NCBI RefSeq assembly: GCF_000745975.1
Contig: NZ_JQKJ01000030.1
Location: 1 to 45,139, forward strand
Source: Desulfobacter vibrioformis DSM 8776
Lineage (GTDB): Bacteria > Desulfobacterota > Desulfobacteria > Desulfobacterales > Desulfobacteraceae
Reading direction: 5' to 3'
Length of the DNA: 45,139 nt
Below are positions 1 through 45,139 of this stretch, piece after piece (the first letter of the stretch is position 1; the number at the start of each line of letters is the position of its first letter). The position numbers and the translations under genes were made by a program. The notes beneath the pieces are model-generated. The model was not told the DNA's origin and did not search any database. It saw only the letters and a program-made list of their open reading frames with translations.

Positions 1-295
1 GAATGTACTTTGATTAAATTTGAAAAGGTATCGGCCATGAGAAAAAAAATCTCACTTTTAAAACTTGGCGTAACATCCTGTTATCAAAATGAATTTAAAT
101 GCGTCCCAAGTTATTTTACAAAAAAATATCTTTTTCAAAATAAAAAAAATTTAGGTATCTTAAATAAAGAATCGTAGCCCCCCCCCCCTTATCCCCCCCA
201 AAGGGGGGAGGAGGATGCCAAGGCATGGGCGGTTCCTGCTATCTTAAAATTCCCATCTTACGAGAAAGTTTTTTTCCCGTGAAATGTAACTGTAA
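1..295. other. AT-rich leader region without a convincing gene
   Basis: Very AT-rich DNA ahead of the transposase remnant. The only small frame is 46 codons (37-177, plus strand); it matches no family I recognise and I do not call it. Positions 178-188 are an 11-C run, followed by a C7-AAA-G6 hairpin (193-208) and a small ATGCC-AA-GGCAT palindrome (214-225). These are probably part of the damaged mobile-element boundary. Confidence 0.5.
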
Positions 296-1756
296 GTGAG
301 AATTTTTGCCGAATCTCAGGTACTCAAACGGTGGAATCTACAACAGACAGGAGAAAACAAGCATATTAAAATAACCGGAAAAGGAGAGAAAGCCCACTGG
401 AGTTTGCCATATAAAAAGGCAGAGGAAAAGGTCAATAACCCAATTTATGAACAACTGACTCAGGTTGGAATCACTGACTTGATGCAGTTTGTAAACAACA
501 AAACGGGTTTCATGGGTACTTTCACGCACACCCTCGATAGATATGTAAAGAGTGAGGCAGACGACTCTGTAATTTCAGCCTGTATTATTGCTTTAGCGAC
601 AAACCTCAGCCTGTCTATAATGTCTGACATCTCAGATTTAAACTTCAATACGCTGCATACGACCCTAAATAATTTCCTCCGCATAGAAACACTCAGAAAT
701 GCTAATGACTTAATAAGCAATGAAACTGCTTTGTTGCCGATATTCAAACATTACAATATTGAGGAGGATGCGGTGCACTCAAGTAGCGATGGACAGAAGT
801 TTGAAACCCAAGTTCACACCATCAACTCCAGGTATTCTTCGAAATATTTTGGATTCCGAAAGGGAATCACCGCTTGTTCCCTTGTTGCAAACCACGTCCC
901 TGTGAACACAAAAATTATCGGAGCCAATGAACATGAAAGCCACTTTGTTTTTGATCTGTTGCACAACAATACTACAGACATAGAACCTGAGATTCATTCA
1001 ACAGATACACATGGTGTGAATAATGTAAATTTTTGGACCCTTTATGCCTTTGGCTATCAATTTGCTCCTCGTTATAAAGACCTGAAAGGGCGTTCTGATA
1101 ACGGTCTCATCGGATTTAACTCAACCAGTCATTACCAAGATTTTTTATTGAAACCAAACCGCAAAGTGAAGGAATCCTTAGTCATCACTGAATGGCCGAA
1201 TATTCAAAGAATAATGGCATCCCTCGCCCTCAAAGAAACTACTCAAAGTATTATTATCCGTAAACTCAGTTCATATGAGAGAAAAAACAGAACCAAAAAG
1301 GCTATGTGGGAACTTGATAGCATTGTCAGGAGTCTATATATGCTATATTTTATTGATAACATCTCAGTTCGGCGTAACGTACAACGAGTGCTTAACCGTG
1401 GCGAGGCGTACCACCAACTCCGAAGGGCAATATCCCTTGCCAATTTTGGAAGACTAAAAGCGAGGACAGAGTTGGAACAGCAAATCTGGAATGAATGCGC
1501 TAGGCTTATTGCAAACTGTATTATCTTCTATAACGCAAACCTATTATCTATCTTACTGAGCATTAAAGAGAGAAATGGGCAGCACGATGAGGCTGACCTA
1601 ATCAAGAGGGTGTCTCCTGTGGCCTGGCAGCATATTAACCTCCGTGGCCGATATCAGTTTAAAAAACAGAAGCATCGTTTGGACTTAGAGAAAATAATTG
1701 ATTCGATCAGCGGACTTGGAATTGCGGAATTGAAGGCTAATTTGTTGTTCAACTAA
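296..1756 (+). pseudogene. Tn3-family transposase, C-terminal catalytic fragment
   Basis: This 486-codon frame matches the C-terminal half of Tn3-family TnpA; full-length proteins are close to 1000 residues. Catalytic DDE landmarks are visible: SSDGQ with Asp165, TDTHG with Asp237, and NRGEAYHQLRRAI with Glu370. The family-typical FAPRYKDLK (about 256-264) and SPVAWQHINLRGRY near the C-terminus are also present. The frame opens on GTG immediately after an in-frame TAA at 293-295, and no N-terminal DNA-binding half is visible upstream, so this is a truncated copy and probably inactive alone. No resolvase or 38-bp Tn3 terminal repeat was recognised. Base composition is more AT-rich than the metabolic genes downstream, consistent with acquired DNA. 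The family call is firm; pseudogene status is inferred from length. Confidence 0.85.
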
Positions 1757-1767
1757 ATGGCTTGTTG

Positions 1768-1817
1768 CAGATTTCGGGGGGATGGGCAAAAATCCCCATA
1801 ATGGACCCCGAAATCTG
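1768..1817. repeat. 12-bp perfect inverted repeat with nested hairpin
   Basis: CAGATTTCGGGG (1768-1779) is the exact reverse complement of CCCCGAAATCTG (1806-1817). Between them GGGGAT (1778-1783) can pair with ATCCCC (1792-1797). It begins 11 bp after the Tn3 fragment stop codon and lies about 70 bp before the IS3-type stump, so it is probably an insertion-sequence end or a transposon-associated terminator. No T-run follows. Confidence 0.6.
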
Positions 1818-1885
1818 AACCGGTTGCTAAGAGACACTTGACGTGCTAAAAGCCCGGTTCGATTTTCACCAGACAAAGGAGGTCC

Positions 1886-2041
1886 ATGAGAAAGAATTAC
1901 AGCGGAAAGTTCAAAGCAAAAGTTGCGGTTGAGGTGATTAAAGAACAGAACACGATTTCTGAGTGTTATCGCCGGCGAGTACGGCCACCACCTTTGCCGG
2001 TTATGAACGGGTACCTGCATCCTAAGCACTTATTTTTTTAA
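1886..2041 (+). pseudogene. IS3-family OrfA N-terminal stump
   Basis: The frame starts at ATG 1886 with a strong AAAGGAGG ribosome site (1875-1882). It begins MRKNYSGKFKAKVAVEVIKE, the typical start of IS3-family OrfA (helix-turn-helix transposase subunit, normally about 90-110 residues). After about 26 residues, at NTISE near 1963, the similarity ends. The frame then runs through Arg/Pro-rich sequence to a stop at 2039-2041, so only 51 codons remain. No OrfB follows. This is a truncated relic, apparently cut by deletion or by insertion of other DNA. The first 26 residues are recognisable; the origin of the tail is unknown. Confidence 0.7.
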
Positions 2042-2370
2042 GACTTTTTAGAGCCCCCAAATAGCCCTTCAATTCAGTGTTCAATAACAATTTGAACTTT
2101 GCAACTAGAAGACGGTAAATCCCGAAAATTCATCGGCATAGCGCTATACAAAGAAATCTGGTTGCAATATTTACATGAATGTTCGGATTAAAATAGTGTA
2201 ACGCCCCTCTCAATGCCGTTGACTTAAGACACCTCAAAGTATCAAGCTGGTTGCCTATATTCCAAGTGGAATTTTTTATTCTTTTTATTGAAATTACGTT
2301 CATATGTTCTGCCAGAATTGTTTGGATGAGAGTTTTTCCGAATTTTCTCACATGGATTCTCACACAAACT
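2042..2370. other. Intergenic stretch, no gene seen
   Basis: Low-complexity AT-rich sequence between the IS3 stump and the tRNA-Arg terminator. Frames on both strands are short and do not resemble proteins. I see no repeat or clear promoter here. Confidence 0.5.
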
Positions 2371-2402
2371 AAAAAAGCTCTTAGGGCAAAAACCCCAAGA
2401 GC
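2371..2402 (-). terminator. Rho-independent terminator after tRNA-Arg
   Basis: On the minus strand GCTCTTGGGG (2402-2393) can fold with CCCTAAGAGC (2386-2377). It is followed by six T residues (2376-2371), and lies about 12 bp past the tRNA CCA end. Confidence 0.8.
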
Positions 2403-2413
2403 CTTGTTATCAG

Positions 2414-2490
<77 letters not shown>

Positions 2491-2645
2491 AACAGAAAAG
2501 TCTTTTAACAAATACAGGTGTTTTTGGCAAGAAAAAAACTGACTAAAAACGAAATTATTGCACCTCCAGATGTATCCCGTGTATATGGTCCATCAGTTGC
2601 AACCAACGTAAATGGGCTCCCGAACCTTTTCTTGTCCGGGTAGTA

Positions 2646-4280
2646 TCAACACCCTTTGTCATTTAATCTTGCATAATTTCCTTCCCCTGCGTGGTCCAGC
2701 GCCAGTTTATACTGAAAACTGTCCGCCAGAGCCTGCCAGGAGGCTTCGATGATATCCGCGGAAACACCAACGGTTGAAAAGATATTGTCCCTATCCCGTG
2801 ACTCAATTAATACCCTTACTCTGGCATCAGTGCCGTCGGATCCATCAATAACACGAACCTTAAAATCCACCAGGTGAAGGTCTTTGACACCCGGATACAT
2901 GGCCGTCAATGCCTTTCTCAGGGCATTATCAAGGGCCGATACCGGACCGTCGCCTTCGGCTGAAGTGATTTCGGTTTCGTTCCCAACCCGGATCTTGATC
3001 ATGGCATGGGAATAACAGGGCCGTTCCTTGTCTTTCTCCACCACCACCCTGAAGGATTCCAGATCAAAATGGGACTGGTACTGCTCGGTGAGTCTTTCCA
3101 TGATCAGCTTAAGGGACCCTTCCGCCGTATCAAACTCATACCCGTAATTCTCCATCTCCTTGATGTTGTTGACAATCAAGGATTTTTTGGATTCGTCACT
3201 GCCCAGATCAACCCCAAGTTCCTTGGCCTTGTAGGTAATGTTGCTCTTGCCGGACTGCTCGGATACCAGTACCCGGCGGCGATTTCCCACAAATTCCGGG
3301 CTCATGTGTTCATAGGCTCTGGGGTTTTTCATGATGGCCGACACATGAACCCCGCCTTTATGCGTGAATGCAGAGCGCCCCACAAAGGGTCGGCTTGCCA
3401 CGGGCGGCATATTGGCTGTCTCCGATACAAACCTGGACAGATTCTGCAGCTTGGCCAGGTTTTTTTCACTGATACACGCCCTGTTCATTTTTAGTGCCAG
3501 GATGGGGATAAGCGCTGTGAGATCGGCATTTCCGCAGCGCTCTCCATATCCGTTCACAGTGCCCTGTACCATGATCGCACCGGCATGAACCGCGTTGATG
3601 GCATTGGCAACAGCCATGGCACAGTCATTATGGGTATGCACCCCGAAGATAACATCTTCATAATCTTTGAAATGCGCAATGGTTTCCCGGGTGATGGTGT
3701 CAATATCACAGGGGAGGCAGCCGCCGTTGGTGTCGCAAAGCACCAGACAGCGGGTCCCTCCTTTTAAAGCCGCGCCCAGCGTTTCCAACGCAAAACCGGG
3801 ATTGGCTTTATAACCGTCGTAAAAATGTTCGGCATCATAAAGCACTTCACGGCCCCGGGCCTTGAGATAGGATACGCTTTCGGTAATCATGGCAAGATTT
3901 TCTTCCCGGGTATTGTTCATGATGTCACTTACATGCAGGTCCCAGGATTTGCCGAAAATTGTAACCACAGGCGCACCTGAATCAATCAGCGCTTTGATGT
4001 TGCTGTCTTTTTCACAGGTTGAATTTTGTCTTCTTGTGGATCCGAATGCGCAGATTTTGGCCTGTTTGAACGGTGTGTCCCTGACCAGATCGAAAAAAGC
4101 CTGGGCCCCTGGATTGGAGCCGGGCCACCCCCCTTCAATGTAGTGGATCCCGGCATCATCCAGGCGCATGGCGATTTTAAGCTTGTCCCCGGGGGAAAAA
4201 AAAATATTCTCCCCCTGCATCCCGTCACGCAAGGTTGTGTCGTAGAGCAGGACTTTTTTCTTTGCTTTTACTGCATTCAT
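2646..4280 (-). CDS. cimA: (R)-citramalate synthase
   Basis: 544 residues. CimA condenses pyruvate with acetyl-CoA to (R)-citramalate, the first step of the threonine-independent route to 2-oxobutyrate and isoleucine. The N-terminal TIM-barrel (about 10-285) has the DRE-TIM metallolyase signatures DTTLRDGMQGE near residue 14 and HTHNDCAMAVANA followed by GTVNGYGERCGN. The C-terminal 150 residues form the LeuA-type dimer/allosteric domain where end-product feedback is expected. Length and the opening IEGGWPGSNP fit the long CimA subfamily rather than 2-isopropylmalate synthase. Its ATG overlaps the ilvN stop codon by 4 bp, so it is translationally coupled as the last gene of the ilv operon. 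No obvious terminator follows before tRNA-Arg. Confidence in CimA over LeuA is high but rests on family memory. Confidence 0.9.
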   Translation of the reverse strand: MNAVKAKKKVLLYDTTLRDGMQGENIFFSPGDKLKIAMRLDDAGIHYIEGGWPGSNPGAQAFFDLVRDTPFKQAKICAFGSTRRQNSTCEKDSNIKALIDSGAPVVTIFGKSWDLHVSDIMNNTREENLAMITESVSYLKARGREVLYDAEHFYDGYKANPGFALETLGAALKGGTRCLVLCDTNGGCLPCDIDTITRETIAHFKDYEDVIFGVHTHNDCAMAVANAINAVHAGAIMVQGTVNGYGERCGNADLTALIPILALKMNRACISEKNLAKLQNLSRFVSETANMPPVASRPFVGRSAFTHKGGVHVSAIMKNPRAYEHMSPEFVGNRRRVLVSEQSGKSNITYKAKELGVDLGSDESKKSLIVNNIKEMENYGYEFDTAEGSLKLIMERLTEQYQSHFDLESFRVVVEKDKERPCYSHAMIKIRVGNETEITSAEGDGPVSALDNALRKALTAMYPGVKDLHLVDFKVRVIDGSDGTDARVRVLIESRDRDNIFSTVGVSADIIEASWQALADSFQYKLALDHAGEGNYARLNDKGC

Positions 4281-4768
4281 TTTCCGTTCTCCCTGCCCAG
4301 GGCAATGGTGCCTGTGGAGGCAATTTCAACAATTCCCATGGGCTTCATCAGCTCAACAAACGCATTGATTTTGCCGGAATCACCTGATACTTCCACGATA
4401 AAGTGTGAGGCACCTACATCAACGATCTTGGATCTGAAAATATCAACCATACGCATAATTTCAGCCCGTTTTTCAGTTTTTGCATGAACCTTGATCAGCG
4501 CAAGCTCACGTTCCACATATTCTTTTTGCGTTAAATCGTTAACCGTTATGACATTGATCAACTTATGCAGCTGCTTTTTGATCTGTTCGATGATGTGCGC
4601 GTCGCAGAAGGTGACCATGGTGATAACGGAAACCCGGGGATCTGCTGTTTTTGCCACGCTTAAAGAATCAATGTTAAACCCGCGGCCGGAGAACAGTCCT
4701 GAAATCCGGGACAGCACACCCGGTTCATTGTCCACAAGAATTGATAAAATGTATCTGTTTGTTTCCAT
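4277..4768 (-). CDS. ilvN: Acetolactate synthase small (regulatory) subunit
   Basis: 163 residues, the normal size for IlvN/IlvH. The N-terminal ACT domain opens with RYILSILVDNEPGVLSRISG (about 5-24), where valine feedback binding is known to occur in the family. The C-terminal half carries the VERELALIKV segment typical of the acetolactate synthase small subunit. It binds and stimulates IlvB and confers valine sensitivity. AAAAGGA lies about 9 nt before the ATG. It starts 14 bp after ilvB ends and overlaps cimA by 4 bp. Confidence 0.95.
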   Translation of the reverse strand: METNRYILSILVDNEPGVLSRISGLFSGRGFNIDSLSVAKTADPRVSVITMVTFCDAHIIEQIKKQLHKLINVITVNDLTQKEYVERELALIKVHAKTEKRAEIMRMVDIFRSKIVDVGASHFIVEVSGDSGKINAFVELMKPMGIVEIASTGTIALGRENGK

Positions 4769-4782
4769 ATCAATTATCCTTT

Positions 4783-6477
4783 TTAAACCAGAAGCATGTC
4801 AGTGATGGCCCCGCCAGCCGGAACCATGGGATAGACCGATTCTTCACGTTCGACAATAAATTCCATGATCACGGTACCCGGTGTATTCAAGCCCATTTCA
4901 AGGGTCTGGGTCACCTTGGCCGGATCATCGCACCTGAAACCCGTTGCCCCGTATGCATCGGCAAGTTTCACAAAATCGGGCTGGGCCTCCATATTGGTGT
5001 CTGCATATACTTTATTGTAGAAAAGTTCCTGCCACTGGCGCACCATTCCAAGATACCGGTTGTTTAAAATGACAATTTTTACATCCAGTTTTTCAGCTAC
5101 AGCCGTCATCAGTTCCTGGGAATTCATCTGGATTGAGCCGTCACCTGCCACACAGACAACTAATTTGTCAGGGGCTCCTGCCTTGGCACCTATGGCTGCG
5201 GGAAGACCAAACCCCATAACACCAAGACCGCCGGATGTTATAAAATGGTTGGGTTTCTCAAAATGATAATACTGGGCAGCCCACATCTGGTTCTGCCCCA
5301 CTTCCGTGGTGACAATGGCGTTGCCTTTGGTGATCTCATACAGTTTTTCAACCACATATTGCGGCTTGATGGTATCAAAGGACTGGTCGTATTTTAAGGG
5401 TGTCAGCTGTTTCCACTCGTTGATGCGGTTAAGCCATGCTTCCCGGTCCTTCATAAAATTTTCAGGTGCTTCTTTTTCCATAAGTCCGGCAATATCTGCC
5501 AGAGCCATTTTGCAGTCCCCTACAATGGGGCAGTCAACTTCAACATTCTTGTGGATGGATGTGGGGTCAATGTCGATCTGAATGACTTTTGCGTCAGGGG
5601 CAAATTTTTCAAGGTTACCGGTTACACGGTCATCAAACCGGACACCCGCCGCAAAAATCAGGTCACTGTGGCCAATGCTCATGTTGGCCCGGTAGGTGCC
5701 GTGCATGCCTAGCATGCCAAGCCAATTGGCATCAGATCCGGGAAAGGCCCCAAGTCCCATCAGGGATGCCGTAACAGGGAGGTTGGCAAATTTTGCAATC
5801 CGGGTAAATTCCTGGCTTGCCCCGGATAAAATAACGCCGCCGCCGGCAAACATTACAGGCCTGCGGGCTTCTTTGATCATTTTTACAGCCGTTGTCATCT
5901 GTTTTTTATTGGGCTTGTAATTGGGCTTGTAGGTATTCATTTTCACAGGGCCCGGCATCTGAAAATCAATTATTGCCTGGACAACATCCTTGGGCAGATC
6001 CACCAGCACCGGGCCGGGACGTCCGGACCCGGCAATGAAAAAGGCTTCCTGGATGATCTCCGCAAGCTTGCTTGGATCCTTGACCAGGTAGTTGTGTTTG
6101 GTGCAGGGGCGGGTGATGCCGACAATGTCCACTTCCTGGAAGGCATCGTTGCCGATAAGGCCTGTGGGCACCTGGCCTGTAAAGACCACGATGGGAATGG
6201 AGTCGCAATGGGCCGATGCCAGTCCTGTTACAGCATTTGTGGCACCGGGTCCCGAGGTTACAAGTGCGACGCCTGTGGTTTTATGCGTCCTTGCATAGGC
6301 ATCGGCCATGTGAACAGCGCCCTGTTCGTGGCGCACCAGAACATGGCGCAGGTCATCATGTTTAAGAATTTCATCATGGATATCAATGGTGGCACCGCCG
6401 GGATATCCAAAAATAGTGTCAACACCCTGTGCCTTTATCATATGAATGAGGATCTGAGCCCCTGTGAGTTTCATCAT
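4783..6477 (-). CDS. ilvB: Acetolactate synthase large (catalytic) subunit
   Basis: 564 residues. This ThDP-, FAD- and Mg-dependent enzyme condenses two pyruvates to 2-acetolactate (Val/Leu path), or pyruvate with 2-oxobutyrate to 2-aceto-2-hydroxybutyrate (Ile path). The N-terminal domain has GYPGGATIDIHDE, RHEQGAVHMADAYAR (ThDP-activating Glu) and TSGPGATNAVTG. The middle FAD-type domain includes GMLGMHGT. The C-terminal ThDP domain has the GDGSIQMN...NN metal motif. Two adjacent ATGs are possible; AAAGGAG (6487-6481) lies 3 nt from the first and 6 nt from the second, so translation may begin at 6474. It lies 8 bp after ilvD, in the same operon. Confidence 0.95.
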   Translation of the reverse strand: MMKLTGAQILIHMIKAQGVDTIFGYPGGATIDIHDEILKHDDLRHVLVRHEQGAVHMADAYARTHKTTGVALVTSGPGATNAVTGLASAHCDSIPIVVFTGQVPTGLIGNDAFQEVDIVGITRPCTKHNYLVKDPSKLAEIIQEAFFIAGSGRPGPVLVDLPKDVVQAIIDFQMPGPVKMNTYKPNYKPNKKQMTTAVKMIKEARRPVMFAGGGVILSGASQEFTRIAKFANLPVTASLMGLGAFPGSDANWLGMLGMHGTYRANMSIGHSDLIFAAGVRFDDRVTGNLEKFAPDAKVIQIDIDPTSIHKNVEVDCPIVGDCKMALADIAGLMEKEAPENFMKDREAWLNRINEWKQLTPLKYDQSFDTIKPQYVVEKLYEITKGNAIVTTEVGQNQMWAAQYYHFEKPNHFITSGGLGVMGFGLPAAIGAKAGAPDKLVVCVAGDGSIQMNSQELMTAVAEKLDVKIVILNNRYLGMVRQWQELFYNKVYADTNMEAQPDFVKLADAYGATGFRCDDPAKVTQTLEMGLNTPGTVIMEFIVEREESVYPMVPAGGAITDMLLV

Positions 6478-6485
6478 GCACTCCT

Positions 6486-8156
6486 TTATTTAAATACGGC
6501 ACCGTTGCCGGCAGATGTCACCATCCTGGCATAACGGGCCATATAACCTTTTTTGATTTTAGGTTCAGGTTTTTTCCAGTCTGCTTTTCGCAATGCCTGT
6601 TCATCTTCAGACACCAGCAGTTCAATGGCTTTGTTTGGAATATCAATGCGGATCTGATCGCCTTCAAGAACAAGGGCAATCAGTCCTCCCTGGGCGGCTT
6701 CCGGAGATACATGGCCGATGCTGGCGCCTTTGGTGCCGCCGGAAAACCGGCCGTCTGTGATCAGGGCACACCGGTCATCAAGCCCCATGCCTGCAATGGC
6801 TGATGTGGGGGTGAGCATCTCGCGCATGCCCGGACCGCCGGCCGGTCCCTCGTACCGGATCACGATGACATCGCCCGGATTGATCTGCCGCGCCATGATC
6901 GCGGTGGTGGCATCTTCTTCACAATCAAATACCCGTGCAGGACCCTGGTGGGTCATCATTTCAGGCAGAACCGCAGATTGTTTGACCACGCAGCCTTCGG
7001 GTGCAATGTTGCCAAACAATACAGCAAGTCCGCCTTCCTTATGATAGGGGTCGTTCACCGGCCGGATAACATCAGGGTATTTCACCCGGACGTTTTCAAG
7101 GTTTTCTTTAATGGTTTTGCCTGTGGCTGTCACAAGGCCTGTGTCGATCATGTTGTTGTCACTAAGTTCCTTCATCACGGCCTGGATACCGCCGGCAGCG
7201 TCAAGGTCTTCAATATGGTCTTTCCCGCCGGGGCTTAAGGAGCATAAATGGGGGGTTTTTTTACTCACTTCATTAATCAAATCCAGCGGGATATCCACAC
7301 CTGCCTCGGCAGCAACCGCTTTGAGATGCAGGACTGTATTGGTGGAGCAGCCCAATGCCATATCCACGGCCAGGGCATTCATAAATGCCTGTCTGGTCAT
7401 GATTTTGTCCGGGGTAATGTTGTTTTCCACCAAAGAGAGAATCTGCATGCCGGCAGCCTTTGCCAGGCGCAGCCGGCTGGACATGGGCGCCGGAATGGTG
7501 CCGTTGCCGGGCAGCCCCATGCCGATGGCTTCGGTAAGGCAGTTCATGGAGTTGGCCGTGAACATGCCTGAACAGGACCCGCAGGTTGGGCAGCCCCCGT
7601 TTTCCATTTCCAAAAGCTCTTCTTCGGTCATTTTGCCGCTTTGGACTGCACCTACAGCCTCGAATATGGTGATCAGGTCGATTTTCTTTGACCGGTCATG
7701 GGGGTGGCGGCCTGCCAGCATGGGGCCGCCGCTGACAAAAATGGCCGGAATGTTGAGCCGTGCTGCGGCCATCAGCATGCCCGGAACAATTTTATCGCAA
7801 TTGGGCACCATGACAATACCGTCAAAGGGGTGGGCCGTGGCAACCACTTCAATGCTGTCGGCAATGAGTTCCCTTGATGCCAGTGAATAGTGCATGCCGA
7901 TATGGTTCATGGCAATACCGTCACATACGCCGATGGTGGAAAACTCCATGGGCGTGCCGCCGGCCATGGAGATACCGGCCTTGACGGCTTTGACAATGCT
8001 GTCCAAGTGCATGTGGCCCGGGATCAGTTCATTGGCGGAATTGGCAATCCCGATCAGGGGCCGGTCAAGTTCAATGTCTGTGTATCCCAAGGCTTTCAGC
8101 AGGCCCCGGTGGGGTGCCCTTGCCACGCCCTGTGTTGCAATGCAGCTTCTTCTCAT
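6486..8156 (-). CDS. ilvD: Dihydroxy-acid dehydratase
   Basis: 556 residues, standard for IlvD. It dehydrates 2,3-dihydroxy-isovalerate and 2,3-dihydroxy-3-methylvalerate to the 2-oxoacids that precede Val/Leu and Ile. Iron-sulfur ligand motifs are visible: [11 protein letters not shown] (about 117-127) and [19 protein letters not shown] (about 187-205). SDGRFSGG-type catalytic serine sequence appears as [11 protein letters not shown] near the C-terminus. It is the first structural gene of ilvD-ilvB-ilvN-cimA. Its ribosome site (TAGGAG, near 8173-8168) lies immediately after the attenuator T-run, so expression should depend on terminator readthrough. ilvC and ilvE, needed to complete the path, are not in the window. 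Confidence 0.97.
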
Positions 8157-8178
8157 TTTTTTAAAAGTCTCCTAAAAG

Positions 8179-8221
8179 CAAAAAAGCCGTTACCTGCCCC
8201 CCTTCGGGGCTGGTAACGGCT
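8179..8221 (-). terminator. Attenuator (intrinsic terminator) of the ilv operon
   Basis: On the minus strand AGCCGTTACC (8221-8212) pairs perfectly with GGTAACGGCT (8194-8185). An inner GC-rich stem GCCCC/GGGGC encloses the loop, and a run of T follows toward 8179. It lies between the Ile/Val/Leu-rich leader frame and the ilvD ribosome site, the position of a transcription attenuator. The stem also has a T-run on the plus strand, so it could work in both directions. Confidence 0.88.
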
Positions 8222-8247
8222 TTTTTTCATTAATCTTATTTAAGCCA

Positions 8248-8334
8248 CTAATCGCCCCTTCGCCAGGAGGTGACAATAATCACCTCCACGATAATAAGGA
8301 CCACCAGGCTGTTAATAATATTTGTATTGATCAT
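8248..8334 (-). CDS. ilv operon leader peptide (attenuation)
   Basis: A 28-codon frame from ATG 8334-8332 to TAG 8250-8248 encodes 7 Ile, 5 Val and 2 Leu, half of all residues. These are clustered in ...NSLVVLIIVEVIIVTSW. A weak AAGAG ribosome site lies 8 nt upstream. The terminator stem begins 26 bp past its stop codon. This is the layout of ilv attenuators in enteric bacteria: when branched-chain aminoacyl-tRNAs are scarce, the ribosome stalls in the Ile/Val codons, an alternative RNA fold forms and the terminator is avoided. Function is inferred from composition and position, both of which are very specific. The exact antiterminator pairing was not modelled. Confidence 0.88.
   Translation of the reverse strand: MINTNIINSLVVLIIVEVIIVTSWRRGD
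8266..8287 (-). promoter_or_regulatory. Leader pause hairpin inside the ilv leader peptide
   Basis: GGAGGTGA (8266-8273) and TCACCTCC (8280-8287) form an 8-bp perfect stem with a 6-nt loop over the Val-Glu-Val-Ile-Ile-Val-Thr-Ser codons. A stalled ribosome would melt it. In classical attenuators the first leader hairpin pauses RNA polymerase and synchronises it with translation; that role is inferred here. Confidence 0.65.
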
Positions 8335-8362
8335 AATATTTACTCTTAATTAATAAAGATTA

Positions 8363-8389
8363 ATTATATATAAATAACATTAATGTCAA
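8363..8389 (-). promoter_or_regulatory. Sigma-70-type promoter of the ilv operon
   Basis: The minus strand has a consensus -35 TTGACA (8389-8384). TATAAT (8368-8363) follows at a short 15-bp spacing, or the overlapping TAATTA (8366-8361) at the standard 17 bp. Transcription would start near 8355, just upstream of the leader peptide. Confidence 0.6.
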
Positions 8390-8457
8390 GAAAAAATAAA
8401 ACCGTCACCCAATTAAAATTTCCACATGACAGACAGTCAATATAAACGAATTAGGGT

Positions 8458-8487
8458 TTGACATTCAAACAGGCAGATAGTTATATT
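8458..8487 (+). promoter_or_regulatory. Sigma-70-type promoter of the hybrid kinase operon
   Basis: TTGACA (8458-8463), 18-bp spacer, TATATT (8482-8487). It lies about 50 bp before the kinase ATG and is divergent from the ilv promoter. Confidence 0.6.
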
Positions 8488-8537
8488 ATTTTCACATCCG
8501 CTCTTAATGCCTTAAATTTAAATTGATACAAAACAAC

Positions 8538-11102
8538 ATGATCACTGACAAACATCCATCAATCCGCCTGTCATTCATAATGACAGCAATCGTATTCTGC
8601 CTGGCAGGGCTTGGTCTGTATGCCAACACGCTTGCTTTCATTGCGCCCTCCATAGCTGCGGTCTGCCTGATATGGGCAGCCTGCAACGTTTTAAGTCCAA
8701 GACCCGTGATTGCGGGTCGCAGTATACTGCTGATTTTTACGGCATATATTGCCTGGTTTGTCTCCCTTACCGGCGGCATTTTCAGCCCGGGTCAATTTTT
8801 TTTCATCTTGGTCATGGCCGGCGCTGTGCTCTTCGATGATCTCCTTGGCTTTTTAATGACATGCGGCCTTTGCGCAGCACTGCTTGCCTTTTTCTATTTT
8901 GGTCCTTTCCGGGGTCCGGGTGCATTGAATCTCAATGAATTTCGTTTTGCTTTTCTTGTTATTTTATTTTCAGGGATTGGATCTGCTCTGTTTTTGCTGC
9001 TCATAAAACATCTGAGTTTAATCAAAGAACAACAAGGCTTAATCCGGGACAGGCAAGCAGCCATGGAACTTTCTGAAAAGGTCCGGGAAGATGCCCAAAA
9101 TGCCATTGAGATTAAGGACAGGTTTTTGGCCAACATGAGCCATGAAATACGAAATCCCATGAACGGGGTGTTAGGAATGATCCATGTTCTTCTTGATTCT
9201 AAGCTTGACGCCAAACAAAGACGCCATGCAGACATTGCCTATAACAGCGCCAAGGCCCTGTTAAGTATTGTCAATGATATCCTTGATCTGTCCAAGATCG
9301 AGGCCGGCAAAATTGAGCTTGATATCCGCCCCTTTGATCTTGAAATCGCCATCAAGGATATTGTCTCTTTACCGGAACTCCAGGCCAGGCAAAAAGGACT
9401 TGAGTTTATCTATAATATTGATACGGATGTGCCAAGACTGCTCAAAGGCGATATCGGCAGAATACGCCAGGTGATCTTAAATTTTACAGGCAATGCCATC
9501 AAATTTACCGAATCCGGGACTGTTACCCTGAATGTGACACTCAAAGCGGATAAAGAAGAACACGCGCTCATCCATTTCAGTGTGGATGATACAGGGATCG
9601 GTATCAGCGAGGACGTACTCAAAGGTCTTTTTTCGCCCTTTGTTCAGGCTGATGCGTCTATTACCAAAAAATATGGCGGTACCGGCCTTGGTTTATCCAT
9701 CTCAAAACTGTTCATTGAACTCATGGGCGGTCAGGTGGGTGCGGACAGCATTGAAATGATAGGCTCCACGTTCTGGTTTGAAGTCCCCTTTGAAAAACAG
9801 CAGCCCGGGGAGATTGTCCAAGACCTGTCTGCCATTTCCATGAATAAAATCAGGGTGGTTGCCATATCTGACGAACCAGAACCCAGCACCCGGCTGACAA
9901 GAGTGCTTGACCGGATCGGATTTAATTATAAGACTTGCGAACACGGCCAGGTCATTGAACTTATCCGCCTTGCCAACACAAGTTCAACCCCCTTTCATGC
10001 GGTCATTATGGAGGTCAGTGAATCAGACCAGTATGCAAGGGCCATTGGCCGCAAATTCAGCCAGGATCCTGAGTTGAACAGCCTTGCGTGTATTGTCGTC
10101 ACTGCCGTGGGTAAGAAAGGGGATGCAAGGGAATTTGAAGACTTGGGCTTCTCGGCATTTTTAAGCTTTCCTTTGGACGGGACCATTCTTCAGGATGCCA
10201 TCCGCACAGTGCTTTCACCTGCCTACCAGAAAAGCAGCCAGTCCATTATTACCCGGTATACCCTTGCAGAACGCAGGAAAAGAGGGTTTAAAATTTTAAT
10301 CGTAGATGACCTTGAAACCAATGTTCTGACTGTAAAGGAATTTATAAGCAAACAAGGATACCAGACCGATTCGGTATCCAACGGCCTCCAGGCTGTCGAA
10401 AAGGTAAAAAAGAATAAATACGATTTGATATTCATGGACTGTCAGATGCCGGAAATGGACGGCTATGAAGCCAGCCGTCAGATCCGGGCATATGAAGCCT
10501 TGGAAAACCTTGCTGTGACGCCCATCATAGCCATGACCGGAAACGCCTTTGAACAGGACCGGCACGCATGTAAAGAGGCCGGCATGAATGATTTCATTTC
10601 AAAACCGGTCAATCCCCGGAATTTAATTGAACTGATCGAAGCATATACGCCCGGAACCGTGACTTCGGTGGCGTTTGAAACCCCCAATTGTGACATGCCC
10701 GATCTTGATGTTCATGACGTTGAAACACAAGAACGGGTCCCCGCTGATTTGGAAAATAACAATGCGCCCGTGCCTGTATTTGACCGGACCGGATTTCTTG
10801 AACGATTTGGCAATGACGAGGAGCTTGCTGCAGAAATTCTCGAGTCATTTTTCCAGGAAGTTGAGGAGCTTGTTGATAACCTTGTGTCGGCTGTTAAAAA
10901 AGAACCCTTTGATCCTGAATATCTCAGGACCTGTGCCCATGCATTAAAAGGCGCTGCCGCCAATGTAAATGCAGAGCAGTTAAGGCTTGCCGCCCTTGAC
11001 ATTGAAACCCAAACCGGCAATACTATTCAGCCGAATATATTGGATGTATCCGAAATGATGACTGAATACTTGAACCGGTTTAACAGAGAAGCCCGTTTAT
11101 GA
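8538..11102 (+). CDS. Membrane hybrid histidine kinase (HisKA-HATPase-REC-REC-HPt)
   Basis: About 854 residues from ATG 8538; a TTG at 8523 would add five. No clear ribosome site supports either. Residues 15-165 hold about five hydrophobic membrane segments with little periplasmic sequence. HisKA has the H-box FLANMSHEIRNPMNG (His207 in TTG numbering). The ATPase domain has LNFTGNAIKFTESG, DDTGIGISED and GGTGLGLSISK. A first receiver-like domain (about 440-570) lacks the acidic pair and looks degenerate. A second (about 595-715) has LIVDDLETN and FMDCQMPEMDG and should accept phosphate. The C-terminal HPt has CAHALKGAAANV. The layout suggests a phosphorelay similar to BarA/ArcB. The signal is unknown. 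It overlaps the downstream regulator gene by 4 bp (ATGA). Confidence 0.9.
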   Translation: MITDKHPSIRLSFIMTAIVFCLAGLGLYANTLAFIAPSIAAVCLIWAACNVLSPRPVIAGRSILLIFTAYIAWFVSLTGGIFSPGQFFFILVMAGAVLFDDLLGFLMTCGLCAALLAFFYFGPFRGPGALNLNEFRFAFLVILFSGIGSALFLLLIKHLSLIKEQQGLIRDRQAAMELSEKVREDAQNAIEIKDRFLANMSHEIRNPMNGVLGMIHVLLDSKLDAKQRRHADIAYNSAKALLSIVNDILDLSKIEAGKIELDIRPFDLEIAIKDIVSLPELQARQKGLEFIYNIDTDVPRLLKGDIGRIRQVILNFTGNAIKFTESGTVTLNVTLKADKEEHALIHFSVDDTGIGISEDVLKGLFSPFVQADASITKKYGGTGLGLSISKLFIELMGGQVGADSIEMIGSTFWFEVPFEKQQPGEIVQDLSAISMNKIRVVAISDEPEPSTRLTRVLDRIGFNYKTCEHGQVIELIRLANTSSTPFHAVIMEVSESDQYARAIGRKFSQDPELNSLACIVVTAVGKKGDAREFEDLGFSAFLSFPLDGTILQDAIRTVLSPAYQKSSQSIITRYTLAERRKRGFKILIVDDLETNVLTVKEFISKQGYQTDSVSNGLQAVEKVKKNKYDLIFMDCQMPEMDGYEASRQIRAYEALENLAVTPIIAMTGNAFEQDRHACKEAGMNDFISKPVNPRNLIELIEAYTPGTVTSVAFETPNCDMPDLDVHDVETQERVPADLENNNAPVPVFDRTGFLERFGNDEELAAEILESFFQEVEELVDNLVSAVKKEPFDPEYLRTCAHALKGAAANVNAEQLRLAALDIETQTGNTIQPNILDVSEMMTEYLNRFNREARL

Positions 11103-12247
11103 TTGATCTGAAAACCATGACCATACTGGTTGTGGATGATATGAAAAGCATGCGTCTAACCCTGCGTAAAATGCTGCGCAATCTTGAAATAGGCAAAGAG
11201 TTGCTGTTTGCTGATAATGGGAAATCAGGCTTAAATGTGCTGAAAAAATCTTCCTGCGACTTGCTCATTGTTGACTGGAACATGCCGGAAATGAACGGTA
11301 GCCAGATGTTGGCCCACATGCGCAAGGACAACAATATCAGGGATATCCCTGTTATTATGGTCACAGCCGAAAACGAACGCGACATTGTGGCCGAAGCGGC
11401 AGAACACGAAGTGGAGGGATATCTTCTTAAACCATTAACCCTGGCCTCGCTGGATACAAAAATAAAAAGTGTTGTTGAAGCTGTCAACCATCCGGAACCG
11501 GCAAAGCTTCACATGCTCGAGGCAAGGACATATGAAGAGACCGGTAATATAGAAGGCGCCATAGACGAAGTCCGAAAAGCCTTAGCGCTCAAACCCAATG
11601 CGTCACGGATTTTAAGAAAATTAGGGCTGTTATACCTTGAGGCCCAAAAAGTGGAAATTGGTGAAAAATGTCTTCAAAAAGCCGTTGCTGTAAACCCTCA
11701 GGATACAATTTCACGGGGTCATCTAGCCCAGTTGTGTATTAATAAGCGCGCCTTTAAACAGGCTGCCCAGCTTTACATGGAAATTCTATCTCTCAGCACC
11801 AGGTATTTTGATTCAGGTGTTCACCTAGGTGAAACACTTTTGATTAATGGATTTAAAAATGAGGCAAGAACGCTTTTTTCACGTATCATGTCAAAAAGCC
11901 GCTCCAACAGGGTGCTTCAGGAAAGAATCATTGATATCTTCCTGGAGAATCAGGAATATGGGTTTGTGACCGAGATGGTTGCCCAGGCGGTCAAAGACAA
12001 TCCTGGCAACCTTGATCTTTTGTATAAGGCCGGCACCATTTACCTTGAAATCGGTGACCAGGAAAAAGCCCTGGAATGCTTTGTCACTGTTGATGACAAC
12101 AGGCGTGGAGATATTAAAACCAAACTTCATCTCGCCCGGATTCATTTCAACAATAACCGTATTCTCCAGGCCGACGACTATCTGAACCGCATTTTGAGAA
12201 TTGACCCGACAAACAAGGATGCCCTGAAACTGCGCCAGAGAGTCTAA
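11099..12247 (+). CDS. Response regulator with C-terminal TPR repeats
   Basis: 382 residues. The N-terminal receiver (1-125) has VVDDMKS, the phosphoacceptor Asp59 in LLIVDWNMPEMNG, and the Lys switch in LLKPLT. The remainder (about 135-382) is helical tetratricopeptide-like sequence (LHMLEARTYEETGNIEGAID; LDLLYKAGTIYLEIGDQEKA) and has no DNA-binding or GGDEF domain. Output is therefore probably protein-protein interaction. It is co-transcribed and overlaps the hybrid kinase by 4 bp, so it is the likely relay target. Its stop codon overlaps the convergent larB stop by 3-4 bp. Confidence 0.88.
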   Translation: MIDLKTMTILVVDDMKSMRLTLRKMLRNLEIGKELLFADNGKSGLNVLKKSSCDLLIVDWNMPEMNGSQMLAHMRKDNNIRDIPVIMVTAENERDIVAEAAEHEVEGYLLKPLTLASLDTKIKSVVEAVNHPEPAKLHMLEARTYEETGNIEGAIDEVRKALALKPNASRILRKLGLLYLEAQKVEIGEKCLQKAVAVNPQDTISRGHLAQLCINKRAFKQAAQLYMEILSLSTRYFDSGVHLGETLLINGFKNEARTLFSRIMSKSRSNRVLQERIIDIFLENQEYGFVTEMVAQAVKDNPGNLDLLYKAGTIYLEIGDQEKALECFVTVDDNRRGDIKTKLHLARIHFNNNRILQADDYLNRILRIDPTNKDALKLRQRV

Positions 12248-13005
12248 CGCCCACCGCCCACATGATTAATGGTGGAGGCCATATAACCTGCCCCAAAGCC
12301 ATTGTCGATATTGACCACTGCAATATTTGAACTGCAGGAATTAAGCATGCCCAGAAGGGCAGTCATACCGTTGAAGTTTGTGCCGTAACCCACGCTTGTG
12401 GGAACTGCAATGACAGGTGCCTTGACAAGGCCGCCCACCACCGAGGGAAGTGCCCCTTCCATGCCTGCGGCAACAATAATGACAGAGGCGTTTTCAAGAT
12501 CTTCCTGATGTGCGAAAAGGCGATGAATGCCTGCAACCCCGACATCAAAAAGTGTTTCGACCTGGTTTCCCATGGCCTTTGCCGTTAAAAAGGCTTCCAT
12601 GGCCACCGGAATATCTGAAGTCCCTGCACTGACAATGAGGATCGTACCCTGGCCTGTAATGGCAGGGGGCTGTTTTTCTATTTTTAACAGGTGTGCGTCA
12701 TCAAAGTATTGTGCATGGGGAAACCGTGAGAGAACCGTGGTTGCCTTCTCCTGGTCAATGCGGGTTACAAGCACAATATTTTCCGATATTTCCAGTTTTT
12801 CAAGAATGGCAATAATCTGTGCTGATGTTTTGCCCTGCCCGAAAATCACCTCGGGAAATCCTTTGCGAAGGGCTCTGTGATGATCCACATGGGCGCAGCC
12901 GATGTCTTCGAACGAGAAATGTTTTAATTGATCTGCCGCCTGTCCAACGGGAAGTTCGCCGTCAGCCACCATGGAAAGAATTTTTGTTAATGTATCAATG
13001 TTCAT
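12244..13005 (-). CDS. larB: LarB-like pyridinium-3,5-biscarboxylic acid mononucleotide synthase
   Basis: 253 residues. LarB is a PurE-related enzyme that carboxylates and hydrolyses nicotinic acid adenine dinucleotide in the first step of the nickel-pincer (NPN) cofactor of lactate racemase. The C-terminal PurE-like half shows VSAGTSDIPVAMEA, DVGVAGIHRLF, IIVAAGMEGALPSVVGGL, VPTSVGYG and NIDNGFGAGY, hallmarks of the LarB/YgeA group. The N-terminal 100 residues match the family lead-in (VIFGQGKT). It starts 7 bp after the actin-like gene ends, so the two are probably co-transcribed. No larA, larC or larE is in this window, so the pathway must be completed elsewhere or the protein has another job. 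The start lacks a clear ribosome site, which suggests translational coupling. Confidence 0.88.
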   Translation of the reverse strand: MNIDTLTKILSMVADGELPVGQAADQLKHFSFEDIGCAHVDHHRALRKGFPEVIFGQGKTSAQIIAILEKLEISENIVLVTRIDQEKATTVLSRFPHAQYFDDAHLLKIEKQPPAITGQGTILIVSAGTSDIPVAMEAFLTAKAMGNQVETLFDVGVAGIHRLFAHQEDLENASVIIVAAGMEGALPSVVGGLVKAPVIAVPTSVGYGTNFNGMTALLGMLNSCSSNIAVVNIDNGFGAGYMASTINHVGGGR

Positions 13006-13012
13006 ATCGCAT

Positions 13013-14155
13013 CTAAGCGTTTTGCCTTTTCAGCCAGGCAAGTCCTTTCCCTGCTTTATCTGTTTCTTCCGAAGAAGGGGCCTCTTCCCGGGCTGAAGGC
13101 TTTTCTTTAGGGGCTGGTTCTGCCTGCCGGGAATGCGTATTCTTATCTTTGCCCCACTTGTAATGACCGAACTTGCAATACCCCTGAACATTATTGAACC
13201 GTGCGTCAGTGCTCTCGGGAATGGGGATCACAGTGCCTTCAACGGATGGTATCAGAAATTCGGCCAAAGGGATAGATCCACCGCCGGATACGATAATAGA
13301 GTCGATATCCCAGTCATTTTTCCACAGCCGGTTCAAATCAGAGGCAATGGTCGAGGCAGCATGTGTATACACGCGTTTTTTAAGATTTATCACATTGTAC
13401 TCCTTGCCCCGGATTTTAACCACGCCGGATTCAATGAATTTAAAAACTTTGTATGGTTCAATATTGATGCCACTTTCCTGGCGCAGCTTATCAGCGATTA
13501 CGGAAAAGCATCTGGACACTCCTGTGTCCATGGTTGACGAGCCCCTTTCTATGTACTGGAGATGGTCAAAAATGGAAAAATCCGTTGTTTTAAAACCAAT
13601 ATCCACCACCCCGAGCTTGGACGCCGCAAGATCCCTGTTGCAGATTTTTCCGTGATCGTCAAAAATCAGGTTGAAGATTGAACCAATGGGCTGGGGTATG
13701 ACATGCACCTTGTCAATGATCAGTTTTCTGTGTTCGTCGGGGGCGTCCTGGTGATGATAGATGATTTCATGCTCACCCTGTATAATCTGTTTAAGCCGCC
13801 GGGTATCCCGTTTCAGGTACGCCACAGGCAGGCCGGTTACCACATTGACAGGACCATGGGCCTGGGCGCATATGCCTGCCGCCGCAAGGGCCAGTATTTT
13901 GATGAATTCTTCCACCATTTTTTCCTGGTCAAGGGTGTATTCGGTCAGGCTGGATTGACGTTCGGCATAGGATCCTAAAAAATAGGTTTTATTGTCCAGG
14001 GTGATATGCAGGCTGTCCGTTGGTTCGGCATCGCCCATGGATGACGTAAACTGGATATCCGCTGCATCGCCGATCAGGGATTTGAAAATTACGGAATTTT
14101 GCCCGCTATATGCCTTTGTAAAACCAAACCCCACATCTATGCCGATAATTTCCAT
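13013..14155 (-). CDS. Actin-like ATPase (ParM/Ta0583/ALP-type)
   Basis: 380 residues of the actin/Hsp70 ATPase fold. Phosphate-1 loop: GIDVGFGFTKAYSG (about 4-17). Phosphate-2 loop: LGVVDIGFKTTDFSIF (about 185-200). Adenosine motif: DSIIVSGGGSIPLAEF (about 287-302). This pattern matches bacterial and archaeal actin-like proteins of the plasmid-segregation and Ta0583 type, not MreB, FtsA or DnaK. The last 40 residues are a charged, Pro/Glu-rich tail ending GKGLAWLKRQNA. The start has an excellent AGGAGG site. It is paired with larB, and no ParR-like DNA-binding partner or parC-like repeat cluster was seen next to it. A role in filament formation or DNA/organelle positioning is possible but not shown. 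Confidence 0.82.
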   Translation of the reverse strand: MEIIGIDVGFGFTKAYSGQNSVIFKSLIGDAADIQFTSSMGDAEPTDSLHITLDNKTYFLGSYAERQSSLTEYTLDQEKMVEEFIKILALAAAGICAQAHGPVNVVTGLPVAYLKRDTRRLKQIIQGEHEIIYHHQDAPDEHRKLIIDKVHVIPQPIGSIFNLIFDDHGKICNRDLAASKLGVVDIGFKTTDFSIFDHLQYIERGSSTMDTGVSRCFSVIADKLRQESGINIEPYKVFKFIESGVVKIRGKEYNVINLKKRVYTHAASTIASDLNRLWKNDWDIDSIIVSGGGSIPLAEFLIPSVEGTVIPIPESTDARFNNVQGYCKFGHYKWGKDKNTHSRQAEPAPKEKPSAREEAPSSEETDKAGKGLAWLKRQNA

Positions 14156-14341
14156 GTTCTGACCTCCTGATGCAATCCGCCCTGATGCAATCTGTTTAGA
14201 TACGTTGTGAACAGTTTTGGAATTTTTTCATGGCAAAAATACCACTGTCATTGTTATCAGTCAAGGAATGAAACGGTTTGTTAAGGTTTTCCCAACCGCT
14301 TGCACAAAGCCTGCAAATGATGTATAGATGCCCGGATTAAA

Positions 14342-15079
14342 ATGGACGGTATTATGAATAAAGACAGGGTATTTGCAGAAAGATTGACCACGATCACACC
14401 TTTCAGGTTCAACGAAAAAGTAGCACGGGTATTTGACGATATGCTGGTCAGATCAGTACCGCTGTACGGGGAAGTACTGAAACAGCAGGCAAGGATTGCT
14501 CGTCAGTTTTATCAAAGCGGTACACGGATTTTTGATCTGGGTTGTTCCCATGGCAACCTTGGTATTCTGCTCCTTGACGGCTTTGGTGAAACAGCATTTA
14601 AAATGATTGGTGTTGACAGTTCCTGGCCCATGATCCAGCGGTTTAAAAAGAGACTTTGCGTTCATGACAGCCACGGCAGTATCGACCTTGCCTGTGCCTG
14701 CATTGAAAATATCGAGATTTCAAACGCATCGGTTGTGGTGATCAACTTGACCTTGCAGTTTCTGGATGCTGAAAAGCGGGATTGCCTGATTCAATCCGCC
14801 TTTGAGGGGCTTTGTAAAGGCGGCATATTGCTGCTCACAGAAAAAACCGTTCATCCAGATCCACAAATGAACGCCCTTGAGCAGGAATATTACTACCAGT
14901 TTAAAAGAGAGAACGGATATACAGACCTTGAAATCAGCCAGAAACGGGATGCTCTGGAACGGGTGCTGGTTCCCGAGACCGTGACGGAACATGAAAACCG
15001 TATTCAAAAAGCAGGATTCGCCTCATTCAACGCCTGGCTTAAGTGGTTTAATTTTATATCCATGATTGCTGTGAAATAG
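14342..15079 (+). CDS. cmoA: Carboxy-S-adenosyl-L-methionine synthase
   Basis: 245 residues. CmoA converts SAM and prephenate to carboxy-SAM, the donor for the uridine-5-oxyacetic acid (cmo5U) modification at position 34 of several tRNAs. Class-I methyltransferase motif I is DLGCSHGN (65-72). The opening FRFNEKVARVFDDMLVRSVPLY is diagnostic for CmoA, as is NLTLQFLDAEKRDCLI. An internal ATG at 14354 is an alternative start, with GGACGG just upstream. It lies 1 bp before cmoB. Confidence 0.95.
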   Translation: MDGIMNKDRVFAERLTTITPFRFNEKVARVFDDMLVRSVPLYGEVLKQQARIARQFYQSGTRIFDLGCSHGNLGILLLDGFGETAFKMIGVDSSWPMIQRFKKRLCVHDSHGSIDLACACIENIEISNASVVVINLTLQFLDAEKRDCLIQSAFEGLCKGGILLLTEKTVHPDPQMNALEQEYYYQFKRENGYTDLEISQKRDALERVLVPETVTEHENRIQKAGFASFNAWLKWFNFISMIAVK

Positions 15080-15080
15080 A

Positions 15081-16049
15081 ATGGAACAATTTTTAGAAAA
15101 TTTTGGTCACCTGGGATGGAATCAATGGTATGACGCCCTGGAAAAGCTGGTCAAAGAAAAAAGAACCTTTCTTGATTCTGCCAGGGGCAGTTTTGAAAAA
15201 CTTAAATACGTGGTTAAAGATCTGCCAGGGATTTTTCCCCACACCGTTGATCTGTCCTCCAGGGCTGTCAGCATCGGACAGGCAGACCAGCTTGTACCCG
15301 ATGAAAAGGACAGGCTTTACAACGGCCTTGTTAATCTGAGTCCCTGGCGCAAGGGTCCCTTTAACTTCTTTGGGATTCACGTTGATTCCGAGTGGCAGTC
15401 CTGGATGAAATGGGAACGTCTGGTGCCCCATCTGCCCCATCTTAAAAACGGAAAAATTCTGGATATCGGTTCAAGCAATGGATATTACATGTTTAAAATG
15501 GCTGCGTCAGAACCCATGTTTGCCCTAGGTCTTGAACCCCAAAGTTATTTTTATTACCAGTATTGTGCGGCTCAAAAATATTTGAATCTGAAAAATGTAT
15601 TCTGTCTGCCTGCCGCCTACAATGAACTGCCGGCCATGGATCGTTTTTTTGATCTGGTGCTGTGCATGGGGGTTTTGTACCACCGCAAATCCCCGGTGAA
15701 AATGCTTAAACAGATCCATGACAGCCTTGTGCCGGGCGGCCGGGTAGTTGTGGAAAATCTGGTGATCAAAGGGGAGAACAATTATTGTCTGTTTCCCTTT
15801 GACCGGTACGCTAAAATGCGCAATGTGTTTTTTATCCCGGACCTGTCTGCCATGGCAGCCTGGCTTGCCCGGGCCGGATTTTCGGATATCAGATGCGTGG
15901 ATATAACAGACACCACCTTTGAAGAGCAGCGCAAAACCCAATGGATTCAAACGGAATCCCTTGAAGATTTTCTGGATCCCCAAGATCCGTCAAAGACTGT
16001 AGAGGGGTATCCGGCACCGGTCAGGGCCATTTTTATAGCAACCGCCTGA
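15081..16049 (+). CDS. cmoB: tRNA U34 carboxymethyltransferase
   Basis: 322 residues, the usual CmoB length. It transfers the carboxymethyl group from carboxy-SAM to 5-hydroxyuridine-34, giving cmo5U and extending wobble reading. Motifs: GPFNFFGIHVDSEWQSWMKW (about 94-113, CmoB-specific), SAM site ILDIGSSNGYYMFKMA (about 129-144), and VLCMGVLYHRKSPVKML (about 193-209). It directly follows cmoA, an arrangement conserved across proteobacteria. Confidence 0.95.
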   Translation: MEQFLENFGHLGWNQWYDALEKLVKEKRTFLDSARGSFEKLKYVVKDLPGIFPHTVDLSSRAVSIGQADQLVPDEKDRLYNGLVNLSPWRKGPFNFFGIHVDSEWQSWMKWERLVPHLPHLKNGKILDIGSSNGYYMFKMAASEPMFALGLEPQSYFYYQYCAAQKYLNLKNVFCLPAAYNELPAMDRFFDLVLCMGVLYHRKSPVKMLKQIHDSLVPGGRVVVENLVIKGENNYCLFPFDRYAKMRNVFFIPDLSAMAAWLARAGFSDIRCVDITDTTFEEQRKTQWIQTESLEDFLDPQDPSKTVEGYPAPVRAIFIATA

Positions 16050-16083
16050 TCCAGGCTTTAAACGATTGTTAAAGGATGTGACT

Positions 16084-16980
16084 ATGGCAAAATCCATCAG
16101 CATTATCGGAGTTCCCATGGATTTCGGGCAGATGCTCCGTGGCGTGGACATGGGTCCTGCAGCGTTGAGGTATACGGGATTGATTCCAAGGCTTCGCCGG
16201 CTTGGACATGATGTTAAAGACGAAGGGGATATCCCCATCCCTGTGCGTGATGACGATCCTGCCATGGAAGGAATGACTGACCGGTATGTCAAAGAAATCA
16301 CCCGGATCAGCCAGGATATTTATAAAACCGGATGCCAGGTCATGGGCCAGGGCCGTATGCCGGTTTTTCTGGGCGGTGACCATGCCATTGCCATTGGTGC
16401 CGTGGCCTCGGTGGCGGTTAAAGGGCCTGTGGGCCTTATCTGGGTGGATGCCCATGCCGATTTCAATACCCCCCGGACATCACCGTCGGGAAACATCCAC
16501 GGCATGCCCCTGGCCGTTCTTACGGGAGATGGCTATCCATGCCTTGTGGATGCCGGGCATCCCGGCGCAAAAATTGCCATGGATAACGTGGTCATGATCG
16601 GGCAGCGGGATCTGGACCCCGGAGAAAAAAAACGCATCAGATCCAGCGGCATCACCATTTTTACCATGCGCGACATCGACGAACAGGGTATCAGCGCCAT
16701 TGCCGCCAAAATCATGGTTCAGTTTGCCCACTTGAAACGCTTTCACCTCAGTTTGGATATGGATGCCCTGGACCCGGTTGAAGCCCCGGGGGTCGGCACC
16801 CCTGTACCCGGCGGCATCTCCTACCGGGAGGCCCATCTGCTCATGGAGCTGCTTGCGGATTCGGGAAAACTTGGCTCCATGGACCTGGTGGAGATTAATC
16901 CCATCCTTGACGTGGCCAATAAAACAAGCAAACTGGCGGTGGAACTGATCCTGTCCGCCTTGGGAAAAAGCATTCTTTAA
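16084..16980 (+). CDS. rocF: Arginase
   Basis: 298 residues from ATG 16084, supported by AAAGGA 9 nt upstream; an upstream TTG at 16066 is less likely. It is a ureohydrolase of the arginase/agmatinase family. Binuclear Mn ligands are visible: GGDH (His100), DAHADFN (Asp122, His124, Asp126) and SLDMDALDP (two Asp, near 227-229). The sequence SGNIHGMPLAVL, the length, and GVGTPVPGGISYREAH favour arginase (L-arginine to ornithine and urea) over agmatinase. It lies 34 bp after cmoB and may be in the same transcript. No urease or ornithine gene is adjacent. Confidence 0.87.
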   Translation: MAKSISIIGVPMDFGQMLRGVDMGPAALRYTGLIPRLRRLGHDVKDEGDIPIPVRDDDPAMEGMTDRYVKEITRISQDIYKTGCQVMGQGRMPVFLGGDHAIAIGAVASVAVKGPVGLIWVDAHADFNTPRTSPSGNIHGMPLAVLTGDGYPCLVDAGHPGAKIAMDNVVMIGQRDLDPGEKKRIRSSGITIFTMRDIDEQGISAIAAKIMVQFAHLKRFHLSLDMDALDPVEAPGVGTPVPGGISYREAHLLMELLADSGKLGSMDLVEINPILDVANKTSKLAVELILSALGKSIL

Positions 16981-17026
16981 GGCGTTTGATCATGAGCCTT
17001 AAGTCTGCTTTAGTTACTGTTTAATC

Positions 17027-19936
17027 GTGGGTCTTAATGAATATATTACCCGATTAAAATCCTTTAAGGGATTTGCAGGCGATATTGTAAGCCACAAAAC
17101 ATTTGATGCCCAACCCGCGGCCTGGGCATCACCGAACACCTTTCCCTGCTTTAAAAATGACTTGTCCCGCCTTCTTGCAGGGCTTGGCATTAAAAATCTG
17201 TACACCCACCAGGCCCGGGCCATTTCGCTCATCCTTGACAGATGCCATACGGTGATTGCAACGCCCACGGCATCGGGCAAAAGTCTGGTGTATAATCTGC
17301 CGGTGATGGATGCGCTGCTATCTGACCCAAGTGCTCATGCCCTGTACCTGTTTCCCCTCAAAGCCCTTGCCCGGGACCAGCTTGACACCGTTGACAAGAT
17401 GCTGGCAAGGACTGATGCTGTTTTTTCACAGCCTTTAACCGCAGGCGTTTATGACGGGGATATCACAGGGTATCAAAAGACAAAGATCCGCAGCCATCCC
17501 CCCAATATCCTTTTATCCAATCCTGAGATGCTGCACCTGGCCATGCTGGCCCATCATCATTTATGGGCCTCTTTTTTCGCAAACCTTAAATATGTCGTGG
17601 TGGATGAGGTGCACACCTATCGAGGGGTCATGGGTTCAAACATGGCCTGGGTGTTTCGAAGGTTATTGCGAATTTGCAGATTTTACGGATCTGCCCCCTG
17701 TTTTATTTTCTGTTCAGCCACCATTGCCAACCCCGGACAGCTTGCATCGGAATTGACCGGACTGCCGGTGACCGTGGTGGATGAGCAAGGCGCTCCCTGC
17801 GGGAAAAAAGATATTTTAATGATGAAGGGGCTGGAGGGCGCGGCCCAGACCGCCATCACACTCATTCATGCCGCCGTTTACAGAAATCTGGCCACCATTG
17901 TTTACACCCAGTCCAGAAAAATTACGGAACTCATTGCCGTATGGGCGGGACAACGGGCAAAAAACATGGCTGATAAGATATGTGCATACCGGGCCGGATT
18001 TCTTCCCGAAGAGCGGCGGGAAATTGAACAAAAACTGGCCAAAGGCGAACTGCTTTGCGTGGTGTCAACCTCGGCCCTTGAGCTTGGCATTGACATAGGC
18101 AATCTGGACCTTTGCATCCTTGTGGGGTATCCGGGAACCATGATGTCCACCTGGCAGAGAGCAGGACGGGTGGGGCGGGACGGGAACGACTCTGCCATGA
18201 TTCTCATTGCCCATGAAGACGCCCTGGACCAGTATTTCATGAATCATCCGGACATCTTTTTTACCATGCCCCCGGAAACCGCCCGGATCAATCCTGAAAA
18301 CCCCCAGATTCTTGACCGCCATCTGGATTGTGCGGCAGCCGAACTCAGCCTGGATGCCAATGATCCCATGTTAAAACCGCCGGTTGTGCAAGCAAGGGTC
18401 CAGGCCCTGGGACGCAAAGGCAGGCTGCTGTTAAGCCGGGACGGGAATACCTGGTTTTCCGCCCGCAAACGCCCCCACAGGGAGGTCAGTTTAAGGGGAT
18501 CCGGGCATACCATTCCCATATTCAAGGAGGACACCCGGCAAAGTTTAGGTGAAATCGACTGGCACAGATCCTATTTCGAAACCCATGAAGGCGCGGTTTA
18601 CCTGCACCGTGGACAAACCTTTGTGGTGACGCTTTTTGACCATCTTAAGGGCGTGGTCCGGGCAAGAAAGGAAAAGGTCGGCTACTACACCCGGGCAAGA
18701 TCTTCAAAAAACACTGAAATTATAGATGTTGAACAAACCTGTCAGGTCAAAGGCACCCGGGTGGGATTTGGCAAACTGAAAATTCGTGAACAGGTGACAG
18801 GCTATGAAATGAAATCCGTGTCCGGCCAAAAATCCCTTGGCATTGTGCCCTTGGATCTGCCGGAACTGACCTATGAGACCCAGGGGCTGTGGATTGAGAT
18901 TCCAGAGTGGATCAGGCAGCGCATCGAAGGGGATCATCTGCATTTCATGGGCGGGATTCACGCTTTAGAACATGCAGCCATCGGCATGATGCCGCTTCTG
19001 GTGATGACCGACAGAAATGATCTTGGCGGAATATCCATTCCCTTTCATCCCCAGGTTGAAACGGCGGCTGTCTTTGTCTACGACGGTGTGCCCGGCGGTC
19101 TAGGGCTGACGTTACAGGCCTTTGACAACGCAGAGACCCTTATGCAAAGAACCTATGAGGCGATCCGGGACTGCCCCTGCGACACCGGGTGTCCGGCCTG
19201 TGTACATTCGCCCAAATGCGGGTCAGCAAATCGTCCCATAGATAAGGAAGCGGCAAAGCAGATTCTTGGGATGCTCCTTGAACAAAAGGCAGGGCAGGGG
19301 GAATTCGTGTTGGCACCCGCCACACCACCGCCTGTTTTTCCGGATGTTGCCGTCTTAAAAAAAGCGGCGCATAAAAAGAAGCCTGGGTTGGTATCTCCCC
19401 AAAGATACGCCGTGCTTGACATTGAAACCCGGCGGTCTGCCAAACAGGTGGGCGGATGGCACAAAGCCGAACGCATGGGGGTGTCCTGCGCAGTGCTCTA
19501 CGATTCCTTTGAAAATGATTTTCTGGTTTATTACCAGGATGATATGGAAAAACTTGTGGCGCGCCTCGGGCAGATGGACCTGGTTATCGGGTTTAACATT
19601 ATCCGGTTTGATTACAAAGTGCTCTCCGGGCTGAGCCGGTTTGATTTTCACAGCCTTCCCACCCTGGATATCCTGGCAAAGGTCCATGAGCGCCTGGGCT
19701 ATCGGCTGTCACTGGACCATTTGTCCTGTCAGACCCTGGGCCTTGAAAAAAGCGCAGACGGCCTCCTGGCCTTGAAATGGTGGCAGGAAGGGCGTCTGGA
19801 TCTGATTGTGGCGTATTGCACCCAGGATGTGCATGTTACCCATGAATTATACAAATATGGCCGAGATAATGGATTTTTGCTTTTTAAAAACAAGGCCGGC
19901 CACCATGTCCGCATTCCTGTGGACTGGGACTTTTGA
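17027..19936 (+). CDS. DEAD/DEAH helicase with DUF1998 zinc module fused to a DEDD exonuclease domain (MrfA-MrfB-like)
   Basis: 969 residues from GTG 17027; no upstream in-frame start exists before a stop at 17000-17002. Helicase part: THQARAISLI (Q-like), Walker A ATPTASGKS (79-86), DEVH box (about 190), SALELGIDIG, and motif VI QRAGRVGRDG. This is the YprA/MrfA/Hrq1 type. The DUF1998-type module contains the four-cysteine cluster CPCDTGCPACVHSPKCG (about 719-735). After a Lys/Pro-rich linker, residues about 792-969 form an RNase H-fold domain. It has LDIE (Asp798, Glu800), RFD (Asp862) and Y-x3-D (Tyr930, Asp934), like YprB/MrfB. In Bacillus subtilis MrfA and MrfB are separate operon partners in mitomycin-lesion repair; here they seem to be one polypeptide. 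The repair role is inferred from that homology. Confidence 0.87.
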   Translation: MGLNEYITRLKSFKGFAGDIVSHKTFDAQPAAWASPNTFPCFKNDLSRLLAGLGIKNLYTHQARAISLILDRCHTVIATPTASGKSLVYNLPVMDALLSDPSAHALYLFPLKALARDQLDTVDKMLARTDAVFSQPLTAGVYDGDITGYQKTKIRSHPPNILLSNPEMLHLAMLAHHHLWASFFANLKYVVVDEVHTYRGVMGSNMAWVFRRLLRICRFYGSAPCFIFCSATIANPGQLASELTGLPVTVVDEQGAPCGKKDILMMKGLEGAAQTAITLIHAAVYRNLATIVYTQSRKITELIAVWAGQRAKNMADKICAYRAGFLPEERREIEQKLAKGELLCVVSTSALELGIDIGNLDLCILVGYPGTMMSTWQRAGRVGRDGNDSAMILIAHEDALDQYFMNHPDIFFTMPPETARINPENPQILDRHLDCAAAELSLDANDPMLKPPVVQARVQALGRKGRLLLSRDGNTWFSARKRPHREVSLRGSGHTIPIFKEDTRQSLGEIDWHRSYFETHEGAVYLHRGQTFVVTLFDHLKGVVRARKEKVGYYTRARSSKNTEIIDVEQTCQVKGTRVGFGKLKIREQVTGYEMKSVSGQKSLGIVPLDLPELTYETQGLWIEIPEWIRQRIEGDHLHFMGGIHALEHAAIGMMPLLVMTDRNDLGGISIPFHPQVETAAVFVYDGVPGGLGLTLQAFDNAETLMQRTYEAIRDCPCDTGCPACVHSPKCGSANRPIDKEAAKQILGMLLEQKAGQGEFVLAPATPPPVFPDVAVLKKAAHKKKPGLVSPQRYAVLDIETRRSAKQVGGWHKAERMGVSCAVLYDSFENDFLVYYQDDMEKLVARLGQMDLVIGFNIIRFDYKVLSGLSRFDFHSLPTLDILAKVHERLGYRLSLDHLSCQTLGLEKSADGLLALKWWQEGRLDLIVAYCTQDVHVTHELYKYGRDNGFLLFKNKAGHHVRIPVDWDF

Positions 19937-20041
19937 AATTTCAGTATGTTGCAAATTTATGTGTGTGATTCAATATTCTTTCTTCGTTTGAAAACAAGCC
20001 ATTCTCCACGAATGGCAAGCATGATGCCAAACGGCTAATAA

Positions 20042-20070
20042 TTATCCGGTGGCTGACTAAAAATTAACCA
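20042..20070 (+). promoter_or_regulatory. Putative enhancer (UAS) for a ZraR-like activator, copy 1
   Basis: TTATCC (20042-20047), 6 bp, then TGACTAAAAATTAACCA (20054-20070). A copy with 16 of 17 identical bases and the same TTATCC flank at 7 bp lies upstream of the YHS-copA promoter (26917-26946, opposite strand). It is 64 bp upstream of a sigma-54-type promoter, a typical enhancer distance. Confidence 0.65.
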
Positions 20071-20132
20071 ATTAATTTCTATTAAAACGGTTTATCATAT
20101 ATTTTTCGTTTAATATCAGTGGGATATATTCC

Positions 20133-20148
20133 TGGCACGACAATTGAA
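20133..20148 (+). promoter_or_regulatory. Sigma-54-type (-24/-12) promoter before zraP
   Basis: TGGCACGACAATTGAA fits the consensus TGGCACG-N4-TTGCW with one mismatch, GA for GC at -12. It lies 65 bp upstream of the ZraP-like start. Confidence 0.68.
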
Positions 20149-20213
20149 ATATAAATATACCAAACGCGCTGAGTGTTTGTTTTAATAACCACGCTTAACA
20201 AGGAGAGTGTAAC

Positions 20214-20690
20214 ATGACTAAAATTTCAATCAAAAAACTTATCATTTTGGGAACAATTCTTCTGGTAACCGGATTTGCAGCTTATGCGTTTGCACATGGT
20301 GGCGGATACCATATGGGAGACGGATACGGCTACGGTATGATGAATGGGTATGGATACCATATGGGCGGCGGTGGTCACATGTGGAATGATCTGTCCGCAG
20401 AAGACCAGCAGAAGATGCAGGATCAGATGAATGATTTTTTTTCTTCCACCCAGGAATTAAGAGAGCAGTATGACCAGAAACGTGTCGAATTGAATACGGA
20501 ATATTCAAAGTCTGATAAAGACCAGGCTAAAATAGACACTCTAAAAAAAGACCTGTTTGATCTGTCCTCACAGATTGAAAAAAAACATGTTGACCATACA
20601 AGAAAAATGCAGGCGCTTTTTGCTGACAAAGCCCCTGGATTCAATTACGGTATGGGCATGAGTGGACACGGATACGGCGGCTGTTTCTAA
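20214..20690 (+). CDS. ZraP/Spy-CpxP-like periplasmic metal-responsive protein
   Basis: 158 residues. A signal peptide (1-28) ends AYAFA before HGGGYHMG. Next come two Gly/His/Met-rich stretches (about 29-55 and the C-terminal GMGMSGHGYGGCF), likely metal-contacting. The centre (about 58-135) is a helical, charged segment with LSAEDQQKMQDQMNDFF and ELREQYDQKRVELNTE, as in ZraP and other LTXXQ/CpxP-type periplasmic chaperones. In enteric bacteria ZraP is the zinc-binding repressor partner of the ZraSR system. Here a sigma-54 promoter and the local ZraSR-like pair fit the same circuit. The start has a strong AAGGAG site. The metal is unknown; nearby CopA suggests copper. Confidence 0.8.
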   Translation: MTKISIKKLIILGTILLVTGFAAYAFAHGGGYHMGDGYGYGMMNGYGYHMGGGGHMWNDLSAEDQQKMQDQMNDFFSSTQELREQYDQKRVELNTEYSKSDKDQAKIDTLKKDLFDLSSQIEKKHVDHTRKMQALFADKAPGFNYGMGMSGHGYGGCF

Positions 20691-20701
20691 ATATTGATCA
20701 C

Positions 20702-20745
20702 AATGCCGGGGTATACGATTGACTTTACCCCGGCATTTAGTTTTT
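20702..20745 (+). terminator. Rho-independent terminator after the ZraP-like gene
   Basis: AATGCCGGGGTA (20702-20713) pairs perfectly with TACCCCGGCATT (20726-20737), followed by TAGTTTTT. It probably makes zraP more abundant than the downstream SHOCT-kinase-phosphatase genes. Confidence 0.82.
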
Positions 20746-20798
20746 GGTCAAGTCGCCCTAGGAGAGCCTCAATATTAAAAGGAAAGCAGGTGAAGATA

Positions 20799-21113
20799 AT
20801 GAAAAATATAATTTCAATTGGTATACGGGTATTGGTCATATTATCAGTGTTTACAGGCGTTTCCATTGCCGGGTGGGATGAAGCTCAGGCCTTCTATCCA
20901 AACGGTCACATGATGGGGGGCGGATATATGGGCTGGTCGATGATTTTTTTCTGGATAATCCTTCTGGTTATATTCGTCTTTGTTGTCCGGTGGGCCATTA
21001 AGATGGGCCAGTCAAACAATGCCCCTCAGACCGCGCTGGATATATTGAAAAAACGTCTGGCAAATGGTGAAATTGACATCGAAGAGTTTAAAGAAAAAAG
21101 CAAATTTTTATGA
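20799..21113 (+). CDS. Small membrane protein with SHOCT domain
   Basis: 104 residues from ATG 20799; a longer frame from 20694 crosses the terminator and is rejected. N-terminal hydrophobic signal/anchor (about 5-28), an exposed Gly/Met/His patch (PNGHMMGGGYMG), a membrane helix (about 44-66, MIFFWIILLVIFVFVVRWAI), then a C-terminal SHOCT motif ILKKRLANGEIDIEEFKEK. SHOCT tails are short and widespread, of unclear role, often on membrane proteins near metal-efflux genes. AAAGGAAAGCAGG provides a ribosome site. Confidence 0.78.
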   Translation: MKNIISIGIRVLVILSVFTGVSIAGWDEAQAFYPNGHMMGGGYMGWSMIFFWIILLVIFVFVVRWAIKMGQSNNAPQTALDILKKRLANGEIDIEEFKEKSKFL

Positions 21114-21205
21114 TTATCTCTTGATTATTACAGCTCCCACTGCCAGAATAAAAGCTATCTGTATTCCATTCAATCATATCGTCGAAGCTTACATAGGAAA
21201 CGAAA

Positions 21206-23044
21206 ATGAACCAGAACAGCGACACATTCTTCCAGTCCGGGATAATCATTGATGATAAATGGATTATTATTGAGTTGATCGGCAAAGGGGCTATGGGAGA
21301 AGTGTACCGGGCTCACCAGGTCAATTTGAGAAGGGATGTGGCCGTAAAGACCATTTCAAAAGAGATGCTCAACGAGCTTGAAAACGACCCGGAAGATATT
21401 GAAATTGCGGTGAATCGTTTCCGCAGAGAAGTTCAGACCATGGCCCAGCTGCGCCACCCGAATATATTGAATATTTTCGACTACGGTACCCATCGGAAGG
21501 CCGAAGTGAACACGGGGCAATCCGATGATGCGCTTGAGTACATCGTCATGGAGTACATTCCCGGTAATTCCTTCAGGTTCACTATGTCTGAGGAAGGGTT
21601 GGACGATGAACCCGGACTCTACTGCGACTGGATCAAAACCTATTTTTTTCCAGTTCTGGATGGTGTGGAAGCCATGCATCGGCATAATATCTTTCACCGG
21701 GACTTGAAGCCGGAAAATATATTTATGGACGGGGATATCCCGAAAATTGCAGATTTTGGCCTGGCCCGTTCCCAAAAGCTCAAAGCGGTTTCAAATTCCA
21801 TGGAAATGCAGGGAACACTCTTTTACATGGCACCGGAGCAGTTTTCCGATTTTCGATACGCAGACCAGACTGCTGATATATATGCTTTGGGAAAAATATT
21901 GTTTGAGGCATTTGATGGAAAACTTGACAATAAGACCCTCCCCATGAAGGCCGTGAGTATCGAAAAAAAAGCGGATATGAATATCTCTTTTTTAAAGGAA
22001 ATGAACCGGATTATTCACAAAGCCACTGCAGAGAATAAGTCCGAGCGATTTCAGACCGTGGCTGAACTGCGTAGCGATCTGGTCAAAGCTCTATATCTGG
22101 AAAAAACACCGGAAGAAAAACAAGGTCTGAAGTCAAAAACTGCAACATTCGTTCAGAGAAACGATAAGGCCGTGTGGGTTGGGATTGTGCTGGCCCTTAT
22201 ATCCATTGCCGGGATGACCGCCTGGCACCTCCTGAACAAACCGTCCCAACTTTCCTCCTTGGTAACAGAAGAAAAAACGATTGATCCGCAAAAGGCAGGC
22301 CTCGTATTACCGGATAACAATGCAGATCTCAAAGAACACGTCATCGCAACAGACGGGTCCAATATGATACTGATTCGTCAGGCGGATAATCCAGGTAAAA
22401 CTGACGGACCAGCCCGGAAAATATTTTACATGGATGAAAAATCCATCAGTAATTTTTTATATGTTGAGTTCCTCAACGCCATCAAGGACCAGGTCCGCGT
22501 TGATAAAGGCATTGTCAAACACAATGAAAATATCCTCTTATATATTGGGGCCGGGGACCGTGAGGAAGACCATGTCCTTTATAAGCACAATCGTTTCCAT
22601 CTAAAAGATCAGGAAATCGGAAGCCGGCCGATTACCCGTGTCACCTATCACGGCGCCAGGGCGTACGCCGCCTATTATGCCCGGGCGTTATTAACGGAAT
22701 CTGAATGGAAATATGCCTATACCCAGCTGCACGGGCAATATCTGAAAAATCATCCTCAATCGGAGACAAACACCTCTGAGCCACAGGAGGGTTCAATGCA
22801 CCACAGCCGGCCATCAGAACAATTGCAGCCCGAGCAGACAAAATCCCCCGGAGCAATGGGGGGGGATATCAAAGAATGGGTCCGGGTTCCGGATGATGAA
22901 AGCTCCGAAACAACATCCCGGGAAAGCTTTTTTCCTGGCGTAATTGAGGCAAAGGATATCGAAAAAGAAATGAAATCAGCTCCATTACAGAGATGGGAAG
23001 GTTTTCCTGATGTGGGGTTCAGGACCAAGATTCAAATTCAATAA
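21206..23044 (+). CDS. Membrane Ser/Thr protein kinase with C-terminal FGE-sulfatase-like domain
   Basis: 612 residues. Cytoplasmic Hanks-type kinase domain (about 18-295): glycine loop IGKGAMGEVYRA, Lys48 in VAVK, catalytic HRDLKPEN (Asp166), DFG (183-185) and APEQFSD activation segment. One membrane helix (about 322-343) follows. The outer part (about 365-612) is a degenerate formylglycine-generating-enzyme-like fold: MILIRQAD at its start, PITRVTYHGARAYAAYYARALLTESEWKYA in the middle, and GAMGGDIKEWV near the end. The usual WEWV-type core is altered, the middle is shortened and the cysteine pair is absent, so a sensing role is more likely than catalysis. It lies 92 bp after the SHOCT gene and 74 bp before a PP2C gene, the usual kinase/phosphatase pairing. 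Confidence 0.87.
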   Translation: MNQNSDTFFQSGIIIDDKWIIIELIGKGAMGEVYRAHQVNLRRDVAVKTISKEMLNELENDPEDIEIAVNRFRREVQTMAQLRHPNILNIFDYGTHRKAEVNTGQSDDALEYIVMEYIPGNSFRFTMSEEGLDDEPGLYCDWIKTYFFPVLDGVEAMHRHNIFHRDLKPENIFMDGDIPKIADFGLARSQKLKAVSNSMEMQGTLFYMAPEQFSDFRYADQTADIYALGKILFEAFDGKLDNKTLPMKAVSIEKKADMNISFLKEMNRIIHKATAENKSERFQTVAELRSDLVKALYLEKTPEEKQGLKSKTATFVQRNDKAVWVGIVLALISIAGMTAWHLLNKPSQLSSLVTEEKTIDPQKAGLVLPDNNADLKEHVIATDGSNMILIRQADNPGKTDGPARKIFYMDEKSISNFLYVEFLNAIKDQVRVDKGIVKHNENILLYIGAGDREEDHVLYKHNRFHLKDQEIGSRPITRVTYHGARAYAAYYARALLTESEWKYAYTQLHGQYLKNHPQSETNTSEPQEGSMHHSRPSEQLQPEQTKSPGAMGGDIKEWVRVPDDESSETTSRESFFPGVIEAKDIEKEMKSAPLQRWEGFPDVGFRTKIQIQ

Positions 23045-23118
23045 CAGCCATGGGCTGACCTGGTCTATCAACATCAAAGCCCAACCCAAAGCCAAAACAA
23101 ACCATGAAGGACAGGTTC

Positions 23119-23889
23119 ATGTCACAAACAGATTCCCCTAATCGCTTTTATAACACGTATTCCTCAAAAAGGTTCCGGATAGAGGTGGCGGGCCTGTCTG
23201 AAAAAGGCATAAAACGGAAATTAAATCAGGACCGTTTCATTATAGACGAGCTTAAAGACGGAATTGTGGCAGCCTTGGCAGACGGCATGGGCGGCGAACC
23301 GGGTGGAGAAAAGGCATCAGCACTTGCGGTATCCGGTATCAGCGCCGTTAAACAGATCACGGAGAACCAAGAAATCAATTTTTTGGTAAAGATATTCCAT
23401 GAAATTGATCAACAGATTTTGGCTGCTTCAGAAACAGACCATGACGCTGAAAATATGGGGACAACCCTGACCGCACTCTATATCAGCGGCCAATCCGCCT
23501 ATTGGACCCATGTCGGAGATACCCGGATCTATCTATTTAGGCACAATAAACTGATTCAGGTCACCTCAGACCATACCTTTGCAAAATTCCTGCTGGGCGA
23601 AGGAGAAATAACACCGGAGCAGGAAAAAACGCATTATTCCCAGCACATTCTTGAACAGTGTATGGGGCAGGGCGAAATCAATCCGGAAACAGGTGTCATC
23701 CATCTTGAACAAAACGATCTGATTCTGATGTCGTCTGATGGTCTTCATAAACCCCTTGGCACCAGTCCCATCCAATCGATTCTAAACAGTGACGAAAGTC
23801 TGAAAGAAAAATGTGATCATTTAATCCGCAAAACACAGCATGCCAAGGGAAATGATGATATCACAGTGGTTTTGATACGCCTTTCATAA
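23119..23889 (+). CDS. PP2C-family Ser/Thr protein phosphatase
   Basis: 256 residues from ATG 23119, preferred because AAGGACAGG lies a few bases upstream; ATG 23104 would add five. Metal-dependent PPM motifs in order: KRKLNQDRFII, ALADGMGGEPGGEKAS, GTTLTALYI, THVGDTRIYLFR, SSDGLHKPL and GNDDITVVLI. Together these supply the Asp metal ligands and the glycine turns. It should reverse phosphorylation by the kinase encoded just upstream. The 125 bp after its stop, before the convergent copA end, hold no clear gene. Confidence 0.93.
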   Translation: MSQTDSPNRFYNTYSSKRFRIEVAGLSEKGIKRKLNQDRFIIDELKDGIVAALADGMGGEPGGEKASALAVSGISAVKQITENQEINFLVKIFHEIDQQILAASETDHDAENMGTTLTALYISGQSAYWTHVGDTRIYLFRHNKLIQVTSDHTFAKFLLGEGEITPEQEKTHYSQHILEQCMGQGEINPETGVIHLEQNDLILMSSDGLHKPLGTSPIQSILNSDESLKEKCDHLIRKTQHAKGNDDITVVLIRLS

Positions 23890-24014
23890 CCGGCAACCGG
23901 GACATGGATTTGATGAATGAAAAAAATCTCTTTTTACCAGGAGGTTACTGGAACCGGAAGAGACGCGCTCTGTAGTTTCCGGCACCAGTCCCTGGTTTGA
24001 GAGCTTGTTTGGTA

Positions 24015-26453
24015 TCATATTTTTGCGTTGTACAGCCTTAAACTGTTTGTGACCACGGATATGCTGCTTGCTGCCATGGCAAGGGCTGCAAGAATAGGAT
24101 GCAACTGCCTTAAAAATTCCGGGAACATGTCAAAGGGAGCCAGAATTCCGGCTGCTACCGGAATCAATATGGTGTTATATGCAAAAGCCAGAAACAAGTT
24201 CTGCCGAATTGTTCCAAGGGTTTTCCGGCTGATTTTTATGGCCCGTGGGATACCTTCCAGGCTGCCGCTGGACAAGATGATGTCTCCGGCTTCGATGGCC
24301 ACATCCGTACCGGTTCCGATGGCCATGCCGATATCGGCCTGCGCCAGTGCGGGCGCATCATTGATACCGTCTCCCACCATGCCGACCCATTCACGGTTCT
24401 GCTGGAGCTTTGTGATCTGTTCTGCTTTTTCTTCAGGTTTGACTTCAGCGATCACTTCATCCACGTTCACCTGTCTGGCAATGGCATTTGCAGTCTGAAC
24501 GTTATCGCCGGTCAGCATCACGACTTTCAGTTTCTCTTTATGCAAGGCTTCAATGGCTTTTGCGGATTCAGGCTTCAGGGTGTCGGATACGGATATAAGC
24601 CCAAGGACATTTTCTTCATCCGCCAGAATCATTACCGTTTTCCCCTCATCCTGGAGGGAAGAAATCATTTCCATTGACGTTTCAACATCATATCCTTCCT
24701 GGACAAACCATTTAGGTTTTCCGAATTTGAAACATTCGCCATTGATATCCGCCACAACCCCGGATCCTGGGACAGCTTCAAAATTAAGCGGTTCCATCAG
24801 CTTTATCCCCAGTTTTTCAGTGTGTGCCAGAATAGACCGGCCAATGGGATGTTCAGAACCTTTTTCCAGGGAGGCAGCATGGGCCAGTATAAATTCCCTG
24901 GTGATATCAGGATAAAGCGGAACAATATCCACCACAGATGGTTTGCCCATGGTGATGGTTCCGGTTTTGTCCAGTACAATGGTTTTAAGACGGGCAGCAT
25001 TTTCCAGGGCCTGACTCCGTTTAAACAGAATACCGTTTTCAGCACCTTTGCCTGTCCCTGCCATAATCGCCGTTGGCGTTGCAAGTCCCAGGGCACAGGG
25101 GCAGGCAATCACAAGGACAGCCACCATGCGGATCATGGCCGGCACAAATTCTCCTGTCATGCCCCACCAGATGAAAAAGGTCATCACAGCAATCAGAATT
25201 ACCCCCGGAACAAAAAAGGATGCCACTTTATCCGCCAGCGCCTGGATGGGGGCCTTGCTTCCCTGGGCTTCCTGAACCAGCCGGATAATTTGCGAAAGTG
25301 CCGTGTCTTTACCGACCCGGGTCGCCCGGAACCGGATCAGGCCCTGACCGTTGATGGTCCCGCCGGTAACGGCATCTCCCTGTTTTTTATCGACGGGCAG
25401 GGGCTCTCCTGTCAGCATGGATTCATCTACAGACGATTTGCCTTCAAGGACGATGCCGTCCACCGGAATACGTTCACCGGGCCGGATAATAACAATATCA
25501 TCTTCTTTAACCTGTGAGATCGGAATCTCTTTTTCCTTTTTTTGATAGAGAATTACCGCGGTTTTCGGTACCAGTCCAATCAATTTTTTAATGGCCCCTC
25601 CGGTTTTGCCTTTGGTCCTGGCTTCAAGCAGTTTTCCCAGCTTGATAAGGGTAATAATAACAGCAGATGTTTCAAAATAAACGTGTCCGCTAAGCCCAGG
25701 AAGCGTTAAAACCGCAAGGGAATAGAAATATGCGACCGAAGATCCGAGAGCAATGAGGACATCCATATTGGCGCTTTTGTTCCGAAGACTTTTGAATGCT
25801 CCGGTATAATAGTCCAGACCGGTATAAAACTGGACTGGTGTCGCCAGAAAAAGAAAAAACCAGTTTACCCATGACGCATGGCTCCACTGTCCCACAAGGC
25901 TGAAATCCCGAAGCATACTTAACGTAAACAGCGGCAGCGCAAATATAAGCCCGACCACGAACTTGGCGGTCTGATCTCTAATTTCCGCATTCCTGGCGAT
26001 TTGCTCACTGTCCGCTTCGTCATTGTCTTCTGCCAGAACCAGCTGATAGCCGATTTTTTCGACCTCCCTTGCAATATCCTCAACGGAAATTTCAGACGGG
26101 ATGAACTCAACGGACAGGCGTTCTGAGGCAAAGTTTACAGTGGCGTTTAAAACTCCCGCTACCTTATTGTTTAAAGTCTTTTCAATATTGGCTGCGCAAT
26201 TGGTACAGGTCATGCCTGTGACGGGAAATTCTTTTTTCGCAGCAGGAATACGATATCCTGAATCCGTAACGGCCTTTTTGATCCGGGCAATGGAAAGTCT
26301 GTCCAGATCGTATGAAATACTGGCCTGCTCAGCCGCGAAATTCACATTTGCTGTCTCAACGCCATCCAGTTTGTTTAATGCTTTATCAATATTTGCAGCA
26401 CAGTTAACGCAGCTCATCCCTGAAATCGGCAATGTAATCGTTTGTGAAGACAT
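24015..26453 (-). CDS. copA: Copper-exporting P1B-type ATPase with two HMA domains
   Basis: 812 residues. Two N-terminal heavy-metal-binding domains carry GMSCVNC (Cys15, Cys18) and GMTCTNC (Cys83, Cys86). Eight membrane helices follow, with the transport-site motif [13 protein letters not shown]. The actuator loop has [10 protein letters not shown]. The phosphorylation site is [11 protein letters not shown], the nucleotide domain has [10 protein letters not shown], and the hinge is [20 protein letters not shown]. These are class P1B-1, Cu(I)-type features. It starts 54 bp after the YHS gene, so the two form one operon downstream of a sigma-54-type promoter. The motifs favour copper or silver export over zinc (which would have a different membrane signature). 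Confidence 0.95.
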
Positions 26454-26507
26454 AATTTGCTCCTTTAATCAAAGAGATTCTTGGACATCCACGCGCCATT
26501 TTATTTT

Positions 26508-26774
26508 TCAATGATGATTGCAACATTGGGCTTTCCCGTTGGTGACCTTGTTGAGTCTTTCCAGATAGTTATTCCACCATCTGCCCAGGAAAAAAGAACT
26601 CTGCTTGAGATAGGTTTGGGGCGATTCAATAAATTTTTTTCTGCATGTGTCTGCACAGAAGTAGTAGGTTTTGCCTTCCATTTCAAACGTATATCGAGCG
26701 TTCTCAGAGACGACAGCCATCCCGCAGACCAGGTCTTTTTGTATCCTTGATTTTTGGGCTTGTGAACGTGTCAT
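26508..26774 (-). CDS. YHS-domain protein, probable copper-handling partner of CopA
   Basis: 88 residues. YHS domain (about 13-60): KDLVCGMAV, then YTFEMEGKTYYFCADTCRKKFIESP, giving the Cys-x-Gly-Met and FCxxxCxxxF pattern seen at the N-terminus of some P1B ATPases and in stand-alone metal chaperone-like proteins. The tail ends CCNHH, another possible metal site. A strong AGGAGG site (26784-26779) supports the ATG. It is first in the operon with copA and likely delivers or buffers metal, which is inferred. Confidence 0.85.
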   Translation of the reverse strand: MTRSQAQKSRIQKDLVCGMAVVSENARYTFEMEGKTYYFCADTCRKKFIESPQTYLKQSSFFLGRWWNNYLERLNKVTNGKAQCCNHH

Positions 26775-26816
26775 GATAACCTCCTTATATTTATAATTAC
26801 CTTTGATAAGATAAAC

Positions 26817-26832
26817 AGCAAGACACGTACCA
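26817..26832 (-). promoter_or_regulatory. Sigma-54-type promoter before YHS-copA
   Basis: The minus strand TGGTACGTGTCTTGCT fits TGGCACG-N4-TTGCW with one mismatch and intact GG and GC dinucleotides. It lies about 43 bp before the YHS start. Confidence 0.72.
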
Positions 26833-26913
26833 TCTTACCTTTTTTCATTCAAGCATCTGAACTAGAAGATATAATTGAGTATTCTGCTTAATGGTTTTTA
26901 TTTGATTGAAAAC

Positions 26914-26946
26914 GAGTGGATAATTTTTAGTCACTGATTTGGATAA
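26914..26946 (-). promoter_or_regulatory. Putative enhancer (UAS) for a ZraR-like activator, copy 2
   Basis: Minus strand: TTATCC (26946-26941), 7 bp, TGACTAAAAATTATCCA (26933-26917), differing from the zraP copy at one base of 17. The flanks AGTG...CACT make it an imperfect dyad. It sits 85 bp upstream of the sigma-54-type promoter. Confidence 0.68.
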
Positions 26947-27028
26947 AATCTATCCATCCGAGTCTGGACCTGTATTCAAGAATATTCTTTGCCGGATGGT
27001 GTCAAGGGTCTCAATCACGATCTCTCAA

Positions 27029-28405
27029 TTAATCCATGACGCCGTATTCTTTGAGTTTAAGGTGAAGAGTCCTTCTGGCTATACCTAAACGCCTGGCTGT
27101 TTCGCTCTTATTATTTTCAGTTTTATCCAGCATTTTTAATATAGCGATTTTTTCGATCTCCTGCAGAGGCTTATTTCCTAATTCGATCATATCACGCCCT
27201 TTATCTGCCGTGCTTAAGGCACCAAGGTTTTTGTCTTCGATTTGGATTTCATCATCCCCCAGATAATCCTGTGTTGAAAGGATAACACTTCTTTCGATCG
27301 TATTCATTAGCTCCCGGACATTTCCAGGCCAGTTGTGATACGTCAACTTACCTATTCCGTCCGGTGTGAATCCTTTAATTGACCGGTTATTTTTTTTGCA
27401 ATAAATTTTTAAAAAATGTTGTGCAAGAAGCTGTATGTCACCTGTTCTTTCCCTTAAGGGGGGAACCCTGAGATTGATGACATTCAAGCGGTAATACAAA
27501 TCCTCTCTGAAATCATCACTGGCAATCAAATTAACAAGATTCTTGTTGGTCGCTGCAATTATCCTTGTGTCAATCTGGATTGGCTTTTCTCCGCCCACCG
27601 GCGTAATTTCTCTTTCCTGCAGTGCCCGAAGCAGTTTTACCTGCATGGACATAGAGGTTTCACTGATTTCATCTAAAAAAAGGCTCCCGTTGTTTGCCAG
27701 TTGAAACTTACCCTCTTTACGCCGGGTCGCACCTGTAAAAGCGCCTTTTTCATGGCCGAACAACTCTGATTCCAATAGTGTCTCAGTAATGGCCGCACAA
27801 TTGATTTTGATAAAAGGCCCTTCCTTTCGATGACTGTTGTAATGGATTGCCCCGGCAATCAGTTCCTTTCCAGTGCCTGATTCGCCATTTATTAATACAG
27901 TCGCATCGGTCTGGGCCACCTGGGAGACGGTTTGAATCAGTTTTTGCATGGACGCATGCTTACCGATTATATTTGTGCAGTCAAAATTTTTTCCAAGGCT
28001 TTCCCTCAGCTGTATATTTTCTTTTTTCAGTTGGGTGTGTTCAAGAGAACGTTGAATCGTCAGTTTCAGTTTATCAAAATCAAACGGCTTGGTCAGATAG
28101 TCGTAAGCTCCTTTTTTCAACGCATCAACCGCTGTCTGAACAGAAGAAAAAGCCGTCATGATGATTACAGGTATGGCTGGATTGATTTTCTTTATTTCAG
28201 CCAAGGCAACCAGTCCGGATATTTTTATCATTTTAATATCCATAAGAATAAGATCGTAGGGTTTTGTTTCGACCAGATCGATAGCAACTTGTCCGTCATC
28301 TGCCTCCTCAATTAAATATCCCCATTTTGTCAATAACGTCTTGAGCATATCCCGATGTGTCCGATCATCATCAACAACCAAAATTGTACTTTTATTTTTC
28401 ATCAT
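27029..28405 (-). CDS. Sigma-54-dependent response regulator (ZraR/AtoC-like)
   Basis: 458 residues. Receiver (1-120) with VVDDDRTH, phosphoacceptor Asp56 in LILMDIKM, and KPF. AAA+ domain (about 145-380) with Walker A GESGTGKE, the sigma-54 contact loop GAFTGA, and LFLDEI. C-terminal Fis-type helix-turn-helix NKSETARRLGIARRTLHLKL. It lies 2 bp after its sensor kinase gene. The two sigma-54 promoters with matching upstream elements 1 kb and 7 kb away are its most likely targets. ZraR is the best-known relative with a ZraP target, but the metal sensed here is not determined. Confidence 0.92.
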   Translation of the reverse strand: MMKNKSTILVVDDDRTHRDMLKTLLTKWGYLIEEADDGQVAIDLVETKPYDLILMDIKMIKISGLVALAEIKKINPAIPVIIMTAFSSVQTAVDALKKGAYDYLTKPFDFDKLKLTIQRSLEHTQLKKENIQLRESLGKNFDCTNIIGKHASMQKLIQTVSQVAQTDATVLINGESGTGKELIAGAIHYNSHRKEGPFIKINCAAITETLLESELFGHEKGAFTGATRRKEGKFQLANNGSLFLDEISETSMSMQVKLLRALQEREITPVGGEKPIQIDTRIIAATNKNLVNLIASDDFREDLYYRLNVINLRVPPLRERTGDIQLLAQHFLKIYCKKNNRSIKGFTPDGIGKLTYHNWPGNVRELMNTIERSVILSTQDYLGDDEIQIEDKNLGALSTADKGRDMIELGNKPLQEIEKIAILKMLDKTENNKSETARRLGIARRTLHLKLKEYGVMD

Positions 28406-28407
28406 AC

Positions 28408-30153
28408 TCAGGATATCCTTTTAGGTAGAAAGATTCTAAATACAGTACCTTGCCCCGGATTGCTCAGGGCCTCTATCCGCCCTTTATGCGCTTTTACGAT
28501 ATTCTGTACGATGGCCAGCCCAAGGCCTGTACCGGATAATTTTGTCGTAAAATAAGGTTCAAATATATCAGAAAGATCTTCCTGGTTTATTCCGCATCCC
28601 GTATCAGATACTTCAATAATAATGTTTTTATCAGAATCATCATTATACATTTTTAAAGTCAATACACCTGAGTGTTCCATTGCCTGCAGCGCATTGAGAC
28701 AAAGGTTCAACAACACCTGTTTCAGCCGGTCTTCATCTGCATGGATCTGAGGCAGACCTGGTTCGATATCTGTTTTTATTTCAATGTGTTCCGCATCAGG
28801 TTCATATGCAATCAACTGCAGGCACTCTGAAATAAGCGCCTCCAAATCAACAGGGATTCCTGAAACGGCAATGGGTTTGGCAATCTCGACGAGTTCGCCA
28901 ACGACGCGATTAAGCCTGTCTACCTCTTTGGTCATTGTATCGGCTATTGTGAAATTTTCGGAGTTACGATCAAAAATTTCTTTAAAAAAGGTAGCATATC
29001 CCTTTAATGAACTTAATGGATTCCTTATTTCATGGGCTACACCAGCGGCCAGCCGACCGATTGCAGCCAGCCGCTTATTTTGCTCCATTTCAGTTCTAAG
29101 CCGATGAAGTTCTGTTTTGTCCCTCAGGATCAACAGCGTACCCAGCGATTGTCCTTCTTTGTCAAATAACGGACTGGCAATTGCGTCCAGCGTGATTTCC
29201 GGTTTACCGTCTTTTTTAAGCCTGATTTCTTTTTCAATCAAATTTTTTTTACCAGGGACCGTATCCAACAAGTTTCTTGCTTCATTGGGAAGCAATGCCC
29301 CAATACGCTGTGTATTCATATCCGTTGGGATATTCAAAATCGTGAATGCGGCAGGATTGATTGAAATAATTTGGTTGTTATTGTCGGCGGCAACCAACCC
29401 TATCGGCATATTTTCCACAAGGTTGTCAGAAAAAATCTGTATACGCGAAAGCGTTGATCTGGTCTGGCCATATCGTTGCACTATAAATACCAATAAAAAT
29501 CCGGTAAACCCGATCAATGCCAAGATAACGCCCATCATTATGGCATGCTGGGTATCATTCCGATCCGCATTTGAAATCAACGCCATATCAAGACCGACAA
29601 ATATTATGGTATCCTCATATGAATCAATTCCTTTGAACGTATTACCATGAATTCTTATATGCATTGGCATCATTGGATTTGAACCTTTTGATCTGCCGGT
29701 ATTTATCGGAGAAAATTTTTTATGCACTTCAAACACGTTATGTTTTTTTTGATCTTCAATAATACGCCATCCGGTTTTATTTTCATCAATTACGGCTTTA
29801 AGATCCAGATCCTGACCATAGCGGCCTCCGATTTTTTCTTTCTGGCTGTGGACCAGTATTTTCCCTTCTTGATTGACAATAAACAGGTATAAAATATCAG
29901 GCAGGGTTGCTGTTTCTGACAACAAGTTCTCCATTGCGACAGTGGACCATTGCATATTCATCATTCCAGTGTACGTTCCTGCCTCAAATGCTCTGATTAA
30001 CGCAGTGCTTTTTTCAAACAGCAGCCGAATACTCTGCGTTTTCTGCTTGTTGATCCTATCCATCGTCATAAAGGCAAAAATTGGAAAAAGAACAATGATT
30101 GTTCCAATGAGTATCAGAGGTGGAATTTCCGTTGTGATTTTAAATTTATTCAT
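28408..30153 (-). CDS. Membrane sensor histidine kinase (ZraS-like) with PAS domain
   Basis: 581 residues. Two membrane helices (about 13-30 and 203-226) bracket a periplasmic sensor of about 170 residues. A PAS domain follows (about 240-350; NLVENMPIGLVAADNNNQII). The HisKA H-box is LAAGVAHEIRNPLSSLKGYA, and the ATPase domain has LNLCLNALQAM, SDTGCGINQED and GTGLGLAIVQNIVKAHKG. It is the cognate kinase of the regulator 2 bp downstream. No ribosome site precedes the ATG; instead an 8-bp C-run (minus strand) lies there. Its promoter region sits inside a long inverted repeat. Confidence 0.9.
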   Translation of the reverse strand: MNKFKITTEIPPLILIGTIIVLFPIFAFMTMDRINKQKTQSIRLLFEKSTALIRAFEAGTYTGMMNMQWSTVAMENLLSETATLPDILYLFIVNQEGKILVHSQKEKIGGRYGQDLDLKAVIDENKTGWRIIEDQKKHNVFEVHKKFSPINTGRSKGSNPMMPMHIRIHGNTFKGIDSYEDTIIFVGLDMALISNADRNDTQHAIMMGVILALIGFTGFLLVFIVQRYGQTRSTLSRIQIFSDNLVENMPIGLVAADNNNQIISINPAAFTILNIPTDMNTQRIGALLPNEARNLLDTVPGKKNLIEKEIRLKKDGKPEITLDAIASPLFDKEGQSLGTLLILRDKTELHRLRTEMEQNKRLAAIGRLAAGVAHEIRNPLSSLKGYATFFKEIFDRNSENFTIADTMTKEVDRLNRVVGELVEIAKPIAVSGIPVDLEALISECLQLIAYEPDAEHIEIKTDIEPGLPQIHADEDRLKQVLLNLCLNALQAMEHSGVLTLKMYNDDSDKNIIIEVSDTGCGINQEDLSDIFEPYFTTKLSGTGLGLAIVQNIVKAHKGRIEALSNPGQGTVFRIFLPKRIS

Positions 30154-30169
30154 AAATTTTGGGGGGGGT

Positions 30170-30286
30170 GATCATAAAATGGGCCACGATATGGGAGATA
30201 GATCCCGGTCTATTTCAACTTTCTGTAATGACAATGTTTATTTTTAAATGCTGAAATTACACCACAAGGTGGCCCACGTTATGATC
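30170..30286. repeat. 18-bp imperfect inverted repeat around the sensor-kinase upstream region
   Basis: GATCATAAAATGGGCCAC (30170-30187) and GTGGCCCACGTTATGATC (30269-30286) are complementary at 16 of 18 positions, 81 bp apart. A small ATAGA/TCTAT palindrome lies between. It could be a miniature mobile element, or paired operator sites for the kinase gene. No gene lies within it. Confidence 0.65.
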
Positions 30287-30324
30287 AAGCCCGGATTTTG
30301 ATTTGTCCGATCAGAAAAACCTGC

Positions 30325-30657
30325 TCATTTTTCCCAGCCGCCAAACAGATGAAGATGCAGGTGGAAAATTTCCTGCCCCCCGCCTTTTTCCACATTAAAG
30401 AGCAGTTTGTATCCGGATTTGTTTATCCCCTCTTTTTGGGCCATCTTTGCGGCCAGGGTGAAAAGCCTCCCCACAAGTCCGGTGTGCCCAGGTTCAATGT
30501 CGTTGACGCTGCGGATATGGGTTTTGGGTACGACCAGCAGGTGGACAGGGGCCTTGGGGTGGATATCCCTGAACACCACATAATCATTGTCTTCGTACAG
30601 CATGTCGCTGGGAAGTTCATGGGCTGCAATTTTACAGAACAGACAGTTGTCAGGCAT
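30325..30657 (-). CDS. HIT-family nucleotide hydrolase (HinT-like)
   Basis: 110 residues from ATG 30657, chosen because GGAGA lies 5 nt upstream; a GTG at 30669 would add four. Histidine-triad motif FHLHLHLFGGW (about 99-109) near the C-terminus, and the N-terminal CLFCKIAAHELPSDMLYEDN with a zinc-type CxxC, are standard for HinT/PKCI proteins, which hydrolyse purine nucleotide phosphoramidates such as AMP-lysine. It lies downstream of the sir2 gene on the same strand, 65 bp apart. Confidence 0.93.
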   Translation of the reverse strand: MPDNCLFCKIAAHELPSDMLYEDNDYVVFRDIHPKAPVHLLVVPKTHIRSVNDIEPGHTGLVGRLFTLAAKMAQKEGINKSGYKLLFNVEKGGGQEIFHLHLHLFGGWEK

Positions 30658-30693
30658 GTTTTTCTCCACATTCTATATTTTAATTCAAACAGG

Positions 30694-30732
30694 CATCAAT
30701 CAAATTCATCAATCAAGTTTATCAATTAAGTT
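30694..30732. repeat. Three tandem 13-bp repeats overlapping the sir2 stop codon
   Basis: CATCAATCAAATT (30694-30706), CATCAATCAAGTT (30707-30719) and TATCAATTAAGTT (30720-30732) follow one another with exact 13-bp period. The last copy contains the final codons and TGA of the sir2 gene. Probably slippage or local duplication. Confidence 0.8.
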
Positions 30733-31465
30733 CATTAATGGCGTCCATGAGATGTTCCATGGCCTTTGTGGCGTTGTCCCGGATGAATATATCCGTTATC
30801 CGGTTGGTATATTCCGACGGGTCCGGGTTGATCTCTATAATGGTCGTGCCACCGGCCTTGGCCCGGGAGGGAATCATATTTGCCGGGGCCACCGTGCCTG
30901 TGGTGCCGATGAGTATCATGCAGTCCGCTTTCTGGGCCGCATCAATGGACCTGGAAGCCGCATGCTTGGGAATGGCTTCCCCGAAAAATACCACATCCGG
31001 CTTCATCAGGCCACCGCACATGAGGCAGGTGGGGGGCAGACGATTCATGTCCACCTGGGCCACATTGACTTTTTGTTCGCAGCCAAGGCAGATAATCTCT
31101 TTTAATGACCCGTGAAATTCGTAAACTTCTTTGTTGCCGGCATCCTTGTGCAGATTGTCAATATTCTGGGTGATGACCGATTTTAACAGGCCCCGCTTCT
31201 CCATCTCAGCCAGGGCATAGTGGGCGGTATTGGGGTGTACCTGGCCGAACAGGTCATAAAAAATATCCCTGATGATCTCCCAGGACCTGGCCGAGTTCTG
31301 GAGAAAATAATCAATTTCAAAGGATCTGGGATCATATTTATTCCACAGCCCGTTTCTGCCCCTGAACGGCGGGATGCCGCTTTCAACGGAAATGCCGGCA
31401 CCGGTAAAGGCCACACAGTAGCGGGAATCAATGATGTGTTTGGCCGCTTCTTGATAAATATTCAT
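30722..31465 (-). CDS. cobB: NAD-dependent protein deacylase (SIR2 family)
   Basis: 247 residues. Sirtuin motifs: NAD-binding FTGAGISVESGIPPFRG (about 19-35), TQNIDNLH (about 99-106), catalytic His in YEFHGSL, and a zinc ribbon CLGC...CLMCGG. Later motifs are GTTGTVAPANM and the EINPDP adenosine contact. It removes acetyl or other acyl groups from lysines, giving nicotinamide and O-acyl-ADP-ribose. The AGAAGGGAA ribosome site supports the start. It is probably co-transcribed with the HIT gene. The symbol is by family, not proven orthology. Confidence 0.93.
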   Translation of the reverse strand: MNIYQEAAKHIIDSRYCVAFTGAGISVESGIPPFRGRNGLWNKYDPRSFEIDYFLQNSARSWEIIRDIFYDLFGQVHPNTAHYALAEMEKRGLLKSVITQNIDNLHKDAGNKEVYEFHGSLKEIICLGCEQKVNVAQVDMNRLPPTCLMCGGLMKPDVVFFGEAIPKHAASRSIDAAQKADCMILIGTTGTVAPANMIPSRAKAGGTTIIEINPDPSEYTNRITDIFIRDNATKAMEHLMDAINELN

Positions 31466-31578
31466 GACATATCATTCCCTTCTGGGGTTTACACTTTACC
31501 CGGGGATTGTTATTTTATTTTTTTAACGGTTAAAGATAACTAAATTTTGATATGGCGTAAAGGTAAATCAAAACACAG

Positions 31579-32151
31579 ATGAATGCAGACAGCGGACGAT
31601 CTTTTACAAGGCAGAATCACCCGGCAGGAACCCTTACCGTGGACCAGGTGGCTGAAAATCTTTCAGCCTTTGCCATTGACAGGGCTGACATTAAATCGCT
31701 TTTAGGTTCAATCCCCGAAGGACACCCCACTGACCTGACCCGTCTGGAATATGAACTGGCCATTCTTAAAATCCTGAGTGTGGGGTGGGGGCTTGCCTTT
31801 TTCATGCCGGCAACAGATATGAACAAAGCCCCTTTGACCCAGACATTCTGGGAACAGATCCGCCAGATTGCCAATAATGTGTCAACCCTGACGGAAACCA
31901 CCACAGGCAATCGCATTGATTATTTTGCCATACTCAAGGAGCGCCTGGATACCTTTGTGCAGCAGATGCAGGAACACCAGGCCGAAAAAACCGATCCCAC
32001 CGATGTCATGGGGCCTGTGTTTGCCAATGCCTGCGGGGCCCCGGATGACCCCGTGGTTATCCTTGCCGGAACCAAGATGTTTGCCCTGACCCTGGGGGCG
32101 GTCAAAGAGTATCTGGCTGCCGTGAAGATAAAGGATATCACCATTCACTGA
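31579..32151 (+). CDS. Hypothetical protein (190 aa)
   Basis: I do not recognise a family. It is predicted soluble and mostly helical, without a signal peptide or membrane segment. One moderately hydrophobic stretch (ILSVGWGLAFFMPATD) lies near residue 70. The C-terminal third reads VMGPVFANACGAPDDPVVILAGTKMFALTLG. Base use and codon style match the neighbours. It lies 27 bp before the rhomboid gene on the same strand, so the two may be co-transcribed. Confidence 0.72.
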   Translation: MNADSGRSFTRQNHPAGTLTVDQVAENLSAFAIDRADIKSLLGSIPEGHPTDLTRLEYELAILKILSVGWGLAFFMPATDMNKAPLTQTFWEQIRQIANNVSTLTETTTGNRIDYFAILKERLDTFVQQMQEHQAEKTDPTDVMGPVFANACGAPDDPVVILAGTKMFALTLGAVKEYLAAVKIKDITIH

Positions 32152-32178
32152 TCCCCCAAAACAGACACTTTTTTTGCT

Positions 32179-32889
32179 ATGACAGATAAGCGGATAAAAT
32201 TTACGATCCAGGCGATGATCTGGATCAACGTGATCATGTATGCCGTGTCCCTGCTGTTCTCCCAAGGGCTTCATTTTACCCTGAATCCCTTAAACGCCCT
32301 GGCACCGTCCAGTGATGCCCTGGTTTTCCTTGGTGCCTCCGGGACCGTTCCCCTGGCCTATTTTCATGACTGGTACAGCATTTTCACCGCAAACTGGCTG
32401 CACGGCAGCCTGTTGCACATTCTTTTCAACATGATGGCGCTTCACACCCTTGCTCCGCTTACGGCAAAGGAATTCGGGCTTTACCGGATGCTGTCCATCT
32501 ATATCCTTTCCGGTGCCGGCGGTTTTTTTCTCTCCTGCCTGGGCGGTGTGCCTTTGACCATCGGGGCCTCTGCCGGCCTTTGCGGACTGATCGGCGCCTT
32601 GCTTTATTTTGGCTGGTCCCGGGGCGGTATCTGGGGAAAGATGGTTTTTGATCAGACCAAGTCCTGGATTTTAAGCCTGGTGATTATTGGACTGATCCTG
32701 CCCAACATCAACAACTGGGGCCATGGCGGCGGGTTTGCCGCAGGCTTTATCCTGGCATTTCTCCTCGGGTATGAGGAGCGCCGCACATCAGGAAAAATCG
32801 ATATTCTGGTTTGCGCAGGGCTGTCCGTGTTTACCTGTTTTCTTCTGTTTCGTTCGGTTTTCAACGGTATGGAACTGATGCTGAAATAG
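32179..32889 (+). CDS. Rhomboid-family intramembrane serine protease
   Basis: 236 residues with about six membrane helices. Rhomboid landmarks: HGSLLHILFNMMAL (L1/TM2 His and Asn), GASAGLCGLIGAL (the GxSx nucleophile serine), and GHGGGFAAGF (catalytic His in the late TM helix). It cleaves substrates within the membrane. The substrate is unknown. It ends 56 bp before the PfaC-like gene. Confidence 0.88.
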   Translation: MTDKRIKFTIQAMIWINVIMYAVSLLFSQGLHFTLNPLNALAPSSDALVFLGASGTVPLAYFHDWYSIFTANWLHGSLLHILFNMMALHTLAPLTAKEFGLYRMLSIYILSGAGGFFLSCLGGVPLTIGASAGLCGLIGALLYFGWSRGGIWGKMVFDQTKSWILSLVIIGLILPNINNWGHGGGFAAGFILAFLLGYEERRTSGKIDILVCAGLSVFTCFLLFRSVFNGMELMLK

Positions 32890-32945
32890 GGCTTTTTACA
32901 CAAATTTTACAAAGCTGTCTTGCAATCTTTTCCCGGGTCAACTAT

Positions 32946-35900
32946 ATGGGCTCCATGATTTTGAAACGCGCAGATATAGCCGTGGTCGGCATGTCCGGTA
33001 TTTTTCCCGGGGCCTGTGATACCCGGCAGTTCATTGCCAATGTCATGGCGAAAAAATCCAGTGTGATCCCGGTCCCCCGGGACCGGTGGGGGGGGCTGCC
33101 TGACATCATGGTGGACAACCGCGCCGGAACCCCGTTGCCGGACCGGGCCCGCAGCCGGTTTGCCGGGCTTATTTCCCAATCCGTATTCAATCCGTCCAAT
33201 GTTGACTTTTCCGGTGGGGACATGGCCGGGCATGGTCTGGATCGTGATTTTTTCCACGCCCTGGACCCGGTGCATCATTTGGCCCTTGCCGCCGGCCTTG
33301 AGCTTATGGCCAATGCCCGGCTTTCCAAAGAAAACCGGGAGCGCACAGGGGTTGTGCTTGCTGCCATTGCCCTGCCCACGCCGGGGGCATCCCGGCTGAC
33401 CCGGGATCTTTTTTTGTCTCCAAATCCTGACATGCCCTCCTGGCAACAGGCCTGGGGTGCCGGCATGCTGTCGGCACCTGCATCGATTCTGGCAAGGGTA
33501 TTGGGATTGACCGGCGGCAGTTTCACCCTGGATGCCGCCTGTGCCTCTTCCCTGTTCTCCATAAAGCTTGCCTGCGAACAACTGCTCTCAGGACGGGTGG
33601 ATGCCATGGTGGCCGGCGGGGTATCCCGGCCCCAGTCCCTTTACACCCAGGTGGGATTTACCCAGCTCCAGGCCCTGTCACCCACGGGCCGGTGCGCCCC
33701 CTTTGACCGGGATGCCGATGGCCTGGTGGTGGGGGAGGGCGCCGGCCTGGTTCTGCTCAAACGCCTGGACCATGCCCTGGCCTGCGGAGACACCATCCAC
33801 GCCGTGATCAAAGGATGGGGGGTGAGCAACGATATTGAAGGCAACCTTGTGGCCCCGGCCAGTGAAGGCCAGGTTAGGGCCATGTCCAGTGCCTTTGGCA
33901 TGGCTGGCTGGTCCTTTGGTGACATCCAGTACATGGAGTGCCACGGTTCCGGAACCCCCAAGGGGGACCAGGTGGAAGTCCAGAGTATCATGAAGATGCT
34001 TGAAACATACCAGTGCATGGACACGGCCCTGTCCATGGGTTCGGTGAAGTCCAACATCGGCCATCTGCTGACCGGTGCGGGTGCTGCCGGATTCATCAAA
34101 ACGGTCATGGCCATGAACCAGGGCCTGCTGCCCCCATCAAACAATTTCAATGCCCTGCCCGACGACTCCCCGTTAAATGGCACGGGTGTCAGGGTCCAGG
34201 ATCAGCCTTGTGCCTGGGTATCTGCCGGCGAGGGCCAGCCTTTGCGGGCAGCGGTATCTGCCTTTGGGTTTGGCGGCATCAATGCCCAGATCCTTGTGGA
34301 GTCTTTTACGGCCGGATCACGCAGCCATGCCAAGGGTGTTGCGCCGGTCCCGGCCGAAAAAAGTGTGCCCTGCGCCATTGTGGGTATGGGCCTGATATCG
34401 GGTGGCGCTGACTGCCTTGGGGATTTTTCCCATCTCATTTCCGGGGAGAAAACAATTGTGGGCCGCTCCGGAGAAACCCGGTGGCGCAGGTTTGACCATC
34501 TTCCCCCTGATATCTGCGGCGCTTTAACTCTGTTCATGGATGATTTGAATATTGATCTCAAAGATTTTAATATCCCCCCCAACCAGATGAACCAAATTCT
34601 GCCCCAGCATCTGATTATGCTAAAAGCAGCCATGGCAGCCATGGCAGATGCCGGTATCTCCTTGAAACCGGATGAGTCGCACTCGCCCCGGGTAAACATG
34701 GGGTGTGCCGTGGGCATTGAATTTGATTTCGGGGCCACGGACTATCATTTAAGGTGGCAGGTCCAGATTCAGGGGCAAGGCCAGGGAAGCAATGTCCCTG
34801 AAGACTTGCTGGATACCATCGGGCCGTCATTAAATTTTGATTCAACACTGGGGGCTTTGGGCGGTATTGTGGCGTCCCGCCTGGCCCGGGCATTTAAACT
34901 GGGCGGCCCCTGCTTTACCCTGTCTGCGGACGAAGCGTCGGGGCTGACAGCCATTGATATTGCCGTTAAATCCCTGTCCGCAGGGGAGACCGACACCTTC
35001 TTATGTGCAGCCGTGGATCTTGCCGCTGACATCAGAAGCTTTACCCGGGACCTGGTCCTGACCGGTGCGGACCCCATGGCCCTGCCTTCGGAAGGGGCTG
35101 TGGCCCTGGTGCTCAAACCCCTGGATGCAGCCCAGCGGGACAATGACCGGATTTATGCCGTGGTCAATGGCGTGGGACGTGCCGGCGGTGCGGCCCTTGC
35201 CGGGGAAACCGGTGATCAGGCACAAGCCTCGCGGTCAACAGTTGTCCGGACTTCTTTACAAAAGGCCCTGGATCACGCGGGTATGGATTTAAATGATATC
35301 GGGCTTGGCGCAGTGACGCACAGCGGGTCTCACTTTCTGGGGGCAGGGGAGGTGTCTGGGTTTGAACCCAATGCGTTGCCGGTTTTCTGCCCATCTGCTT
35401 TATCCGGTCATACCGGGGCTGCCGCAGGCCTTTTTACCGTTACAGCCGCGGCATTGTGCCTTTACGCCCAAAGGTTTCCAGGGCCGTTGCACAATTATCC
35501 CGGCGCCCCCAAAACCGCTGTGGCAGGATGCCTGACCCGGGATGGCATTGCAGGACATGTTGTATTGTCAGGCTTTCATCATTCAGGGCAGGGCGGGGCG
35601 TTTCCAAAAGTTGCGCCCGCCCCGGAGAAAAGCGGGCAGTCATCCACCTGCATCCGGATTCCTCTGACCCGCCCGCCGTTTCCCCGGGCTTTGATTGCCA
35701 AAGAAGCGTTTGAACCATTCCCGCAGGAAAATTTTTTTGATCGTTGTCCCGAACCACCCAATACGCCACTTGCCTTTCCCTGTGACACGCTCCCGGGACT
35801 GCTGGCCCATACCCAGGAAGTGACGGCCAGGGCCCACGAACGTTTCCTGGAATTATCCGCCCAAAACACCCGGGCCATGGCCGAACAGCTTGCCGCCATT

Positions 35901-37187
35901 GCCGGCGCAGTGCCAAAGGGGTGGCATGGGTCAACCGGTCCGGAACCGGTCTGTTTGCCCCGGGATATTGCACAGAAGCCCGAACCATTCATGGACCGGG
36001 ACCAATGCCTTGAATTTGCCGTGGGAAAAGCCGGAAACGTGCTGGGGCCTGATTTCGATATTATTGACACCTACCCGGTCCGGGTACGGTTGCCGGCTGA
36101 ACCGTTGATGCTGGTGGACCGGATTGTATCCGTGCACGGGGAAAAACTGTCCCTGACTTCCGGGAAAGTGGTCACCCAGCATGATGTGCATGATAATGCC
36201 TGGTACCTGGACGGCGGCAAAGCCCCGGTCTCCATCTCTATTGAAGCGGGCCAGGCCGATCTTTTCCTTTGCTCCTGGCTGGGCATTGACCATGTGGTCA
36301 AAGGAAAACGCAAATACCGGCTGCTTGACGCCAGGGTGACCTTCCACCGCAGCCTGCCCGTGCCGGGTGAAACCATTGAATACCACATTGAGATAGACCG
36401 GTTTTTAAGGCAGGGGGAGATCTATCTTTTCTTTTTCCATTACCAGGGATATATTAATCAGCTGCCCTTTATCTCCATGCGCGATGGGTGCGCAGGGTTT
36501 TTCACCGAACAGGAGGTGGAAAATTCCGGGGGCATTATCCTGAAAAAAGAAGATAAGGACATGGCTGTCCAGGGACCGCCGCCGGCCTGGTTTGCCCCGG
36601 TGAAACGGCTGGGCCTGAATGATGAACAGGTGGATGCCCTTCGCACAGGGGATCTTGAAACCGCGTTTGGAGCAGATTTTAAAGGAAAGCGCACCGGAAG
36701 AAATCAATGGCTGCCCGGCGGGCCCATGGGGCTGATCCACCGGGTTCTTGACCTGGACCCAGCCGGCGGGCGGTTCGGCATGGGCCGGATCATTGCCCAG
36801 GCAGATATCCATCCCGATGACTGGTTTCTGACCTGCCATTTTATTGATGACATGGTGATGCCGGGCACCCTGATGTATGAATGCTGTGCCCATACCCTGC
36901 GGGTCTTTGTCCAGCGCATGGGCTGGGTTCTGCCCCATGACGGCATCTGCTATGATGTGCTGGAGAAAAACGAAAGTGATCTGAAGTGCCGGGGACCTGT
37001 GACCCGGGCTACGAAAAAAGCCCTTTACGACATTGAAATAAAAACAATCGGGTATGAACCCCAACCTTTTGTGACGGCGGATGCCCATATGTTTTCCGAT
37101 GACCTTGAGATTGTGTTCTACAAGGATATGGGAATGAAACTGGAAGGGGTGACCCGCCAGGATCTTGAGGCATACTGGAGAAGATAA
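32946..37187 (+). CDS. pfaC: PfaC-like polyunsaturated fatty acid/polyketide synthase (KS-CLF-DH-DH)
   Basis: 1413 residues from ATG 32946; ATG 32955 is possible, and a longer frame overlapping the rhomboid gene is unlikely. Ketosynthase (about 3-425): catalytic Cys199 in DAACASS, His333 in ECHGSGT and His373 in NIGHL. A second KS-fold (about 430-885) has the nucleophile replaced (SADEASG near 662), typical of a chain-length factor. Two FabA-like dehydratase domains follow (about 1040-1190 with SIEAGQADLFL; about 1215-1400 with CHFIDDMVMPGTLMYE). That order matches PfaC of marine PUFA synthases, at a shorter overall length than the roughly 2000 residues of gammaproteobacterial PfaC. No ACP, acyltransferase, ketoreductase or enoyl reductase domain is present, so partners must be elsewhere. 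It overlaps oleA by 1 bp, implying coupling to hydrocarbon synthesis. Confidence 0.85.
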   Translation: MGSMILKRADIAVVGMSGIFPGACDTRQFIANVMAKKSSVIPVPRDRWGGLPDIMVDNRAGTPLPDRARSRFAGLISQSVFNPSNVDFSGGDMAGHGLDRDFFHALDPVHHLALAAGLELMANARLSKENRERTGVVLAAIALPTPGASRLTRDLFLSPNPDMPSWQQAWGAGMLSAPASILARVLGLTGGSFTLDAACASSLFSIKLACEQLLSGRVDAMVAGGVSRPQSLYTQVGFTQLQALSPTGRCAPFDRDADGLVVGEGAGLVLLKRLDHALACGDTIHAVIKGWGVSNDIEGNLVAPASEGQVRAMSSAFGMAGWSFGDIQYMECHGSGTPKGDQVEVQSIMKMLETYQCMDTALSMGSVKSNIGHLLTGAGAAGFIKTVMAMNQGLLPPSNNFNALPDDSPLNGTGVRVQDQPCAWVSAGEGQPLRAAVSAFGFGGINAQILVESFTAGSRSHAKGVAPVPAEKSVPCAIVGMGLISGGADCLGDFSHLISGEKTIVGRSGETRWRRFDHLPPDICGALTLFMDDLNIDLKDFNIPPNQMNQILPQHLIMLKAAMAAMADAGISLKPDESHSPRVNMGCAVGIEFDFGATDYHLRWQVQIQGQGQGSNVPEDLLDTIGPSLNFDSTLGALGGIVASRLARAFKLGGPCFTLSADEASGLTAIDIAVKSLSAGETDTFLCAAVDLAADIRSFTRDLVLTGADPMALPSEGAVALVLKPLDAAQRDNDRIYAVVNGVGRAGGAALAGETGDQAQASRSTVVRTSLQKALDHAGMDLNDIGLGAVTHSGSHFLGAGEVSGFEPNALPVFCPSALSGHTGAAAGLFTVTAAALCLYAQRFPGPLHNYPGAPKTAVAGCLTRDGIAGHVVLSGFHHSGQGGAFPKVAPAPEKSGQSSTCIRIPLTRPPFPRALIAKEAFEPFPQENFFDRCPEPPNTPLAFPCDTLPGLLAHTQEVTARAHERFLELSAQNTRAMAEQLAAIAGAVPKGWHGSTGPEPVCLPRDIAQKPEPFMDRDQCLEFAVGKAGNVLGPDFDIIDTYPVRVRLPAEPLMLVDRIVSVHGEKLSLTSGKVVTQHDVHDNAWYLDGGKAPVSISIEAGQADLFLCSWLGIDHVVKGKRKYRLLDARVTFHRSLPVPGETIEYHIEIDRFLRQGEIYLFFFHYQGYINQLPFISMRDGCAGFFTEQEVENSGGIILKKEDKDMAVQGPPPAWFAPVKRLGLNDEQVDALRTGDLETAFGADFKGKRTGRNQWLPGGPMGLIHRVLDLDPAGGRFGMGRIIAQADIHPDDWFLTCHFIDDMVMPGTLMYECCAHTLRVFVQRMGWVLPHDGICYDVLEKNESDLKCRGPVTRATKKALYDIEIKTIGYEPQPFVTADAHMFSDDLEIVFYKDMGMKLEGVTRQDLEAYWRR

Positions 37188-38239
37188 TGAAGTACGACAA
37201 GGTGTTTATTGAATCCTTTGGATATGAGCTGGCACCCCACATCGTGACCAGCCGGGAAATTGATGAAAGACTATCCCCTTTTTTTGAGACTGTGGGATTT
37301 GTGCCGGGCCAGCTTGAGGCATTGACCGGGATCCGGGAACGCCGGTACTGGGATGAAGACCACACCCTGGCTGAGCATGCGGCCGTGGCAGGCCAGCGGG
37401 CCCTGGACGAAGCAGGCATCAGTCCCAAGGAGCTGGGTGCCCTGTGTTTTTGCGGGGTGTGCCAGGACGGGTTTGAACCGGCCACATCCTGTGCCGTGGC
37501 AGACACGATCGGGGTGGGGCCAAGGGCCCATGTATATGATGTGAAATCCGCCTGTCTTGGCATGATCACAGGCATGGTTCATGTGGCCAATGAGATTCAG
37601 CTCGGGCATATTAAGGCCGGACTTGTGGTCTCCTGCGAGTCAGCCCGGCAGATTGTGGACGCCACCATTGAAGAGATCAACACCCACAAGAGCATTGAAT
37701 TTTACAGACAGGCTGTAGCCACCATGACCGGCGGCTCCGGGTCCGCAGCCATTCTGCTCACCGACGGGACCCTGGGCAGGCCCCAAACCCCGCGCCATGC
37801 CGTCAAAGGCGGGGTGGTGAACAATTCCATCCGTCACTGGGACCTTTGTTACTGGGGATTTGAACATCAGGGCATGCCCACGGATTCAAGGGTGATCATG
37901 CGCACCAATGCCCAGAAAGTGCTTGACCACGGCACAGAGCTGGCCATGGAAACCTATAAGTTATTCCGCACAGAGCTCAATCTTCCCCCGGATAAGCCGG
38001 ATAAATTTGTTGCCCACCAGGTGGGGGAGGGACATCACCATAAATTTTACTCTGCCATGAAAATTGACCGGAAAAAGGATTTTATCACCTTTCCTTTTCT
38101 GGGCAATGTGGGATCTGTGTCCCTGCCCATTTCCGCAGCCATTGCCGACGAACGCGGATTTCTTGTTCCCGGCGATTTTGTGGCCTTTCTAGGGGTGGGT
38201 TCCGGACTTAACTGCTATTTTCTGGGGGTGGAATGGTAA
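37187..38239 (+). CDS. oleA: OleA-like thiolase for head-to-head acyl condensation
   Basis: 350 residues of the FabH/thiolase fold. OleA condenses two fatty acyl chains (one loses CoA, the other becomes the beta-keto acid) in long-chain olefin synthesis. Active-site features: DGFEPATS with Glu97, the position of the OleA-specific proton-abstracting glutamate; Cys123 in KSACLGM; His in FVAHQVGEGHH; and Asn in LGNVGS. The combination and the FGYELAPHIVTSREID opening fit OleA better than 3-oxoacyl-ACP synthase III. ATG 37187 overlaps the last base of the PfaC-like stop. It is followed, with a 7-bp overlap, by oleB. Confidence 0.85.
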   Translation: MKYDKVFIESFGYELAPHIVTSREIDERLSPFFETVGFVPGQLEALTGIRERRYWDEDHTLAEHAAVAGQRALDEAGISPKELGALCFCGVCQDGFEPATSCAVADTIGVGPRAHVYDVKSACLGMITGMVHVANEIQLGHIKAGLVVSCESARQIVDATIEEINTHKSIEFYRQAVATMTGGSGSAAILLTDGTLGRPQTPRHAVKGGVVNNSIRHWDLCYWGFEHQGMPTDSRVIMRTNAQKVLDHGTELAMETYKLFRTELNLPPDKPDKFVAHQVGEGHHHKFYSAMKIDRKKDFITFPFLGNVGSVSLPISAAIADERGFLVPGDFVAFLGVGSGLNCYFLGVEW

Positions 38240-39144
38240 CAAGAATAATAAACGGGCAGATGACTTCCACCAGAGGTTTTGAAAACCTTTATCCCTTTGA
38301 ATCCCATTATGCCCGGATCAACGGGAACCAAATGCATTATGTGGATCAGGGCAAAGGCGCGCCTGTGCTCATGGTACACGGCAACCCCACCTGGTCCTTT
38401 TATTTTCGTCATCTGATCACAGGCCTGTCCCATGGTTTCAGGACAATTGCATTGGATCACATCGGGTGCGGTTTTTCAGACAAGCCGTCGGCAAAAGACT
38501 ATGATTACACCCTGGATCAACGGGTGGCAGACCTGGATGCCCTTATCCGCCGACTGGATATTAATGAAAAAATGTCGTTGATCGTGCATGACTGGGGCGG
38601 GATGATCGGGCTTGCCTGGGCCCTGGACAACCTGGATCGTGTGGATAAAATTGTAATCACCAACACCTCGGGCTTTCTTCTGCCGGCATCCAAACGCTTT
38701 CCGGCAGCGCTGTGGGCTGTTAAATATCTTGCACCCTTTGCCGTGCCTGCTGTTTTAGGTGCCAACATATTTGCCCGGGGGGCCCTGTATCTTGCCCCGA
38801 AAACCCGGCTGCCCCAATCTGTGAAAAAGGGTCTTGTTGCCCCATACAACAGTTGGGCAAATCGCATTGCCACCTTAAAATTTGTCCAGGATATACCGGT
38901 TACAGCAAAAGACAGAAGTTATGTCAGGGTTCAGAAGGTGGATCAAAACCTTTCTGCTCTTGACCCGGCCCAGCTCATGTTTTTATGGGGAACCCGGGAT
39001 TTTGTTTTTGACATTCATTTTCTTGAGGAATTTAAAAACAGATTTCCCCGGACCCCTGCCCATGTATTTGAGGATGCCGGCCATTATCTGTTCGAAGATA
39101 AGCCCGGTCCCACCCTTGAACTGATTCAAAAATTTCTGTCCTGA
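38233..39144 (+). CDS. oleB: OleB-like alpha/beta hydrolase (beta-lactone decarboxylase)
   Basis: 303 residues, haloalkane-dehalogenase branch of alpha/beta hydrolases. HGNPTWSF forms the oxyanion strand, Asp120 in VHDWGGMIG is the nucleophile, WGTRDFVF supplies the acid region, and His284 in AGHYLFEDKPG completes the triad. OleB is known to decarboxylate cis-beta-lactones made by OleC into alkenes. The ole neighbours make that assignment more likely than a dehalogenase. It overlaps oleA by 7 bp. Confidence 0.85.
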   Translation: MVTRIINGQMTSTRGFENLYPFESHYARINGNQMHYVDQGKGAPVLMVHGNPTWSFYFRHLITGLSHGFRTIALDHIGCGFSDKPSAKDYDYTLDQRVADLDALIRRLDINEKMSLIVHDWGGMIGLAWALDNLDRVDKIVITNTSGFLLPASKRFPAALWAVKYLAPFAVPAVLGANIFARGALYLAPKTRLPQSVKKGLVAPYNSWANRIATLKFVQDIPVTAKDRSYVRVQKVDQNLSALDPAQLMFLWGTRDFVFDIHFLEEFKNRFPRTPAHVFEDAGHYLFEDKPGPTLELIQKFLS

Positions 39145-39197
39145 CATTTTCTTTTGGATTTTGACTTTCAGGTCCATTACAGATAAATAGGGGTGTT

Positions 39198-39899
39198 ATG
39201 GGACTATTTACAAAAAAAAAAAAGGATGAACCCAAGGAACCGGCCGCCCAGGTAAAACCGGTTCAGGTCCAGGACAAGGGAGACGACGACACCGAATCGG
39301 ATAAAGCCGTCCCCAAGAAGAAATCTTTGTTCAAAAAGCTGATTATTCTTCTGCTCATTCCGGGTATCCTTGGCGGGGGCGGATTTTTTGCATACACCAA
39401 ATTTTTTTCAGGTTCCGGTACCAAAGACAGCCGGGTTTACCTTCCCGTCACCCTTTCCCATGTCACGTTGCCCCAGGAGATGCTCGCCTTTTGTTTTGCC
39501 CGCATGCCTGAACTTTACGATGCCCTGGTGGCCTATGATGGGGAAATGGATTTGTTTGAGGCTGAAATTGCCCGCATTGATGCTGTGGGAACCAAGTACC
39601 CGGACCAGGAGAGGATTGCCGACGGCCAGAAAAAGGTATGGGATAAGGAAATGCAGTCTTTAAAAAAATCCTTTGAAAAATTGGAAAAACCCATTAAAGA
39701 AACCTTTGTGCTGTTCCAGGTCAACCCGACTGCAGGCCAGGAAAAGATTGATCAGACTGCAGAAGAGATGCTCCGGACTGCCAAGGAAGCCCTGGGAAAA
39801 GCCCAGGAACAGACAGCCCCGCTAAAGAAAGCCATGCCCAAGGCCCCCGAAGGCCTGGTCAAGGGAACCTTGTATAAAATAAAAAAGATGTTTTTATGA
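39198..39899 (+). CDS. Unknown single-pass membrane protein within the ole cluster
   Basis: 233 residues, no family recognised. Highly charged N-terminus (KKKKDEPKEP), one membrane helix (about 46-68, LIILLLIPGILGGGGFFAY), then a helical, Lys/Glu-rich domain that looks coiled-coil (residues about 95-215; ELYDALVAYDGEMDLFEAEI). Topology with positive residues at the N side suggests the long C-terminal part is outside. It ends 4 bp into oleC (ATGA) and follows oleB by 53 bp, so it is coupled to both. It may anchor or organise the Ole enzymes, which form large complexes in other bacteria; this is speculative. Confidence 0.75.
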   Translation: MGLFTKKKKDEPKEPAAQVKPVQVQDKGDDDTESDKAVPKKKSLFKKLIILLLIPGILGGGGFFAYTKFFSGSGTKDSRVYLPVTLSHVTLPQEMLAFCFARMPELYDALVAYDGEMDLFEAEIARIDAVGTKYPDQERIADGQKKVWDKEMQSLKKSFEKLEKPIKETFVLFQVNPTAGQEKIDQTAEEMLRTAKEALGKAQEQTAPLKKAMPKAPEGLVKGTLYKIKKMFL

Positions 39900-41545
39900 C
39901 ACGCCATACAAATATTGCCCAAAGCCTGAAACAATCCGCACAAATCTATCCGTTCAAACAGGCCGTGGTCTACCCTGCCTCACGGGATAATGCCGGGCGG
40001 GTTCTTTACAGCCAGATGACCTTTCGCCAGCTTGACCAGCAGTCCGACAGCCTTGCAGCCGGGCTTACCAGCATCGGCATTGGCCGGGGAACCCGCACCA
40101 TTTTAATGGTACCCCCGGGCATGGAATTTTTTCTTACGGTGTTTGCCATGTTTAAGGTCGGGGCGGTGCCCGTGGTGGTGGATCCTGGCATGGGGATTGG
40201 CCGGATGCTGCAATGCCTTGCCCAAAGCCGGCCCAAGGCCTTTATCGGCATTGAAAAGGCCCATGTGCTTCGAACCTTGCGTCCCGGATTTTTTAAAACA
40301 GTGAAACGATGGGTGACTGTGGGCAGAAAATGGTTCTGGGGCGGGTACACCTTGAACCAGCTGATGAACAAATTCCCGGCCGCTCCTTTCAAACCGGCCC
40401 AGACCACGGAGAGCGAGACAGCTGCCATTGTATTTACCACGGGCTCCACAGGGCCTGCCAAGGGCGTGATATACACCCATGGAAATTTTGAAGCCCAGAT
40501 CCGTCAGATCCGGTCACATTTTAAAATTGCGCCTGATGAGATAGACCTGCCCACCTTTCCTTTGTTTGCTTTGTTTGATCCTGCCCTGGGCATGACCGCA
40601 GTGATCCCGGATATGGATCCCACAAAACCTGCCCTGGTGGACCCCGTAAAAATTATCGAGGCCATTGAGAACCATGGTGTGACCAATATGTTTGCCTCCC
40701 CGGCCCTTTTGAAGCGGGTAGGAAAATACGGTCAGGAAAACGGGATCAAACTGCCGTCCCTGCGCCGTGTGGTGTCTGCAGGCGCCCCTGTCAGTCCGGC
40801 CAATATTGAACAGTTTTCATCCATGCTGTCCAATGATACCCAGATCCATACCCCGTACGGGGCCACGGAAGCGGTTCCCATCATATCCATCGGTTCCCAT
40901 GAGATTTTGTCGGAAACCAGAAAACTCTCGGAACAGGGATTTGGCATGTGCGTGGGCCGGCCCATTGCAGATACAAAAATAAAATTGATCAAGATTTGTG
41001 ACGAGCCCATCACCCAGATCCGGGATAACCTGGAGGTGCCTGAAGGTCAGGTGGGAGAAATAACGGTAAAAGCAGATCTTGTTACCGAGCATTATTTTAA
41101 TAATTCCAATGCTGATCTCATGGCAAAAATACCGGACCCGGACGGCACAGCATGGCACAGGATGGGGGATCTGGGCTGGAAGGATTCAAAGGGCAGGATC
41201 TGGTTCTGCGGCAGAAAAGCCCACCGGGTTGAAACGGGAAAACAGACCTTGTTCACCATCCCCGTGGAAGCCATATTCAACAATCATGAAAAGGTCTACC
41301 GCAGTGCGCTCACAGGCGTCGGCCCTAAAAACCGCCAGATTCCGGTGGTGTTTGTGGAGCCTTTTGAGAAAATATCCGATGAAAAACAATTTATCCGGGA
41401 ATTGTCTGACCTGGCCCGTAGAAATCCTTTGACCGCTGACATTGAATATATTTTTATTGAGTATAAATTTCCGGTGGATATCCGGCACAACTCCAAAATT
41501 TTCAGGGAAAACCTGGCAATCAAGGCCCGGGAATTGATCGAATGA
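39896..41545 (+). CDS. oleC: OleC-like AMP-dependent beta-lactone synthetase
   Basis: 549 residues, ANL adenylating superfamily. P-loop FTTGSTGPAKGVIYTH (about 180-195), aromatic/A5 region HTPYGATEAVP, and A7 MGDLGWKDSKGRIWFCGRKAHRV. The segment LPTFPLFALFDPALGMTAVIPDMD is characteristic of OleC rather than ordinary acyl-CoA ligases. OleC activates the beta-hydroxy acid with ATP and closes a beta-lactone that OleB then decarboxylates. It overlaps the upstream membrane gene by 4 bp and the downstream ogt gene by 4 bp. Confidence 0.88.
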   Translation: MTRHTNIAQSLKQSAQIYPFKQAVVYPASRDNAGRVLYSQMTFRQLDQQSDSLAAGLTSIGIGRGTRTILMVPPGMEFFLTVFAMFKVGAVPVVVDPGMGIGRMLQCLAQSRPKAFIGIEKAHVLRTLRPGFFKTVKRWVTVGRKWFWGGYTLNQLMNKFPAAPFKPAQTTESETAAIVFTTGSTGPAKGVIYTHGNFEAQIRQIRSHFKIAPDEIDLPTFPLFALFDPALGMTAVIPDMDPTKPALVDPVKIIEAIENHGVTNMFASPALLKRVGKYGQENGIKLPSLRRVVSAGAPVSPANIEQFSSMLSNDTQIHTPYGATEAVPIISIGSHEILSETRKLSEQGFGMCVGRPIADTKIKLIKICDEPITQIRDNLEVPEGQVGEITVKADLVTEHYFNNSNADLMAKIPDPDGTAWHRMGDLGWKDSKGRIWFCGRKAHRVETGKQTLFTIPVEAIFNNHEKVYRSALTGVGPKNRQIPVVFVEPFEKISDEKQFIRELSDLARRNPLTADIEYIFIEYKFPVDIRHNSKIFRENLAIKARELIE

Positions 41546-42006
41546 AATACAGATATATTCATTCAAAGATCGGTCCTTTGATGCTGGCCGGCAACACAGC
41601 GCTTGAACAGATCCGTTTCCCGGTCAAAGGTGAAGGAAAAGCGCCCGGGAAAGGCTGGGTAGAGGACAACACCATCTTTCCCGATGCTGTATCCCAGCTG
41701 GTGCAATATTTTGAAGGCCGGTTAAAACAATTTGACCTTGATCTGCAGCCCCAGGGAACGGATTTCCAGAGGCGAGTCTGGCAGGCACTTTTAACTGTTC
41801 CTTACGGGGCCACGGTCACCTATGGTGAGATTGCGGAACAGATTCACAACCCAAAAGCCTTCCGGGCCGTGGGCCTTGCCAACAGGTGCAACCCCATACC
41901 CATCATCATTCCCTGCCACCGTGTGATCGGCAAAAACGGGAAATTAACCGGATTTGCCGGCGGCCTTGATATCAAGCAGGCCCTTCTGGATCTGGAAAGA
42001 TCCTGA
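41542..42006 (+). CDS. ogt: Methylated-DNA-protein-cysteine methyltransferase
   Basis: 154 residues. It repairs O6-alkylguanine by transferring the alkyl group to its own cysteine, in PCHRVIGKNGKLTGFAGGL (Cys near 117). The helix-turn-helix FQRRVWQALLTVPYGATVTYGEIA is present upstream. It overlaps oleC by 4 bp, so it is coupled to the lipid cluster although the function seems unrelated. Confidence 0.95.
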   Translation: MKYRYIHSKIGPLMLAGNTALEQIRFPVKGEGKAPGKGWVEDNTIFPDAVSQLVQYFEGRLKQFDLDLQPQGTDFQRRVWQALLTVPYGATVTYGEIAEQIHNPKAFRAVGLANRCNPIPIIIPCHRVIGKNGKLTGFAGGLDIKQALLDLERS

Positions 42007-42016
42007 AAGTTCATTT

Positions 42017-42316
42017 TTAGTTTTTATTTCCGGACAAAGGACCAAGCGCATCAACGGCTGCCATGCACACGGCCACGGCTGATTGTGGGTTTTCGGCTGA
42101 AAATGCCTCACCTTCCTTTGAAAATGTCGCACGCCAGTTGGTTTCAGTCAGGCTTTTGGGGCACATATCTTTTAATTGAAACGTAAATCCTTTTGTTTCA
42201 AGCATCCCGGCAAGTTCCATGGCTGCATTAATATGATAGACGGCCTGGACGGGAACGGACTCACCGAGAAGCTGTTTAAGTTGTTCTCCTAAATTTTCAA
42301 CTGCTGATCCGGACAT
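42017..42316 (-). CDS. Hypothetical protein (99 aa)
   Basis: ATG 42316 is chosen because GGGAGG lies 6 nt upstream; an earlier start (42334) has no ribosome site. It is predicted soluble, without membrane segment, with NLGEQLKQLLGESVPVQAVY at the start. I know no family for it. Convergent to ogt with only 10 bp between stops. Confidence 0.65.
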   Translation of the reverse strand: MSGSAVENLGEQLKQLLGESVPVQAVYHINAAMELAGMLETKGFTFQLKDMCPKSLTETNWRATFSKEGEAFSAENPQSAVAVCMAAVDALGPLSGNKN

Positions 42317-42334
42317 GATATCCTCCCATATCAA

Positions 42335-42683
42335 GGTGGTTTAAGTTTCTCTATGGATAGCGCATTAAAGCATCTCCCAATGTTTTTTACAACTTGTTCC
42401 ATAGTGGTAAAAAACATATGGAGTGTACGCCTGATCCAGTGTCGGTGAAAAGCAATTTTTTAATTGTGGTTATCAAGTATGGCCTGTAAAAATTCAAAGA
42501 AAGCCCAGCCGCTAGGGTGGGCACCGCACAATTGTGTGCGGGTCAAATTCATAATTTCTGGGCTAATCCCCCCTGCCTGGATTAAAGGTATGCTTCTTGC
42601 TATTCTCCGAGAGGTAACAGGTTTGAAAGACGCCCGGCGTTCAATGACGAATCAGGCCGGAACAATTTACAGGTGAAAAAATC
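42335..42683. other. Non-coding stretch with structured-RNA-like elements upstream of the transglycosylase
   Basis: No convincing gene. On the plus strand AGCCCAG (42502-42508) pairs with CTGGGCT (42558-42564) to enclose CCGCACA (42524-42530) and TGTGCGG (42535-42541), a 7-bp stem with a 4-nt loop. It precedes the lytic transglycosylase by about 120 bp. I could not match it to a riboswitch consensus I know (c-di-GMP, c-di-AMP, cobalamin). Confidence 0.4.
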
Positions 42684-43514
42684 ATGACGACCCAATTTGA
42701 CACAACATTTGACGCTTTAATGGGCTCCCCCGGGTTAAACCCGGTTTCCAGGGAGGCATGGGGAACAACAGGGCTGCAAAACAATGCGAGTTGCGGATCA
42801 GCATTTTTTTCAGATCTTCTCAAACAGGTGACAGACCGCACCCAGGCAGCAGGACCGGACCCGGCCGCAGATTCCCTGGACGCAGGGATGTCCCTGGTAT
42901 TATCCCAGAATATGATGATGCAGATAAATGAAAGCCTTCTGGGGATACTGTCCGAAGACGGGGACGATCAGCCTTTTTGTGACCCTTTCATGGACGGGTT
43001 TGGACAGATGCTTTCCAACCAGGCGGTTGGTCGGGAAATTCTGTCAGAGATCCGACAGGCACCGTCAGAAAACGGCTTTCAGGAAATTGAAACCCATGGA
43101 ACTGTTACCGCAACAACCCAAGAGGCCAAACAGGCTGACAGCCCTGACATTGAAGGAATCATCCAGAAAGCCGCTGAAACATTTGGGGTGGATTCCGGTC
43201 TTATCAAGGCGGTTATCCAAGCGGAAAGCAGCTTTAATCCCGATGCGGTTTCTCCCAAAGGGGCCATGGGCCTGATGCAGCTCATGCCGGATACCGCAAG
43301 GGAACTTGGGGTAAAAGACCCTTTGAACCCTACTGAGAATGTAATGGGAGGAACACGGTACCTGAAGCAGTTGCTGGACCGGTACGAAGGAAGCACCCCC
43401 CTTGCCCTGGCCGCCTACAACTGGGGGATGGGGAACCTGGACTCCCGGCAAAGCCAGATGCCGACGGAGACTAAAAATTATGTCGCAAAAATAACAGGCA
43501 TTACCCTGACCTGA
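42684..43514 (+). CDS. Lytic transglycosylase (SLT domain)
   Basis: 276 residues. C-terminal SLT/Slt70-like domain (about 153-275): IKAVIQAESSFNPDAVSPKG with the catalytic Glu, GAMGLMQLMPDTARELGV, and AAYNWGMGNL near the end. It cleaves peptidoglycan to 1,6-anhydro products. The N-terminal 150 residues are low-similarity, acidic and methionine-rich, without a clear signal peptide; this resembles flagellum- or secretion-associated transglycosylases that are exported otherwise, but that is uncertain. No neighbouring flagellar gene supports it. Confidence 0.87.
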   Translation: MTTQFDTTFDALMGSPGLNPVSREAWGTTGLQNNASCGSAFFSDLLKQVTDRTQAAGPDPAADSLDAGMSLVLSQNMMMQINESLLGILSEDGDDQPFCDPFMDGFGQMLSNQAVGREILSEIRQAPSENGFQEIETHGTVTATTQEAKQADSPDIEGIIQKAAETFGVDSGLIKAVIQAESSFNPDAVSPKGAMGLMQLMPDTARELGVKDPLNPTENVMGGTRYLKQLLDRYEGSTPLALAAYNWGMGNLDSRQSQMPTETKNYVAKITGITLT

Positions 43515-43856
43515 AAAATAGCCATACCCCTGGAAAATAATCCGCTTGACAGTCAGCGTAAAATTGTTGAAAAACTCGGCATTCCCCGATCAACGCCACG
43601 GCATTGGTTAAAACGAAAAAATGCCATAGACGCTGCACCTGAGGTAATAGAATTTTTTGAAAGCCCAGTCGGTACGGCGTTTCTTCATCGATTGGTTTTG
43701 GGGGCTCATTTTTCATTTTCTTTATGCAGCCCATGCGGAATCCGACCAATATGTCTTTACCTTGAATTGACGGGTCTGGATCACTTTGTAGCCTCTTCTT
43801 ATGGATCTCAGCAAAAGGTCTCTGTGGCTATGGAAAATGTGTTGTTGCCAAAATAA
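43515..43856 (+). pseudogene. Transposase-like N-terminal remnant without start codon
   Basis: An open frame of 113 codons directly follows the transglycosylase stop in the same frame and ends TAA 43854-43856. It has no usable start codon. It has a helix-turn-helix-like beginning (KIVEKLGIPRSTPRHWLKRK) followed by VIEFFESPVGTAFLHRLVLG and GLDHFVASSYGSQQ. This resembles the N-terminus of large, poorly characterised transposase-like proteins of sulfate reducers and cyanobacteria (DUF6399-type, from memory). The C-terminal bulk is missing. Confidence 0.6.
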
Positions 43857-43874
43857 CCGCTTGAACGGTATAAT
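43845..43874 (+). promoter_or_regulatory. Sigma-70-type promoter of the toxin-antitoxin pair
   Basis: TTGCCA (43845-43850), 18-bp spacer, TATAAT (43869-43874), 32 bp before the antitoxin start; GAGAGGG supplies the ribosome site. Confidence 0.6.
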
Positions 43875-43906
43875 TAACAAGTTCTTCTAATGAGAGGGAA
43901 ATATTA

Positions 43907-44140
43907 ATGGGTCAGGAAAAAATAAGACAGGAAATTAACAAACTCAATTTTTCTGAAAAACTGCTACTGGTGGGCGATATATGGGATTCCATCGCTCAAG
44001 AGACTGGAAAGCAACCGTTACCGGAATGGCAAAAACAAGAACTTGACAAAAGATATGCCGAATACAAAGCAGGCAAACTAAAAACCTATGACTGCCAAGC
44101 AGTTCACGATGAGTTAAGGGCAAAGTACGGATTCAAATGA
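43907..44140 (+). CDS. Addiction-module antitoxin (Phd/YefM-unrelated, RelB-like small family)
   Basis: 77 residues, of the 'putative addiction module component' family, whose proteins are about 75 residues. KLNFSEKLLLVGDIWDSIAQ (about 12-31) and PLPEWQKQELDKRYAEYKAG (about 37-56) are the usual features. It should neutralise the toxin whose ATG overlaps its stop by 4 bp and repress the shared promoter. Confidence 0.82.
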   Translation: MGQEKIRQEINKLNFSEKLLLVGDIWDSIAQETGKQPLPEWQKQELDKRYAEYKAGKLKTYDCQAVHDELRAKYGFK

Positions 44141-44418
44141 TCACCCGCTATACTGACCGTGCGTTGACTGAAATCGACCTGGGAATTTTATGGTACGAAG
44201 AGCAAAAAAGAGGTCTGGGGTCAGAGTTTCTGGATTGTATTGAAGCTGCTGTAAAAAACATTTCGAAAAATCCAAAGATGTATCAAAAAAGGTATTCAAA
44301 TTTTCGAGGCTGCCCGATTCGGCGTTTCCCCTTTTCGATTTTTTATACGATTGAAGATTTTGAAATCATAATTCATTCGGTTTTCGATAATCGGCAAGAT
44401 CCACAAAAAAGACCCTAA
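44137..44418 (+). CDS. RelE/ParE-family toxin
   Basis: 93 residues. Family pattern: ALTEIDLGILWYEEQKRGLGSEFLDCIEAAVKNI helical pair, then PIRRFPFSIFYTIEDFEIIIHSVFDNRQDP strands with the usual R and F residues. Members poison gyrase (ParE) or mRNA translation (RelE); which one cannot be told from sequence. Forms a pair with the gene just upstream. Confidence 0.85.
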   Translation: MITRYTDRALTEIDLGILWYEEQKRGLGSEFLDCIEAAVKNISKNPKMYQKRYSNFRGCPIRRFPFSIFYTIEDFEIIIHSVFDNRQDPQKRP

Positions 44419-44755
44419 GTTTTTTGAGGCAACACACAAAAAATGCCCTATTCATTATTGTCGCTGTTTACCAACAAACCTGTTCAGGGTCAACACAAAC
44501 ACATCCTTTTAAAAATTCTGACAGAAGATTAAGAAAAGTCTGGGGGGCATTGTCCGACTGGAAAATGGAGCCTGGCCGAAGGGTAGTCTTCACCGCAAAC
44601 CCTTGATTTGCTCCGCCACATTTTTGATATAGGTCACCAATAACAAAAGTAGCCAACGCCCTTTTAAGAAAGGCTTGGGAGTTCTTAAATACCATAAAGG
44701 CTCAGTCAACTTTTCCTGGTATTGATTGAATATTCCCCTTTCCGCTTCACAAATT
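44419..44755. other. Intergenic region with a possible minus-strand gene remnant
   Basis: No confident gene. A 75-codon minus-strand frame (44468-44695) reads like protein (AFLKRALATFVIGDLYQKC; KTTLRPGSIFQSDNAPQTF), possibly the end of a broken transposase, but I recognise no family and it has no clear ribosome site. Confidence 0.4.
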
Positions 44756-44800
44756 GACTGGTAAAAGCTACATAGTTAGTCGGTGCAGCTTTTACCAGTC
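44756..44800. repeat. 14-bp perfect inverted repeat
   Basis: GACTGGTAAAAGCT (44756-44769) and AGCTTTTACCAGTC (44787-44800), 17-bp loop. It lies 31 bp past the catalase stop codon. No T-run follows on the catalase strand, so it is not a classic terminator; it might be a mobile-element end or a 3' RNA stem. Confidence 0.75.
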
Positions 44801-44831
44801 CGAATAGATGCGGTTGATCGCTGATGTTTAT

Positions 44832-45139
44832 CTATCGTGGAACTTTATCCAACGAAATGCTCAGTGCCTTGGCCACCCCTTCACCATAGGCCGGGTCGGC
44901 TTTCAGGCAGTTGCCGATATGACGGATTTTGATCATCTCCGGAGCATCGTCCATTGCACGGGCGGTGTTGCCGAACAGGGCCTCCTGTTGTTCCTTACTC
45001 ATCAAACGAAATAGTTTGCCCGGCTGGGTATAGTAATCACTGTCGTCCTCTCGCGCGTTCCAGTGAGCTGCCGCACCGCTCAATGCCAGAGGGGGCTCGG
45101 AGAAGTCTGGCTGTTCTTGCCATTCACCATAGCTGTTTG
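44832..45139 (-). CDS. katA: Catalase, C-terminal part (gene continues beyond the window)
   Basis: About 102 C-terminal residues; the frame stays open to the window edge. [40 protein letters not shown] and [20 protein letters not shown] match the C-terminal region of monofunctional heme catalases. The heme-binding core lies outside the window. Catalase helps a mostly anaerobic bacterium survive oxygen exposure. Confidence 0.9.

Follow-up and report, generated by a model that had tools for sequence, protein, structure and literature searches.

Does the PUFA synthase subunit whose gene overlaps oleA in Desulfobacter vibrioformis DSM 8776 work together with the olefin pathway, and if so, what would the two make? 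We analysed a 45,139 bp stretch of contig NZ_JQKJ01000030.1 (the window), the rest of the genome, and a set of 59 genomes in which D. vibrioformis was included. Gene presence and order, domains, catalytic residues and the absence of an acyltransferase (AT), as given below, were read from the sequence.

A PfaC-type subunit followed by ole genes

The first gene of the locus (32946..37187, + strand) encodes a PfaC-type subunit of 1413 aa, with a KS (residues ~1-460, PF00109/PF02801), a CLF-like region (~500-850) and a double-hotdog FabA-like DH module (~1000-1413, PF07977), and no AT domain was found in it. In an alignment of 11 proteins, Cys199, His333 and His373 of the KS and His1298 of the DH were invariant, and the CLF half was read as being without the Cys. 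The first-pass annotation had described a KS-CLF-DH-DH protein; its KS and CLF hold, but the two DH modules are one module with two hot-dog halves. Pfam scored a single FabA stretch, and the catalytic His is kept solely in the second half. The counterpart of a second module is instead the C-terminus of a KR protein encoded on another contig, C12. Longer PfaC proteins of the host's order carry an extra C-terminal DH module, and the end of the KR protein showed 43-52% identity to this extra module in 14 order members and 37% and 30% in two more distant types, versus only 21-28% to the first modules of the listed PfaC proteins.

The last base of the pfaC stop codon is the first base of the oleA start codon (TAATG at 37187), which bears out the 1 bp overlap and the coordinates noted at first pass. 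On the same strand follow oleA (37187..38239), oleB (38233..39144), which overlaps oleA, a gene of no known family, here called X (39198..39899), and oleC (39896..41545), as tightly packed as had been described. From this packing we infer a single transcript for pfaC and the ole genes. Promoter-like sites numbered 12 (8.3 in shuffles, sd 2.8) and terminator-like sites 18 (16.9 in shuffles, sd 4.6), both near chance.

The oleA product, a head-to-head acyl condensing enzyme, scored 411.9 bits to NF006720 (cut-off 285), and its best PDB matches were OleA-type structures, 3fk5 and 3row among them. By alignment its Cys, Glu, His and Asn, which we take to be the catalytic residues, match those of Xanthomonas OleA, which places it in the OleA family and not in an unrelated one. 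OleB is an alpha/beta hydrolase (PF00561) with haloalkane-dehalogenase relatives in the PDB and the motifs HDWGG and GHYLFE; the model set searched held no olefin-specific model for it, and by position and fold it is a putative beta-lactone decarboxylase. OleC, of the AMP-dependent beta-lactone synthetase family, scored 727.1 bits to NF006754 (cut-off 478) and 594.3 and 586.8 bits to two olefin beta-lactone synthetase models, under their cut-offs of 900 and 850; no PDB sequence matched it at E<=1e-30.

X encodes a membrane protein of 233 aa that combines a single hydrophobic helix with a long helical domain (predicted structure with mean pLDDT of 73.6, helices 44-69 and 93-212). A search with the predicted model found no PDB fold at E<=0.001, and Pfam matches across 12 aligned members were scattered and weak, with none assignable. 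X was undetected in six related loci (L119, L120, L133, L134, L136 and L063), where the oleB-oleC gap is ~240 bp or less. Since these loci keep oleB and oleC close together, X is not essential.

Partner genes dispersed over the genome

The partners that the first-pass annotation had proposed to look for are present. A pfaD gene lies on C12 (615.2 bits, cut-off 449.25), together with a pfaA (KS-MAT-ACP2) that scored 972.5 bits to TIGR02813, just under the PfaA cut-off of 1010.1, and the gene of the KR-DH-DH protein, which scored 334.2 bits to another part of the same model. The PfaA functions KS-MAT-tandem ACP-KR, with two ACP motifs, are thus split over two C12 genes. A PPTase is encoded on contig C20, and its motifs YRACLS and FNLSH fit P0 and P1b of PUFA-type PPTases, as these are given in the accessible text of PMC3098273. 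For oleD the outcome was mixed: a gene on contig C15 was the clear best match (382.9 bits), but it stays under the NCBI cut-off of 580, which was reached in 0 of the 59 genomes. In eight loci of order members an oleD-like gene lies directly 3' of oleC. On the gene side, the presence of these partners removes the objection, raised beforehand, that both pfaA/pfaD-type partners and the olefin might be missing; our literature search found no lipid data for the source organism. Since pfaA, pfaD, the OleD-like gene and the PPTase gene are all unlinked to the window, the set is dispersed over at least four places.

A PfaB-like AT, a feature of EPA/DHA-type (Types A and B) PUFA synthases, was not detected in the D. 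vibrioformis genome (no TIGR02816 match at E<=0.001). An AT of another family may act in trans.

Predicted pathway and product

In the pathway that we propose, the PUFA-type PPTase would activate the ACPs, and PfaC, PfaD, PfaA and the KR-DH-DH protein would assemble an ACP-bound polyunsaturated acyl chain. Two such chains would be taken over by OleA and condensed head to head, OleD would reduce the product, OleC would form the beta-lactone, and OleB would remove CO2 to leave a polyunsaturated long-chain olefin, for example C31:9. With the PfaB-like AT missing, the chain would probably stop at ~C16-C18 with OleA as its main or only exit, and the synthase would therefore serve hydrocarbon and not phospholipid. 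We regard this as the best reading, since E. coli without PfaB showed no PUFA beyond C18, according to the accessible part of a 2026 paper that addressed the role of PfaB by direct biochemistry (PMC12895367), and since OleA takes acyl-ACP from Pfa, as stated in the accessible part of PMC6463001. We put the probability of the whole scheme, in which a split AT-less Pfa synthase and OleABCD lead to a long polyunsaturated olefin, at roughly 0.75; that the product would be a polyunsaturated hydrocarbon is drawn by analogy.

Conservation of the gene order

A PfaC orthologue was found in 53 of the 59 genomes, and OleA exceeded its cut-off in 52 of these 53, the exception being a 74% complete genome. 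Among 93 PfaC loci, oleA lies directly 3' of pfaC in 71; 14 have no oleA within 700 bp and 8 are cut by a contig end. The order pfaC-oleA-oleB-(X)-oleC recurs in relatives, a point that the first-pass annotation had proposed to check in other Desulfobacterales, and given this recurrence the arrangement is not due to chance. Complete pfaD-pfaA-pfaC-oleABCD rows were found in MAGs of Geobacteraceae/Desulfuromonadaceae, Gammaproteobacteria, Acidobacteria and Planctomycetota, and in three same-genus loci pfaD lies directly downstream of oleC (pfaC-oleABC-pfaD). The D. latus cluster is contiguous. Identity of PfaC was 83-89% in most same-genus genomes, 60-61% in two others (G014 and G007), and 55-68% for the two PfaC pieces of G011.

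These data bear on the rival explanation that survives best, in which OleA uses ordinary type II fatty acyl chains to give a less unsaturated olefin or ketone, while the PfaC set makes a separate lipid and their adjacency is inherited and not functional. OleA homologs can use either type II FAS or Pfa chains (PMC6463001, accessible part), ole genes can lie away from the synthase (Shulse and Allen 2011, accessible part), the 14 loci above have no oleA within 700 bp, and pfaA and pfaD of D. vibrioformis are themselves elsewhere in the genome. We nevertheless consider it unlikely: the pfaC stop and the oleA start overlap in the window, their adjacency spans phyla, OleA and PfaC diverge in parallel (r = 0.92 over 72 loci, with shared ancestry uncorrected), and the published evidence has OleA drawing on Pfa ACPs.

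A further possibility is that, because the family lacks a standard FabZ, ordinary membrane fatty acids come from the Pfa synthase as well, the hydrocarbon being a side product. None of the 36 genomes from the host's family had a FabZ (TIGR01750) over the cut-off, versus 17 of 23 others, and a Pfa-like cluster was suggested as the core synthase of Desulfobacterium autotrophicum, which is without fabA and fabZ (Shulse and Allen 2011, accessible part). However, a separate type I synthase of 3924 aa on contig C3, with its own PPTase, fits this role better, two FabZ-like genes with weaker scores (109.8 and 103.5 bits) are present in D. vibrioformis, the FabZ match of one genome (G003) falls just below the cut-off (153.1 vs 155.15), and there is no AT to transfer long chains, all of which makes this explanation improbable.

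A last possibility is that these scattered genes are a remnant in decay that makes nothing: the AT is missing, pfaA is split, oleD and pfaA/D are separated, and the pfa genes of D. autotrophicum were termed possible remnants in a review (PMC4882568, accessible part). We hold this to be very improbable, since KS, DH, OleA, OleB and OleC all keep their catalytic residues or motifs, the reading frames are open, PfaC is conserved, and several genera have AT-less forms.

Recurrent absence of the AT

Returning to the hydrocarbon-devoted synthase, the AT is absent repeatedly: a quick tree gave 7 independent pairs where branches are supported. AT-less PfaC loci had oleA adjacent in 33 cases and not in 2; for the 58 AT-bearing loci the counts were 38 and 12, and the other 8 are cut by a contig end. 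One hypothesis is that AT loss is tied to the adjacency of oleA or to its overlap with pfaC. The raw counts for adjacency are suggestive, but the sign test was not significant for adjacency or for overlap, with 7 usable pairs and little power. Tentatively, a PUFA synthase may have given up its long-chain AT and become a dedicated hydrocarbon synthase, with OleA, translated in overlap with PfaC, as its release enzyme; we hold this to be possible, with the odds somewhat against it.

Comparison with known clusters

The linkage of pfa and ole genes is not in itself new, since clusters of this kind have been published. Geobacter bemidjiensis has a Type I cluster with pfaD-A-B-C and oleA-B-C-D in tandem and pfaE, and makes C31:9 (accessible parts of PMC4882568 and PMC3098273). 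Compared through two Geobacteraceae MAGs (L175 and L184) and one Desulfuromonadaceae MAG (L190) as stand-ins, the two systems are alike in protein set, in pfaC followed by oleA, oleB and oleC, and in predicted chemistry. Unlike the Type I supercluster, with all genes in one row, the D. vibrioformis set is dispersed; it has no AT (the pfaB part), pfaA is split, the second DH module is on the KR protein and not on PfaC, X is inserted, and oleD lies apart. In Shewanella and Photobacterium, according to the accessible part of PMC6463001, OleA takes the ACP-bound Pfa chain, as is proposed here; these differ in having pfaB in a five-gene pfa set, EPA going to phospholipids, and pfa and ole in separate operons, which are adjacent in Photobacterium profundum SS9.

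Shulse and Allen (2011, accessible part) describe three cluster types from sulfate-reducer relatives, which we compared by description: Type K (Desulfococcus oleovorans Hxd3), said to be similar to Type I; Type C (Desulfatibacillum alkenivorans), with KS-CLF-AT-DH2 in one protein; and Type S (D. autotrophicum), which may instead match the separate C3 synthase. Three features depart from the known kind of cluster: the second DH on the KR protein, the absence of a PfaB-like AT and the scattering of the genes. A literature search covering few subscription journals found nothing on an arrangement that is split and AT-less in this way, nor on hydrocarbons of this type from Desulfobacter.

If our reading is true, a group of anaerobic sulfate reducers makes polyunsaturated hydrocarbons without oxygen through a reduced synthase, which would provide a natural experiment on PfaB function and a simpler enzyme set for producing such hydrocarbons, and their function in strict anaerobes could be tested in cultured Desulfobacter. 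On the more tentative reading of a dedicated hydrocarbon synthase, repeated AT loss in pfa-ole systems would imply that only the exit to membrane PUFAs depends on the AT, and DH modules would be able to move between subunits of the complex.

Flanking genes

The unit is possibly longer than pfaC-oleC, because ogt overlaps the end of oleC and two genes of the same strand closely precede pfaC. The first of these (31579..32151, +) encodes a 190-aa protein of no family, which is upstream in many relatives too and whose membership of the unit is uncertain. The second (32179..32889, +) encodes a rhomboid-family membrane protease (PF01694, 91 bits) and ends 56 bp before pfaC; as a conserved neighbour in many relatives, it is probably a neighbour of the unit and possibly co-transcribed with pfaC. 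Downstream, ogt (41542..42006, +; TIGR00589, 120.7 bits) encodes a methylated-DNA cysteine methyltransferase and starts 4 bp within the end of oleC. Of the 8 same-genus loci read, 4 have ogt next to oleC, and it is probably a passenger.

The pfaC-ole gene row

On the forward strand of the window, pfaC (32946-37187), oleA (37187-38239), oleB (38233-39144), the gene of protein X (39198-39899), oleC (39896-41545) and ogt (41542-42006) overlap their neighbours or stand with short gaps only. The 1-bp overlap of pfaC and oleA described by the first-pass annotation was borne out, as the two genes meet in TAATG, at which a single base is common to the pfaC stop and the oleA start. Pfam and NCBIfam named the KS and the FabA-like dehydratase (DH) of PfaC, as well as OleA, a hydrolase for OleB and an AMP-binding protein for OleC, which stayed under the strict NCBI cut-offs. 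In the PDB, OleA was matched best by 3fk5 along with several entries related to it, which we take to be Xanthomonas OleA, and in the alignment with these matches the catalytic Cys, Glu, His and Asn were all in place. A rhomboid gene and a gene for a 190-aa protein lie directly upstream of pfaC. The DNA repair methyltransferase gene ogt overlaps oleC by 4 bp; among 8 loci read from the same genus, 4 likewise have ogt after oleC.

Protein X (233 aa) has a basic N-terminus and a single hydrophobic helix followed by a helical domain. No family was supported in the Pfam search and the PDB fold search gave nothing at E <= 0.001. X is present across much of the family of the source organism, and also in loci L067 (genome G052) and L130, and was undetected on reading loci L063, L119, L120, L133, L134 and L136. 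It is a small membrane protein whose place between oleB and oleC is kept in much of the family.

Partner genes elsewhere in the genome

Within the source genome (86 contigs, completeness 95%), where the pfa and ole genes are scattered, the expected partners pfaD, a split pfaA, an OleD-like gene (below its cut-off) and a PPTase were all located. The pfaD gene on contig C12 (120568-121887) passed its cut-off of 449.25 with 615.2 bits. Adjoining it are two genes, one for a protein of 1365 aa (KS-MAT-ACP-ACP) and one for a protein of 1170 aa that combines KR, PKS-type DH and FabA-like DH. These two proteins matched different parts of the PfaA model TIGR02813 with 972.5 and 334.2 bits, respectively, the first alone being slightly below the cut-off of 1010.1 bits. 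The OleD-like gene on contig C15 (26898-27863) scored 382.9 bits, its cut-off of 580 being reached by none of the 59 genomes surveyed (the source and 58 relatives). Of the two PPTase genes, that on contig C20 encodes YRACLS and FNLSH, which fit the P0 and P1b motifs of PUFA-type PPTases as quoted in PMC3098273. A PfaB-family search of the genome gave no match at E <= 0.001.

Gene order in relatives

Linkage of pfa and ole genes is itself already known, since Shulse and Allen (2011, PMC3098273) report that 44 of 80 genomes have both pfa-like clusters and ole genes, in many cases linked, and propose that Type I clusters supply olefin synthesis. Desulfobacteraceae oleC genes from anoxic lake water also appear in a 2023 metagenome study (PMC10176705). 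Our literature search, with most subscription journals outside its coverage, found no report of the split, AT-less (lacking the PfaB-like acyltransferase) and DH-shifted form.

Among the 59 genomes, OleA was above its cut-off in 54, and so was PfaD, a count that takes in PfaD-like genes of other clusters. By eye, the table gave orthologous PfaC in 53, in some as pieces only; it was missing in G001 (56% complete), G010, G024 (70% complete), G040, G048 and G055. The OleA of G010 and G048 is a distant one only, sharing 33% and 32% identity with that of the window. An OleA above its cut-off accompanied PfaC in 52 of the 53 PfaC-bearing genomes, the exception being G012 (74% complete).

The pfaC-ole order recurs in relatives. 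We compared PfaC proteins whose KS and DH regions are complete, setting partial ones aside; there were 103, or 93 once identical ones had been removed. These are relatives of the window's protein and not a random sample. The oleA start lay within 700 bp of pfaC in 71 of them (L189 on the basis of a long overlapping frame) and not in 14, including L086 with oleA at 851 bp, while a contig end prevented the call in 8. Desulfobacter latus (L117), the nearest named relative seen, has a contiguous pfaC-oleA-oleB-X-oleC-pfaD-pfaA, and G018 and G017 of the same genus are arranged alike. The full row pfaD-pfaA-pfaC-oleA-oleB-oleC-oleD was found in Geobacteraceae/Desulfuromonadaceae (L175, L184, L190), Gammaproteobacteria (L166, L172, L177), Acidobacteria (L167, L193) and Planctomycetota (L186, L189). 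Distances of OleA and PfaC increase together over 72 loci (r = 0.92), which shared ancestry alone could explain.

A more distant Pfa cluster type was seen in L114 (G025:C26), G041:C1100, L095 (G048:C71) and G019:C14, its PfaC being 31-37% identical to that of the window; in L114 a separate pfaB-like gene sits between pfaA and pfaC.

Relocation of a DH module and absence of AT

Three features set the source apart from the known cluster type: the place of a DH module, the missing AT, and the split pfaA with a scattered gene set. In other families of the order, PfaC has an extra C-terminal DH module beyond the module common with the window. This module matched the C-terminus of the source's KR protein at 43-52% identity over 14 order members (G038 51%), and at 37% and 30% in two more distant types; the same C-terminus matched the listed PfaC first modules at just 21-28%. 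Within the family of the source, it is the PfaA/KR side that ends in this module (own genome, G003, G007, G014, G017, G018, G033). This similarity, together with the placement in the family, argues that the DH module moved between subunits, and from the outer families we infer that PfaC was its older location. The extra module is carried by 54 of the 93 PfaC proteins and missing in 39, of which L152 and L156 end at a contig edge; outside the family, it is missing in L067 (G052), L130 and L173. The pfaA gene is split in the own genome, G003, G017 and G018, and whole in G007, G014 and G033.

Of 40 PfaC proteins examined first, 21 had no AT and 19 carried one, placed between CLF and DH and in every case with GHSLGE, GYSLGE or GYSMGE; in the larger set, AT was present in 58 of 93 and absent from 35. 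Parsimony on a quick tree gave 12 changes (15 if losses only), with 7 independent pairs on well-supported branches, so that AT changed repeatedly, even if poorly supported branches may have raised the larger of these counts and the tree is only a quick one. If OleA as an exit led to AT loss, the loss might track close linkage. The raw counts over the 93 proteins favour this, but phylogenetically controlled tests of AT loss against close oleA linkage gave no support, and AT-bearing synthases adjoining oleA are common (38/58).

Proposed route to a hydrocarbon

The presence, order, domains and residues of the pfa and ole genes are direct observations, from which we infer how they act together, how long the chain is and what is made. 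The AT-less synthase would build a chain of about C16, which would be passed to OleA. This is the most likely route because, beside the absence of AT, earlier studies describe PfaB as a late acyltransferase, with no PUFA longer than C18 detected in E. coli without it (PMC12895367), and conclude that OleA draws chains from Pfa ACPs, co-expression of oleA with pfaABCDE being enough for a 31:8 ketone (PMC6463001). Moreover, C31:9 is reported from Geobacter bemidjiensis with tandem pfa-ole genes, its predicted route being condensation of two 16:4 chains by Ole proteins (PMC4882568). Points that weigh against the route are the scores of OleC and the OleD-like protein below the strict cut-offs, the many AT-bearing synthases beside oleA, and the outcome of the phylogenetically controlled tests. 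A polyunsaturated hydrocarbon had also been the annotation's proposal.

Other fatty acid synthesis genes

The source genome also encodes a 3924-aa type I synthase (G000:C3:207803-219577; L038:7803-19577) with PfaD-like ER, KS domains, AT, four ACPs, KR and PKS-type DH, adjoined by a PPTase with an ISITH motif. It may be the counterpart of Type S of Desulfobacterium autotrophicum, and many genomes of the order contain long frames of ~3700-4200 aa that match KS. None of the 36 genomes of the family had FabZ (TIGR01750) above the cut-off of 155.15 bits, with a near miss in G003 (153.1 bits) and 109.8 and 103.5 bits in the own genome, versus 17 of 23 others of the order. The family may carry out this fatty acid synthesis step with a different enzyme, possibly the type I synthase.
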